Below the pieces are notes generated by a model. The model searched no databases, was not told the DNA's origin, and was given only the letters and a program-made list of their open reading frames with translations. The translations under genes and the position numbers were made by a program. A stretch of DNA of 45,055 bases from Salibacterium aidingense DSM 18341 (GTDB lineage: Bacteria > Bacillota > Bacilli > Bacillales > Marinococcaceae), in NCBI RefSeq assembly GCF_000429685.1, contig NZ_AUCI01000026.1:1-45055 (forward strand), written 5' to 3'. The first letter of the stretch is position 1; every line of letters starts with the position of its first letter. This document shows, piece by piece, positions 1 through 45,055 of this stretch.

Positions 1-97
1 AAGGAAATGTAGAGGATATTCAAAAAAGAATTGAATTTGTATCCAACCTATATCGTTAAGTTTTAATTCATATTTCGACGAAAACGCGAAAGGAGTT

Positions 98-149
98 ATT
101 TCAATCCACGCACTCTACAAGAGAGTGCGACTCTACAAGAGAGTGCGAC
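98..149 (-). CRISPR. Remnant of a type I-C CRISPR array (one repeat plus a partial duplicate)
   Basis: On the minus strand the stretch 131 to 98 reads as a type I-C-like repeat: it begins GTCGCACTCT, has an inverted GCACTCT/AGAGTGC stem and ends GTGGATTGAAAT. The first 18 bases are duplicated directly in front of it (113-130 and 131-148 on the plus strand are identical). No second full repeat is visible in the 97 bases beyond it, so no intact repeat-spacer-repeat unit remains in this window. Its position downstream of cas2 on the same strand is the normal place for the array. Confidence 0.75.
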
Positions 150-318
150 GGCGATTTTTTACATAATTTAGGTATAAAAACCATATTTATGTAAAAATGC
201 CATTCTGGACCATTTATATCTACCAATGATCCAAGCTTTTTAGTTAAAAGTTTCTTCAAAAGACAAATTTCACGGTGCGAAAACCCGGGCATTTTTCTGT
301 TCACTTCCTATTCGCACC
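150..318 (-). promoter_or_regulatory. Probable CRISPR leader remnant
   Basis: This 169-base AT-rich non-coding stretch lies between the end of the cas2 remnant and the repeat, where a leader belongs. A GC-rich patch (minus strand, ATGCCCGGGTTTTCGCACC, about 277-297) resembles what I recall of I-C leaders. The assignment rests mainly on position. Confidence 0.4.
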
Positions 319-1233
<915 letters not shown>

Positions 1234-1257
1234 TTACGTTGAAAGGAAAATTCATGA

Positions 1258-1845
1258 ATGAAAAAGTTTTTAAATACACTATTTGTAACTCAGCCTGACG
1301 TTTATATGGGATTAGATGAAGAAAATGTTTCCTTACAAAAGGAAAAACAAAAACTTGCCAAAATGCCTCTTCATAATCTTGAGTCTATTGTGGCTTTTGG
1401 ATATACCGGGGCAAGTCCAGCATTAATGGGGTATTGCGCTGATAAAAATATTTCTATCGTTTTCATGACAATGACAGGCAGATACCTTGCTAGAGTCGTA
1501 GGCGAGAGTAGAGGTAATGTTGTTCTTAGAAAAAAGCAATATCGCATTTCTGATTCAAATTTGGAATCTGCAATGGCAGCCAGAAATTTTCTAATTGGGA
1601 AAGTATATAATAATAAATGGGTTATTGAAAGAACAATCCGTGATCATCCAATGAGGATTAATGAAGAGGAATTGAAGGCTGTATCTGATAATCTTTCTAA
1701 TATTATATTAGAATCATTTTCAAAATACCCGGCTAGGACATGGACTACGATTCAAGAAAGCATTCAGCCTCATCAAGTGAAGCTAGGTAAAAAAGTTAAT
1801 GATCTAAATAGGTTAATTGAGTGTTGCTTCAAAGATCGATATTAA
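1258..1845 (+). pseudogene. Chimeric ORF: Cas1 N-terminal half fused to a Cas8c C-terminal fragment
   Basis: The 195-codon open frame begins exactly like I-C Cas1 (MKKFLNTLFVTQPDVY, then LPLHNLE-like MPLHNLESIVAFGYTGASPA and ESRGNVVLRKKQYRIS), covering about residues 1-152. From about residue 157 (base 1726) it switches to YPARTWTTIQESIQPH, which is the C-terminal region of Cas8c/Csd1. The Cas8c frame is lost near 1820 by a frameshift, giving a short out-of-frame tail and TAA. The Cas1 start has a good ribosome site (GAAAGGAAA), and its ATGA overlaps a possible cas4 stop (codons ending RKIHE, 1244-1261). It has no Cas1 active-site half and cannot work as an integrase. Whether the chimera is translated is unknown. 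Confidence 0.85.
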
Positions 1846-1975
1846 TGATTTTAATAATCGCCCTTTATCAGGGAAATATCTTTTAGGTTTTTACAGCCAG
1901 CGTCATGAACTTTATCAGAAAAAGTCAGAAAGACAAGATAATAATTTAACAGAGGAGGCAACAACTCATGAATAA
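1726..1975 (+). pseudogene. cas8c: cas8c (csd1) 3' fragment, frameshifted
   Basis: Only the last 80 or so codons of Cas8c, the large subunit of the I-C interference complex, remain. YPARTWTTIQESIQPHQVKL lies in the frame of the upstream Cas1 piece. After a frameshift near 1820 the protein continues as DINDFNNRPLSGKYLLGFYS and SQRHELYQKK in the next frame and ends at TAA 1973-1975. That stop overlaps the cas7 start, so the native cas8c-cas7 junction has survived even though the first four-fifths or so of cas8c has gone. Confidence 0.8.
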
Positions 1976-2294
1976 TGTATTAGACCATAAAATTGATTTT
2001 GCTGTCGTTGTAACGGTACACAAGGCTAATCCAAACGGGGATCCACTTAATGGAAACAGACCACGTCAAAACTATGACGGTCTTGGCGAAATATCTGATG
2101 TTGCTATCAAACGAAAGATCCGCAATAGGTTAATGGATATGGGGGAATGTGTATTTGTACAATCAGATGACCGAAAACTGGATGAATATGAAAGTCTGAA
2201 ATCAAGAGCAGAATCTAATGAAGAATTGAAGAAAATACTAAGTTCAAAAGAAAATAACGGAGATGATTTTGCAAGGATGTTTTCTTCTTTGTGA
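1968..2294 (+). pseudogene. cas7: cas7 (csd2), type I-C, 5' fragment
   Basis: Cas7 forms the RNA-binding backbone of the I-C complex and is normally about 280-290 residues. Here only the first 102 or so are left: DHKIDFAVVVTVHKANPNGD, PLNGNRPRQNYDGLGEISDV and AIKRKIRNRL are typical. After NGDDFARM the frame enters sequence that belongs, on the other strand, to cas3, and stops. The start is sound (AGAGGAGG upstream, overlapping the cas8c stop). The break point is shared with cas3, so one rearrangement cut both genes. Confidence 0.88.
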
Positions 2295-4108
2295 TCAATC
2301 ATGTGAACCTTTTTTTGATCTGACTTCCCATTTCTGTTACATCTTCCTGCCGCTTGCGCCATCGAATCTAAGCCTGCTAGAGATCGAATAACACTATCAA
2401 AATCTACATCAACACCCGCTTCAATCAACTGTGTACTCAAACAAACCACTTGTTCTTTATTACCAAGGTGCTCTCTTACTTGTGATAATATTTCATTCCG
2501 GTGGGCAGCACACATTGAGGTACTCAAATGATAAACAGGTATATCCAGTTGATCTTTCAGCAGTTGATATAGGTTGCGTACTACTGACTTGGTATTGAGT
2601 ATAACCAGCAGACTTCTTTCATCTTCCATAATTCTTTCTGCTAATCCAGCCAATTCTTCATTTCCTATAGCATTATTTGTCGCTTCATCTACCATTTCTA
2701 CTCTTTTAAACGCTCTTGTAACTTTATCAAGCCCCCTTACAATCTCTGAATCCTTCTCGATGTCTAATTGATTTTCAACATAATCAAGTGCCGGCTGAGT
2801 AGCAGTACAAAGCAGCATGCTGGAACGCCCATGATTTTTTAGAAAATTCAAGGAAAAATTAAATAACGAAACACAATGGGAGGGCACTTTTTGAACTTCA
2901 TCAAATATAATGACGGAATTAGCTAAATTATGAAGCCTTCTGGCGTTTGATGATCCTTTTGCGTAAAAAGCATTTAAGTATTGAACCATTGTTGTAAAGA
3001 CAATAGGAATATCCCAATTATCTTTAGCAAGCTTTAATTTTTGACGTGTGTTTATTTGTCCGTCTTCCGCTTCATCATCCTGCTCGTCATCTATTATGTT
3101 AGAATGATGCTCTAATACGTTAGCGTCATCCTTTAATATATTTCTTACTTCTTGGGCATTCTGCTCAATAATGGTAGTAAATGGAACAACATAGATAATC
3201 CGCTGCTTCCTGTGCACCATAGCATGTTTTAATGCATACCTTAGACCTGCGAGAGTTTTTCCTCCACCAGTGGGGATAGACAACGTGTAAATGCCTGATT
3301 CCTTTTCTGCAAATTGTTCACATTCCTCAGACATTTGTGCTCTTAAAATATTTATATTATTTCCAGCCTCGGGTTGTTGGCTAAACTCGTTAAGTTTCTC
3401 GTTCAACTTGGAGTAAAAGGAGCTCATTATCTCTCTATTATCTTTCAATGACTCGCCAATTAAATTCTCTTCAAATTCCCTGGTATTCGTTCTATCAGCA
3501 TCTACCAGTGCACTAAAAACATACTTATTTAAAAAGGTTGCAATTTCACCTAAGTTCGTGATTTCAGTTTGACTTATGATATCTTTCACTTCATTGGCAG
3601 CATTCTTGATGTATTGTGAAAATTTTTCTTCATCCATCACATTCTCAAAAAATGCACTCTTACTATCCTCGAATTCATTAAGTTCTTTTTCTGATACTCT
3701 TCTTAAGAAAGGAGATTCCACTTCCGGAGTCAAATAATCGTGTAGAAAAGAATGATGTGAGATAACAGCATTACTAACTATTTCTGCCACTAATCCCTCA
3801 TATTCATCATTAGGTCTACAATTATGTATTCTCTCAAATAACATCCTCCCGCCTGCCGATGAATGATCAACACTTCCCCGTTTTGGAGGATTCTCTGGGT
3901 GATTGATCGCTTCTCGTAAATAAATTTGAAATTCTTCAGTATATTTTCCAACATCGTGCAATAATCCCGCTAATCCACAAAGATGCTTTAACCCAACTTT
4001 TTCACCATAAACTTCTGCCAGTTTCTGAACTCCCAACAGATGTTCTTCAACTAACTGAAATTGTCCATCCGATTCTCGAACATGAGCTACATGATCTATT
4101 GATTTCAT
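2072..4108 (-). pseudogene. cas3: cas3 (type I-C HD nuclease-helicase), 3' truncated and fused to antisense cas7
   Basis: Cas3 is the helicase-nuclease recruited by the Cascade complex. This copy keeps the N-terminal HD domain (LLHDVGKY with H51 and D52; later SHHSFLHD), the helicase Walker A (PTGGGKT, near residue 280), the DEVQ box (near 405) and motif VI (QAAGRCNRNG, near 590). It loses homology at about residue 608 (MIDHKEENILAK), and the last 70 or so codons are cas7 read backwards. The C-terminal domain of the normal protein of about 800 residues is missing. The 600 intact codons have no internal stop, so the cut seems recent or the fragment is tolerated. Without cas5, a full cas8c or cas7 it has no Cascade partner here. 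Confidence 0.85.
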
Positions 4109-4336
4109 TATTAACTTCCCCTTATTTCATAACTAACTGTAAGTTAATATACAAGCTTGTCATAATTTATCAATTTATAGTATATATTCTATAAGATCAT
4201 ATTATTTCCCTTCTTTTTATAAAACTTTTTAACTAGTTCCATTTTTTAATATAATATTTATAGAACGAAAGAACCATTATAAAAAGTTAATTCTCTAAAA
4301 ATAAAGAGTCCGATTTTTATCGGACTCTGTTAGATA
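4109..4336. other. AT-rich intergenic stretch with a terminator
   Basis: I see no gene here. It holds the upstream region of cas3 (the start at 4108 follows AAATAAGGGGAAGTTAATA on the minus strand) and, at 4305-4328, the terminator of the LysM gene. Confidence 0.6.
4305..4328 (-). terminator. Rho-independent terminator after the LysM gene
   Basis: AGAGTCCGAT and ATCGGACTCT form a perfect 10-bp stem with a 4-base loop. Reading on the minus strand it is followed by TTATTTTTAGAG. It lies 9 bases past the LysM stop codon. Confidence 0.8.
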
Positions 4337-4831
4337 TTATGGAATAATCAACCCATACCCGGGATACAACACATCCGGGGAGAAGCTGCTTCGTCCCTGG
4401 TTCGCCTGGATGGTACGCTGAACCGGGGTCCCTGTCTGGCGGCTGATGCTGTTGAGAGAGTCTCTTGTATTGACAGCATAAATTCGGGACGGGATTTCAA
4501 GCAGTTCAAATTCCTCTATAGCATCGGGGTTATTCAACTGAGGATTGGCTTCGACCAGACGCTTCGTGGACACAGCGAAGCTTTGAGCGATCGATTGTAT
4601 CGTGTCTCCCGGCTGTACCACATAATAGACGTGGGCACGCGGGCTGTATGGATACGGAATGATAAGCCGGTCCTTCGGGTATATCATACCAGGGTCGGTA
4701 AACGGCGGATAGACAGCGTTCATTACGGAAACCGCCGGGACGTTGCTGCCAAACCGGTTGGCAATGCTGTAGAGCGTATCCTCGGGCTGGACACTGTAGA
4801 CAAAATATGTTCCCTGCTCCAGGATAGGCAT
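4337..4831 (-). CDS. Triple LysM-domain protein
   Basis: This 164-residue protein consists almost only of three LysM peptidoglycan/chitin-binding modules: YFVYSVQPEDTLYSIANRFG to LIIP (about residues 8-58), VYYVVQPGDTIQSIAQSF to LLEIP (about 68-114) and IYAVNTRDSLNSISRQTG to GLIIP (about 116-164). There is no catalytic domain and no obvious signal peptide, like the small LysM proteins of Bacillus spore coats. A longer open frame reaches 4957, but the ATG at 4831 follows AAAGGAGG at ideal spacing and is chosen. The region upstream of 4831 overlaps the terminator of the next gene, which also argues against the longer form. Function beyond wall or coat binding is inference. Confidence 0.85.
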   Translation of the reverse strand: MPILEQGTYFVYSVQPEDTLYSIANRFGSNVPAVSVMNAVYPPFTDPGMIYPKDRLIIPYPYSPRAHVYYVVQPGDTIQSIAQSFAVSTKRLVEANPQLNNPDAIEEFELLEIPSRIYAVNTRDSLNSISRQTGTPVQRTIQANQGRSSFSPDVLYPGYGLIIP

Positions 4832-4899
4832 GTCATTTCCTCCTTTGCTATAAATGCCTAGTTTCAGCATAGGCGGCAAAGGCTCGACCCGTGACAGAA

Positions 4900-4940
4900 A
4901 AAATAAAAAAACCTGCTGGAATTTCCTATCTTCCAGCAGG
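4900..4940 (-). terminator. Rho-independent terminator after the SIMPL gene
   Basis: CCTGCTGGAA (4912-4921) pairs perfectly with TTCCAGCAGG (4931-4940). On the minus strand the stem is followed by TTTTTTTATTTTTTC. It sits about 100 bases past the stop of the SIMPL-domain gene. Confidence 0.85.
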
Positions 4941-5040
4941 CTATTTCTCGAATTCAATTTTACCGGGCCTGGTCTACGTTATCCCGGCGATTGGGAGGAA
5001 AAACCTTTCCAGAACGGCTGAATCCACCGCTTCCAGCTCC

Positions 5041-5790
5041 TTAATTCAGCTGATAGACGACGTCGACTTCCTGTATCACTTCCACCTGGCCGGCTTCAAT
5101 AGAAGTTCCGTCATTGCCTGCACTGTCAGCTGCTTCTTCCTGCGCATACTCCCGGGACGGAAGATCCATCTGAGTGCCGCTTTCTGCTATCTGAAGGACA
5201 TCTCCGCTGGATTTACCGGCACTTTCCGCCATCGCTTCTGCCTTCGCTGCCGTGTTTTCGATTGCCTGCTGCAGCGCCTGTTGTTCTGCTTTAGACTCAT
5301 CCTCTAACGTAAACCGGGTCTGCTGAATTTGATTGGCGCCGGCTGCTGCGGCATCGTCGAGGAGTTCTCCCACCTTTTCCATATCACTGTATTCCACAGA
5401 AAGAATATGCCGCGCCCGGAACTGCTCTTCTCCTTCCTGACTATGATCCGTATGAACCCCGAAACTGGCCGTTTCAATATTTTCATCTGGAATATCGTAA
5501 GCGCTTAATTGTTCACGGACAGCGTTCATCCGTTCACTGACTTGGTTCTGTGCCGCATCCGCGGAAGTATCCGTAGCCTCCACTCCCAGGCGGAGCTGCG
5601 CCAGGTCCGGTTCCACACTTACATTTCCTGTCCCTTTCACAACCAATGTTCCTTCCTGCATGGTCGACTGCGCCTCCGCAAAATCTGCTTCTTCGACAGA
5701 AGTCCCCCCCAACACGGCAGAATAAAGAAAGCCTCCTGCCACCAGGGCTGCAGTCACTCCCAACGCCTGATACAATCGTTTTTTCACCAT
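5041..5790 (-). CDS. SIMPL (DUF541/YggE-type) domain protein, exported or membrane-anchored
   Basis: The 249-residue protein has a basic start and one hydrophobic segment (about residues 5-28), then a SIMPL domain: GTLVVKGTGNVSVEPDLAQL, DIPDENIETASFGV, and a conserved late stretch KAEAMAESAGKSSGDVLQIA. The segment may be a signal peptide or a membrane anchor. The mature part is strongly acidic, as in salt-adapted exported proteins. SIMPL proteins have no settled biochemical role; links to oxidative stress and to outer-surface function come from other bacteria. The start follows AAAAAAGGAGG at good spacing. It appears to be a single-gene unit with its own terminator. Confidence 0.82.
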   Translation of the reverse strand: MVKKRLYQALGVTAALVAGGFLYSAVLGGTSVEEADFAEAQSTMQEGTLVVKGTGNVSVEPDLAQLRLGVEATDTSADAAQNQVSERMNAVREQLSAYDIPDENIETASFGVHTDHSQEGEEQFRARHILSVEYSDMEKVGELLDDAAAAGANQIQQTRFTLEDESKAEQQALQQAIENTAAKAEAMAESAGKSSGDVLQIAESGTQMDLPSREYAQEEAADSAGNDGTSIEAGQVEVIQEVDVVYQLN

Positions 5791-5985
5791 GACATCATAC
5801 CTCCTTTTTTATTAAAACCTGATGGTTCTTCCTGGTGTCTTCCTCTACCTTCTACCCTTAAAGTCGAGATGATTGCAATAATGTTACAAAAATATCTTAA
5901 TTTTTCAAACATATTTAAAGACGCATCCTGAAAGAAGCGTCTTCTTGGGCTCATCCCCGAATGGCCTGGGCAAGGATAAGAAATA
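5791..5985. other. Intergenic region with a weak hairpin
   Basis: I see no gene. AAGACGC (5918-5924) and GCGTCTT (5937-5943) can form a 7-bp stem. It may be the original terminator of the YfcC-type permease whose body has been deleted (see 5986-6289). Confidence 0.4.
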
Positions 5986-6289
5986 TCAATTTCCAGAAAG
6001 AACCATAAATAGGCCGCCGATGATAAAAGTGAAAAAAACGACTTCTCCTGCATCTACCAGACCTTGAGGGACAGCCAGCATAAAATCAACCATTCCTGTG
6101 GGATCAGATTCGACTCTCAGGTAAGAATCTGGATCAATGGCTGTTCTACCATACGGACCAGACACTTTCTCAAACGTTCCAGCCGGCACGAAATACGTGG
6201 CAATAGCTGCTATCGCACTAAATATAAATAAAATGACATAAAGTATGAGAGATCTGGAACTTCTTTTGTCTATTATTTTCAGATGACAA
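5986..6289 (-). pseudogene. YfcC-family permease, 5' remnant with a frameshift
   Basis: On the minus strand, 26 bases past the hydroxyisourate hydrolase stop, a TTG (6289) preceded by AAGGAAGG opens MSSENNRQKKFQISHT. One extra T near 6241 shifts the frame. The rest, YVILFIFSAIAAIATYF, VPAGTFEKVSGPYGRTAIDP and GEVVFFTFIIGGLFMVL, matches the N-terminal part of YfcC-type basic amino acid/C4-type permeases (normally about 450-500 residues, many membrane segments). The frame then ends after about 95 residues, so most of the gene has been deleted. Its position as the last member of the urate operon suggests it once carried a pathway substrate or product; that is inference. Confidence 0.75.
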
Positions 6290-6315
6290 GCAAATACCTT
6301 CCTTTTTTACGTATT

Positions 6316-6669
6316 CTAACTGCCTCTATATACTTGGTAGCCCCACGGAGAAATAAGAAGAGGAATATGGTAGTGTTCGTGCGGTTCGGCAATTCCAAAG
6401 CGGACGGCTACTTTTCCAAGAAAAGGTGGTTCCGTGGTGCCAGCCTCTTTTTCTCCAAAATACGTCCCGATGTGAAAGAGCAGCTCGTATTCTCCGGTCT
6501 CGATGTTGGCTGACGAAATAAGCGGTTCTGCCACACGGCCATTCTCATTTGTTCTGGTTTCTGTGATTTTTTCAAGCTGCCCGCTGTTCATCTGGAAAAG
6601 TTCAATACGCACCCCGGGAGCCGGACAGCCGTGCGTCAAATCTAATATATGGGTCGTTAGGCCACTCAT
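6316..6669 (-). CDS. pucM: 5-hydroxyisourate hydrolase (transthyretin-related)
   Basis: It hydrolyses 5-hydroxyisourate, the product of uricase, to OHCU in the cytoplasm. The 117-residue length is normal. The family marks are present: TTHILD near the N terminus with the conserved His7, and the signature C-terminal tetrapeptide YRGS, preceded by HYHIPLLISPWGYQ. It follows the uricase gene by 15 bases with AGGAGG before the ATG, so the two are surely co-transcribed. It would be followed by the YfcC-type permease in an intact operon, but that gene is broken. Confidence 0.95.
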   Translation of the reverse strand: MSGLTTHILDLTHGCPAPGVRIELFQMNSGQLEKITETRTNENGRVAEPLISSANIETGEYELLFHIGTYFGEKEAGTTEPPFLGKVAVRFGIAEPHEHYHIPLLISPWGYQVYRGS

Positions 6670-6684
6670 CTTTATCGTGCCTCC

Positions 6685-7599
6685 TTACAAATCATCCCGT
6701 GTGACGGACAAACGTTGAAAGCCAAAGGGAAGACGCGGTTCCGTATATACTTTTCCTTCCCTTCCTTTAATTTCTTCCACGACGGTATCCCAGGTGCGGT
6801 TCTGGGATTCAAACGTTACTTCTGTGAGCTGGGGGAAACGTTCGAGCACACGCCGTCCAATGCTGTAGATAAGACTCTGAATTGAGGGGGAAGCCACTTC
6901 CTCAAAGACGGTACTCGCAATATCACGGACCTGTTCCGCCGCCACATATCGGGAGGGATTTTCTCCAAACGCATCTTCCAGGTTTTCATACTTCCAGCCC
7001 ATATTTAAATATACAAACAAAGGGCGGTTGCTGTCTTCGGGAAGCGTTGTGTATTCATCACGGATGAAGCCGACAAACGAGTTATTCTTCACTTTAACAA
7101 GTTGAACATCCCGGGCTTCACTGTACTGCCGGGAGATAGTAAGGCCCTCTTTCTCCCTTATCATTTCAATAAAGGCACAGGTTCGTTCATTTCTCGACCG
7201 GTTAAACACCAGCTCACTTGGATTTCCCCCGGACACTGCCGCGTCAAATGGCAGTTCTTCGGCTGTCATCTGGATCCATTCAATATGCGGGTAGTGCTCC
7301 AAAAAAGCCTTCGACACGTATTGAATGAAACCTTCTGCCGTTTTACCGGAAAATAACCCTAGATGCCGCTGAATAAAATTCTTCATGGAATCGGTCGCCA
7401 CCACCGCACTGTTATCTCCTTCCGTAAACGAAGGGAGGAAAGCCTCCCCGCCAAGCTCGACAGTGACGTGCAGTCCGAATACCGTATTATCTTTTCCTGC
7501 AAAGGTCGATTCCGGAATCTGCATCACCCCGGTCAGTGGTTCCATAAAGGTCCGGTAGGCAAAAACATTTCCTTTCCCATAAGACATCGTTCTACTCAT
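6685..7599 (-). CDS. pucL: Urate oxidase (uricase)
   Basis: Uricase oxidises urate with O2 to 5-hydroxyisourate and H2O2, without a cofactor. The 304-residue protein has YGKGNVFAYR (Lys9) and VVATDSMKNF (Thr69-Asp70), which fit the Lys/Thr catalytic pair of the family, and the late SIQSLIYSIGRRVLERFPQL region. In Bacillus subtilis PucL is a fusion of OHCU decarboxylase and uricase; here the decarboxylase is a separate gene 12 bases upstream, and this protein begins directly at the uricase domain. The H2O2 it makes could be handled by the catalase at 17462-18931, though nothing links the two genes in regulation. Confidence 0.95.
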   Translation of the reverse strand: MSRTMSYGKGNVFAYRTFMEPLTGVMQIPESTFAGKDNTVFGLHVTVELGGEAFLPSFTEGDNSAVVATDSMKNFIQRHLGLFSGKTAEGFIQYVSKAFLEHYPHIEWIQMTAEELPFDAAVSGGNPSELVFNRSRNERTCAFIEMIREKEGLTISRQYSEARDVQLVKVKNNSFVGFIRDEYTTLPEDSNRPLFVYLNMGWKYENLEDAFGENPSRYVAAEQVRDIASTVFEEVASPSIQSLIYSIGRRVLERFPQLTEVTFESQNRTWDTVVEEIKGREGKVYTEPRLPFGFQRLSVTRDDL

Positions 7600-7611
7600 A
7601 CTATCCGCTCC

Positions 7612-8109
7612 TTATTGGGTGATCGTATCTTCCAGCCGGAATTGGGCAATCTGATAGATTTCGTTCATGGCGGTCTGAAATTCTTCGTCGCGTTCGTTGC
7701 CAAGCCTTACCTGCAGGGATTCATACACGGCACGTTTTGTTTTTCCTTTGACCGCCAGAATAAACGGGAATCCAAACTTCTGGACATACGCTTCATTCAG
7801 CCTGACAAACTGCTCAAATTCCTCGTCAGAAAGCTGGTTTAAACCGGCCCCTTTTTGTTCTTTCGTAGAAGTGAAACTCATTTTATCTTTGGCTCCCAAT
7901 TGGGGATGCTGCCGGATCAGCTCAAGTTTAACCCCTGTCTCTGCTGTTTCCACGATGTCTACCATCGTCCGGTGCAAAGACGCTGTGGAATCAAAAGGGT
8001 GGTAGTCCCATGCATTTTCTGCAACCCACGGGGAATGTTCAAAAATACTTCCCAGCGTTTTGGTGAACGCTTCCTGGGTCATTTCATTTAATTCCTTTAT
8101 CGTTACCAT
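7612..8109 (-). CDS. uraD: OHCU decarboxylase
   Basis: It decarboxylates 2-oxo-4-hydroxy-4-carboxy-5-ureidoimidazoline to S-allantoin, the third step of urate breakdown. The 165-residue helical protein has the family motif RQHPQLGAK, with the catalytic-type His near residue 67, and FPFILAVKGKTK in the second half. The start follows GAGGGGG at 8 bases. It heads the leftward uraD-uricase-pucM run. A palindrome lies about 37 bases upstream (8146-8160) and probably takes part in control. Confidence 0.93.
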   Translation of the reverse strand: MVTIKELNEMTQEAFTKTLGSIFEHSPWVAENAWDYHPFDSTASLHRTMVDIVETAETGVKLELIRQHPQLGAKDKMSFTSTKEQKGAGLNQLSDEEFEQFVRLNEAYVQKFGFPFILAVKGKTKRAVYESLQVRLGNERDEEFQTAMNEIYQIAQFRLEDTITQ

Positions 8110-8145
8110 GTGCTGCCCCCTCTGCAGATCGTATGTTATTTTAGT

Positions 8146-8160
8146 TAACGTATAGCGTTA
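8146..8160. promoter_or_regulatory. Candidate operator in front of uraD
   Basis: TAACG-TATAG-CGTTA is a perfect 5-bp inverted repeat with a 5-base spacer; the flanks (GT and CC) extend it imperfectly. It lies in the only sizeable gap of the leftward urate run, between pucR and uraD. It does not match the Bacillus subtilis PucR box as I know it (WWWCNTTGGTTAA), so the cognate regulator is open. Confidence 0.4.
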
Positions 8161-8223
8161 CCTTAAGGAATATACTAGCGGGGATAAGAAAAACTTGTCA
8201 TTATTTAATTTATCCAAAACAAG

Positions 8224-8268
8224 CCTCTTTTCTTGGTTATCATAACCATTATGATAGTTGAAAAGAGG
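8224..8268 (-). terminator. Possible terminator or attenuator at the pucR 3' end
   Basis: CCTCTTTTC (8224-8232) pairs perfectly with GAAAAGAGG (8260-8268), enclosing a smaller palindrome GGTTAT-C-ATAACC (8235-8247). The right arm overlaps the last codons of pucR. Read on the minus strand it is followed by CTTGTTTTGG, a poor T tract, so it could be a partial terminator between pucR and uraD. Confidence 0.45.
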
Positions 8269-9871
8269 ACTGAATCCGCAGAGCCAGCCGCAGACGCAGC
8301 GTTGTATCCGGATCCTTCAAATTCTGGCCGAGCAGTTCTTCAATTTTTTCCAATCGATAAATGACCGTATTGCGGTGCACATACAGCCGTTTTGCTGTCT
8401 CGGAGATGTGACAGTGTGTTTCCAGGTAGATCGACAAAGTATGAAGCAGGCTCTGATCGCTGTAAGAAGCATCCGATAAAGCCTGCAGGGTATACGAGCA
8501 GAATTTTTGCAGATCGTCCGATGGTATAATACGAAAAAGCTCCGAAATATCTTTCGTCTGATAAGCCTGTATGAAAGACGTACTTCCTGATAAATAACCG
8601 GACTGCAGTGCATTCACTGCTTCCGTATAAGCTTCCTTCACTTCCAGAAACTGCCGGCTGATATTGCTGATGCCAAACGAGATCGTCCGCTGAAATTGAT
8701 TCCACACGCTCGCCTGCATGTCTTCCAGCGCTTCTTCAATCCCATCATACATATCCCCGGACACATCCTCGATTTCGAGTAAAATAAAGCACATGTTTCC
8801 TTTAATGAAAAAATGGACCGGGAACGGAAAAACCTCCAGTTCTCCTTCCAAAAATTCATAGACACGGTCCGCTTCCATCTGATGCCGGGCAAAACTGAGG
8901 CTTACTTCCTCCTCATCCAATTTGCCGGCCGCCCCGATATATTTTTGATTTTTCTGCAGGTCAAATTCCTTCGCCCGGTTAATGACCTCTTCATTGGACG
9001 AAAAACTTCCCTCTACCACATTTATAAAAAAATCATTCCTGGCCCGGCGGGCGTATTGCTTCAGTGCATTTTCCTTCATTAATTCAAACGCAATCACATT
9101 GGCCGCCTGTTCCACTGTTAAAATCACACCGCTGTTCGATATCGGAACATCGCCGACAACCACAAGGGTTCCGCATGTCACCTGATGCGTATAAATAGGA
9201 AAGACGGTGACAACCTGCGGGTTTTCTTCTCGGGTCAGGGTAAAACAAGTATACGAAGTTTTTGGCAGAAACAGCTTATAACTGCTTTTATGCAGGACCT
9301 CCATATCCTTGAGGATGTCTATATTAGGATGCGAGGAACATATCAGATTCGAATGCTGATCAAGCAGCAGACATTGGTATTCCACCATGGAAGCCACACG
9401 CTGCAGCAGAGTTTTCAGCCCTTTTCCACTCATGATGTGATGCGTGAACATGCGGTGAGCTTCCAGTGCATTTTTCAGTTCATTTGTCCTCATGTTTAAA
9501 ATCGAACGAAGAGTTTGATTGACAATAGTTCCGAGCCGGAGATCTGCCGGAAGTTCAATGAGGGGCAGAGACACTTTATCAGCGAGATCTATCGCTTCTT
9601 CAGGAATCCGGCTTAAAAAACGTTTTGTTTTGATTCCAAGGCCGGAACATCTCTGTTCCGCCATCCTTTCTATGACATTCAGAAGCAGAGACGTGTCATC
9701 CTTAAAATGATAAGCGGTTGTCACAAGCAATTCATCTTTCTTTAAAAAATCCACAATATCAGGGGCATCCATCATATTGATGTGCTGGACTTCCCGCTTT
9801 TTCCCATCCACTCCTGCAGCCAACACAGCATCCTCAAACACCTGCAATTGTAAAATATCCTCCAGGTTCAA
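8249..9871 (-). CDS. pucR: PucR-family purine catabolism regulator
   Basis: A 540-residue PucR/CdaR-type regulator. The N-terminal PucR domain runs from MNLEDILQLQVFEDAVLAAG through about residue 125 (HINMMDAPDIVDFLKKDELL, LPLIELPADLRLG). A variable middle follows, and the C terminus carries the HTH_30 DNA-binding region (THCHISETAKRLYVHRNTVI, YRLEKIEELLG, residues about 475-525). In B. subtilis PucR activates purine catabolic genes in response to allantoin-type metabolites; the same role is inferred from position between the two pathway arms. The start is TTG at 9871 with AAAGGAGGG six bases upstream. The divergent allC operon starts 151 bases away. Confidence 0.93.
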   Translation of the reverse strand: MNLEDILQLQVFEDAVLAAGVDGKKREVQHINMMDAPDIVDFLKKDELLVTTAYHFKDDTSLLLNVIERMAEQRCSGLGIKTKRFLSRIPEEAIDLADKVSLPLIELPADLRLGTIVNQTLRSILNMRTNELKNALEAHRMFTHHIMSGKGLKTLLQRVASMVEYQCLLLDQHSNLICSSHPNIDILKDMEVLHKSSYKLFLPKTSYTCFTLTREENPQVVTVFPIYTHQVTCGTLVVVGDVPISNSGVILTVEQAANVIAFELMKENALKQYARRARNDFFINVVEGSFSSNEEVINRAKEFDLQKNQKYIGAAGKLDEEEVSLSFARHQMEADRVYEFLEGELEVFPFPVHFFIKGNMCFILLEIEDVSGDMYDGIEEALEDMQASVWNQFQRTISFGISNISRQFLEVKEAYTEAVNALQSGYLSGSTSFIQAYQTKDISELFRIIPSDDLQKFCSYTLQALSDASYSDQSLLHTLSIYLETHCHISETAKRLYVHRNTVIYRLEKIEELLGQNLKDPDTTLRLRLALRIQSSFQLS

Positions 9872-10022
9872 GAGGATCCCTCCTTTTATTTAGTCAGAGT
9901 AAACAAAAACTATTAAAAAAAATGACATTTCTGCTAATGATTTAGTGTTATATTACCAGTAAAATCTAGAACACAAAGAGATATTGTGAAGAAAGTTTAC
10001 ATAAAACAGAAGGAGGACCCCC
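9872..10022. promoter_or_regulatory. Divergent pucR/allC intergenic control region
   Basis: This 151-base AT-rich region must hold the promoters of pucR (leftward) and of the allC operon (rightward). For the rightward side an ATGACA/TGTTAT pair with an 18-base spacer (about 9930-9960) is a possible but weak sigma-A promoter. CACAA and TTGTG form a short inverted repeat in the leader (about 9972-9988). I found no match to the known PucR box. Confidence 0.4.
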
Positions 10023-11270
10023 ATGAGCACGGATTCAAGCTTATCTTTTTTACCAGACAATCAGGTGCTGCCCCTGATTGACTGGTTGTTCACCTTCGGC
10101 CGCACCAAAGAGAAGGGGACCACCCGCTTGCTGTACTCGGACAGCTGGCTCAAGGCGCAGCATGCGATATATGATAAATTGAAAAGCAGCGGTCTCTCTC
10201 CCTTCTTCGATGACGTTGGCAATTTGTATGGAAGAGTAGAAGGAACGGAAGCGGACGACGCGGCTATTGTTACAGGCTCCCATATTGATTCCGTCGTTAA
10301 TGGAGGAAAATATGATGGAACCTATGGAATTACCGCAAGCCTGCTTGCCGTTCATCATCTTCTAAACGAGTACGGACCGCCTAAAAAGAGGATAGATGTG
10401 GTCTCTTTATGCGAAGAAGAAGGCAGCCGATTTCCCCTTACCTTTTGGGGGTCGGGCAATATCACCGGAAAATACACTGAAATAAACACAGATGAACTCC
10501 TGGATAAGGAAGGAATGTCTCTAACAGAGGCTATGCACCGGGCCGGCTTTGGAAAAGGGGTGTATCCTTCCCCGCAAAGAAACGATATCGAAAGTTTCAT
10601 CGAGCTTCACATTGAACAGGGACATGTGCTGGAGAAAAGCGGAAGCTCTCTCGGTATTGTGGAAAGTATTGTCGGACAGAGAAGGTACAATATTTACGTC
10701 AACGGAGAAAGCAATCATGCCGGGACCACGCCGATGAGTTTCCGCAGGGATGCCATGCATACGGCGTCAGGACTGATACAATGGCTGACCGCAAAAGCCA
10801 GAGAGATAGACCCCCACCTGGTTGCTACCGTTGGAAAAATAGAAGCAAGGCCAAACACCCCAAATGTTATTGCGGGAGAAGTCATGTTTTCCCTTGATAT
10901 CCGTCATCACCGGACGGAAGTGCTTGATGCATATTGTTCGCACATGTTTGAACATTTTCACGAAATCTCAGTTCGTACAGGGGTCTCTATTTCACCTTCG
11001 CAGTGGACAGATGCGGCCCCTGTTAATATGGATCCTTATATCACAAAAACAGCCTTCGACCTCAGCAGACATCATCATCTGCCGGCCCAATACATGATCA
11101 GCGGCGCCGGCCATGATGCCCAAATGTTCGGAACATATTGCGCTGCCTCTTTAATTTTTGTTCCCAGTCACAACGGCGTCAGTCATGCCCCGCAAGAATA
11201 CACCGACAAGAAGGATCTTGAAAACGGGATACACATGTTAACTGAATTACTTTATAAACTGGCCTACTAG
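10023..11270 (+). CDS. allC: Allantoate amidohydrolase
   Basis: The enzyme (PucF in B. subtilis) splits allantoate to S-ureidoglycine, ammonia and CO2. It is a 415-residue M20/M28-type binuclear metal amidohydrolase. Visible metal ligands are GSHIDSV (His87), GKYDGTYG (Asp98), CEEEGSRF (Glu132 or Glu133), ELHIEQG (His196) and a late SHNGVSHA. The small dimerisation lid carries GESNHAGTTPM. It is the first gene of the rightward run, with GAAGGAGG before ATG. The next gene, pucG, starts 14 bases after its stop and uses its product. N-carbamoyl amino acid hydrolases share the fold, but the context fixes allantoate. Confidence 0.92.
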   Translation: MSTDSSLSFLPDNQVLPLIDWLFTFGRTKEKGTTRLLYSDSWLKAQHAIYDKLKSSGLSPFFDDVGNLYGRVEGTEADDAAIVTGSHIDSVVNGGKYDGTYGITASLLAVHHLLNEYGPPKKRIDVVSLCEEEGSRFPLTFWGSGNITGKYTEINTDELLDKEGMSLTEAMHRAGFGKGVYPSPQRNDIESFIELHIEQGHVLEKSGSSLGIVESIVGQRRYNIYVNGESNHAGTTPMSFRRDAMHTASGLIQWLTAKAREIDPHLVATVGKIEARPNTPNVIAGEVMFSLDIRHHRTEVLDAYCSHMFEHFHEISVRTGVSISPSQWTDAAPVNMDPYITKTAFDLSRHHHLPAQYMISGAGHDAQMFGTYCAASLIFVPSHNGVSHAPQEYTDKKDLENGIHMLTELLYKLAY

Positions 11271-11284
11271 AAGGAGGAAACAGA

Positions 11285-12535
11285 ATGAATGCTGATCCGC
11301 CGCTTTTGGCGAAACGAACAATTATGACACCAGGTCCGGCCGAAGCAGATCCGCGGGTGCTGCGGGCCATAAGCGCCCCTATCCTCGGCCAGTTTGATCC
11401 TTCTTTTACAGCTATGATGAATGACGTCATGGCCTCCCTCCGCAAAATATTCCGAACTGCTAACCACTGGGCTTTTCCGATTGACGGCACCTCCCGCTCT
11501 GGCCTCGAAGCCGTGTTATGCAGCCTGACTCAACCAGGGGATAAAGTATTCCTTCCGATTTTCGGCCGGTTCGGGCAGCTGTTCATGGAAATAGCGGAAC
11601 GGTATGGGGCGGAAATTTTTACCCTGGAATGTGAATGGGGACATATTTTTGACCCACAGGATATCATCGAGGAAATGAAGAAAATCCGGCCGAAAATTGT
11701 GGCTGTCGTACACGGGGAAACGTCCACAGGCTGTATACAGCCCTTAAAGGATATTGGAAAGGCCTGCCGGGAAATGGACAGTTTATTTGTTGTAGACGCG
11801 GTGGCTACTATTGCCGGTACGGAAGTAAATGTGGATGACTGGTACATCGATGCTGCCATTGGAGGAACCCAAAAATGCCTTTCCGTTCCTTCAGGGATGG
11901 CACCTATTACCTATAATGAAAGAGTAGAAAAAGTGGTGATGGCACGAAAAAAGGTAGAACGGGGCATCGCGACCGCTGATGATCAGAAGACGGAAGGAAA
12001 CCAGCCTCCGATCATAAGCAACTACTTCGATTTAAGCCAGCTTCAGGACTACTGGAGCCCGCGCCGCCTAAACCATCACACCGAGGCGACTTCCATGCTT
12101 TATGCGCTTCATGAAGGATTAAAGGTGGTACTTGAAGAAGGATTAGAAGAAAGGTATTCCCGTCACCGCTTCCATGAACAGGCCCTCCTCACCGGTTTGA
12201 AGGCAATGGGACTTTCTTTATATGTCGAGCATGAAGCAAAGCTGCCGATGGTAACCTGTGTAAAAATCCCAGAGCACGTGGACGGAGAAGCCGTGCGCCG
12301 CCTGATGCTGCAACAGTTCGGCGTTGAGATCGCAAGCTCCTTCGGCCCGCTGCAGGGAAAAATCTGGCGTATTGGCACGATGGGCTACAGCTGCCGTAGA
12401 GAGAATGTCTTGTTCGTCCTGGCTGCCCTTGAAGCCAGTCTCTCTTATTACGGTGCAGCTATTTCATCTGGAAAAGCGGTACAGACAGCTCTGCAATTTT
12501 ACCAGAAGGAAGAGATGAGGAAAGAAGGGGTTTAG
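11285..12535 (+). CDS. pucG: S-ureidoglycine:glyoxylate aminotransferase
   Basis: PucG is a class V PLP aminotransferase that takes the amino group of ureidoglycine to glyoxylate, giving glycine and N-carbamoyl-2-oxoglycine (oxalurate). The 416-residue length is normal. The fold type I pattern is clear: MTPGPAEADPRVLRA, the cofactor stretch DGTSRSGLEA, VVDAVATIAG with Asp171, and the PLP lysine in GGTQKCLSVPSG (Lys197). It lies between allC, which supplies its substrate, and an HpxW-like gene. Serine/alanine:glyoxylate aminotransferases are close relatives, but the operon supports PucG. Confidence 0.93.
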   Translation: MNADPPLLAKRTIMTPGPAEADPRVLRAISAPILGQFDPSFTAMMNDVMASLRKIFRTANHWAFPIDGTSRSGLEAVLCSLTQPGDKVFLPIFGRFGQLFMEIAERYGAEIFTLECEWGHIFDPQDIIEEMKKIRPKIVAVVHGETSTGCIQPLKDIGKACREMDSLFVVDAVATIAGTEVNVDDWYIDAAIGGTQKCLSVPSGMAPITYNERVEKVVMARKKVERGIATADDQKTEGNQPPIISNYFDLSQLQDYWSPRRLNHHTEATSMLYALHEGLKVVLEEGLEERYSRHRFHEQALLTGLKAMGLSLYVEHEAKLPMVTCVKIPEHVDGEAVRRLMLQQFGVEIASSFGPLQGKIWRIGTMGYSCRRENVLFVLAALEASLSYYGAAISSGKAVQTALQFYQKEEMRKEGV

Positions 12536-12537
12536 TC

Positions 12538-14148
12538 ATGAAAGATCAATTGGAAACGTATCCTTATGCTTCAAAGCGAACGGCGCCTGCCGGTATGAAA
12601 GGCATGGTTACCACCTCTCAGCCACTCGCCTCTCAGGCCGGTCTCGATATGTTAAAAAAAGGAGGCAATGCGATCGATGCCGCCATCGCAACAGCAGCCT
12701 GTCTGACTGTGGTAGAGCCCTGCTCGAATGGAATCGGCGGGGATGCCTTCGCACTTGTATGGACAAAGCATTCTTTGTACGGTTTGAACGCCAGCGGCCC
12801 GGCGCCGAACAGCCTCTCAGCGGAAGAAGTAAAAAAGCAGGGGCACAAGAAAATGCCGGAACGCGGATTTCTGCCTGTGACCATCCCCGGCGCCCCAAGT
12901 GCATGGGTTTCGCTGTCCGAACGTTTTGGGCGTCTCCCTTTTCATGAACTGCTGGAACCGGCCATATCCTATGCCAGAGAAGGATTTCCACTTTCCCCGG
13001 TTACAGCCAGGAACTGGCGGAGAGCCATCCAGCATCTTCAATCCACCCTTTCCGGGGTAGAATACGAGTTTCTATTTGAAACGTTTGCGCCCAATGGCAC
13101 CATTCCTGCTGCCGGAGAAATGTGGAAATCCGAAGCTTTTGCCGACACGTTGGAACAGATCGCCTCCTCTAAAGGAGAAGCTTTTTACCAAGGAACGCTT
13201 GCGGAACAGATTGATGCTTTTTCACGAAAATACGGAGGCTTCCTCCGAAAAGAAGACCTCGCCCGTTATACGCCGGAGTGGGTGACCCCTGTATCTGTTC
13301 CTTATAAAGGATATGACATTTGGGAAATCCCGCCCAACGGCCAGGGGATGGTTGCCTTGATGGCTCTTAATCTATTAAAAACAACCACATTCTTCGAAAA
13401 AGAACAAACAGAGACCTATCACCAGCAGATTGAAGCAATGAAACTCGCCTTTGCGGACGGAGAGAAATATATCACGGATCCAAGGGACATGATCGTTAAA
13501 ACAGAGGAATTACTGTCGGAGACCTATGCGGCAAACCGCCGGGAGCACATCGGCCCGGAAGCCATGGTGCCGGAAGCCGGGGAACCGCAGCACAGCGGCA
13601 CCGTCTACCTCGCCGCCGCTGATGGCGAAGGCAATATGGTCTCCTTTATTCAAAGCAATTTCTACAATTTTGGCTCCGGCCTGCTTGTTCCGGAGACCGG
13701 GATCCTGCTCCAAAACCGCGGTAATAGTTTTTCTTTGGATACACAGCATACTAACTTCCTGCAGCCGAACAAAAAAACGTATCACACCATCATTCCAGGA
13801 TTTATTACAAAAGAAGACCAGCCAATTGGACCCCTTGGGGTGATGGGATTCTATATGCAGCCGCAGGGCCATGTGCAAGTGGGGATGAATATGATCGACT
13901 TCCATCTTAACCCCCAGTCTGCCCTTGATGCACCGCGCTGGCAGTGGATGGGCGGAAAAACGGTACGCCTGGAGCGCTCTGTGCCTTCCCATATTGTAGA
14001 AGGGCTGACACGAAAAGGACATGATATTGAAATCTCGGCTGATTCCAATGAAATGGGCAGAGGCCAGGTGATTTGGAGAGATCCAGACTCCCATGTGCTT
14101 TATGGTGGAACCGAACCACGTACCGACGGTTCTACAGCTGTCTGGTAA
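12538..14148 (+). CDS. Gamma-glutamyltransferase-family amidohydrolase, probable oxamate amidohydrolase (HpxW/YwrD-like)
   Basis: The 536-residue protein belongs to the Ntn-hydrolase gamma-glutamyltransferase family, which is made as a proenzyme and cut before a catalytic threonine. That residue is likely Thr355 in HSGTVYLAAAD; upstream marks are GGNAIDAAIATAACLTVVEP and NGIGGDAFALVW. There is no signal peptide, unlike the secreted glutathione-degrading GGTs, so it acts in the cytoplasm. In Klebsiella the related HpxW converts oxamate to oxalate and ammonia, and oxamate arises from oxalurate, the PucG product. Its start is 2 bases after the pucG stop. Its nearest B. subtilis relative is probably YwrD. 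Substrate is inferred from context; no oxamic transcarbamoylase is in the window. Confidence 0.75.
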   Translation: MKDQLETYPYASKRTAPAGMKGMVTTSQPLASQAGLDMLKKGGNAIDAAIATAACLTVVEPCSNGIGGDAFALVWTKHSLYGLNASGPAPNSLSAEEVKKQGHKKMPERGFLPVTIPGAPSAWVSLSERFGRLPFHELLEPAISYAREGFPLSPVTARNWRRAIQHLQSTLSGVEYEFLFETFAPNGTIPAAGEMWKSEAFADTLEQIASSKGEAFYQGTLAEQIDAFSRKYGGFLRKEDLARYTPEWVTPVSVPYKGYDIWEIPPNGQGMVALMALNLLKTTTFFEKEQTETYHQQIEAMKLAFADGEKYITDPRDMIVKTEELLSETYAANRREHIGPEAMVPEAGEPQHSGTVYLAAADGEGNMVSFIQSNFYNFGSGLLVPETGILLQNRGNSFSLDTQHTNFLQPNKKTYHTIIPGFITKEDQPIGPLGVMGFYMQPQGHVQVGMNMIDFHLNPQSALDAPRWQWMGGKTVRLERSVPSHIVEGLTRKGHDIEISADSNEMGRGQVIWRDPDSHVLYGGTEPRTDGSTAVW

Positions 14149-14215
14149 CAATGCTCCGTCGTCTTTGATGGAATCTATAAGACTTTCGATTTATTGCAGA
14201 AAGCATGGTGAAACA

Positions 14216-15541
14216 ATGAAGGAATATGATACTCTCATTAAAAACGGATACGTCGTACTGCCGGACCGTGTACAGAAATTAGATATCGGGATCCGGGATG
14301 GTTGTATTGCAGCGATCGGGGAAGGGCTGCATGGCCCAGCCTCCTTAGAATATAATGCAGAAAACCGTTATATTTTTCCAGGAGGCATTGATGTGCATGT
14401 TCACTTTAATGAACCAGGGCGGGAAGACTGGGAAGGATTCTCCACCGGCTCTGCCATGATGGCAGCCGGCGGAATGACCACATATTTTGACATGCCGCTG
14501 AACGGCATTCCCTCCACCGTCTCGCTTTCGGCACTTCACGAAAAAACACAAATTGCAGGACAGAAATCCATCGTTGATTTTGGTTTATGGGGAGGGCTGG
14601 TACCGGGTAATGAAGAAGAGCTGGCCGGGTTTGCAGACGGAGTTATAGGCTTTAAAGCCTTTATGTCACCTTCCGGGAACCCCCAATTTGAACGGGCGGA
14701 TGATCAAACACTGCTGCAGGGGATGAAGCAGATTGCAAAGCTCGGCAGCCTCCTCGCCCTCCATGCAGAAAGCGCCCCCATGATAAAACATATGCAGGCA
14801 GAACAGACAGGGACAGACGCTGACGCCTACGCCGGTTCGAGGCCGATAGAGGCAGAGACCGAAGCCGTGCAGCGGGCGATTAATTTTGCCAAACTCACCG
14901 GGTGCCCGCTTCATTTTGTCCATATCAGCAACGCGGAAACCATTGATACGATTGAAGAGGCAAAACAGGACGGAATGGATATTACAGTTGAGACATGTGC
15001 CCATTACCTGCTTTTCAACCACAGCTCGCTGCAGACCCAAGGCGCGGCAGCCAAATGTGCCCCGCCTCTCCGTCCAGAAAAAGAAAGGCAGCAGCTGGTG
15101 CAGTACTTATTGGACGGAAAGATCGATATAGTGTCTTCTGATCATTCTCCCTGTCCGCCGGAGCTGAAAGACACAACAAATATGTTTACGGCATGGGGCG
15201 GTATCAACGGAGGACAGTTTACTCTGATGGCTTTAATTGAAACAGCACTCCGCTATCAGATACCGCTTTCCAGGGTGGCAGCCTGGGTTTCCTCCAATCC
15301 GGCCGCACGTTTTCAGCTGGACAAAACAAAAGGGGAGGCCGCTGTCGGAAAAGCAGCTGACCTGGTCGTCGTAGATCTTGAGACGTCCCACACTATTACG
15401 GCTCAGGATCTTTATACGAAACATCAGCAGAGCTTATATATAGATCATACGTTCCCCTGTCGTATTATTCAAACATTTTATCAGGGAGAGGTAGTTTATC
15501 ATCATCAAACCGGTGTAACAAACCACCCGTCAAGCATCTGA
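14216..15541 (+). CDS. allB: Allantoinase
   Basis: It opens the hydantoin ring of allantoin to give allantoate (PucH in B. subtilis). The 441-residue cyclic amidohydrolase has the binuclear zinc site: GGIDVHVHFNEPG (His61, His63), the carboxylated lysine in GFKAFMSPSG (Lys147), ALHAES (His183), FVHISN (His236) and SSDHSPCP (Asp309). A longer open frame starts at 14093 inside the preceding gene; the ATG at 14216 is chosen because homology starts there (MKEYDTLIKNGYVVLPD) and GGTG lies upstream. The ribosome site is weak compared with its neighbours. The 67-base gap before it is the largest within the run. Confidence 0.94.
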   Translation: MKEYDTLIKNGYVVLPDRVQKLDIGIRDGCIAAIGEGLHGPASLEYNAENRYIFPGGIDVHVHFNEPGREDWEGFSTGSAMMAAGGMTTYFDMPLNGIPSTVSLSALHEKTQIAGQKSIVDFGLWGGLVPGNEEELAGFADGVIGFKAFMSPSGNPQFERADDQTLLQGMKQIAKLGSLLALHAESAPMIKHMQAEQTGTDADAYAGSRPIEAETEAVQRAINFAKLTGCPLHFVHISNAETIDTIEEAKQDGMDITVETCAHYLLFNHSSLQTQGAAAKCAPPLRPEKERQQLVQYLLDGKIDIVSSDHSPCPPELKDTTNMFTAWGGINGGQFTLMALIETALRYQIPLSRVAAWVSSNPAARFQLDKTKGEAAVGKAADLVVVDLETSHTITAQDLYTKHQQSLYIDHTFPCRIIQTFYQGEVVYHHQTGVTNHPSSI

Positions 15542-15563
15542 ATGAATGAGAAGAGGTGACACC

Positions 15564-16121
15564 ATGGATTGGACACTGCAGAAAAACTTATTTCTTGGTT
15601 TTTTCCGGGCTGGGATTTTCGGTTACGGCGGAGGCCCGGCTTCGATTCCACTGGTTCATAAAGAGGTCGTCGAAGGAAACGACTGGATGACTGATGAAGA
15701 ATTTTATGACATTCTCGCGATTGGCAATACGCTGCCCGGTCCTATCATGACAAAAATGGCCGGCTATATCGGGTACCGCGTCGGCGGGACTACCGGGCTG
15801 TTCAGTGCCTTGACCGCCTCTGTTCTTCCCACGGTCATTCTTATGATTCTCCTTATTGGGTTTCTATTAACATTTCGTTCCTCCCCTATTGTAGAAGGGA
15901 TGACTAATGCAATTGCTCCGGTGGTCGGCGTTATGATGCTGACCCTCACATATAACACGTTAAAAAGTACAAAAACACGCTCCACCTGGCCTTTTGTCAT
16001 TATACTTACGCTTGTCAGCATTGTGGTGCTGGAACTATTGAACATTCATCCTGCATTTCTTATAGCCAGTCTGCTTATTATTGGATGTATGTATTGGAAA
16101 AAGCCGGCCGGTGCCTCATAG
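15564..16121 (+). CDS. Half-size CHR (chromate-type) transporter, first of a pair
   Basis: This 185-residue membrane protein is one half of a split CHR-family (ChrA-like) transporter. It has the family marks FGYGGGPASIPL near residue 25 and NTLPGPIMTKMAGYIGY near residue 62, then four to five hydrophobic segments. Start: ATG at 15564 after AGAGGTG, rather than the in-frame ATG at 15546. Split CHR proteins act as pairs of opposite topology (such as YwrA and YwrB of B. subtilis). Here the pair closes a purine catabolic operon, so chromate is a doubtful natural substrate; an anion from the pathway (urate, allantoate, oxamate, oxalate) is a reasonable but unproven guess. Confidence 0.9.
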   Translation: MDWTLQKNLFLGFFRAGIFGYGGGPASIPLVHKEVVEGNDWMTDEEFYDILAIGNTLPGPIMTKMAGYIGYRVGGTTGLFSALTASVLPTVILMILLIGFLLTFRSSPIVEGMTNAIAPVVGVMMLTLTYNTLKSTKTRSTWPFVIILTLVSIVVLELLNIHPAFLIASLLIIGCMYWKKPAGAS

Positions 16122-16145
16122 ATTTCCATTATTGGAGGGTTCAGC

Positions 16146-16676
16146 ATGATATACTGGGAGATTTTTATGGCATTTTTCATACCGGGAATTGTCGGATACG
16201 GCGGAGGCCCGGCTTCGATTCCATTAATCGAGCATGAAGTGGTGGATCGGTACGGCATGGTGACCACAGAACAGTTCGGAGAGATTCTTGCGCTTGGCAA
16301 CACCCTTCCCGGCCCGATTGCCACAAAAATGGCCGGCTATATCGGCTATGAAGCGGCCGGGATCCCCGGAGCCGGGATCGCCCTTTTTGCGACGGTTGCC
16401 CCGTCCCTTTTGGCGATGGTTTTTCTTTTAGGGCTTTTATACAAATTCAAAGATTCTCCACGTGTCAAAAAAATGACGTTGTACATCCGCCCCGCCGTAG
16501 CAGTGCTTCTCGGCGCTCTGGCCTATCAGTTCTTCCAGAGCGGCGCCGCTAATGCAGGAGCTCTGCATACGGTAATTTTAGGCGTCGGCAGCTTTTTTCT
16601 ATTTGAACGAAGCAGGATCCACCCGGCTTTTGTCATTCTCCTCGCACTGCTGTACGGTATTATTTTTTTATCTTAA
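16146..16676 (+). CDS. Half-size CHR (chromate-type) transporter, second of a pair
   Basis: The 176-residue partner of the preceding gene, starting 24 bases after its stop with GGAGGG before ATG. It repeats the same marks, GYGGGPASIPLIEHEV and LALGNTLPGPIATKMAGYIG, and then four or five hydrophobic segments. The two proteins are clearly homologous along their length, so the pair arose by duplication, as in other short-chain CHR pairs. It is the last gene of the rightward run from allC. No strong terminator follows. Function as for its partner: anion transport, substrate unknown. Confidence 0.9.
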   Translation: MIYWEIFMAFFIPGIVGYGGGPASIPLIEHEVVDRYGMVTTEQFGEILALGNTLPGPIATKMAGYIGYEAAGIPGAGIALFATVAPSLLAMVFLLGLLYKFKDSPRVKKMTLYIRPAVAVLLGALAYQFFQSGAANAGALHTVILGVGSFFLFERSRIHPAFVILLALLYGIIFLS

Positions 16677-16917
16677 CTCTTTGTAAACTTGTGCTTGTAC
16701 AAAAACGGGAACAGGGAGGATTTCGTTTTTTCTTCTTGTATTCTTCAAAAGCATATGGTGAACAGTGCTTCTCCTTTTCCTTTTGCTAATGGAAGCTAAC
16801 ACCGATTTGGAGGACAGAAATAGCTTACATTTGGTGGGTAATGTCCTCCCACGGCTCCCCGTTCCAGAATCATTCATGAAGAGCGACCCCTTTCTGCGGC
16901 TGAAACTTTCGCGGGAA
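16677..16917. other. Intergenic region with an inverted repeat
   Basis: I see no gene in these 241 bases between the convergent CHR and GGCT genes. GGAGGACA (16809-16816) and TGTCCTCC (16842-16849) are a perfect 8-bp inverted repeat around 25 bases. It resembles in flavour the GGACAT/ATGTCC ends of the intergenic element described at 19242 and 27560, but is too diverged to call a copy. Confidence 0.4.
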
Positions 16918-17346
16918 TCAGGGGCCGGCTGTTTTTCTTTTCTGCTGCAGCCAGGTCAGCCAGTCCCCGCTCGTTATATGCTCCCCGAGTCCGATCGGTT
17001 GATTCCAGAAGTACGTGTAGGCCTCCACTTCGCTGCCGGTTTCGTCTATGACTGTCACTGTCTCTCTAATATAGTCACTGTCGGCTGGATTTCCTTCCTC
17101 GTAGCCCTCCAGCCTATCCAATGCTCGCAGCACTTTCTCATACCTGTCCTCTTTTATGTACATCACCTCGCCCTGAATCACGGTATTTCCTTCCTTCACA
17201 AGACATGGAAACCGCTCATGATCTGCGGCATAAAGCCGTCCTGTCATCGTACCGCTTCTTTCCTGTTTGGTGAGCCCCTCCAGTACGCGCTTATAGTTAT
17301 GGAGTCCATTCCGTAGGGTTCCGTATACGAATACTGGCCGTTTCAA
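16918..17346 (-). CDS. Gamma-glutamylcyclotransferase-like (GGCT/AIG2 fold) protein
   Basis: A 142-residue protein with the GGCT-fold signature VYGTLRNGLHNYKRVL at the N terminus and DRLEGYEEGNP, which carries the catalytic-type Glu of the family. Such proteins release 5-oxoproline from gamma-glutamyl peptides, or act on gamma-glutamylamines; the exact substrate is not readable from sequence. It is transcribed towards the purine operon with its own ribosome site (AAAGGAGGC). It lies close to a gamma-glutamyltransferase-family gene but on the other strand, so a functional link is only a guess. Confidence 0.85.
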   Translation of the reverse strand: MKRPVFVYGTLRNGLHNYKRVLEGLTKQERSGTMTGRLYAADHERFPCLVKEGNTVIQGEVMYIKEDRYEKVLRALDRLEGYEEGNPADSDYIRETVTVIDETGSEVEAYTYFWNQPIGLGEHITSGDWLTWLQQKRKTAGP

Positions 17347-17384
17347 GACACCCGCCTCCTTTTTCTTTAGTTTGATGAAACAAA

Positions 17385-17420
17385 TCGAGCACCCGTCTGC
17401 GGACGGATGCCCGATTTTTT
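17385..17420 (-). terminator. Terminator after katA, possibly bidirectional
   Basis: TCGaGCAcCCGTC and GACGGaTGCcCGA form a 13-base stem with two mismatched or wobble pairs around TGCG. It is followed by TTTTTT on the plus strand and TTTGTTT on the minus strand. It lies 41 bases past the catalase stop. Confidence 0.75.
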
Positions 17421-17461
17421 AATAGGAGAATAAATCGAGAATTTTTTTGTTTCTTCTTTTC

Positions 17462-18931
17462 TTAGACTTCCTGTTCTTCCGGCACCTGCAGCCCCAGGCC
17501 TTCCGCAACACGGCGGCCGTAATCCGGATCTGCTTTATAGAAATGCTTGATCTGGCGGAGTTTGATCTCATCCTTCTTCACGGCTTTCAAATCACCGACA
17601 ATGGCTTCAATCAAGCGGTCTTTCTCATCATCCGCCATTAAACGGTAGAGGTCGCCGGCCTGCGTATAATGATCTTCACTGTCGTAATTCACGCTGTCTG
17701 CCTGGCCTTCGACTTCGAACGGATCAATTCTGCCGCGGTCGGTTTCGGACGGGCCGTCAAAGCTGTTAGGCTCGTAGTTCACCGATCCGCCGCCATTGCC
17801 GTCCGTTCTCATAAAGCCGTCCCGCTGATAGTTGTTCGCACCACTTACCGGGCGGTTGACCGGAATCTGCTCGTGGTTGGCTCCAACGCGGTAACGATGG
17901 GCATCAGAATAAGCGAACAGACGGCCCTGCAGCATTTTGTCCGGGGAAGCTTCAATGCCCGGCACAAAGTGTCCCGGAGAAAACGCAGCCTGCTCTACTT
18001 CTGCGAAATAATTTTCCGGGTTCTTGTTCAATACCATCCGTCCTACTTCAATACGTGGATACTCGTCTTTCGGCACGGTCTTGGTTACGTCAAAGATATC
18101 CCACTTATGGTGCTTGTAGTCTTCATACGGAATGATCTGGACATAAAGCTTCCAAGACGGGAAGTCGCCGTCTTCAATCGCATTGAAGAGATCTTCTGTA
18201 TGGTAGTCCGGATTTTCCCCGGCAATCTTGTCAAATGTCGCCTGATCCAAAGATTTTACACCCTGTTCACTGATAAAGTGATATTTCACCCAGAACGCTT
18301 CCCCGTCTTCATTCACCCATTTAAAGGTGTGACTGCCGTAGCCGTTCATATGGCGGTAGGTTGCCGGAAGACCACGATCCCCATGCAGATAAGTAACCTG
18401 ATGCAGAGATTCTGGAGAAAGAGACCAGAAGTCCCACACCATGTTTGGATCTTTCAGGTGTGTTCTCGGATCACGCTTCTGCGTATGAATAAAGTCCGGG
18501 AATTTAATAGCATCGCGGATAAAAAAGATCGGTGTATTGTTTCCTACCAGGTCATAGTTTCCTTCTTCTGTGTAGAATTTCACTGCGAAACCACGGGGGT
18601 CACGCACCGTGTCCGCTGAACCTGCTTCCCCAGCAACAGTAGAGAAACGGATAAACATCGGCGTTGTTTTGCCGGCTTCGCTGAGGAAATCAGCTTTTGT
18701 GTATTTGGAAATTTCATCGTTGGTTACTTCAAAATAGCCGTGTGCCCCGGCACCTTTGGCATGAACCACCCGTTCCGGAATACGTTCACGGTTAAAGTGG
18801 GCAAGTTTTTCCAAGAGATGAACATCCTGAATAACTGTCGGTCCCCTTGATCCTGCTGTAATGGAATGCTGGTTGTCACCAACCGGTTGACCTGAGCCCG
18901 TGGTAAGATTTCTTCGGTTATCTTCGCTCAT
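17462..18931 (-). CDS. katA: Catalase (monofunctional heme, small-subunit clade)
   Basis: It disproportionates H2O2 in the cytoplasm. The 489-residue length and motifs are classic: [16 protein letters not shown] with catalytic His57, [16 protein letters not shown] with Asn131, and the heme-ligand Tyr341 in [14 protein letters not shown]. The C-terminal region is short, so it is a small-subunit enzyme without the flavodoxin-like tail. It stands alone between the GGCT gene and a non-coding region, with a Per box-like site (19001-19015) and a promoter upstream, so PerR control by peroxide is likely. It could also protect against H2O2 made by the nearby uricase. Confidence 0.96.
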
Positions 18932-18964
18932 CCATGATCACCTCGTTAATATTTTCTACAAATC

Positions 18965-18993
18965 TATAATAACACTTATTAATGAAAAATCAA
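18965..18993 (-). promoter_or_regulatory. katA promoter (sigma-A type)
   Basis: On the minus strand TTGATT (18993-18988) stands 16-17 bases from TATTAT/ATTATA (18971-18965), about 35 bases before the catalase ATG. It lies directly downstream of the Per box. Confidence 0.55.
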
Positions 18994-19000
18994 TACTAAA

Positions 19001-19015
19001 TTATAATAATTTTAA
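19001..19015. promoter_or_regulatory. Per box
   Basis: TTATAATAATTTTAA matches the Per box consensus TTATAATNATTATAA at all but one defined position. It lies just upstream of the katA -35. PerR, the peroxide-sensing Fur-family repressor, binds such sites in Bacillus; perR itself is not in the window. Confidence 0.75.
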
Positions 19016-19241
19016 TTAGTGTACTATTATTCATCACAAAGCCTCCGATGAGCTTTGTATAACCTACTTTACCAAATGAATAGGGCTATGGAAAACATTC
19101 TGCTTGTTTATCACCTACGTCGGAAAAGGAACAATAAGGCGGGAACGAGAGGGAAAAATAGAGAAGATTGTCATCAATTACGAGATAGAATTGATAATAA
19201 CTATACTATAAGGCGAAGTTGAAGACACGAAGAGTACCTTA

Positions 19242-19420
19242 CGGACATCTGTTCCGTTAAATGGCCAAATCAGGGGGCTGCGACAGCTTTTTCGGACATC
19301 TGTTCCGCTATTCGGGCCGTGGCCTGCTTTTTTTACACGGAAAAGGGGGAATAAAGGAATAAATGTCCGAACCTCTTTCCAAAATGCGATAAATGGAAGA
19401 AATAACGGAATAAATGTCCT
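19242..19420. repeat. Intergenic repeat element, copy A (nested inverted motifs)
   Basis: Two direct motifs CGGACATCTGTTCCG (from 19242 and from 19293) are followed by two copies in inverse orientation (GGAATAAATGTCCG at 19356-19369; ATAACGGAATAAATGTCC at 19402-19419). The element is therefore palindromic as a whole and can fold into a long hairpin. It shares layout and length (about 180 bases) with copy B at 27560-27738, including an internal TTTTTTACACGGAAA. It contains no plausible gene. It lies between the katA upstream region and the HU gene. Confidence 0.75.
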
Positions 19421-19430
19421 CCCGCTCCAA

Positions 19431-19462
19431 TAAAAAAGGGGGCTGTCTTTTGAGACAACCCC
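19431..19462 (-). terminator. Terminator after the HU gene
   Basis: On the minus strand GGGGTTGTCT and AGACAGCCCC pair over 10 bases (one G-U), followed by CCTTTTTTATT. It lies 45 bases past the HU stop. Confidence 0.8.
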
Positions 19463-19506
19463 GAGCGCCTGACCTATACAGGCTGTAAAAACTTTGGATC
19501 TCTTTT

Positions 19507-19782
19507 TTACTTGTTTACGGCTTCTTTCAACCCTTTTCCGGGCTTAAACGCAGGAACTTTGCTTGCTGGGATTTTCATGGTTTCCCCTGTTTGCGGATTG
19601 CGTCCTTCACGTTCTGCCCGTTCCCGGATTTCGAAGTTGCCAAAACCGATCAATTGGACTTTGTCTCCGGACTTCAAAGAATTTTCGATAGCCTCCAGGG
19701 TGGCGTTCACCGCTGCTTCTGTGTCCTTCTTGCTTAATTCTGCTTTTTCTGATACCTGGTTAATGAGATCTGTTTTGTTCAT
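19507..19782 (-). CDS. hbs: HU family DNA-binding protein
   Basis: A 91-residue nucleoid protein of the HU/IHF fold. It starts [20 protein letters not shown], has the [20 protein letters not shown] signature and the DNA-clamping arm [17 protein letters not shown]. It binds and bends DNA without strong sequence preference and acts as a homodimer. AGGAGGG precedes ATG. The gene is monocistronic, with its own terminator. The sequence does not tell whether it is the main HU of this organism or a second paralogue; the usual hbs neighbours (spoIVA, folE/mtrB) are absent here, so a paralogue is possible. Confidence 0.93.
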
Positions 19783-19822
19783 AAAAACCCTCCTAAATTC
19801 TTTCTATCTACTATTCTTTCAA

Positions 19823-19846
19823 CACTAGACAGAATTATACCTGTCT
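19823..19846 (-). promoter_or_regulatory. Probable HU promoter with an inverted repeat
   Basis: On the minus strand a consensus TATAAT (19839-19834) lies inside an inverted repeat AGACAG/CTGTCT (about 19827-19846). I see no convincing -35 at the normal distance. The position about 55 bases upstream of the ATG fits an HU promoter. Confidence 0.4.
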
Positions 19847-19860
19847 TTTGCTGAAATTTT

Positions 19861-20685
19861 TTATCTTTTATTCATTTCGCTTGGGACAGGACCCTGCCGA
19901 TCCCCGCAATCCAGCTTATCTATCTGCTTGATATCTTCCTCTTCTAGTTCAAAATCAAACACGTTAAAGTTTTCTTCAATGCGGGACGGTGTCACCGACT
20001 TAGGGATCACAATAGATTGATTCTGAAGATGCCAGCGGAGCACCACCTGGGCAGGAGTTTTGCCGTGTTTTTCGGCAAGATTCCTTACTGCTTCATCTTC
20101 GAGGACTGTTTTTCCCTGCATCAGCGGACTCCATGCTTCCACGTAAATGTTGTGATCGCGGCAGAATTTTTTCATTTTGGTCTGGGCAAAGTATGGATGG
20201 CATTCGACCTGGTTGACCGCCGGCTTCACGTCACACTCGTCCATCAGACGCTGAAGGTGTTCTTCCTCAAAATTGCAGACCCCGATCGCTTTTATTTTGC
20301 CGTCGTTATATAATTTCTCCATCGCTTTATAAGTATCGACATAGTCATCAAATTCTGGTGTCGGCCAGTGAATAAGATATAAGTCTAGATAGTCAAGCCC
20401 GAGTTTCTCCATACTCGTTTCAAAAGCCCGCAGGGTGTTGTCATAGCCTTGATCTCCATTCCACACTTTCGTGGTAATAAAAAGTTCTTCGCGGGGAATG
20501 CCGCTTTCCGTAATAGCCTGCCCCACCCCTTCTTCGTTCTTATAGGCGGCAGCTGTGTCGATCGATCGATAACCGGTCTCCAGCGCTTTTTTTACAGCTG
20601 GAACGACTTCATCTTCGCCTACCTGCCATACTCCAAAACCAAGCTGCGGCATCGTTAGTCCATTATTTAATGTAACATATTCCAT
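19861..20685 (-). CDS. Aldo/keto reductase (AKR5 type, YvgN-like)
   Basis: A 274-residue NADPH-dependent (beta/alpha)8-barrel reductase. The catalytic tetrad is visible: Asp43 and Tyr48 in SIDTAAAYKNE, Lys73 in TTKVWN and His106 in LIHWPTP. The late SIVIPKSVTPSRIEENF is the coenzyme-binding signature. Relatives in Bacillus (YvgN/glyoxal reductase, YtbE) reduce methylglyoxal and other aldehydes, which would suit a detoxifying role; the true substrate is not readable. No partner gene is evident; it lies upstream of hbs on the same strand but with 78 bases between them. Confidence 0.9.
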   Translation of the reverse strand: MEYVTLNNGLTMPQLGFGVWQVGEDEVVPAVKKALETGYRSIDTAAAYKNEEGVGQAITESGIPREELFITTKVWNGDQGYDNTLRAFETSMEKLGLDYLDLYLIHWPTPEFDDYVDTYKAMEKLYNDGKIKAIGVCNFEEEHLQRLMDECDVKPAVNQVECHPYFAQTKMKKFCRDHNIYVEAWSPLMQGKTVLEDEAVRNLAEKHGKTPAQVVLRWHLQNQSIVIPKSVTPSRIEENFNVFDFELEEEDIKQIDKLDCGDRQGPVPSEMNKR

Positions 20686-20779
20686 TTTCCTTCCACCCTT
20701 TCCGGTATTTGACTTGCCTCACAAAGTATAGCACAGAGAATGATGAGATGCTTTGAGTTTGCTCAGACGTTCCTTTTTC

Positions 20780-21514
20780 TCATTGTTCTCCCTGAATTAA
20801 TTGAAGCTTCCATTTCTCTATATAGTTTGTCAGGATCTCGGGATGTTCCGCCTTCGCCGTACATGCAATATGACCGTCCGGACGAATAAGGTATAATACA
20901 TTTTCTTTTAACCCCTTTTTATACGCTGCTCTGCTCCAGGTAAATTCATGAACTGGGAACGGGAGAAATTTTATGACAGCCGGCGCCGCCTTTCCATATA
21001 CATGAACCTGCCAATCCATGGAAGCCAATGGAGCGTGGTTATCTTCCGTTTCCCCGGCCACCCATGGGAGACGCTGACCGCTTCGTACTTTGCCGGCCTT
21101 TCCTTCACTCATTCTGCTGCTTTCATAACTCACTTTCACCTGAGAAATGGTGTTAAATATGGTCTGCCGTCTGCCGTGCTGCTGAAGGAATAATGGCAGA
21201 ACCGACGGAACCGTTTTACGAAGAAGAGTACCAATCCCTTCTCCCAAATCGCCCAACGGAAACACAGCATTCCTTCGGTTGTGCTGCCGAATATGACCAG
21301 TATTCACTTTCATCCCGTTTTTTATTACGTCCTCCGCTATTCCAAGCTGCCGGCAGTACTCTAACGATCTAGCCTGAACAGCAATAGCTCGTGAGGAAGA
21401 ACCTGGCCCTGATTCTTTATCAATGATACGGAATGGAATGTTATATTGGGCCAGACACAATGCAAGCACTAATCCTGTCGGTCCTGCTCCTACAAAAAGA
21501 ATCCGGGGCCTCAT
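20780..21514 (-). pseudogene. FAD-dependent monooxygenase (PHBH type) with a large internal deletion
   Basis: Read from the ATG at 21514, the frame encodes 244 residues, about half the normal 500 or more. The start is a good flavin-binding fold: ILFVGAGPTGLVLALCLAQY then RAIAVQARSLEYCRQLGI. After about residue 110 it jumps to the C-terminal part (FNTISQVKVSYESSRMSEG, RSGQRLPWV, WQVHVYG, LYLIRPDGHIA). The second flavin motif with GDAAH and the middle of the substrate site are missing. The frame is still open, so an in-frame deletion is the simplest history. It is unlikely to bind FAD properly. The start codon has a poor ribosome site. Confidence 0.75.
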
Positions 21515-21590
21515 AGTTCTTTCTCTACACCCTTTTCCTTTTGTCTCTTTTAAAAAACATAGAACCATGTAGAAATGGCGGACGGCCCTA

Positions 21591-22217
21591 TCATTCTTCC
21601 ACCCTATCCATGTTCAGATTCTTTTTTTCTTCCATCATTCGTATCGTTCTCATGGCAAACCCCATCGTTATGTACGCTAAACTGCTGCCCGAAAAAAACA
21701 AAAGCAGCGCCGGAAACTGGATGGTCAGAAAATAAATGATGACAGCGGCTGCGATAATAGAGATAACTCCTACAGGAGAAGAGATTCCAATTAAAAAGGC
21801 CTGTTTGAAATATTGGAGAAGCCGTAATTTATAATGAGCAAGAACCGGAAATACAAATAATGACGTTATCAGGTAAACGAGAAAGAGGCTGCCGGACGCA
21901 GACAGGAGCAGCATCGATACCACTCCATCCAGGCTGGAGAAAAATTGAAAATCAACATAAAAAACATAAGCCATCGCTGCTAAGATCAGACCCATCCCGT
22001 TAGACTTTAAAAATTCGGCCCGAAATTCCCGCCAGAATGTTTGAAAAACAGGGATATCCAGTTCTTTCATTGTCCACTTCCGTACGACAGCAAACATGGC
22101 AGCAGTGGCCGGAAAAAGCCCAAATACTACCAGCCCGGCTATGGTTAACAACACCCACAATAGGTTGACGTAGGCGAGACGGGTGATCCATTCCATTAAG
22201 GTATTTAACCCACCCAT
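21591..22217 (-). CDS. YesL-family (DUF624) membrane protein
   Basis: A 208-residue integral membrane protein with about five hydrophobic segments (AYVNLLWVLLTIAGLVVFG, GMGLILAAMAYVFYV, MLLLSASGSLFLVYLITSLF, GVISIIAAAVIIYFL, LLLFFSGSSLAYITMGF). In B. subtilis YesL lies in the rhamnogalacturonan utilisation region, and family members are often next to carbohydrate ABC transporters; its biochemical role is not known. The ATG at 22217 with AGAGGAGG upstream is preferred over an earlier in-frame start. It lies downstream of the esterase-isomerase pair, which would fit a plant-polysaccharide theme together with the PL11 lyase at 38487. Confidence 0.8.
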   Translation of the reverse strand: MGGLNTLMEWITRLAYVNLLWVLLTIAGLVVFGLFPATAAMFAVVRKWTMKELDIPVFQTFWREFRAEFLKSNGMGLILAAMAYVFYVDFQFFSSLDGVVSMLLLSASGSLFLVYLITSLFVFPVLAHYKLRLLQYFKQAFLIGISSPVGVISIIAAAVIIYFLTIQFPALLLFFSGSSLAYITMGFAMRTIRMMEEKKNLNMDRVEE

Positions 22218-22358
22218 GATTCCTCCTCTATTCACACTTCCATCCCCCTTTTCCACACAATTTCATGAACCCTTGTCTCCTCTTCCTTCCAAGACCGGCT
22301 TCGACACTCTGTCCTGCCGCTCTTTTTTCCATTTTTTCGTATAGATGGCTCCATTCTT

Positions 22359-23360
22359 TTATTCTCCGGCCGCCTGAAGTTTTTTCCTCAACCATTTGTA
22401 CGCCTCCTTCCCATTCACTTCATGCTCTCCTTCGAATAAATCCCAGACGATTTCACTCTCCGCATGGAACTGCCTGTAGATACCGCGGAGATACTCTACC
22501 GCTTCCGCGGCCCCTTTCATGGGAAATATCGGATCATGGCGTCCTGATTCGATGAACAAAGGGCGCGGCGCGATAAGACCTATATATTCCGGAAGTTCAG
22601 CCGCAGCCGGCATGCCGGGCACAACATTGTCCAGGCAATGCTCCTCCGCTAAAATACTGGCTTGATATGTGTTGGTAAAACCTGATAAGACAACGGCTTT
22701 TATTCGTTCATCCAAGGCCGCAGTGTAAGCCGCGGTCATTCCGCCTCCGGAAAATCCCATGATGCCCATACGACGGTTTTCCACATCTGAGAAGGAAGCC
22801 ATTTTGTCGAGCCATTGTCTGGCTTCAAAAACACGTAGACCGGCTAGTGTTTTACCTGCTGCAAGCAGACAAACGGCCATCCTATAACAGGAATGGGGGC
22901 GGTTAAATTTTTTGTCTTCATCCAATCTTCTGTCCCCAATACCGATCATCTCCGGTGCAAATACTTTGAATCCTTGTTCTACCAGCCGTTTTGCAAATTG
23001 TTGATGAATGCCGTCATTTCCGGTGTCTTCCTGACCGTCCTCCGTTAATCCCACAATTTCCCTGCTTCCATACCCATGTCCGTGAAGGGCAAGAACAACA
23101 GCGTGTTTTTTTCTCCCATTTTTAGGAGTAAGAACATACACCGGTGCTGATAATCCCTGTGTCGTATGGAAAACATATCGTTCCCGCCGGTAACCTGAAA
23201 CGTCTTCCGACTCTATAACATAGGGCGGGGAGACGTCTTCCTTGTTCTGAAAATCTCCAAGCAGTTCCAATAATGTGGTTTTGTCCATTTTCTTTCCTGG
23301 ACAATAGGAAAGCGTTTTCTTATGAAGTGTTTGAAAATACTCTTCTGTTTTATAATTCAT
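22359..23360 (-). CDS. Alpha/beta hydrolase (acetyl-esterase/dienelactone hydrolase-like)
   Basis: A 333-residue serine hydrolase of the alpha/beta fold. The oxyanion region ALHGHGYGSRE, the nucleophile elbow MGFSGGGMTAAYTAAL (Ser in GFSGG), the Asp in FIESGRHDPIFP and the His in FEGEHEVNG form a complete triad. There is no signal peptide, so it works inside the cell. Its first 11 bases overlap the end of the isomerase gene, a sign of translational coupling. Close relatives are annotated as acetylxylan esterase-like or plain hydrolases; deacetylation of an imported sugar or glycoside is a fair guess. Confidence 0.8.
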   Translation of the reverse strand: MNYKTEEYFQTLHKKTLSYCPGKKMDKTTLLELLGDFQNKEDVSPPYVIESEDVSGYRRERYVFHTTQGLSAPVYVLTPKNGRKKHAVVLALHGHGYGSREIVGLTEDGQEDTGNDGIHQQFAKRLVEQGFKVFAPEMIGIGDRRLDEDKKFNRPHSCYRMAVCLLAAGKTLAGLRVFEARQWLDKMASFSDVENRRMGIMGFSGGGMTAAYTAALDERIKAVVLSGFTNTYQASILAEEHCLDNVVPGMPAAAELPEYIGLIAPRPLFIESGRHDPIFPMKGAAEAVEYLRGIYRQFHAESEIVWDLFEGEHEVNGKEAYKWLRKKLQAAGE

Positions 23361-24123
23361 GATACTTCATTTCCTCCAGCCATGTACGCAGGGCTGCCGC
23401 ATCTTCTAAAAATTGATTTTTATCATCATTTTGGACAAATTCAAGCATGAAGTACCGCTTCTCCTCTGTGTCTGAAAGGAGAGATAAGTAATGCTTCCAG
23501 TCCTTTTCCCCAGCAAGGAGGGGCCAGCGCTCTGTCACTATCCAAAAGAATACATGGACATGCTTAAGCCATGGCTTGATTTCTTTTATATCAGCCAGTC
23601 TGTTTTCAAGGTCCTGTCCTACCGCCGGCTGCCAGTATAGTTTTAGATTGGGATGGCTCGTTTCTTCCATTAATTTTCTCGCGCTTTCTCTTGTGTCCGT
23701 GAGAGTACCGCCGTGGTATTCAAAATGTACCTCTACTCCCTTTTCCTGTGCCAGGGAAGCGATCCGAACTGCATCATCAACGACCCGTTGCCGGTAGGAA
23801 GCATCCGCGTGGCGGGATTCTTTTTCCCCCGCCCATACACGAATGGAAGGAGCGTTTAAAGCCAGTGCTGTTTCCAGAATAGTTTCAAAGGAGTAATCGT
23901 GGCTGGCTGCTCCTGTCCGGTAATAAGACCCATAAGACGACACCTCCAATCCGGACGCTTCTGTTTTTTTAGCAGTGGCCGCCGCTTGGGCAGGATTGCC
24001 CGGCGGAACATGAACATCCCCGGCCCATTCAATACCGTCCAGTTCTGCCTGAACTGCCAGGTTAATAATAGTCGCTATAGACTCCTGTCGAAATGTGACC
24101 GAACAAACTCCTGTTTTCAACAT
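23350..24123 (-). CDS. Sugar phosphate isomerase/epimerase-family TIM barrel protein
   Basis: A 257-residue xylose isomerase-like TIM barrel protein. It starts LKTGVCSVTFRQESIATIIN, then ELDGIEWAGDVHVPPG, ALNAPSIRVWAGE, GVEVHFEYHGGTLTDT and HVHVFFWIV. The Glu and His residues in these strands are the usual metal ligands. It may isomerise or epimerise a sugar, a keto-acid or an inositol derivative. It is the first gene of a two-gene run with the overlapping esterase. No sugar transporter is directly attached, but the MFS carrier at 24314 lies upstream on the same strand. Confidence 0.8.
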   Translation of the reverse strand: MLKTGVCSVTFRQESIATIINLAVQAELDGIEWAGDVHVPPGNPAQAAATAKKTEASGLEVSSYGSYYRTGAASHDYSFETILETALALNAPSIRVWAGEKESRHADASYRQRVVDDAVRIASLAQEKGVEVHFEYHGGTLTDTRESARKLMEETSHPNLKLYWQPAVGQDLENRLADIKEIKPWLKHVHVFFWIVTERWPLLAGEKDWKHYLSLLSDTEEKRYFMLEFVQNDDKNQFLEDAAALRTWLEEMKYHEL

Positions 24124-24245
24124 GCAGCCTCACCTCTTTTTGCCTGAAATGAAAGAATCTTTCGCCTCTACTTCTTATTTTAACGGTTTCTTCCTGATTT
24201 TTCTTACTATTTTAAGAACTAATCTTACAAAAACCTCAAAAATGT

Positions 24246-24276
24246 ATTAAAAATGGTCCCCTTTATAGGAACCATT
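24246..24276 (-). terminator. Terminator after the MFS gene
   Basis: On the minus strand AATGGTTCC and GGGACCATT form a 9-base stem (one G-U) followed by TTTTTAATACATTTTT. It lies about 37 bases past the MFS stop. Confidence 0.75.
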
Positions 24277-24313
24277 GTAAGACATTTCTTCCTGCATGAA
24301 CCCGCAGGGTCGG

Positions 24314-25465
24314 TCAACCCCCCGCGAATCGATAGGCCCTTGCTGTTTTCACCGCCAGCAGAATAATACCGGTACCTAAGGTAATAACAGCAGACATGCT
24401 GTAAATAAATCGATTCGTCGGATGGCCAACCAACGTGCTCACTGTATCCATCACAAGCGGGGACATGAACTGGCCGAGATACATGAAGCTTTGAACGACA
24501 GCCATGGCTGTCATCACCTGGAGTCCAGAAGATACTGCCGCTACTCCGTTATAGATGGAGGGAATCAGCGTACCAGCTCCCAGTCCCATGATAAAAACGC
24601 CGACAGCAATGGGAATAGCGTGGCTGGTAAAACCAATTAACGAAAAACCCGCTCCCATCAACGTAACCTGAACTGGCACCGTGAATGACTGCAAAAGATG
24701 CTTGACTTTTGCTAATAACAGCCCTCCGGCCAAACCGCCCAGCGTCATAACAGCAATAATGAGGCCGGAAAGGGAAGCACCGGCGATGTCATTTTCCTGT
24801 AAATAAATGGCCATATTGGTCGGAATTGAATAGAAAAGCACAAACACAGAAAACATAGCGGCAGCCAGCCCGATAATACGTTTATCCAGCCCCCCGGTTG
24901 TTCCTGATTGCTCCGCCCCGGCGGGAGTGCGGCGGGGCAGAAATAATACTACCAAAACGAAAACAAGCACAGCTAACGCGTAAACGAAAAAAGTAAAACG
25001 CCAGCTTAATGCGGCCAATGCCCCCGCCAGGACCATCGAAATCATCCCGCCGAGTTGATTGGAAGCACTCACTTTCCCCATCATAGAGGTCCGCTCCCGG
25101 CCTTCGTAAAAATCAGAAACCAAGCTGGTGGAAATAGGCATAATAAGTCCCACAGAAATGCCTAAAACAGCTCTCGTACACAGAAGCATCCATATATTAG
25201 AAGCCAGTCCGCCTCCTATACCGCCAATCATATATAGTATCAGACCCGGAATCAGGATGGCCTTTTTCGAAAATCTCCTGGTCAGCCAGCTGGATATGAA
25301 AGTAAACGGAATAATAAAAATGGCATGCAGGGTATTTACCAGTTTTACAAGCGTCTGTCCGGCGTCTGGAAACGCACCTGTAATCTCTCCAAGGGCCGGG
25401 GAGATCGCGGCACCTGCCATGACTGTAATTAAAGAGATAGATAGAATAGCCAGTTTTTGTGCCAT
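24314..25465 (-). CDS. MFS transporter (12-helix)
   Basis: A 383-residue major facilitator protein with about twelve hydrophobic helices. Family marks include the loop 2-3 motif SSWLTRRFSKKAILIPGL, the helix 4 stretch LCTRAVLGISVGLIMPIST and the central loop RRTPAGAEQSG. Its drug/H+ antiporter 1-type pattern suggests efflux of a small molecule or uptake of a sugar or organic acid; no substrate can be read. Two ATG codons lie 6 bases apart; the second (25465) is chosen because GAAAGAAGG is 6 bases ahead of it, while it abuts the first. A good terminator separates it from the isomerase gene. Confidence 0.85.
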   Translation of the reverse strand: MAQKLAILSISLITVMAGAAISPALGEITGAFPDAGQTLVKLVNTLHAIFIIPFTFISSWLTRRFSKKAILIPGLILYMIGGIGGGLASNIWMLLCTRAVLGISVGLIMPISTSLVSDFYEGRERTSMMGKVSASNQLGGMISMVLAGALAALSWRFTFFVYALAVLVFVLVVLFLPRRTPAGAEQSGTTGGLDKRIIGLAAAMFSVFVLFYSIPTNMAIYLQENDIAGASLSGLIIAVMTLGGLAGGLLLAKVKHLLQSFTVPVQVTLMGAGFSLIGFTSHAIPIAVGVFIMGLGAGTLIPSIYNGVAAVSSGLQVMTAMAVVQSFMYLGQFMSPLVMDTVSTLVGHPTNRFIYSMSAVITLGTGIILLAVKTARAYRFAGG

Positions 25466-25633
25466 GAACATCCTTCTTTCCAACTTTCGTTGTAACATGA
25501 TAAGGATAAAGGAAAAGCAGGGACATATACAAATTATCTGCTTTTTACGCAACAGATGCCCTTCCTTTTTTAACAGTACTGCATATAGATGTATAGTCAG
25601 CATAGGCTGAACTTCACGAAAGGAGCGATATAT

Positions 25634-25750
25634 ATGGGATATGGAGGCGGCAGTTTTGCGTTAATTGTCGTATTGTTTATTTTGATTGTTATCGTCGGAG
25701 CATCCTGGGGTTACGGCGGCGATGACAAAGGAGGATTTGGTTTCTTTTAA
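25634..25750 (+). CDS. YjcZ-family tiny membrane protein
   Basis: A 38-codon gene, too short for most gene tracks. It starts MGYGGGSFALIVVLFIL, has one hydrophobic helix (about residues 8-24) and ends in a glycine-rich tail WGYGGDDKGGFGFF. This is the pattern of the YjcZ/tiny TM Bacillus family, whose members are found in endospore formers and often called sporulation proteins, without a defined activity. GAAAGGAGC stands 6-7 bases before ATG and a strong hairpin terminator follows. It is the only plus-strand gene between 16676 and 38487. Confidence 0.88.
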   Translation: MGYGGGSFALIVVLFILIVIVGASWGYGGDDKGGFGFF

Positions 25751-25760
25751 GAGAAACGTG

Positions 25761-25806
25761 AAAAAAAGCCTCTTCCAGGGAAATCCTGTGGAAGAGGCTT
25801 TTTTTA

Positions 25807-25807
<1 letters not shown>
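25761..25807. terminator. Bidirectional terminator between yjcZ-like gene and AKR gene
   Basis: AAAAAAAGCCTCTTCC (from 25761) pairs with GGAAGAGGCTTTTTTT (to 25805) around a 13-base loop. It serves the convergent YjcZ-type gene and the aldo/keto reductase gene, whose stop codon abuts it. Confidence 0.9.
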
Positions 25808-26787
<980 letters not shown>

Positions 26788-26851
26788 AAGGCGCCCTCCT
26801 TTGTAAAATAATACCTGTTCCTTTTCCCGTTATGGAGAGAACGTAAACCAG

Positions 26852-27382
26852 TTACGGAGAAGTGTTCCGTTGAAGTTCTGCGATGGGGACTCCCGGATCC
26901 CACTGCAAATGAGAATAATCCTGGAACCTTTCCCAGTCACCTCCCCATTCAAATCCAATCGCTTTGGCAATATCTGCTGCTTCCTGCCAGTCCGGGGTTC
27001 CATTGTCGTTGCCGTCATACTCAGTATTCCACGTTATTTCGCCATTGTCTTTTTTTATGGCAAAATCAACCGCCAGTCCGTAATTATGATAGGATTCGCC
27101 GCCTTTGACATGGGTTACGATGTTCCCGGCTTCGCTTCGTCCCTGGGCATAAAGATCATTCTGGCGTTCCACGGAACGATAGCCTGCCGTAATGACAACA
27201 TGAATCCCCTGTTCTTTCGTCTGCTCTATAAATTCTTGTTTCATTTCCTCTACCTCGGGGTGCAGGCTTGTCCTTTCCGCCATTTTTTCTATTTGCTCTT
27301 CCTGTTCTTTCTGCCAAAATAGAAATAGAATAATAGAAAACGCAGCTAATAAGGTGGCATCCCAACCTGTATGAAGTTTCAT
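26852..27382 (-). CDS. M15-family peptidase (CwlK/VanY-type D,D- or L,D-peptidase), membrane anchored
   Basis: A 176-residue cell-wall peptidase. One N-terminal hydrophobic segment (about residues 8-22, ATLLAAFSIILFLFW) would anchor it or export it. The catalytic domain has the zinc-site pattern: GYRSVERQNDLYAQGR, SYHNYGLAVDF (the S-x-H-x-x-G-x-A-x-D motif) and a late HLQW. Relatives cut D-Ala-D-Ala or L-Ala-D-Glu bonds in peptidoglycan stems. The stretch EYDGNDNGTPDW is an unusual acidic insertion of the CwlK type. Start at 27382 (GAAGGGAATC upstream) rather than the longer 27475 frame. Confidence 0.87.
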   Translation of the reverse strand: MKLHTGWDATLLAAFSIILFLFWQKEQEEQIEKMAERTSLHPEVEEMKQEFIEQTKEQGIHVVITAGYRSVERQNDLYAQGRSEAGNIVTHVKGGESYHNYGLAVDFAIKKDNGEITWNTEYDGNDNGTPDWQEAADIAKAIGFEWGGDWERFQDYSHLQWDPGVPIAELQRNTSP

Positions 27383-27816
27383 GGTTATAGATTCCCTTCT
27401 CCTGATGTTACCGGCAAAGGTATAGGATTCAGGCGGGGATGTCAATGGAAAAGCCTGAACGCTGCCCGCGGACATTCCAAAAAGTCAGCTTGCCAGCTGC
27501 ACTGCAGGCAGAAATCATCTCGCTATGATAAAACCGGATTTTATAGGAGGAGCAGCCTGCGGACATCTGTTCCGCTAAATGCGAAAATCAGAGGCCCCCG
27601 GCCGTTTTTTCGGACATTTGTTCCGCTAATCGGGGGCTGAACGGCTTTTTTTACACGGAAATGGAGAAATAACGTACCAAATGTCCGTTTGCCCCTTCCA
27701 AATGGGCAAAATCGACAAAATAACGGAATAAAAGTCCGCTTCTGGCACACGGCATTTTGAATCCAGCTTCTCACGACTCCCCCGCTGTGCCTTAGCTCCG
27801 CGGTCGTGTGCCCCCA
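27383..27816. other. Non-coding region containing repeat copy B
   Basis: No convincing gene is present in these 434 bases between the M15 gene and the TetR gene. About 180 of them are the repeat element at 27560-27738. The rest is unremarkable apart from CTGCCAGC/TGCAGGCAG-like short inverted repeats near 27490-27512. Confidence 0.5.
27560..27738. repeat. Intergenic repeat element, copy B (nested inverted motifs)
   Basis: It has the same build as copy A: direct motifs CGGACATCTGTTCCGCTAA (27560-27578) and CGGACATTTGTTCCGCTAA (27611-27629), then inverted motifs TAACGTACCAAATGTCCG (27670-27687) and TAACGGAATAAAAGTCCG (27721-27738). The inner spacer also has GGCTTTTTTTACACGGAAA as in copy A. 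Total length is the same (179 bases). Small open frames across it are shadows of its repeat structure. Confidence 0.75.
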
Positions 27817-28494
27817 TTATTGCTGCATTTTTCCCGCTTCCATGGCCTGGGTCGTTACATGAACGACATAAGACATCGTTCGTTCTTCTGCCTCTTCTGG
27901 TGTCACATGCCTGCGGTTGTTTAATAAGGTGGTCATCATCCCCCGCCAGATCATTAGTGTCACATCGGCGATCATGTTTACATTTTCGGAGGACAGCAGC
28001 CCTTCTTCGACCGCTCCCTGCAAATAGAGATTGCTTCTTTTTTCCAGGTTATGCTCCATAATAAACGGTACAATTTCTTCAGGAACTCCGACCAATTCAC
28101 TGCTGAACTGCTCGTAATACTCCTGCAGCAGTTCACTCGGTACCGCTCCCAGGTTATTAATAAACACAGCGGCGAAGGTATGAGGATTTTGAAAGGAGTG
28201 TTTCGCAAAACAGCGCCAGGCGTGAAGCCACGTTTCCACGGTATTGTTCCCCTTTTTCATATAGGAAGGAAGTTCCTGAACATATCCCTGTGTAAATCTT
28301 ATTGAAGCAAAAAATATCAAATGGGATAGTTCCCCAAAGTAATTGTAGGCGGTGGAACTGGTAAAACCTGCCCGTTCTGCTACTTTGCGTATCGTTACCT
28401 GTTCCATGCCTTCTTCTTCTATTAATGCAGCGGTTGCGTCAATAAAATAGTGCCACATGCGGCTGCGTTGAATTTCTTTTCTTGTATTGGACAT
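27817..28494 (-). CDS. TetR-family regulator, linked to M24-BCCT
   Basis: A 225-residue one-component regulator. The N-terminal helix-turn-helix is clear: ALIEEEGMEQVTIRKVAERA then GFTSSTAYNYFGEL (residues about 23-58). The C-terminal ligand domain is not similar to anything I can name. It begins 51 bases after the BCCT carrier stop on the same strand, so it is probably the third gene of the M24-BCCT run and may control it, in the way BetI controls choline genes in proteobacteria; that link is inference. A 7-2-7 palindrome over the presumed start of that transcript (31252-31267) could be its operator. Confidence 0.88.
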   Translation of the reverse strand: MSNTRKEIQRSRMWHYFIDATAALIEEEGMEQVTIRKVAERAGFTSSTAYNYFGELSHLIFFASIRFTQGYVQELPSYMKKGNNTVETWLHAWRCFAKHSFQNPHTFAAVFINNLGAVPSELLQEYYEQFSSELVGVPEEIVPFIMEHNLEKRSNLYLQGAVEEGLLSSENVNMIADVTLMIWRGMMTTLLNNRRHVTPEEAEERTMSYVVHVTTQAMEAGKMQQ

Positions 28495-28545
28495 CGGCTT
28501 CCCTACTTTCTGTCCTCCCTGTTCCTTCCATTATATCGAAAAGAA

Positions 28546-30057
28546 TTACTCTTTTACAGGCTCCTCCCTTTCCCTCAGCCATTTAATTAAAGAAACAGCT
28601 AGAAGAATGTACATGATTAATACAGGGACAGACACGAGGACAGAAGAAGTCTGTACTACGTTGAGACCTCCTACTATAGTAAGAGAAATAGCGAGAGCTG
28701 AGAGTACAACTCCCCACAATAGACGTTGCCAGCGTGCTGGTTCTTCCCCTTTTTGCAGGTCCGTCGTGGCAATCCCTGCAATAATATAGGTAGCAGAGTC
28801 AAGAGAAGTCGCCAAAAAGACAAAGCCCAGCACCGTGAAAAAGATCATCACAACCGTTGACAGCGGAAGAGACTTTAACACTTCGACAATGACCTGTGGT
28901 TCACTTTCTGCGAGCACCGAAGTCAGAGCACCACTATTGGAGAGCTCAAAATCAATCGCATACCCGCCGAAGACGGCAAAATATAAAAAGCTTCCCAGGG
29001 ACCCCCACAGCAGTATATTCGTCACCATTTCACGGATGGTCCGGCCTTTTGATATCCGGGCGACAAACAGGCCTATAAATGGAGCCGTTGCCGCAAACCA
29101 GGCCCAGTAAAATACAGTCCACGCCTGCGGAAAGCCGCCTTCATTAATAGGATCTGTATATAAGCTCATCCGCATGAAATTATTTAGCATTAAACCAAGA
29201 CTGTCTGTAAAATAAGTTAAAATAAATAACGTCGGCCCCGTGATCAGCACAAATACTGCAAGAACAAGGGCGATATAAATATTCCAATCACTGAGTTTAC
29301 GGATCCCTTTATACAACCCTAAATAGGCACTGGAGCTGAAAATTATGGTCCAAATAACAATAATGACAATACTAAGCGGAAGCGTAGGTTCGATTCCGAG
29401 CAGTTCTGCACTGACATTGGCCACCATCGGAACGCCCAGACCAAGAGAAGTAGACAATCCCCCTATCATGCTCCAGATGACAAGGATATCAATCACTTTC
29501 CCGTGCCAGCCGTCCGCATATTTCCCAAGAATTCCCCGGCATGCTGCGCTGATTTTTAACGAGGGATCCTTTCTCACGAAAAATGAATAAGCAATCACTA
29601 CAGCAGGCAGGGCATATAACGCCCACGCTGATATGCCCCAGTGGAACAACCCATAGGCCACTGCCCATTCGGCTGCTTCTGCGCTTTCTCCCTCGATGCC
29701 AAAGGGAGGTCCGGTATAGTAATAGAGCGGTTCTACGATTGACCAGAACATAATACTGGTCCCCATGCTGGCACAAAAGAGCATGCCTCCCCAGCTGAAC
29801 CTTGAAAATTCCGGTTTATCCTCTGGATCACCCATCTTCACCCTGGCAAACCTGCCGAAGACGAGCCATAACAAAAGGATAAACAATCCCATCGTTAAAA
29901 ACTCAAAAGCCCAGTCCAGACGAAATGTTAAATCTGTTAAGATTCCAGTCAGCACCGGTTCTGCGCTGCTTTGAAAAATAACTAACGTTATAGTTATCGC
30001 TATCGTAAGTATCATAGCCGGCCAAAAAATAGAATGATCCATTTTACTATGTTTCAT
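28546..30057 (-). CDS. BCCT-family (betaine/carnitine/choline) transporter
   Basis: A 503-residue secondary transporter with twelve membrane helices. The family signature FYWAWFAATAPFIGLFVARI followed by SKGRTIREMV is present. The helix 4-like segment reads GTSIMFWSIVEPLYYYTGPP, retaining the aromatic box area (W, Y) for quaternary amines. The C-terminal tail is short and charged (KWLREREEPVKE). BCCT carriers import glycine betaine, choline, carnitine and similar solutes, coupled to Na+ or H+. It starts only 9 bases after the M24 hydrolase stop, so carrier and enzyme should handle the same compound. Substrate use as carbon or nitrogen source rather than as osmolyte is suggested by that link. 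Confidence 0.93.
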   Translation of the reverse strand: MKHSKMDHSIFWPAMILTIAITITLVIFQSSAEPVLTGILTDLTFRLDWAFEFLTMGLFILLLWLVFGRFARVKMGDPEDKPEFSRFSWGGMLFCASMGTSIMFWSIVEPLYYYTGPPFGIEGESAEAAEWAVAYGLFHWGISAWALYALPAVVIAYSFFVRKDPSLKISAACRGILGKYADGWHGKVIDILVIWSMIGGLSTSLGLGVPMVANVSAELLGIEPTLPLSIVIIVIWTIIFSSSAYLGLYKGIRKLSDWNIYIALVLAVFVLITGPTLFILTYFTDSLGLMLNNFMRMSLYTDPINEGGFPQAWTVFYWAWFAATAPFIGLFVARISKGRTIREMVTNILLWGSLGSFLYFAVFGGYAIDFELSNSGALTSVLAESEPQVIVEVLKSLPLSTVVMIFFTVLGFVFLATSLDSATYIIAGIATTDLQKGEEPARWQRLLWGVVLSALAISLTIVGGLNVVQTSSVLVSVPVLIMYILLAVSLIKWLREREEPVKE

Positions 30058-30066
30058 AATACCTCC

Positions 30067-31224
30067 TTATTCTTCTATCAGCATGTCTTCATACGAACGT
30101 GGATAGTGGGTAATACTTCTGGAACCATCGGCTGTAACAATAACTGTATCGGAATGGCGGAAGCCTCCGACACCCGGCACATAAATTCCGGGTTCTATCG
30201 TATATACCATCCCTTCTTCGAGTACCAGTTCATTATCAAACCGCAGATACGGTTCTTCATGTTCTGACAGCCCCAGGCCGTGGCCGATCCGATGGTCGAT
30301 ATATTCTTCGTAACCTGCTTCCTTGATTACCTGATATGCGGCGAGGTCCACGTCACATGCCCTTACCCCGGGTTTGACAGCCTCCATTCCCGCCTTTTGG
30401 GCGTCAATCGCAAGTTTTAACAATGTCTTCTGTTCTTCGGTTGCTTTCCCTTTAAATAAAAACGTTCGTTCATTTTCTGCACGGTACCCGTTAATCCAGA
30501 CCTGGCGGCTGTGTACCACCGGATCTCCGCTCTCAAAAGTGCGGGTGCTGGAATAAAGATGCGGCATGGCGCTGCGCCTCACCCCGGAGCATGTCCAATT
30601 CTCGTACCCCACGACTACTTCCGGATATGCTTCGGAGGCAGCCTTCAGTAAAGCCTGATCCCCGTATGAATCAAATTCCAGCTCGCTCATTCCAAGGCTC
30701 AAATGCTGAAAGGACGCTTCAAGAGCAACATCAGATAACCGTCCTGCTTCCTCCAGCCACTTTATCTCTTCTTCCTCTTTTATGCTGCGGAGTTCTATCA
30801 GATCTCTGCCGATATCGACCGCTTCGTACCCTTGTTTACGTATATTTTGATAGACATAGGCCGGCAGGATCTCACATTCCACCCCTACTTTTGTGCCAGC
30901 CGGCAGTTCCCGGAGCAGACGCATAAATGGCGTTAAGAAAGAAGTATCATTCGTGCCCCTGTTGTATCTTTCATGGTATACATGAAAATGCGTAGTATGG
31001 GCGTTTTCCTCTGCGTGCAGATCTTCAAGCTCCGGGATGATATAGGCGGTGGTTTCTGGATAAATCCAGTAAACAATCGGCCGGGAATACGATATCGCCT
31101 TAAATCCGCTCAAATAGTATTGATTATCCGGATCCCACAGTACCACAGCCTCTATTTGTTTTTCTTCCATCCGTTTTCGAAAGGCCTTCAGACGCGTGTT
31201 GATATTCTCTGTTGGAATACTCAT
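30067..31224 (-). CDS. M24-fold (creatinase/prolidase-like) hydrolase, probably non-metal
   Basis: A 385-residue pita-bread-fold protein with the creatinase-type N-terminal domain (residues about 10-140) and the C-terminal M24 domain. In metal aminopeptidases of this fold five ligands are Asp, Asp, His, Glu, Glu. By motif alignment they are here Ser239, Glu250, His315, Glu344 and Ser358, so three of five are changed and metal binding is doubtful. In contrast, features of creatinase are kept: a His before TR (His222 in PHLYSSTRTF), Glu252 in ENERTF and Glu344 in TIEPGI. Amidinohydrolase or ectoine-hydrolase-like chemistry on a small zwitterion is therefore more likely than Xaa-Pro peptidase activity. 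It heads the run with BCCT and TetR. Confidence 0.8.
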   Translation of the reverse strand: MSIPTENINTRLKAFRKRMEEKQIEAVVLWDPDNQYYLSGFKAISYSRPIVYWIYPETTAYIIPELEDLHAEENAHTTHFHVYHERYNRGTNDTSFLTPFMRLLRELPAGTKVGVECEILPAYVYQNIRKQGYEAVDIGRDLIELRSIKEEEEIKWLEEAGRLSDVALEASFQHLSLGMSELEFDSYGDQALLKAASEAYPEVVVGYENWTCSGVRRSAMPHLYSSTRTFESGDPVVHSRQVWINGYRAENERTFLFKGKATEEQKTLLKLAIDAQKAGMEAVKPGVRACDVDLAAYQVIKEAGYEEYIDHRIGHGLGLSEHEEPYLRFDNELVLEEGMVYTIEPGIYVPGVGGFRHSDTVIVTADGSRSITHYPRSYEDMLIEE

Positions 31225-31251
31225 ACTTTCCCTCCATTAACTTGATAATTT

Positions 31252-31305
31252 TATGAACACGTTCATATAAAAATCATGATAACAGTAATCAGGCAGAAAA
31301 TACAA
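31252..31305 (-). promoter_or_regulatory. Promoter of the M24-BCCT-TetR run with an overlapping operator
   Basis: On the minus strand TTGTAT (31305-31300) and TATCAT (31281-31276) are 18 bases apart. Eight bases on, TATGAAC-AC-GTTCATA (31252-31267), a perfect 7-bp inverted repeat, sits over the expected start of transcription. It is a candidate operator for the TetR protein of the run or for GbsR, whose gene lies just upstream. Confidence 0.55.
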
Positions 31306-31398
31306 CTATTTTTCAGAAAATTTAGCGTATTTAAGAGATAAACTGGGATAAGAGGTGTTATTTTCTGCACGATGCACTCAACACCGTTTCATCACCAT

Positions 31399-31440
31399 AA
31401 AAGAAGCGTGAGTCCTAATAAAAAGACTCACGCTTCTTTT
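31399..31440. terminator. Strong terminator after gbsR
   Basis: AAAAGAAGCGTGAGTC (31399-31414) and GACTCACGCTTCTTTT (31425-31440) are a perfect 16-bp stem with a 10-base loop. It directly follows the gbsR stop and separates it from the M24 promoter. Confidence 0.92.
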
Positions 31441-31987
31441 ATTTTTTGTTTGGATGTTTTGGAACATGCTCAAAAATTTCGCCGCTTTCAAAAAACTCAA
31501 TTAAACGTTGAATCCAGTCATAATAATCGATCCATTCATAAATCTCTTCAAGCAGGGCATTTAATTCTACTTCCGTTTGTTCATCTACTTCTTCATTGAC
31601 CCGGAGCTTTTCCAATCTGGATTTCAGTGTCTGCTCAAAGTGGCGGCTTTTGTGAATCGCCTTTCTCCAGTTAGAGGTGAAAAGCGAAATAAAGGTCTGA
31701 TAGTAGTCCTGTTCCACCTGGTACAAGTCTTTCCGTACGCCGGCCTGGAAAACCCGCTCCGCTATATTTAGATCCATCATATCCCGGACCACCTGGCTCA
31801 TCCGGGTTTTGCTCATGCCGGTATGTTCTGAAAGTTGATCAAGTGTCATTGGCTCTCCATTCATATATATAATGCCAAGCACTCTTCCTACCGTTGTGGA
31901 AACCCCAAAAGAATGCATATTATCTGCAATTTTTTCGATAAATTGACGCCGTACTTGTTCCATTTCTTCTGATCGCTTGTCCGCCAT
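31439..31987 (-). CDS. gbsR: GbsR-family regulator (MarR-like, choline/betaine genes)
   Basis: A 182-residue winged-helix protein with the GbsR pattern: EMEQVRRQFIEKIADNMHSF, GRVLGIIYMNGEPMTLDQLS, then HTGMSKTRMSQVVRDMMDL as the recognition region, and a long helical C-terminal part ending FEHVPKHPNKK. In B. subtilis GbsR is a choline-sensing repressor of gbsAB and opuB. Its position between a BCCT-M24 run and an Opu-type ABC operon fits control of osmolyte uptake and breakdown. Start at ATG 31987 with GGGAGG seven bases ahead, rather than a TTG six bases earlier. No gbsA or gbsB gene is in the window. Confidence 0.88.
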   Translation of the reverse strand: MADKRSEEMEQVRRQFIEKIADNMHSFGVSTTVGRVLGIIYMNGEPMTLDQLSEHTGMSKTRMSQVVRDMMDLNIAERVFQAGVRKDLYQVEQDYYQTFISLFTSNWRKAIHKSRHFEQTLKSRLEKLRVNEEVDEQTEVELNALLEEIYEWIDYYDWIQRLIEFFESGEIFEHVPKHPNKK

Positions 31988-32078
31988 TGGCAATCCTCCC
32001 GTTCGAACTCTCTTTCAAAACTTTACCATAGGACAGCCGCAAAACCAAATGCATGCAGAACAGGATCATATTTGTTTA

Positions 32079-34136
32079 TTAAGGCAGGGAATCGGTCCTG
32101 GGAAGGAGGAAATAAAAGGTACTGCCTTCGCCTTCTGTACTATTCACTCTCATCTTTCCCTCGTGGGCACGGACTATTTCAGTGGATATGGCCAGTCCGA
32201 GTCCCACTCCTTCCTCTGCCTTTTCCTTTACTGCATTCCCTTTAAAAAAACGTTCAAACACATTGGGAAGTTCTTCTTCCTTAATACCTGCTCCATCGTC
32301 TTGCACAGCAATGGAAATCCAGGACTTGCCGCTGTCGTCCTTTTCTTCCACGACCAGCGTAATGTTTCCTCCTGCTTCTGTAAATTTTTTTGCATTAAAC
32401 AAGAGGTTGGATACCACCTGTTCGATACGAATGGGATCAATAGAAACGGCATATCCAGCATCAGAAACCGGAAGACGATCCTCAAATCTAAATGTAATAT
32501 GCTTCCGTTCTATTTCCTCTTTATACACCAAATATAATTCATGGGTGAATTCACGTATATCTTTTTCCGTAAAATGATATTGTATTCCGTCCGATTCTAA
32601 TTTCGCCAACTCTCTCAGATCGTCGATAATCTGCTTTAAAAAAAGTGTTTTGTCATAGACAAGCTGAAAATACTTAGGCTGATTCCGATCAACGACTCCA
32701 TCCAGCATCCCCTTCATATATCCTTGAATAGAAGTCAACGGGGTGTTCAGTTCATGGGAAATGTTGGACATTAGCTCCCGTCTGGCTTTATACGATTGTT
32801 CCAGGTCTTTATTCGCCTCGGATAATTTCTTCGTTCGTTTTTTTACTTTTTCCTCTAATGTCTGGTTCACCTTTTCAAGCCGTTCAGACAATTGCTCGGA
32901 ATCATTCAGAGCTTTGGTAAATACATTAGATAAAATAAACGATTGGGCGAATAAATAAAAAAACATGCCTATCGAGACCGTTTCGCCTGTATTTACCACA
33001 TGATTATAATGAAGCACATCATTAACCACAAAAGCGAGCAGAATTGTCATTGCGGCTACATGAGCGCGGGCGCCTCTTCGCTGGTTCCGCATGGCAGTAA
33101 TAAGCACATAAATAAGATAGCTGATGGCCAATACAGAACTGCCCTGCAGTACAAGCATCCCTTCGGTGTAAACTCTGGCCGGTGTTACCAAAATAAAGAG
33201 AAAAATCATGGCAAATAGAAATAAAAACCCATTTCTGATCCGTCTGTCCGAATCCTCTTTATATTGGGCGTGGATGAATAAAAGAAAAAAAGTAATCGCT
33301 GCGCAGGCGCTCCAGTATTCTATTTTCAGCCCCAGTTCCCAAGGGACAGCCGGGAAGAAACGCTGAATCAATACTTCTCCCAAAAACAGGGTACGCATAG
33401 CCACCGCAAGACAAATTCCGCTGAAATAAAGCGGGGAGCGCTCTTTTGGACGAAGCAGAAATATCCCGATGTGATAGAGTGCCATCACGAGCAGGCTGAC
33501 AACAAGAAATACCTCGGCGGCTACATTTTTATCTCTCATCTTCTGAATTCCGTCGGCACTTCCTATATAAAAGGAGTCCCACCAACCTGATTTCCTTTGG
33601 TAATATTCCGATACATGAAGGACAAGATCAACGGCCTCCTCTTCCGGTTCAAAATAGACCATCCGGGGATGATGATCGGGTTCCATTACTTCCCTGGCGG
33701 TTCCCGGGCTGCCATTTTCGGCTATGATTTTTTCATCTGCCCATAACGTATAAGCCGTTGCCACCTCTGGAATGTACAATCCCGCTACGCTTTCTTTTAT
33801 TGTTTCGGGAAGGAGCAGCTGCAGATGGTACGTTGCGTAGCCCTCATTGGGCAGAGGTTTCCCGACGGCTATTTTTTCATCCCAGCTTCCCGGCGTGTTC
33901 ACATAAACAGAGGAAGACGACGCTGCTGGAAAGGAAGACGGCTCTATAAACTGCTTCCAGTAAAATTCCCATTCTCCGTCGAGCGTATATACCTGCTCCT
34001 CTTCAAAATCATGATTATGCAGCTGAAGCACGCCCTCCGCAGCTTTCCCCTGCTCTGCAGCAGTCCCGCCGCCGCAGCCAGACAGTCCCCCCAAACAAAA
34101 AAAGATGAGGAAAAACAAATAGATGATTTTTTTCAT
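32079..34136 (-). CDS. 7TM-DISM sensor histidine kinase with lipoprotein-type N terminus
   Basis: A 685-residue sensor kinase. The N terminus is a lipoprotein signal (FFCLGGLSGCGGG, lipid-carrying Cys21). An extracytoplasmic jelly-roll ligand domain follows (about residues 40-200, DGEWEFYWKQF and GYATYHLQLLLPE), then seven membrane helices (about 205-395), a coiled coil (LSERLEKVNQTLEEKVKKRT), the HisKA box SNISHELNTPLTS with phospho-accepting His461, and the HATPase domain with NLLFNAKKF, DDGAGI and GVGLGLAI. It would sense an external ligand, perhaps a carbohydrate, and phosphorylate a response regulator. No response regulator gene adjoins, so it is an orphan in this window. Confidence 0.9.
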   Translation of the reverse strand: MKKIIYLFFLIFFCLGGLSGCGGGTAAEQGKAAEGVLQLHNHDFEEEQVYTLDGEWEFYWKQFIEPSSFPAASSSSVYVNTPGSWDEKIAVGKPLPNEGYATYHLQLLLPETIKESVAGLYIPEVATAYTLWADEKIIAENGSPGTAREVMEPDHHPRMVYFEPEEEAVDLVLHVSEYYQRKSGWWDSFYIGSADGIQKMRDKNVAAEVFLVVSLLVMALYHIGIFLLRPKERSPLYFSGICLAVAMRTLFLGEVLIQRFFPAVPWELGLKIEYWSACAAITFFLLFIHAQYKEDSDRRIRNGFLFLFAMIFLFILVTPARVYTEGMLVLQGSSVLAISYLIYVLITAMRNQRRGARAHVAAMTILLAFVVNDVLHYNHVVNTGETVSIGMFFYLFAQSFILSNVFTKALNDSEQLSERLEKVNQTLEEKVKKRTKKLSEANKDLEQSYKARRELMSNISHELNTPLTSIQGYMKGMLDGVVDRNQPKYFQLVYDKTLFLKQIIDDLRELAKLESDGIQYHFTEKDIREFTHELYLVYKEEIERKHITFRFEDRLPVSDAGYAVSIDPIRIEQVVSNLLFNAKKFTEAGGNITLVVEEKDDSGKSWISIAVQDDGAGIKEEELPNVFERFFKGNAVKEKAEEGVGLGLAISTEIVRAHEGKMRVNSTEGEGSTFYFLLPRTDSLP

Positions 34137-34685
34137 CCGATATCCGCCCCATTAAAAAATAAAAATGTTACGTCTATGTATCATGGCGTGGACCTTCGTT
34201 CTTATATAGGAGCAGTATATCATACAAACGACCTATACTGGTCTGTTTTTTTAGTATCGGTCCAGCACCTTTTATGGACTACTAATAAAAATGAGGGGGA
34301 GGAGACCCGTTCCGGAGAAGCTGACTGCTTTGCAGCACATACGCTGCAGACAGATCCGCTGGTTCCGTTTAATAAACAGTCCGTACAGAATAGCCACCCG
34401 GTGTACCGAGTTGGCGGGAGACATGCGGGGAAAGTGGAGGACAGCAGCGCAGAATTATCTTGTTCTAGTGGCCGCCATTGTGGGAGGGAGGACACTACGC
34501 TTTCCTTTTTTGCTTTGGGTGACCGCCAAAAGCATTTGGAAGCCGGTACTACTTCTTCCTTCTTTCCTATTGGGGGCAAAACTAAGGTTGAGAGGACTAA
34601 ATCCTTCAAACCGTTGCTTCGTGTCCTCCACCAATGCCGCCGGCCCGGGGGCCTTTGGTTATCCAGGGGTAGGAAAATCTAAAAT
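34137..34685. other. 549-base region without a recognisable gene
   Basis: The left 100 bases belong to the kinase promoter region. The rest (34250-34680) is more GC-rich than usual spacers here and has overlapping open frames on both strands, for example a plus frame from 34420 with two hydrophobic stretches (YLVLVAAIVGG, KPVLLLPSFLLGA). None has a good ribosome site, and none resembles a protein family I know. It may be a decayed gene, a structured RNA or a repeat family. Confidence 0.5.
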
Positions 34686-34724
34686 GAAAGAAAGGCTGCC
34701 TTTTTAAGGACAGCCCTTCTTTCG
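34686..34724. terminator. Terminator after the Opu-type operon
   Basis: GAAAGAAAGGCTG and CAGCCCTTCTTTC form a long stem with small bulges, starting just past the stop of the binding-protein gene. AT-rich sequence follows on both sides. Confidence 0.7.
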
Positions 34725-34726
34725 TT

Positions 34727-35623
34727 TTATTCAATAAATCCATTTTCCTGTAAAAAGTCTTGAGCGACATCTGCTACATTCTCTTCTTCAATGTCCACCC
34801 GATAGTTTAATTCACGCATCGTTTCGTCGTCCAGCTCCTCAGCCAACGGCTGCAGAATTTCTTCAATTTCCGGGTATTCATCATATGTTTCCTGCGTCAT
34901 GGAGACTGCCGCATTGTAAGACGGGAAGAATTGCTGATCGTCTTCCAGACTGATTAAATCATATTCATCAATTTGCGGATCCGTGGCAAACCCTACAGAA
35001 GCCTGCACTTCATCATTATTTAAGGCTTCGTACGTAAGCCCGATGGTCATCTCTTCTTTATTCTCGGAACCAAATTCAAATCCGTAGGTTTCTTCGACTC
35101 CGGGAAGTCCATCAGGACGATTGCCAAATTCAGCATCTGTAGCAATCGTGATCTCTCCCGGATTCTCATTCACATAGTCCGCTAAATCACTAAGTGAAGC
35201 TATTCCCAGTTCCTGTGCCTGCTCTTCTCTCATGACCACGGTATACGTATTGTTGATGTCCGAAAGATTCGACCAGACGAGATCATTTTCTTCTGCGTCA
35301 ATTTCTTGCACCTTTTCGTATGCTTCTTCAGGGCTTGCCGCGGGTTCTTCCTCCATGTAGGTAATTAACGCTGTTCCTGTGTAGTCCCAGGACAAATCTA
35401 CCTGTCGATTCACGAGGGCCTCTCTTAACGCGGTACTGCCCATGTTATTATTTTCTTCTACTTCAAAGTCATTGGCCTCGAGCATCTGGACGGTCATTTG
35501 GGAAAGAAGAAACTGTTCCGTGAAATTTTTCGCTCCAACGGTTACCGATTTTCCTCCCCCTCCGCAGGCCGCCATAGCTGCTGATAAAACAATGGTTAAT
35601 AAGAGCAGAGTCACTTTTTTCAT
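34727..35623 (-). CDS. Opu-type ABC transporter, substrate-binding lipoprotein
   Basis: A 298-residue OpuAC-like binding protein for a quaternary amine or similar osmolyte. It has a lipoprotein signal ending AAMAACGGGG, then KSVTVGAKNFTEQFLLSQMT, the usual start of the OpuBC/OpuCC/ProX-like family, VDLSWDYTGTALITYM and a late QPLAEELDDETMRELNYRVD. The mature protein is markedly acidic, as expected for a surface protein in salt. It is the last gene of the four-gene run and has its own terminator. Whether it prefers choline, glycine betaine or a broad set cannot be told. Confidence 0.93.
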   Translation of the reverse strand: MKKVTLLLLTIVLSAAMAACGGGGKSVTVGAKNFTEQFLLSQMTVQMLEANDFEVEENNNMGSTALREALVNRQVDLSWDYTGTALITYMEEEPAASPEEAYEKVQEIDAEENDLVWSNLSDINNTYTVVMREEQAQELGIASLSDLADYVNENPGEITIATDAEFGNRPDGLPGVEETYGFEFGSENKEEMTIGLTYEALNNDEVQASVGFATDPQIDEYDLISLEDDQQFFPSYNAAVSMTQETYDEYPEIEEILQPLAEELDDETMRELNYRVDIEEENVADVAQDFLQENGFIE

Positions 35624-35649
35624 TTTTATAAATTCCCCCTATTTTCTAT

Positions 35650-36399
35650 TTAATTTTGTCTGCTTGCCTCCTGGGCCAGCTGAAGTCCTTTTGGTACAAG
35701 TATTCTTTGCAGGGCACGGAATAGAAAATCCACAAGGACGGCCAGCAATGTAACTGGAATAGCACCGGAAAGCAGATACGTATTATCAAACAGCTGTATC
35801 CCGGTGAAAATCCATACACCAAATCCGCCGCCCCCGATTAAATACGCCAATGCCGCGGTGCCTATGTTAATAATAATCGCTGTCCGAATTCCGGCAAGTA
35901 TAGATGCCGCAGCGTTCGGAAGCTCTATTTTGAATAAAATTTGAGCTGGAGTGAATCCCATCCCCCTCGCAGAATCTATAACCCCCCGATTCACCGAATC
36001 AATACCGGCAATTGTATTCTGCAGGATAGGAAGCAGCGAGTAGATATAAAGGGCGACGATGGCAGCCTGAAGTCCAATTCCAAGGAACCCCATCGCGATG
36101 GCCAGCACCGCGATGCTAGGAATCGTCTGGCCCAGATTTGCAACATTGACCGCCAGCCACTCGGACTTCCGCAGGCTTTTGCGGGTTACAATAATACCAA
36201 GCGGGACCGACGTAAGGATGGCAAGTCCTGCCGATACACCGACAAGTGTTAAATGCTGGGATAACAAATCAAAAAATTGATCGGGCTGTTCTGTTATGCG
36301 GTAGAACATATTATTGGCAAACGCCCAAATAAAAAATACCAGAACAGCAAGATAGCTGATAACCTTCACGGTGAGAGCAATGGCTTTGTTTATCCCCAA
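35650..36399 (-). CDS. Opu-type ABC transporter, permease
   Basis: A 249-residue permease with about six membrane helices and the family loop GMGFTPAQILFKIELPNAAA, the EAA-like contact to the ATPase. ANLGQTIPSIAVLAIAMGF is typical of OpuBB/OpuBD proteins. An in-frame GTG at 36408 abuts the AAAGGAG ribosome site and is too close; the TTG at 36399, 7-8 bases from it, is the more likely start. It follows the ATPase gene by about 10-18 bases and is followed by the binding-protein gene after 26 bases. Confidence 0.88.
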   Translation of the reverse strand: MGINKAIALTVKVISYLAVLVFFIWAFANNMFYRITEQPDQFFDLLSQHLTLVGVSAGLAILTSVPLGIIVTRKSLRKSEWLAVNVANLGQTIPSIAVLAIAMGFLGIGLQAAIVALYIYSLLPILQNTIAGIDSVNRGVIDSARGMGFTPAQILFKIELPNAAASILAGIRTAIIINIGTAALAYLIGGGGFGVWIFTGIQLFDNTYLLSGAIPVTLLAVLVDFLFRALQRILVPKGLQLAQEASRQN

Positions 36400-36417
36400 A
36401 GCAGGCACCTCCTTTCG

Positions 36418-37395
36418 TCAGCTGGATTTTTGACGGAGCTCAAGCTGTAGAAATTTTTCAATTAATTCAAGGGTGACGCTCCCTTTTTCTTTTCCGCTGT
36501 CATCCGTTATTACAATATTGTCTGCCTCTTGATTCAGAAGCATGGAAATGGCATTCCGAAGAGAGGTGTTTTCCTCAATCGTCTTGGTTTCTTTTCCATT
36601 CCTCTTAACTGGAGCTAAGTCAACTTCCTTTTCAAGATCTTTAATATCATACAGGCTCATGCTTTTCAGAACACGATCCTGCCCCACGAACTCCGAAACA
36701 AAGTCGTTTTTTGGTTTATTCAGCAAGATAGCCGGTTTATCATACTGCATGACCCGTCCTTCTCGTAATAATGCTATCTTATCGCCCATCTTCACGGCTT
36801 CATCGATATCATGACTGACAAACAATATCGTCTTCTTTAACTCTTTTTGAATTTGGAGAAACTCTTCCTGCAGCTTATTTCGAATAATCGGATCCAGTGC
36901 TCCAAACGGCTCGTCCATTAACATCAGCGGAGGATCAGCCGCGAGCGCCCGGGCCACACCAATACGCTGCTGCTGTCCGCCGGACAATTCGTGAGGATAT
37001 CTTTTTTTAAATTCATCCGGATTCAATCCAATTAAATCCATCAAGTAGTTATAACGATCGGTTTTTCTTTTTCTATCCCATCCTAATAAATTAGGTACCA
37101 CTACGACATTATCTTCAATGGTCATATTGGGGAACAACCCATTACTTTGGATGACATAACCAATATTTCGGCGCATCTCTATTGTTTTCATATCCCCTAC
37201 ATTTTTACCGTCTATCAAAATGCTTCCTCCGGTTATTGTTTCCAGCTGATTCACCATGCGGAGAAGTGTCGTCTTTCCGCAGCCGGAAGGACCGATGAGG
37301 ATCACTATATTTCCATCCTCCACTTCCAGGGACACGTCATCGATGGCTTTCACACCCTGTTCGTATTCCTTTGTCACGTCCTCAAACGTTATCAT
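36418..37395 (-). CDS. Opu-type ABC transporter, ATPase with one CBS-like repeat
   Basis: A 325-residue nucleotide-binding subunit. Walker A is GPSGCGKTT (near residue 35), the signature motif LSGGQQQR, Walker B LMLMDEP and the switch His in FVSHDIDEA. The C-terminal part (about residues 275-320, SLRNAISMLLNQEADNIVIT) looks like a single CBS-type repeat; OpuCA and OpuAA carry two, which sense ionic strength in relatives. The shorter tail may mean altered osmotic gating, but the count is by eye. It lies between two permease genes, an order seen in OsmU/OpuC-like systems. Confidence 0.92.
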   Translation of the reverse strand: MITFEDVTKEYEQGVKAIDDVSLEVEDGNIVILIGPSGCGKTTLLRMVNQLETITGGSILIDGKNVGDMKTIEMRRNIGYVIQSNGLFPNMTIEDNVVVVPNLLGWDRKRKTDRYNYLMDLIGLNPDEFKKRYPHELSGGQQQRIGVARALAADPPLMLMDEPFGALDPIIRNKLQEEFLQIQKELKKTILFVSHDIDEAVKMGDKIALLREGRVMQYDKPAILLNKPKNDFVSEFVGQDRVLKSMSLYDIKDLEKEVDLAPVKRNGKETKTIEENTSLRNAISMLLNQEADNIVITDDSGKEKGSVTLELIEKFLQLELRQKSS

Positions 37396-37409
37396 CTTTC
37401 TTTTTCACC

Positions 37410-38069
37410 TCAATTTCGGATACCTTTAGGAGTGATTTTGTTTTGTATCGCCCTTAAAATAAAGTCTGCTATGATAGCAAGAATGGATACAGAAACGGCT
37501 CCCGCCAAAACTAAATTATTATTGTTCCTGCTGATTCCCTGGTCTATTAAAACACCAAGGCCGCCGGAACCAATAAAAGCTGCGATTGCTCCGATGCCTA
37601 TATTTAATACGGTGGCTGTACGAACTCCGGCCATTATCAATGGAAGGCCATTTGGAATTTCCACCCGGAGAAGCCGCTGATATGTCGTCATTCCAATGCC
37701 TTTTGCAGCATCTCTGATATTAGGATCAATATTCTTAATGGCTACATACGTATTTCGAACGATTGGAAGCTGCGAATAAAGAATTAACGCTATCACCGCG
37801 GGCAAAAAACCGATCCCCTGATTAATGATAGAAAGCACGGGGATCATAATACCAAATAACGCAATACTTGGAATTGTCATAATAATGGAGGTTATCTGCA
37901 GAACCGTATCAGCCAGTGCTTCATTTGTCGTTAAGTAAATTCCAAGCGGAACACCGATTAAAACCGCTATTATAATCGCAGTTCCAACAAGCTGGATATG
38001 TTCAAACGTTAGGGATAACACTTCATCATAATTCCGGAACATATAATTCACAAACCCGCTAACAATCAT
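37410..38069 (-). CDS. Opu-type ABC transporter, permease (first gene)
   Basis: A 219-residue permease with about five to six membrane helices. It shares the pattern TSIIMTIPSIALFGIMIPVL and GIGMTTYQRLLRVEIPNGLP (contact loop) with the second permease, so the transporter is a hetero-dimer of membrane subunits, as in OpuB/OpuC. The ATG at 38069 with AAGAGGGG upstream is preferred over an earlier in-frame start at 38120. It is the promoter-proximal gene of the run permease-ATPase-permease-binding protein. A clear promoter with a flanking inverted repeat lies upstream. Confidence 0.9.
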   Translation of the reverse strand: MIVSGFVNYMFRNYDEVLSLTFEHIQLVGTAIIIAVLIGVPLGIYLTTNEALADTVLQITSIIMTIPSIALFGIMIPVLSIINQGIGFLPAVIALILYSQLPIVRNTYVAIKNIDPNIRDAAKGIGMTTYQRLLRVEIPNGLPLIMAGVRTATVLNIGIGAIAAFIGSGGLGVLIDQGISRNNNNLVLAGAVSVSILAIIADFILRAIQNKITPKGIRN

Positions 38070-38118
38070 GCCTACCCCTCTTTCCACTTCATATATCAAG
38101 CAAAAAACCTGTTTTGGC

Positions 38119-38176
38119 AAGGGTTCGCCATTGTAATACTGGTATTTATATTAGCAAACCCTTCCCTAATATTCAA
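38119..38176 (-). promoter_or_regulatory. Opu operon promoter with an inverted repeat operator
   Basis: On the minus strand TTGAAT (38176-38171) and TAATAT (38153-38148) are exactly 17 bases apart. AAGGGTTTGC (38163-38154) fills the end of the spacer and its inverted partner GCGAACCCTT (38128-38119) lies about 13-22 bases past the expected start (9 of 10 positions match). A bound dimer or DNA loop could block transcription. GbsR is a candidate. Confidence 0.55.
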
Positions 38177-38222
38177 ATTTCGACAATGTTCTTTTAGTAA
38201 AATTAGCAATATTTATTACAAA

Positions 38223-38235
38223 TGAAAGCGCTTCA
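38223..38235. promoter_or_regulatory. cre-like site 1
   Basis: TGAAAGCGCTTCA resembles the CcpA-binding cre consensus TGWAANCGNTNWCA but is one base short in the right half. It lies about 250 bases upstream of the PL11 lyase gene. Confidence 0.35.
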
Positions 38236-38381
38236 ATATGCTGATATCTCGTCTAAGCCCTTTTTCTCATACAATTTATGCTGAATCGACGACAAAACCA
38301 TACTTTCGATACGGTAGGAAGTTTCCAATAATACGCAATCATTGATTTTCAAAAGATTTTTAACATTTATGCCCTTATCTA

Positions 38382-38433
38382 TTGACTGCTGCTGTATTAA
38401 TCTATAAGCGCGTACAACTTGTAAGCGCTTAAA
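38382..38433 (+). promoter_or_regulatory. Possible PL11 promoter and cre site 2
   Basis: TTGACT (38382-38387) has a TATAAG at a short 15-base distance, a weak sigma-A candidate. Just downstream TGTAAGCGCTTAAA (38420-38433) matches the cre consensus at 13 of 14 positions. CcpA bound there could block transcription in the presence of good sugars. Confidence 0.5.
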
Positions 38434-38486
38434 AGGAGGTGCCGCGCGTTTACAGTAAGCCAGAGAATAATAGAAAGGGTGGAACG

Positions 38487-41021
38487 ATGTCAAAAAAAGG
38501 TCGTGTGCTGTTCTCTTTTGTGTTGATTTTGTCTGTGATTGTTCCGGTTTCTGAAGGGAACGCGGAAGAACGGAAGCAGGAACCAACGCAGCCCGTTCAG
38601 CTTGAAAACCTGGACCGCGGCTTAATTGCTGCTTCAACGCCGGAAGGAAATTTCCTAAGCTGGAGATTATTGGCCGATGAAGTAACGGGACATACCGATA
38701 AGGGGTTAACCGGAACCACCTTCCACGTTTACCGGAATCATAACAAAATTGCAGAAGTAGAAGAAAGTACAAATTACCTGGATGAAAACGGAGGAGAAGA
38801 GTCCAACTATTATGTCAGAGCTGTTGAAGATGGGAAGGAAGGCGAAGCCAGTGATAAAGTCTCGCCATGGGAAGAAAATTACTATGATTTACCATTGCAA
38901 AAGCCAGAAGATGGGGTAACGCCAGCGGGAGAATCGTATACGTACCATGCCAATGATATGAGTGTAGGGGATGTTACCGGAGATGGGCAGTATGAATTCG
39001 TGGTTAAATGGGACCCCGATAACTCTAAAGATGTGTCCCAGAACGGGTATACCGGTAACACCTATTTGGACACGTATACGTATGAGGGGGAACTACTCTA
39101 TCGAATAGACCTTGGTGTAAATATCCGCTCCGGTGCCCATTACACCCAATTTCTTGTCAGGGATTTCGACCACAGCGGCAAAGCCGAACTTATGTTCAAG
39201 ACGGCCCCCGGCACAAAAGTTATAACGTACGATGAGAATGGGGAAGTTACTTCGGAGGAATACATTACAATGCCTGAAGAGGATAAAGAAGCCGGCTACA
39301 GCCACTCCGATGATTATCGAATGAGCAGTGACGACTACTACAATCACATCGTAGAGATGTTTATGGACTGGCATGAGCATGAAGAAGTAGTGAATGGCAG
39401 CTGGCCGGAAACCCTGGAAGAAAGTTTCGGCCTCGAGCCGCGTTACGATTATCCGCTCTCTAGAGAAGATGCAGAGAGCCTCGCAGATTACTTTATGGAT
39501 GAATACGCTCCGGAACGCAGTGAGCGCAATACCCTCCGGGAGCTGGAAGGTTTTATTCTAAATGGTCCCGAATATCTCACAGTATTCAACGGGGAAACCG
39601 GCGAAGAGCTGGAGACCATTGATTATAAACCGGGACGGCATGATGACGGTTTAATGTGGGGGGATTACGCGATGAGCCGGATCGAACCCGGCAACCGGGT
39701 CGACCGTTTCCTGGCCGGCACCGCTTACCTTGATGGACAAAAGCCATATGCTGTTTTTGCCCGCGGCTATTACACAAGGTCCACCCTTGTTTCCTACAGC
39801 TGGGATGGGAATCATTTGGAGGAGCATTGGTATGTGGACAGCGGGTGGACCCCGATGGACAATCCATTTAACGACAGTCCGCACGGTACACCGGGAACCA
39901 ACGAGGAATTCAGCTCTATCACAACGCAGGGGAATCATTCGTTCAGCACCGCGGATGTCGATGGGGACGGGGCTCATGAAATTATTTACGGGTCCGCAAC
40001 CATTGATGATGACGGCTCGCTTCTTTACGGTTCCTTTGACACTCTTCCGGAAGAAAGCGCGGACCCCGGGGCAGAAGCACGGCTTGGCCACGGGGATGCC
40101 ATGCACGTCACTGATATCGATCCGGACCGGGAGGGACAGGAAATTTTCACCGTCCATGAAGGCGGTACTTATGCTCCCTATGGATATTCCCTCCGAGATG
40201 CGGAAACCGGAGAAATCCTTTATGGAGAATATACCGGAGAAGACACAGGCCGCGGCATGATAGGAGATGTAGTTCCTGAACAGGAGGGTATGGAAACGTG
40301 GGCGGAAGGCTTATGGACCGCAGATGGAGAAAAAATCAGCGATGACATGCCCGGCACCAACATGAACATTAAATGGTCGGCTGACTTGACCACCCAGATT
40401 ATTGATGGGGCGGTAGATGAAACTCCTGTCATTACCGATTGGAAGGAAGGCACTCTGCTCACAGCAGAAGGGACAAGAACCAATAATCATACAAAAGGCA
40501 ATCCCGGATTGGTCGCTGATGTATTCGGAGACTGGCGCGAAGAGATGCTGGTCCGGACTGAAGACAGTTCTGCCATCCGCATGTATATGAATACGGAAGT
40601 GACAGATCACAAGCTCTACACACTCATGCACGATCCACAGTACAGATCCGGAATTTCCTGGCAGAACTCCGGGTATAACCAGCCTTCTTATCCAAGCTTC
40701 TATTTCGCTTCGGACATGGACTGGGAAGACGTTCCTGTTCCTGACATGAAACGTTCACCTTCCCTGGACCGCCTTCACGATACTCTCGAAGCATATATAG
40801 AAAACGGGGAGGTCACCGGGCCATTATCACACCAGCTTACCCATTCCCTCCGACAGGCGGCTCACCATCATGACAAAGATGCGATGAAACAAGCCCGTCA
40901 CTTTATGGAGAAATTTTTAATGCATCTAGAACGGACCCATCAAGAGCGTCACCTATCCGAAGAAGCTGAAAAAGACTTAGAAAGACAGGGCGAACAAATT
41001 TTAGAAACATGGAAGAATTAA
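38487..41021 (+). CDS. Secreted rhamnogalacturonan lyase (polysaccharide lyase family 11)
   Basis: An 844-residue exported enzyme that cleaves the rhamnogalacturonan I backbone of pectin. A signal peptide covers about residues 1-26 (ending SEGNA). An N-terminal beta domain (ENLDRGLIAASTPEGNFLSW) is followed by the PL11 beta-propeller with calcium-site repeats: DVTGDGQYEFVVKWDPDNSK, DFDHSGKAELMFKTAPGT, DVDGDGAHEIIYGSATIDDD, and WYVDSGWTPMDNPFNDSPHG. The last 75 residues (LHDTLEAYIENGEVTG to the end) look like a FIMAH-type helical domain, often on secreted Bacillus proteins. Length beyond the usual 620 or so residues is explained by that tail. Start at ATG 38487 after AAAGGGTGG. The protein is acidic, and cre-like sites lie upstream. 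Confidence 0.93.
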   Translation: MSKKGRVLFSFVLILSVIVPVSEGNAEERKQEPTQPVQLENLDRGLIAASTPEGNFLSWRLLADEVTGHTDKGLTGTTFHVYRNHNKIAEVEESTNYLDENGGEESNYYVRAVEDGKEGEASDKVSPWEENYYDLPLQKPEDGVTPAGESYTYHANDMSVGDVTGDGQYEFVVKWDPDNSKDVSQNGYTGNTYLDTYTYEGELLYRIDLGVNIRSGAHYTQFLVRDFDHSGKAELMFKTAPGTKVITYDENGEVTSEEYITMPEEDKEAGYSHSDDYRMSSDDYYNHIVEMFMDWHEHEEVVNGSWPETLEESFGLEPRYDYPLSREDAESLADYFMDEYAPERSERNTLRELEGFILNGPEYLTVFNGETGEELETIDYKPGRHDDGLMWGDYAMSRIEPGNRVDRFLAGTAYLDGQKPYAVFARGYYTRSTLVSYSWDGNHLEEHWYVDSGWTPMDNPFNDSPHGTPGTNEEFSSITTQGNHSFSTADVDGDGAHEIIYGSATIDDDGSLLYGSFDTLPEESADPGAEARLGHGDAMHVTDIDPDREGQEIFTVHEGGTYAPYGYSLRDAETGEILYGEYTGEDTGRGMIGDVVPEQEGMETWAEGLWTADGEKISDDMPGTNMNIKWSADLTTQIIDGAVDETPVITDWKEGTLLTAEGTRTNNHTKGNPGLVADVFGDWREEMLVRTEDSSAIRMYMNTEVTDHKLYTLMHDPQYRSGISWQNSGYNQPSYPSFYFASDMDWEDVPVPDMKRSPSLDRLHDTLEAYIENGEVTGPLSHQLTHSLRQAAHHHDKDAMKQARHFMEKFLMHLERTHQERHLSEEAEKDLERQGEQILETWKN

Positions 41022-41056
41022 AAAAACCGGGGCTGTGCAGGCAGCCCCGGTTTTTT
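41020..41056. terminator. Bidirectional terminator between PL11 lyase and MFS genes
   Basis: AAAAAACCGGGGCTG and CAGCCCCGGTTTTTT form a perfect 15-bp stem around a 5- to 6-base loop. It begins directly at the lyase stop codon and also suits the convergent efflux gene. Confidence 0.93.
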
Positions 41057-41091
41057 ATGTTTAATATGGTGTGACTCGGTACTTGGGATAA

Positions 41092-42582
41092 TCAGCTTGA
41101 AGCTGCCTGTTCTTCTTCCTGATAATTCGCCGCTTTTTCTTCTTTTCTCGGGCGGAGTAAGAAGGATAATAACAGGGCAACCAACGCTAGAATAGTGCTT
41201 CCCATAAAGGCCCATTGATATCCATTTAATTGGGCAAGAAGCATCGTTTCTGTTTCTGCTCCTCCCTCCGGCAAACCGTTGAGGGAGGCATCAGCACTGT
41301 ACCGGGCCGCCCCGATACCTACAAACGTAACGAGCATGGCAGTACCAAGGGAAGCAGAAATCTGCTGCATCGTATTCATCATGGCCGAGCCGTGGGAATA
41401 CCACTTGGCCGGCAGTTGATTTAAGGCTGATGTCACGACCGGCATCATCGCAAAGGACAGGCCGAACATACGAATCGCGTAAATCGTAGTCAGATAAAGA
41501 AACGATGTTTCCAGCGTAATGTTCGTAAATAAAAACGTCGTTACCGTAACAATTGAGAGACCGGAGATGGCCAGCCACTTTGCCCCGAATTTATCGAATA
41601 AGTGACCTGTAATCGGGGACATGATCCCAATCACAATCGCCCCGGGGAGAAGCATTAATCCAGACTCAAGCGGGGAGAATCCTATAACGTTCTGCATATA
41701 TAATGGGAGCAGTGTCTCTGCCCCGATCATGGAAACAAGAACTGCCATCGTAATTAAAATGGAAATCGTAAATATTGGAAACTGAAAAATCCGGAATTCA
41801 AGCATCGGCACCCGTAGTTTTAACTGTCGACGTATGAAAAAGAACAGAATGATGATACCGCCGATAATGCTTATTAATACCGGACCGCTCCATCCTCCTT
41901 CCGCTACGGTACTAAATCCATACAATATCCCTCCAAAACCAAAGGACGATAGAATAATAGAGGGTATATCTATTTTAGGTTTTGTCAGCTTGGTTACATT
42001 CCGAATGCATAGAAATGCCAGGGTAATCGTGACTGCAACAATAGGAAGCACCGTGTAAAAGAGGGCTCTCCATTCAAAGTGTTCCAGCAGCCATCCCGAC
42101 AGGGTGGGACCGATAGCCGGGGCAAAGGATATAACCACCCCTGCCAGCCCCATCGCAAGGCCCCGCCGTTCTACTGGTACGATGGCAAGCAGAACTGTCA
42201 TCAAAAGCGGCAGCATGATCCCAGAACCTGCCGCCTGCACGATACGTGCTAATACAAGAACCGAAAAAGTCGGTGCCAGGGAGGCAATCAGGGTCCCTGT
42301 ACCAAATAAACCAATGGCACTTAAAAATAACCCTCGTGTCGTGAACCTTTCAATTAAAAACGCCGAGATGGGAATCATAATACCGTTTGTTAACAGAAAG
42401 ACAGTCGTTAACCATTGAACGGTACTCTCATCCAGCGCAAACACATCCATTATCGTAGGCAGTGCTGTGGCCAACAGGGTTTCGTTGATAATACCCATGA
42501 ATGCCCCCGCCATCAACGCCGCAATCATAAGCCCCTTCTGCAATGGCGGAAGCTGCCATGAATCATTTGTTAAGGTGTTCAT
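41092..42582 (-). CDS. Multidrug efflux MFS transporter (DHA2, 14-helix)
   Basis: A 496-residue drug/H+ antiporter of the EmrB/QacA type with about fourteen helices. Motifs include NETLLATALPTIMDVF in helix 1 (the DHA2 counterpart of the acidic proton site), the loop SAFLIERFTTRGLFLSAIGL and GSGIMLPLLMTVLLAIVP of antiporter motif C type. Its ATG overlaps the TGA of the preceding TetR gene (ATGA), so the two are translationally coupled; this decides the start over a more upstream in-frame ATG. It should export cationic or lipophilic drugs; substrate unknown. Confidence 0.92.
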   Translation of the reverse strand: MNTLTNDSWQLPPLQKGLMIAALMAGAFMGIINETLLATALPTIMDVFALDESTVQWLTTVFLLTNGIMIPISAFLIERFTTRGLFLSAIGLFGTGTLIASLAPTFSVLVLARIVQAAGSGIMLPLLMTVLLAIVPVERRGLAMGLAGVVISFAPAIGPTLSGWLLEHFEWRALFYTVLPIVAVTITLAFLCIRNVTKLTKPKIDIPSIILSSFGFGGILYGFSTVAEGGWSGPVLISIIGGIIILFFFIRRQLKLRVPMLEFRIFQFPIFTISILITMAVLVSMIGAETLLPLYMQNVIGFSPLESGLMLLPGAIVIGIMSPITGHLFDKFGAKWLAISGLSIVTVTTFLFTNITLETSFLYLTTIYAIRMFGLSFAMMPVVTSALNQLPAKWYSHGSAMMNTMQQISASLGTAMLVTFVGIGAARYSADASLNGLPEGGAETETMLLAQLNGYQWAFMGSTILALVALLLSFLLRPRKEEKAANYQEEEQAASS

Positions 42583-43457
42583 AGATGAGACGTCTCTCCT
42601 TTCCATTCCTTCCATATCTCTTTCACATTTTCTATTTTCTCTGATAAATAAGGGCTTCTTTGCAAATAACCGAGCAGCGCCTCCATTAAAAATTCACGAG
42701 GGAAGTCCTGCTGCAGCTCTTCCAACGCCATTTCAATGGTTTGTTTGTCCTTTTGTCTATTCGTATCAGAAGATTGGCTGTTCACCTCCGGCAGCAGCAG
42801 CTGGAGCTGTACCTTCATCCCTTCCCTGCCGGTAAAAGCGGATACCGAAGCATCTTTATCCGTTTGAAGAATCGGCTGAATCTGCCCGCTCCGCTGTACT
42901 AAAGCATGAAGCGTTTCAAATATAAAGCGTGCCAATTTTTCCAGGGGGAGCGGTTCATTCCTGCCCATCATCAGCATCAGGTATTCCTTCAGCACCCCTT
43001 CCAATACCGCAGTTAAATCTTGAATGATTGGATCAGCCGCTGGCCCGAAAGCTTCTTCTAACGATCGTTTATGCCAGCTTCTCAAAACTTCCTGAAATTC
43101 TTTAATTTTCTTATTCACTTCACTGTCTTCCGTCGACATAAACTCTGTGAACAAAATTTTAAAAAAGGACCGGTACTCCACTGATTTTTCCAGTTCCAGC
43201 CGTATTTTTGATATCAATTGTTCGTACGGGGACCTGTCTTTTCCGGTGTTATATAATTCCGCTTCTCCCAGGAGAGTGTTTTGATGCTTTTCCAGTAAAG
43301 CAAGCATCATACTTTCCTTGGAAGCGAAATGCTTATAAAAGGCGCCTTTTGAAATACCACACGCCTCCGTTATTTGTTGTATAGACGTAAAATGATAGCC
43401 TTTTTCAGAAAACAAATCAATAGCTATATCCATCATTTCCGCTTTCTTGTCCGTCAC
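42579..43457 (-). CDS. TetR-family regulator of the adjacent efflux pump
   Basis: A 292-residue TetR regulator, longer than the usual 200. The helix-turn-helix is DIAIDLFSEKGYHFTSIQQI then TEACGISKGAFYKHFASKES. The C-terminal extension (SQSSDTNRQKDKQTIEMALE and on) may form an extra helical part. The GTG at 43457 (VTDKKAEMMD) has GGGGTGAATT ahead and is preferred over a GTG ten codons earlier. It overlaps the MFS gene by 4 bases. A perfect-spacing promoter (TTGACG-17-TATGAT) and direct repeats just after it suggest autorepression, relieved by the pump substrate. Confidence 0.9.
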   Translation of the reverse strand: MTDKKAEMMDIAIDLFSEKGYHFTSIQQITEACGISKGAFYKHFASKESMMLALLEKHQNTLLGEAELYNTGKDRSPYEQLISKIRLELEKSVEYRSFFKILFTEFMSTEDSEVNKKIKEFQEVLRSWHKRSLEEAFGPAADPIIQDLTAVLEGVLKEYLMLMMGRNEPLPLEKLARFIFETLHALVQRSGQIQPILQTDKDASVSAFTGREGMKVQLQLLLPEVNSQSSDTNRQKDKQTIEMALEELQQDFPREFLMEALLGYLQRSPYLSEKIENVKEIWKEWKGETSHL

Positions 43458-43472
43458 CAATTCACCCCGCTT

Positions 43473-43544
43473 TGACCAATCAGTCACAAAAAGTAATTAA
43501 TGAGTCACAACGTATATCATAGACCTTCCCTTTTTCATCGTCAA
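43473..43544 (-). promoter_or_regulatory. tetR-MFS promoter with candidate operators
   Basis: On the minus strand TTGACG (43544-43539) and TATGAT (43521-43516) are 17 bases apart. From the expected start onwards, AGTCACAA occurs twice on the plus strand (43482-43489 and 43503-43510), 21 bases apart, i.e. two helix turns. TGACCAATCAGTCA (43473-43486) is itself an inverted repeat of TGAC/GTCA. These are good operator candidates for the TetR protein. Confidence 0.6.
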
Positions 43545-43623
43545 CCTATCTGCTTAACCTTTATAATTCCTTCATAAAAATTAAAAATCCAGCCTTTCAA
43601 ATGCTCTACTTTTTTATCGAGCC

Positions 43624-43652
43624 TTGCATTTGAACAGTCGATGATGTAAAAT
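43624..43652 (+). promoter_or_regulatory. arsR-type gene promoter (apparently leaderless)
   Basis: TTGCAT (43624-43629) and TAAAAT (43647-43652) are exactly 17 bases apart. The ATG of the gene starts 7 bases after the -10 hexamer, which is where transcription should start, so the mRNA would have no or almost no leader. Confidence 0.6.
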
Positions 43653-43669
43653 TCGACATATGTCGAATT
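43650..43669. promoter_or_regulatory. 20-bp perfect palindrome across the ArsR start codon
   Basis: AATTCGACATATGTCGAATT is a perfect palindrome centred just before the ATG (43660). It overlaps the end of the -10 and the first codons, a position that would block transcription. It is the obvious operator of the ArsR-type protein. Confidence 0.7.
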
Positions 43670-43995
43670 ATAAAATTGAAATAAACGATATTGTGCCGTT
43701 CAGTGACATGTTTAAGGCTTTATCCAACCCTCATCGGCTTCAGATTTTTCTATATCTGGCTAACCATTGCTTTCCCGGAGAATTAAGTACAGAGGAGGAA
43801 ATGCGTACAAGTGTCGGCGAACTGGGAGAGGGGCTTGGTATTGCGCCTTCTACGGTCTCCCATCATCTGAAAGAACTGCGTCAGGCCGGACTGATCCGGA
43901 TGGAACGCAGCGGGAAAAATATTGAATGCTGGGTGGAGCCTGAAACGTTGGATCACCTTGTTCATTTTTTTCAACATGCGAAAGGGCAGAAATAA
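43660..43995 (+). CDS. ArsR/SmtB-family winged-helix regulator
   Basis: A 111-residue repressor. The winged helix covers DMFKALSNPHRLQIFLYLAN, TSVGELGEGLGIAPSTVSHH (recognition helix) and LKELRQAGLIRMERSGKNIE. There is no CxC metal box of the ArsR/CadC type in the helix after the N terminus; a single Cys lies in NHCFPGE and one in IECWVEP, so metal sensing is uncertain. No ribosome site precedes the ATG, and the promoter places the transcript start at or next to it. It is followed 56 bases later by a LysE-type exporter gene, with which it probably forms a regulator-exporter pair. Confidence 0.88.
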   Translation: MSNYKIEINDIVPFSDMFKALSNPHRLQIFLYLANHCFPGELSTEEEMRTSVGELGEGLGIAPSTVSHHLKELRQAGLIRMERSGKNIECWVEPETLDHLVHFFQHAKGQK

Positions 43996-44010
43996 ATTTT
44001 TTACCTTTCA

Positions 44011-44030
44011 TTTCGAATATTTTCGAATAG
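44011..44030. promoter_or_regulatory. Second candidate operator, between arsR-type and lysE-type genes
   Basis: TTTCGAATA occurs twice, 10 bases apart (44011 and 44021), giving TTCGAATATTTTCGAA. It shares the TTCGA half with the palindrome at 43650-43669 and lies just before the exporter's ribosome site, so the same protein may bind it. Confidence 0.4.
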
Positions 44031-44051
44031 TAGAATTGAGGAGGAGTATCT

Positions 44052-44678
44052 ATGTGGAGTACTGTGATGAACGGAATCGTTCTTGGATTTGTGGCTTCTC
44101 CAACCTGTCCCAGTAATGGGGAAGAAATAAAACAAGGGACCCGCTGGGGCTTTTTATTTGCCCTTGCTGTCGGCTTGGGAGCTGTGGTTGGGGATGCCAT
44201 TATTCTTATAGCAGTTCTGCTTGGCTTCATGCCATTGATTGAAGCTTATCCCGTGCTGCATTCTATCTTATGGCTGATGGGCGGACTTGTCCTCTTATAT
44301 GTAAGCTGGGGGATTTTTACTGAAATCCGCCATGTCGAAGGGGTATCAGCGATGGCCAGTACTACGGAAACGGAGAAATCGTATTTTTGGAAGGCATTTG
44401 GAATTGGCACCGCCATTACCACCTTTAATCCGTTTACCATTGTATGGTGGATCGGCTTATTGTCTCCCATGCTGGCTGGTTCCAACAATATTTCTTTATT
44501 TTCTGCCGCTGTCCTGGCCGGCTCCCTGGCGTGGTTTGTCCTTTTGGCTCTGCTTCTGCATGCCGGAAGATCCTTTCTAAATAAAAAAATGCGGCAGCTG
44601 ATCATAGGGACAAGCGGCTGCGTCGTATTCGGCTACAGTCTCTATTTTCTCTGGCAGTTTATTGTAAATTTGATTTAA
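44052..44678 (+). CDS. LysE/RhtB-family exporter
   Basis: A 208-residue inner-membrane exporter with about six hydrophobic segments. It starts MWSTVMNGIVLGFVASPTCP; the usual GPG-type motif after the first helix is changed to SPTCPSNGEE. The family features GVGLGAVVGD-like AVGLGAVVGDAIILIAVLLG and TTFNPFTIVWWIGLL in the second half are present. LysE relatives export amino acids such as lysine, threonine or homoserine, and some export metals or toxic analogues. The ribosome site GAGGAGG is good. Pairing with an ArsR-type repressor suggests induction by the exported compound. Confidence 0.88.
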   Translation: MWSTVMNGIVLGFVASPTCPSNGEEIKQGTRWGFLFALAVGLGAVVGDAIILIAVLLGFMPLIEAYPVLHSILWLMGGLVLLYVSWGIFTEIRHVEGVSAMASTTETEKSYFWKAFGIGTAITTFNPFTIVWWIGLLSPMLAGSNNISLFSAAVLAGSLAWFVLLALLLHAGRSFLNKKMRQLIIGTSGCVVFGYSLYFLWQFIVNLI

Positions 44679-44721
44679 AAGGATAGCGCTAGGTTCCAGG
44701 CGGAGACAGGCACGCCCCTTG

Positions 44722-44752
44722 CGGACATATATTCCGTTAATTGACAAAATTT
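44722..44752 (+). repeat. Truncated copy C of the intergenic repeat
   Basis: CGGACATATATTCCGTTAA followed by TTGACAAAATTT matches the left end of copies A and B (CGGACATCTGTTCCGTTAAATGGCCAAATCA in A, given here only by its first bases CGGACATCTGTTCCGTTAA). The similarity stops where the IS end begins, so the element was probably cut by the insertion. Confidence 0.5.
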
Positions 44753-44819
44753 GGGTCACGTCAATAATTTTGTGTAAGATGGCAGGGACCCTTTATGAAC
44801 ACTAGAATTATTTCTTTTA

Positions 44820-44855
44820 TTCCTCCCACCTTCCCCTAGGGGAAGGTGGGAGGAA
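44820..44855. terminator. 36-bp perfect palindrome, terminator-like
   Basis: TTCCTCCCACCTTCCCC with its exact complement around the central TA (44837-44838) forms an 18-bp hairpin with essentially no loop when paired fully. It is flanked by T-rich sequence on both sides and lies 9 bases past the transposase stop, so it probably stops transcripts from both directions. Confidence 0.8.
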
Positions 44856-44864
44856 TTTTTCATT

Positions 44865-45055
44865 TTAGCTCGTGGTTCCATATTTTTCCCAAAACTTTTG
44901 TTGAAGCTCTGCCTTCTTCTTCGCAAAGCCGTGAGCCGTTTGTTGTTTGTTCTCATTAAACCGAATGCATTGGAGATAAATCATTTTCTCCACCGCCCGT
45001 TCGGTAGGGAAGGTGACACTCTTTTTGCTTCGGCGTTTGATTTCCGACATGAAGC
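44865..45055 (-). CDS. IS256-family transposase, C-terminal part (runs off the window)
   Basis: The last 63 or so codons are present; the frame is open at the window edge. SEIKRRSKKSVTFPTERAVE, KMIYLQCIRFNEN and AELQQKFWEKYG match the C terminus of mutator-type DDE transposases, which carry a conserved E(I/L)KRR segment near the catalytic Glu region and a late (A/S)-(E/A)-K-(M/I)-(V/I)-YL helix. The N-terminal catalytic Asp residues lie outside the window, so intactness cannot be judged. Confidence 0.72.
   Translation of the reverse strand, partial: FMSEIKRRSKKSVTFPTERAVEKMIYLQCIRFNENKQQTAHGFAKKKAELQQKFWEKYGTTS

Follow-up and report, generated by a model that had tools for sequence, protein, structure and literature searches.

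The window analysed here, a 45,055-nucleotide stretch of Salibacterium aidingense DSM 18341, carries a single same-strand run at 10023-16676, allC-pucG-hydrolase-allB-CHR-CHR, divergent from pucR and with intergenic gaps of 14, 2, 67, 4 and 24 nt. The hydrolase and both CHR halves lie in one run with allC, pucG and allB, as the first-pass annotation had placed them. The first gene, allC (10023..11270, + strand), encodes an allantoate deiminase (product ureidoglycine); it is over the cut-off of an NCBIfam hydantase subfamily model and reaches 526 bits against the best NCBIfam model, 'allantoate deiminase' (cut-off 532). It is followed by pucG (11285..12535, +), the ureidoglycine-glyoxylate aminotransferase gene (product oxalurate), which matches the PDB chains 3isl (PucG, 2.8e-190) and 3nnk (1.2e-130). 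An Ntn amidohydrolase gene (12538..14148, +) then precedes the allantoinase gene allB (14216..15541, +), which is over the TIGR03178 cut-off at 532.6 bits and whose start, chosen from sequence, is the probable ATG at 14216. The run ends with two half-size CHR transporter genes (15546..16121 and 16146..16676, both +), matching PF02417 at 146.6 and 143.1 bits.

On the opposite strand lie the pucR-type regulator (8249..9871; PF07905 and PF13556) and genes for OHCU decarboxylase (7612..8109; TIGR03164), uricase (6685..7599; TIGR03383) and 5-hydroxyisourate hydrolase (6316..6669; TIGR02962), the last three all over their cut-offs. The joint presence of pucG, allB, allC and pucR identifies the cluster as a puc purine operon. 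No amidase gene occurs in it. The pucR-allC intergenic region contains a TnrA/GlnR-like box (9985..10001, +) with two mismatches to what we take to be the consensus. Of 13 puc intergenic regions examined, 10 have a box with at most two mismatches, where the rate in the shuffled window would give 0.34 sites. A window scan with the presumed PucR box gave two matches with one mismatch each, none within the operon and not above chance, and promoter and terminator scans gave numbers about those of shuffled sequence. The 'dead' YfcC-type transporter described earlier was not confirmed: the 67-aa frame at 5986-6189, a probable remnant, has no Pfam (E<=1e-5) or NCBIfam (E<=0.1) match.

The hydrolase (536 aa; PF01019 at 511 bits) has as its closest solved chain 2nlz (7.6e-222), with the HpxW chain 5hft_A at 6.7e-38. 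Its AlphaFold model superimposes on 2nlz with a TM-score of 0.96 at 60% sequence identity. It shows the N-terminal nucleophile threonine (predicted as Thr355) and the Ntn fold by which gamma-glutamyltransferases (GGTs) are recognised, scores slightly below the TIGR00066 cut-off (352.3 against 357.85 bits), and has no signal peptide visible by eye at its N-terminus. The motifs DFRE, NNxxDDF and PLSS, which we take to be the glutamate-binding motifs of the E. coli GGT, are absent from the hydrolase. In place of the GGT motifs the protein has QNRG and (Y/F)HT, with NASG where E. coli has DFRE. Across the family alignment an active-site arginine is present in 140 of 140 sequences, HT replaces the Ser-Ser of GGT, and QPQ is present.

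Phylogeny places the hydrolase in the YwrD clade, and the subunit tree puts 2nlz in the same large clade. In the full-length tree it forms a sub-clade with homologs from loci L013, L014, L015 and L061 (support 0.974). Orthology with HpxW is ruled out by the tree, in which Klebsiella HpxW groups with the 36-38% clade. An active-site signature is nonetheless common to the two proteins, consisting of the nucleophile Thr, VSFIQS, QNRG..FSLD, (F/Y)HT and QPQ. The original label 'HpxW/YwrD-type' is corrected in this respect: the enzyme is of the YwrD clade and no orthologue of HpxW. Convergence of puc-linked YwrDs towards HpxW-type residues was also considered and rejected, with 0 of 8 positions converging.

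The CHR genes form a short-chain pair, being two adjoining half-size PF02417 proteins. The second half is modelled by AlphaFold with seven helices (pLDDT 88.5); neither the sequence search with the first half nor the fold search with the second gave a convincing PDB match. On one reading the pair pumps out chromate (or sulfate), has no metabolic tie and stands in the operon incidentally. Many window-type CHR pairs do occur in unrelated contexts, with neither YwrD nor puc genes nearby. Against this reading, no ChrS gene lies beside the window pair, and both halves fall below the cut-off of 250 bits of the NCBIfam ChrA/ChrB equivalog models (172.1/168.1 and 193.6/168.0 bits). The latter argument is weak, because a second CHR pair in the same genome, at a locus termed C1 and with a ChrS-like gene nearby, is likewise below these cut-offs. 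PMC8940164 reports that deletion of ywrBA in B. subtilis causes chromate sensitivity and that the pair confers chromate tolerance by efflux.

Gene-neighbourhood analysis across genomes bears directly on this question. YwrD-type genes and split CHR genes, whose recurrent association had been suggested at the outset, stand together far more often than chance allows; the CHR genes concerned are one clade of short pairs. In 24 of 40 genera a CHR gene is found no more than 5 kb from YwrD, on the same strand in 23 of these 24, and 16 of 80 named loci show the linkage too. In the reverse direction, YwrD linkage was found in 14 of 22 genera with window-type CHR versus none of 18 with the other short-CHR clade. 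This conserved same-strand linkage argues against an incidental chromate pump. The window's gene order is itself more than chance, because it is repeated identically in Salibacterium qingdaonense (L013) and, without allB, in Priestia aryabhattai B8W22 (L061; allC-pucG-ywrD-CHR-CHR). A Niallia locus (L014) has a puc-ywrD run without CHR.

The main link is between YwrD and CHR, rather than between puc genes and CHR. YwrD has PucG as a neighbour in 3 of 80 named loci and in no genus of the 40. Across the two samples, pucG is missing from the surroundings of 38 of 40 CHR-linked YwrD loci. The two samples together comprise 118 YwrD-family loci (80 + 40, minus the repeats L016, identical to L160, and L181, identical to L239). 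Their neighbours include CHR (36), ABC ATPases (33, the representative being of Opp/Dpp type) and SBP_bac_5 binding proteins (18), and more rarely pyroglutamyl peptidase (3), PucG (3) and TctA (2). The omitted L181 has CHR, pyroglutamyl peptidase and DUF1028.

These counts favour a possible, though doubtful, explanation in which YwrD and the CHR pair form a general module for another class of amides, for example malonyl-, gamma-glutamyl- or sulfonate-bearing ones that enter through Opp/Dpp-type or TctABC systems. CHR would expel the freed anion, and a few puc operons would have acquired the module because they have a similar amide to cut. The C1 locus, a second YwrD+CHR locus in the window's genome, fits such a module, since it joins TctCBA, a D-amino-acid transaminase, the CHR pair, the ChrS-like regulator and CuyA (D-cysteate sulfo-lyase). 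The transaminase and the sulfo-lyase do not suggest oxalate. What a general module leaves unpredicted is the presence of three HpxW/YwrD lineages in puc clusters, and a 19.5-kb locus (L121) in which a CHR pair stands beside pucG without YwrD.

The pucG neighbourhoods provide further evidence. CHR pairs occur in 4 of 60 such neighbourhoods of other genomes, from four families, where 0.41 would be expected (P 0.0009), so the suggested association of CHR pairs with pucG is borne out; two further puc-linked pairs were found via YwrD. These puc-linked pairs sit at four separate places in the CHR tree. Occurrence in puc clusters above chance and from several tree positions again speaks against an incidental chromate pump, which we regard as improbable. 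Import by the CHR pair of allantoate, urate or oxamate for use in the pathway is favoured by the fact that no further transporter gene was identified between 6316 and 16676, an absence of other intact transporters that had already been remarked. Two related puc loci, however, have CHR alongside another uptake system, which is an NCS1-type permease in L120 and an ABC transporter of the Tau/Ssu type in L095. PMC8940164 describes efflux as the activity of CHR in B. subtilis, and import is considered very unlikely.

Of the 60 pucG loci, 15 contain HpxW/YwrD-family genes, and a single family accounts for ten of these. In the trees, 14 of the 15 hydrolases group with HpxW of Klebsiella or with its clade; the subunit tree gives this grouping a support of 0.93, and L116 joins it only in the full-length one. 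A separate lineage is formed by the window type, and L120 represents a third. The assignment of the window hydrolase to oxalurate/oxamate processing is supported as a prediction, because relatives occur in these pucG loci, because of the common active-site signature, and because YwrD has been noted in print to co-evolve with purine genes. This remark comes from PMC5270733, which also proposes YwrD as an oxamate hydrolase and gives Klebsiella HpxW as an oxamate amidohydrolase; a 2021 review (PMC8062742) assigns no role to YwrD.

At the genome level, 45 of the 49 pucG genomes that lack AllG encode a member of the hydrolase family, compared with 13 of the 21 that have AllG; for genomes lacking pucG the figure is 146 of 328. 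AllG, amidase and hydrolase are all absent from just 2 of 70 pucG genomes. Among the pucG loci, AllG (of AllFGH) occurs in 8 of 60 and the hydrolase in 15 of 60, with both in none (P 0.18, not significant alone). Kinship inflates these counts: one family supplies 31 of the 70 genomes with pucG and, among the 15 pucG loci that carry the hydrolase, 10. Direct hydrolysis of oxalurate to urea was probed through urease. It is present in 15 of the 23 pucG genomes whose hydrolase comes without AllG or amidase and in 10 of the 22 that have amidase, which is no significant difference (P 0.24). The window's genome lacks AllG, a bicupin oxalate decarboxylase and a urease over the TIGR01792 cut-off; a PF00449 match barely over its cut-off falls within allB. 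The literature consulted yielded neither a fate for PucG-made oxalurate in Bacilli without AllFGH nor a purine role for CHR.

We tentatively propose, at rather less than even confidence, that the hydrolase frees oxalate from oxamate (or oxalurate) and that the CHR pair exports it, within an allantoin operon. The run at 10023-16676 would serve nitrogen scavenging. By established family functions, AllB and AllC convert allantoin to ureidoglycine, and PucG converts this to oxalurate and glycine. Oxalurate would then yield oxamate, perhaps through a distant amidase on contig C27, invoked because the AllFGH route is absent from this genome. The YwrD-clade hydrolase, like Klebsiella HpxW, would release oxalate and ammonia from oxamate, as its active-site signature and context suggest. 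Oxalate, a putative dead end in this genome, may leave through the heterodimeric CHR pair, as a small dianion whose charge and size are like those of chromate or sulfate. Computation shows the gene run, the linkage of YwrD with CHR and the occurrence of both in several puc clusters; from these observations we infer what the hydrolase and the CHR pair act on and which way transport runs. Counted against this proposal are the C1 context, the lack of convergent residues, the missing cluster amidase and the Niallia locus without CHR.

The first-pass annotation had suggested that the CHR pair moves a pathway anion rather than chromate. The YwrD linkage and the puc clusters sustain this idea, while the rarity of pucG beside linked pairs, the greater frequency of ABC uptake systems as neighbours, the many window-type CHR pairs far from YwrD and puc genes alike, and the chromate tolerance in B. 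subtilis weigh against it. Among the anions it listed, oxalate moving outward is favoured. The frequent linkage in relatives suggests that the natural cargo may be a waste acid such as oxalate, not chromate. In a broader and unlikely extension, the entire YwrBA clade would export small organic dianions, oxalate first, made by YwrD/HpxW-type hydrolases, with chromate resistance secondary and some puc-operon hydrolases cutting oxalurate to oxalate and urea. Should the cargo prove to be oxalate, this transporter family, now called after chromate, would need a new name. The recurrence of hydrolase and transporter pair in purine operons makes the role of YwrD, the CHR substrate and the fate of oxalurate testable. 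An oxamate role for YwrD was already put forward in PMC5270733.

Compared with known systems, the AllFGH route (oxamic transcarbamylase with carbamate kinase) represents the other fate of oxalurate, and its AllG is not encoded in this genome. The hydrolase shares a clade with 2nlz, the B. halodurans 'cephalosporin acylase', to which B. subtilis YwrD, not itself in the tree, presumably also belongs. It differs from this type in its location, between the pucG and allB genes of a puc operon, and at position 438, which belongs to the loop that aligns with the oxyanion glycines of GGT and has Phe where Gly is usual (non-Gly in 13 of 119 other YwrDs). With Klebsiella HpxW (5hft) it has in common the active-site signature and a purine-cluster context; it lies in a different clade from HpxW, has no convergent residues, and has an oxamate activity that is only predicted. 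Finally, the transporter resembles YwrBA (Chr3N/Chr3C) of B. subtilis in being a pair of half-size CHR proteins that pass the Pfam threshold, and departs from that chromate efflux pair in scoring under the ChrA/ChrB cut-off, in having no adjoining ChrS, and in residing inside a purine operon.

The hydrolase gene (12538-14148, plus strand; 536 aa, PF01019) lies in a single same-strand run (10023-16676) comprising allC, pucG, this YwrD-type hydrolase, allB and two half-size CHR transporter genes (15546-16121 and 16146-16676). Adjacent genes of the run are 2 to 67 nt apart. The genes for pucR, OHCU decarboxylase, uricase and HIU hydrolase are divergent from this run. The coordinates given to the hydrolase and CHR genes by the first-pass annotation were correct, and its "dead YfcC" gene was not confirmed. 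The host genome is a 4.4-Mb draft in 55 contigs. Among the 80 named loci listed, the nearest relative is Salibacterium qingdaonense, with a YwrD 78% identical and the same gene order. Elsewhere in the window, positions 2072-4108 encode a Cas3-type helicase-nuclease. For the second CHR half (16146-16676), AlphaFold gives a model with seven helices (pLDDT 88.5). At E<=0.001 a Foldseek search with this model retrieved nothing from the PDB, so that a solved structure with the CHR fold may be lacking.

The association of split CHR genes with a YwrD-type hydrolase, already noticed in the first pass, proved real and wider than described: it is a conserved module that is also present in several purine clusters. 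CHR lies within 5 kb of a YwrD relative in at least 16 of the 80 named loci, always on the same strand, a lower bound because several contigs end early. A one-per-genus sample of 40 YwrD loci (59-66% identical, taken from the matches listed and chosen before their neighbours were seen) yielded 24 with CHR no more than 5 kb away, 23 of them having all CHR genes on the YwrD strand. This linkage is above chance, roughly 0.006 per locus for an assumed density of two CHR units per 4 Mb. The two samples overlap in one locus (L016, identical to L160), and both CHR-CHR-YwrD and YwrD-CHR-CHR orders are found.

The reverse test started from the first 40 genera with a short CHR gene among the best-scoring matches listed, adjacency being read by hand from match coordinates and examined loci. 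YwrD was found within 7.5 kb in 14 of 22 genera of the window-type clade versus none of 18 in the other clade, one of which sits on a 6.5-kb contig (P 2e-5). Two of the 14 (G106 and G150), with YwrD about 6.2 kb off, branch in a small group sister to the main CHR clade, and the count without them is 12/20; one more genus has YwrD at 7.9 kb. Part of these loci was taken after excluding genera already known to be adjacent, which, alone, understates the rate. None of the 37 tips of the other clade in the CHR tree has YwrD within 5 kb in the stretches examined. The loci examined for this second short-CHR clade of Bacilli (L195-L205, L207-L210, L214, L217, L218) likewise showed no YwrD. Tandem YwrD genes adjoin the CHR pair in two Lederbergia species (L029, L033). 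At one locus (L239 5659-9966, the same as L181), YwrD-CHR-CHR is followed by a pyroglutamyl peptidase and a DUF1028 protein, and a pyroglutamyl peptidase is near YwrD again in L017, L023 and L176.

Of 398 genomes in the class, 70 encode PucG (E<=1e-120), and 60 of the 69 pucG neighbourhoods outside the host genome were examined, the nine omitted all belonging to a single family, f19. HpxW/YwrD-family genes occur in 15 of these loci, ten of them from f19. CHR pairs occur in four (L095, L098, L120 and L121, from four families) against 0.41 CHR units expected (P 0.0009), bearing out the co-occurrence with pucG that the first-pass annotation had anticipated. The distance from pucG to CHR is ~5.7 kb in L098 and ~4.4 kb in L095; in L121, a locus without YwrD, the pair lies between pucG and allB. 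Three further puc loci were reached via YwrD, two with CHR (L013, S. qingdaonense; L061, Priestia aryabhattai B8W22) and one without (L014, Niallia). The puc-linked pairs occupy four places in the CHR tree: the window with L013, L098 alone and L095/L120/L121, all with good support, and L061, whose placement is weakly supported.

Several observations speak against a purine role. The two samples contain 40 YwrD loci that have CHR at 5 kb or less, and 38 of these show no pucG in the stretch examined. Many CHR pairs of the window type lie apart from both YwrD and puc genes. Across the 118 loci of both samples, longest-open-frame gene calls, slightly below tblastn counts, gave CHR in 36, ABC ATPases (a class whose representative is Opp/Dpp-type) in 33, SBP_bac_5 in 18, PucG and pyroglutamyl peptidase in 3 each, and TctA in 2. 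According to PMC8940164, deletion of ywrBA, the split CHR pair of B. subtilis, renders cells chromate-sensitive. On this evidence, the CHR pair may serve the YwrD product generally, with oxalate as cargo only in puc operons.

The host genome carries six PF02417 matches, namely the window pair, another pair on contig C1 and two within a single long protein on C34. YwrD-type genes occur twice, in the window and on C1 (57% identical), and there is also a distant GGT-like gene (28%), around which no CHR gene was seen in 11 kb. The second YwrD and CHR locus, at about 4264-14951 of L010 (C1:425000-441000), reads TctCBA, YwrD, D-amino-acid transaminase and CHR pair. Near this pair are a ChrS/Lrp-like regulator, a CuyA-type D-cysteate sulfo-lyase (over cut-off) and a SulP-like carrier (under cut-off). 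The locus may encode a pathway acting on an acylated D-amino acid or on cysteate, and it makes sulfite or sulfate another candidate CHR cargo.

The distribution of oxalurate-related genes was examined among the 70 pucG genomes. AllG, part of the oxamic transcarbamylase AllFGH, is found in 21, a PRK08310-type amidase in 25 (three of them matched only in part, over about 185 residues) and members of the hydrolase family in 58; all three are absent from only two. Amidase and AllG co-occur in one genome (P 3e-4), and in 14 of its 25 genomes, the three partial matches included, the amidase is no further than 20 kb from pucG. Eight of the 60 pucG loci contain AllG, with neighbours that by eye resemble AllF/AllH and kinases, and the hydrolase is in none of these eight, an exclusion not significant alone (P 0.18). 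The hydrolase family occurs in 45/49 pucG genomes without AllG, 13/21 with AllG and 146/328 genomes without pucG, counts inflated by relatedness since 31 of the 70 pucG genomes are one family. Searches of the host genome found no AllG, no urease over the TIGR01792 cut-off and no bicupin oxalate decarboxylase; an amidase on its contig C27 shares 50% identity with a puc-linked one and lies in what appears by eye to be a sugar-acid locus. PMC12625717 names HpxY as an oxalurate amidohydrolase in the HPX pathway. Together, these observations suggest as the simplest chain that the amidase would convert oxalurate to oxamate, YwrD would convert oxamate to oxalate, and oxalate would then be exported. 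Oxalate export by the CHR pair is the best reading, a tentative one to which we give somewhat less than an even chance. It is favored mainly because the pathway would yield a dead-end dianion and the CHR pair adjoins the enzyme that would make it.

The pucR-allC intergenic region contains two boxes with 2 mismatches to what we take to be the TnrA/GlnR consensus. At least one such box (<=2 mismatches) is present in 10 of 13 puc intergenic regions versus 0.34 sites expected in all, an expectation derived from the window's shuffled rate, and the A+T content of other genomes may be higher. In PMC4475385, ywrD is among the listed TnrA-activated genes, and ChIP gives no TnrA site at its promoter. 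The likeness of YwrD to HpxW and its co-evolution with purine catabolism were already stated in PMC5270733, and a review assigns YwrD no role (PMC8062742). In the part of the open-licence literature matched by searches on YwrD/YwrA/YwrB/Chr3N, CHR with oxalate or sulfate, CHR in gamma-glutamyltransferase neighbourhoods, and the physiological substrate of CHR, a purine or oxalate role of CHR was not found.

In a catalytic-subunit tree, Klebsiella HpxW groups with a 36-38% clade of pucG loci (support 0.93). The window hydrolase belongs to the large YwrD clade, where the full-length tree unites it with L013, L014, L015 and L061 in a sub-clade (support 0.974); the puc context of L015 is presumed, as its contig ends just upstream. 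The L061 hydrolase lies elsewhere within the large clade in the subunit tree, and that of L120 is a third lineage. Convergence of puc-linked YwrDs on HpxW-type proteins was rejected: they differ from other YwrDs at 8 positions, and at none of these do they match the HpxW type. Position 438, which aligns to the second oxyanion glycine of GGT, is Phe in the window hydrolase and Phe, Ala or Lys across the window, L013, L014, L015, L061 and L120; in a post hoc comparison, it is not Gly in 13 of 119 other distinct YwrDs.

The family alignment (140 sequences after removal of two repeats, one of which is a piece of the window hydrolase gene itself) retains the nucleophile Thr and the Arg of the QNRG motif throughout (140/140). 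The HT motif keeps its H in 130 sequences and the following T in 139, and the letters of QPQ are conserved in 137, 139 and 139. Where this family has HT, GGT has Ser-Ser, and the DFRE motif of GGT contrasts with NASG in the window hydrolase. These motifs indicate that the window hydrolase, as judged from its sequence, is not a typical gamma-glutamyl enzyme, and the active-site signature it carries is common to it and HpxW.
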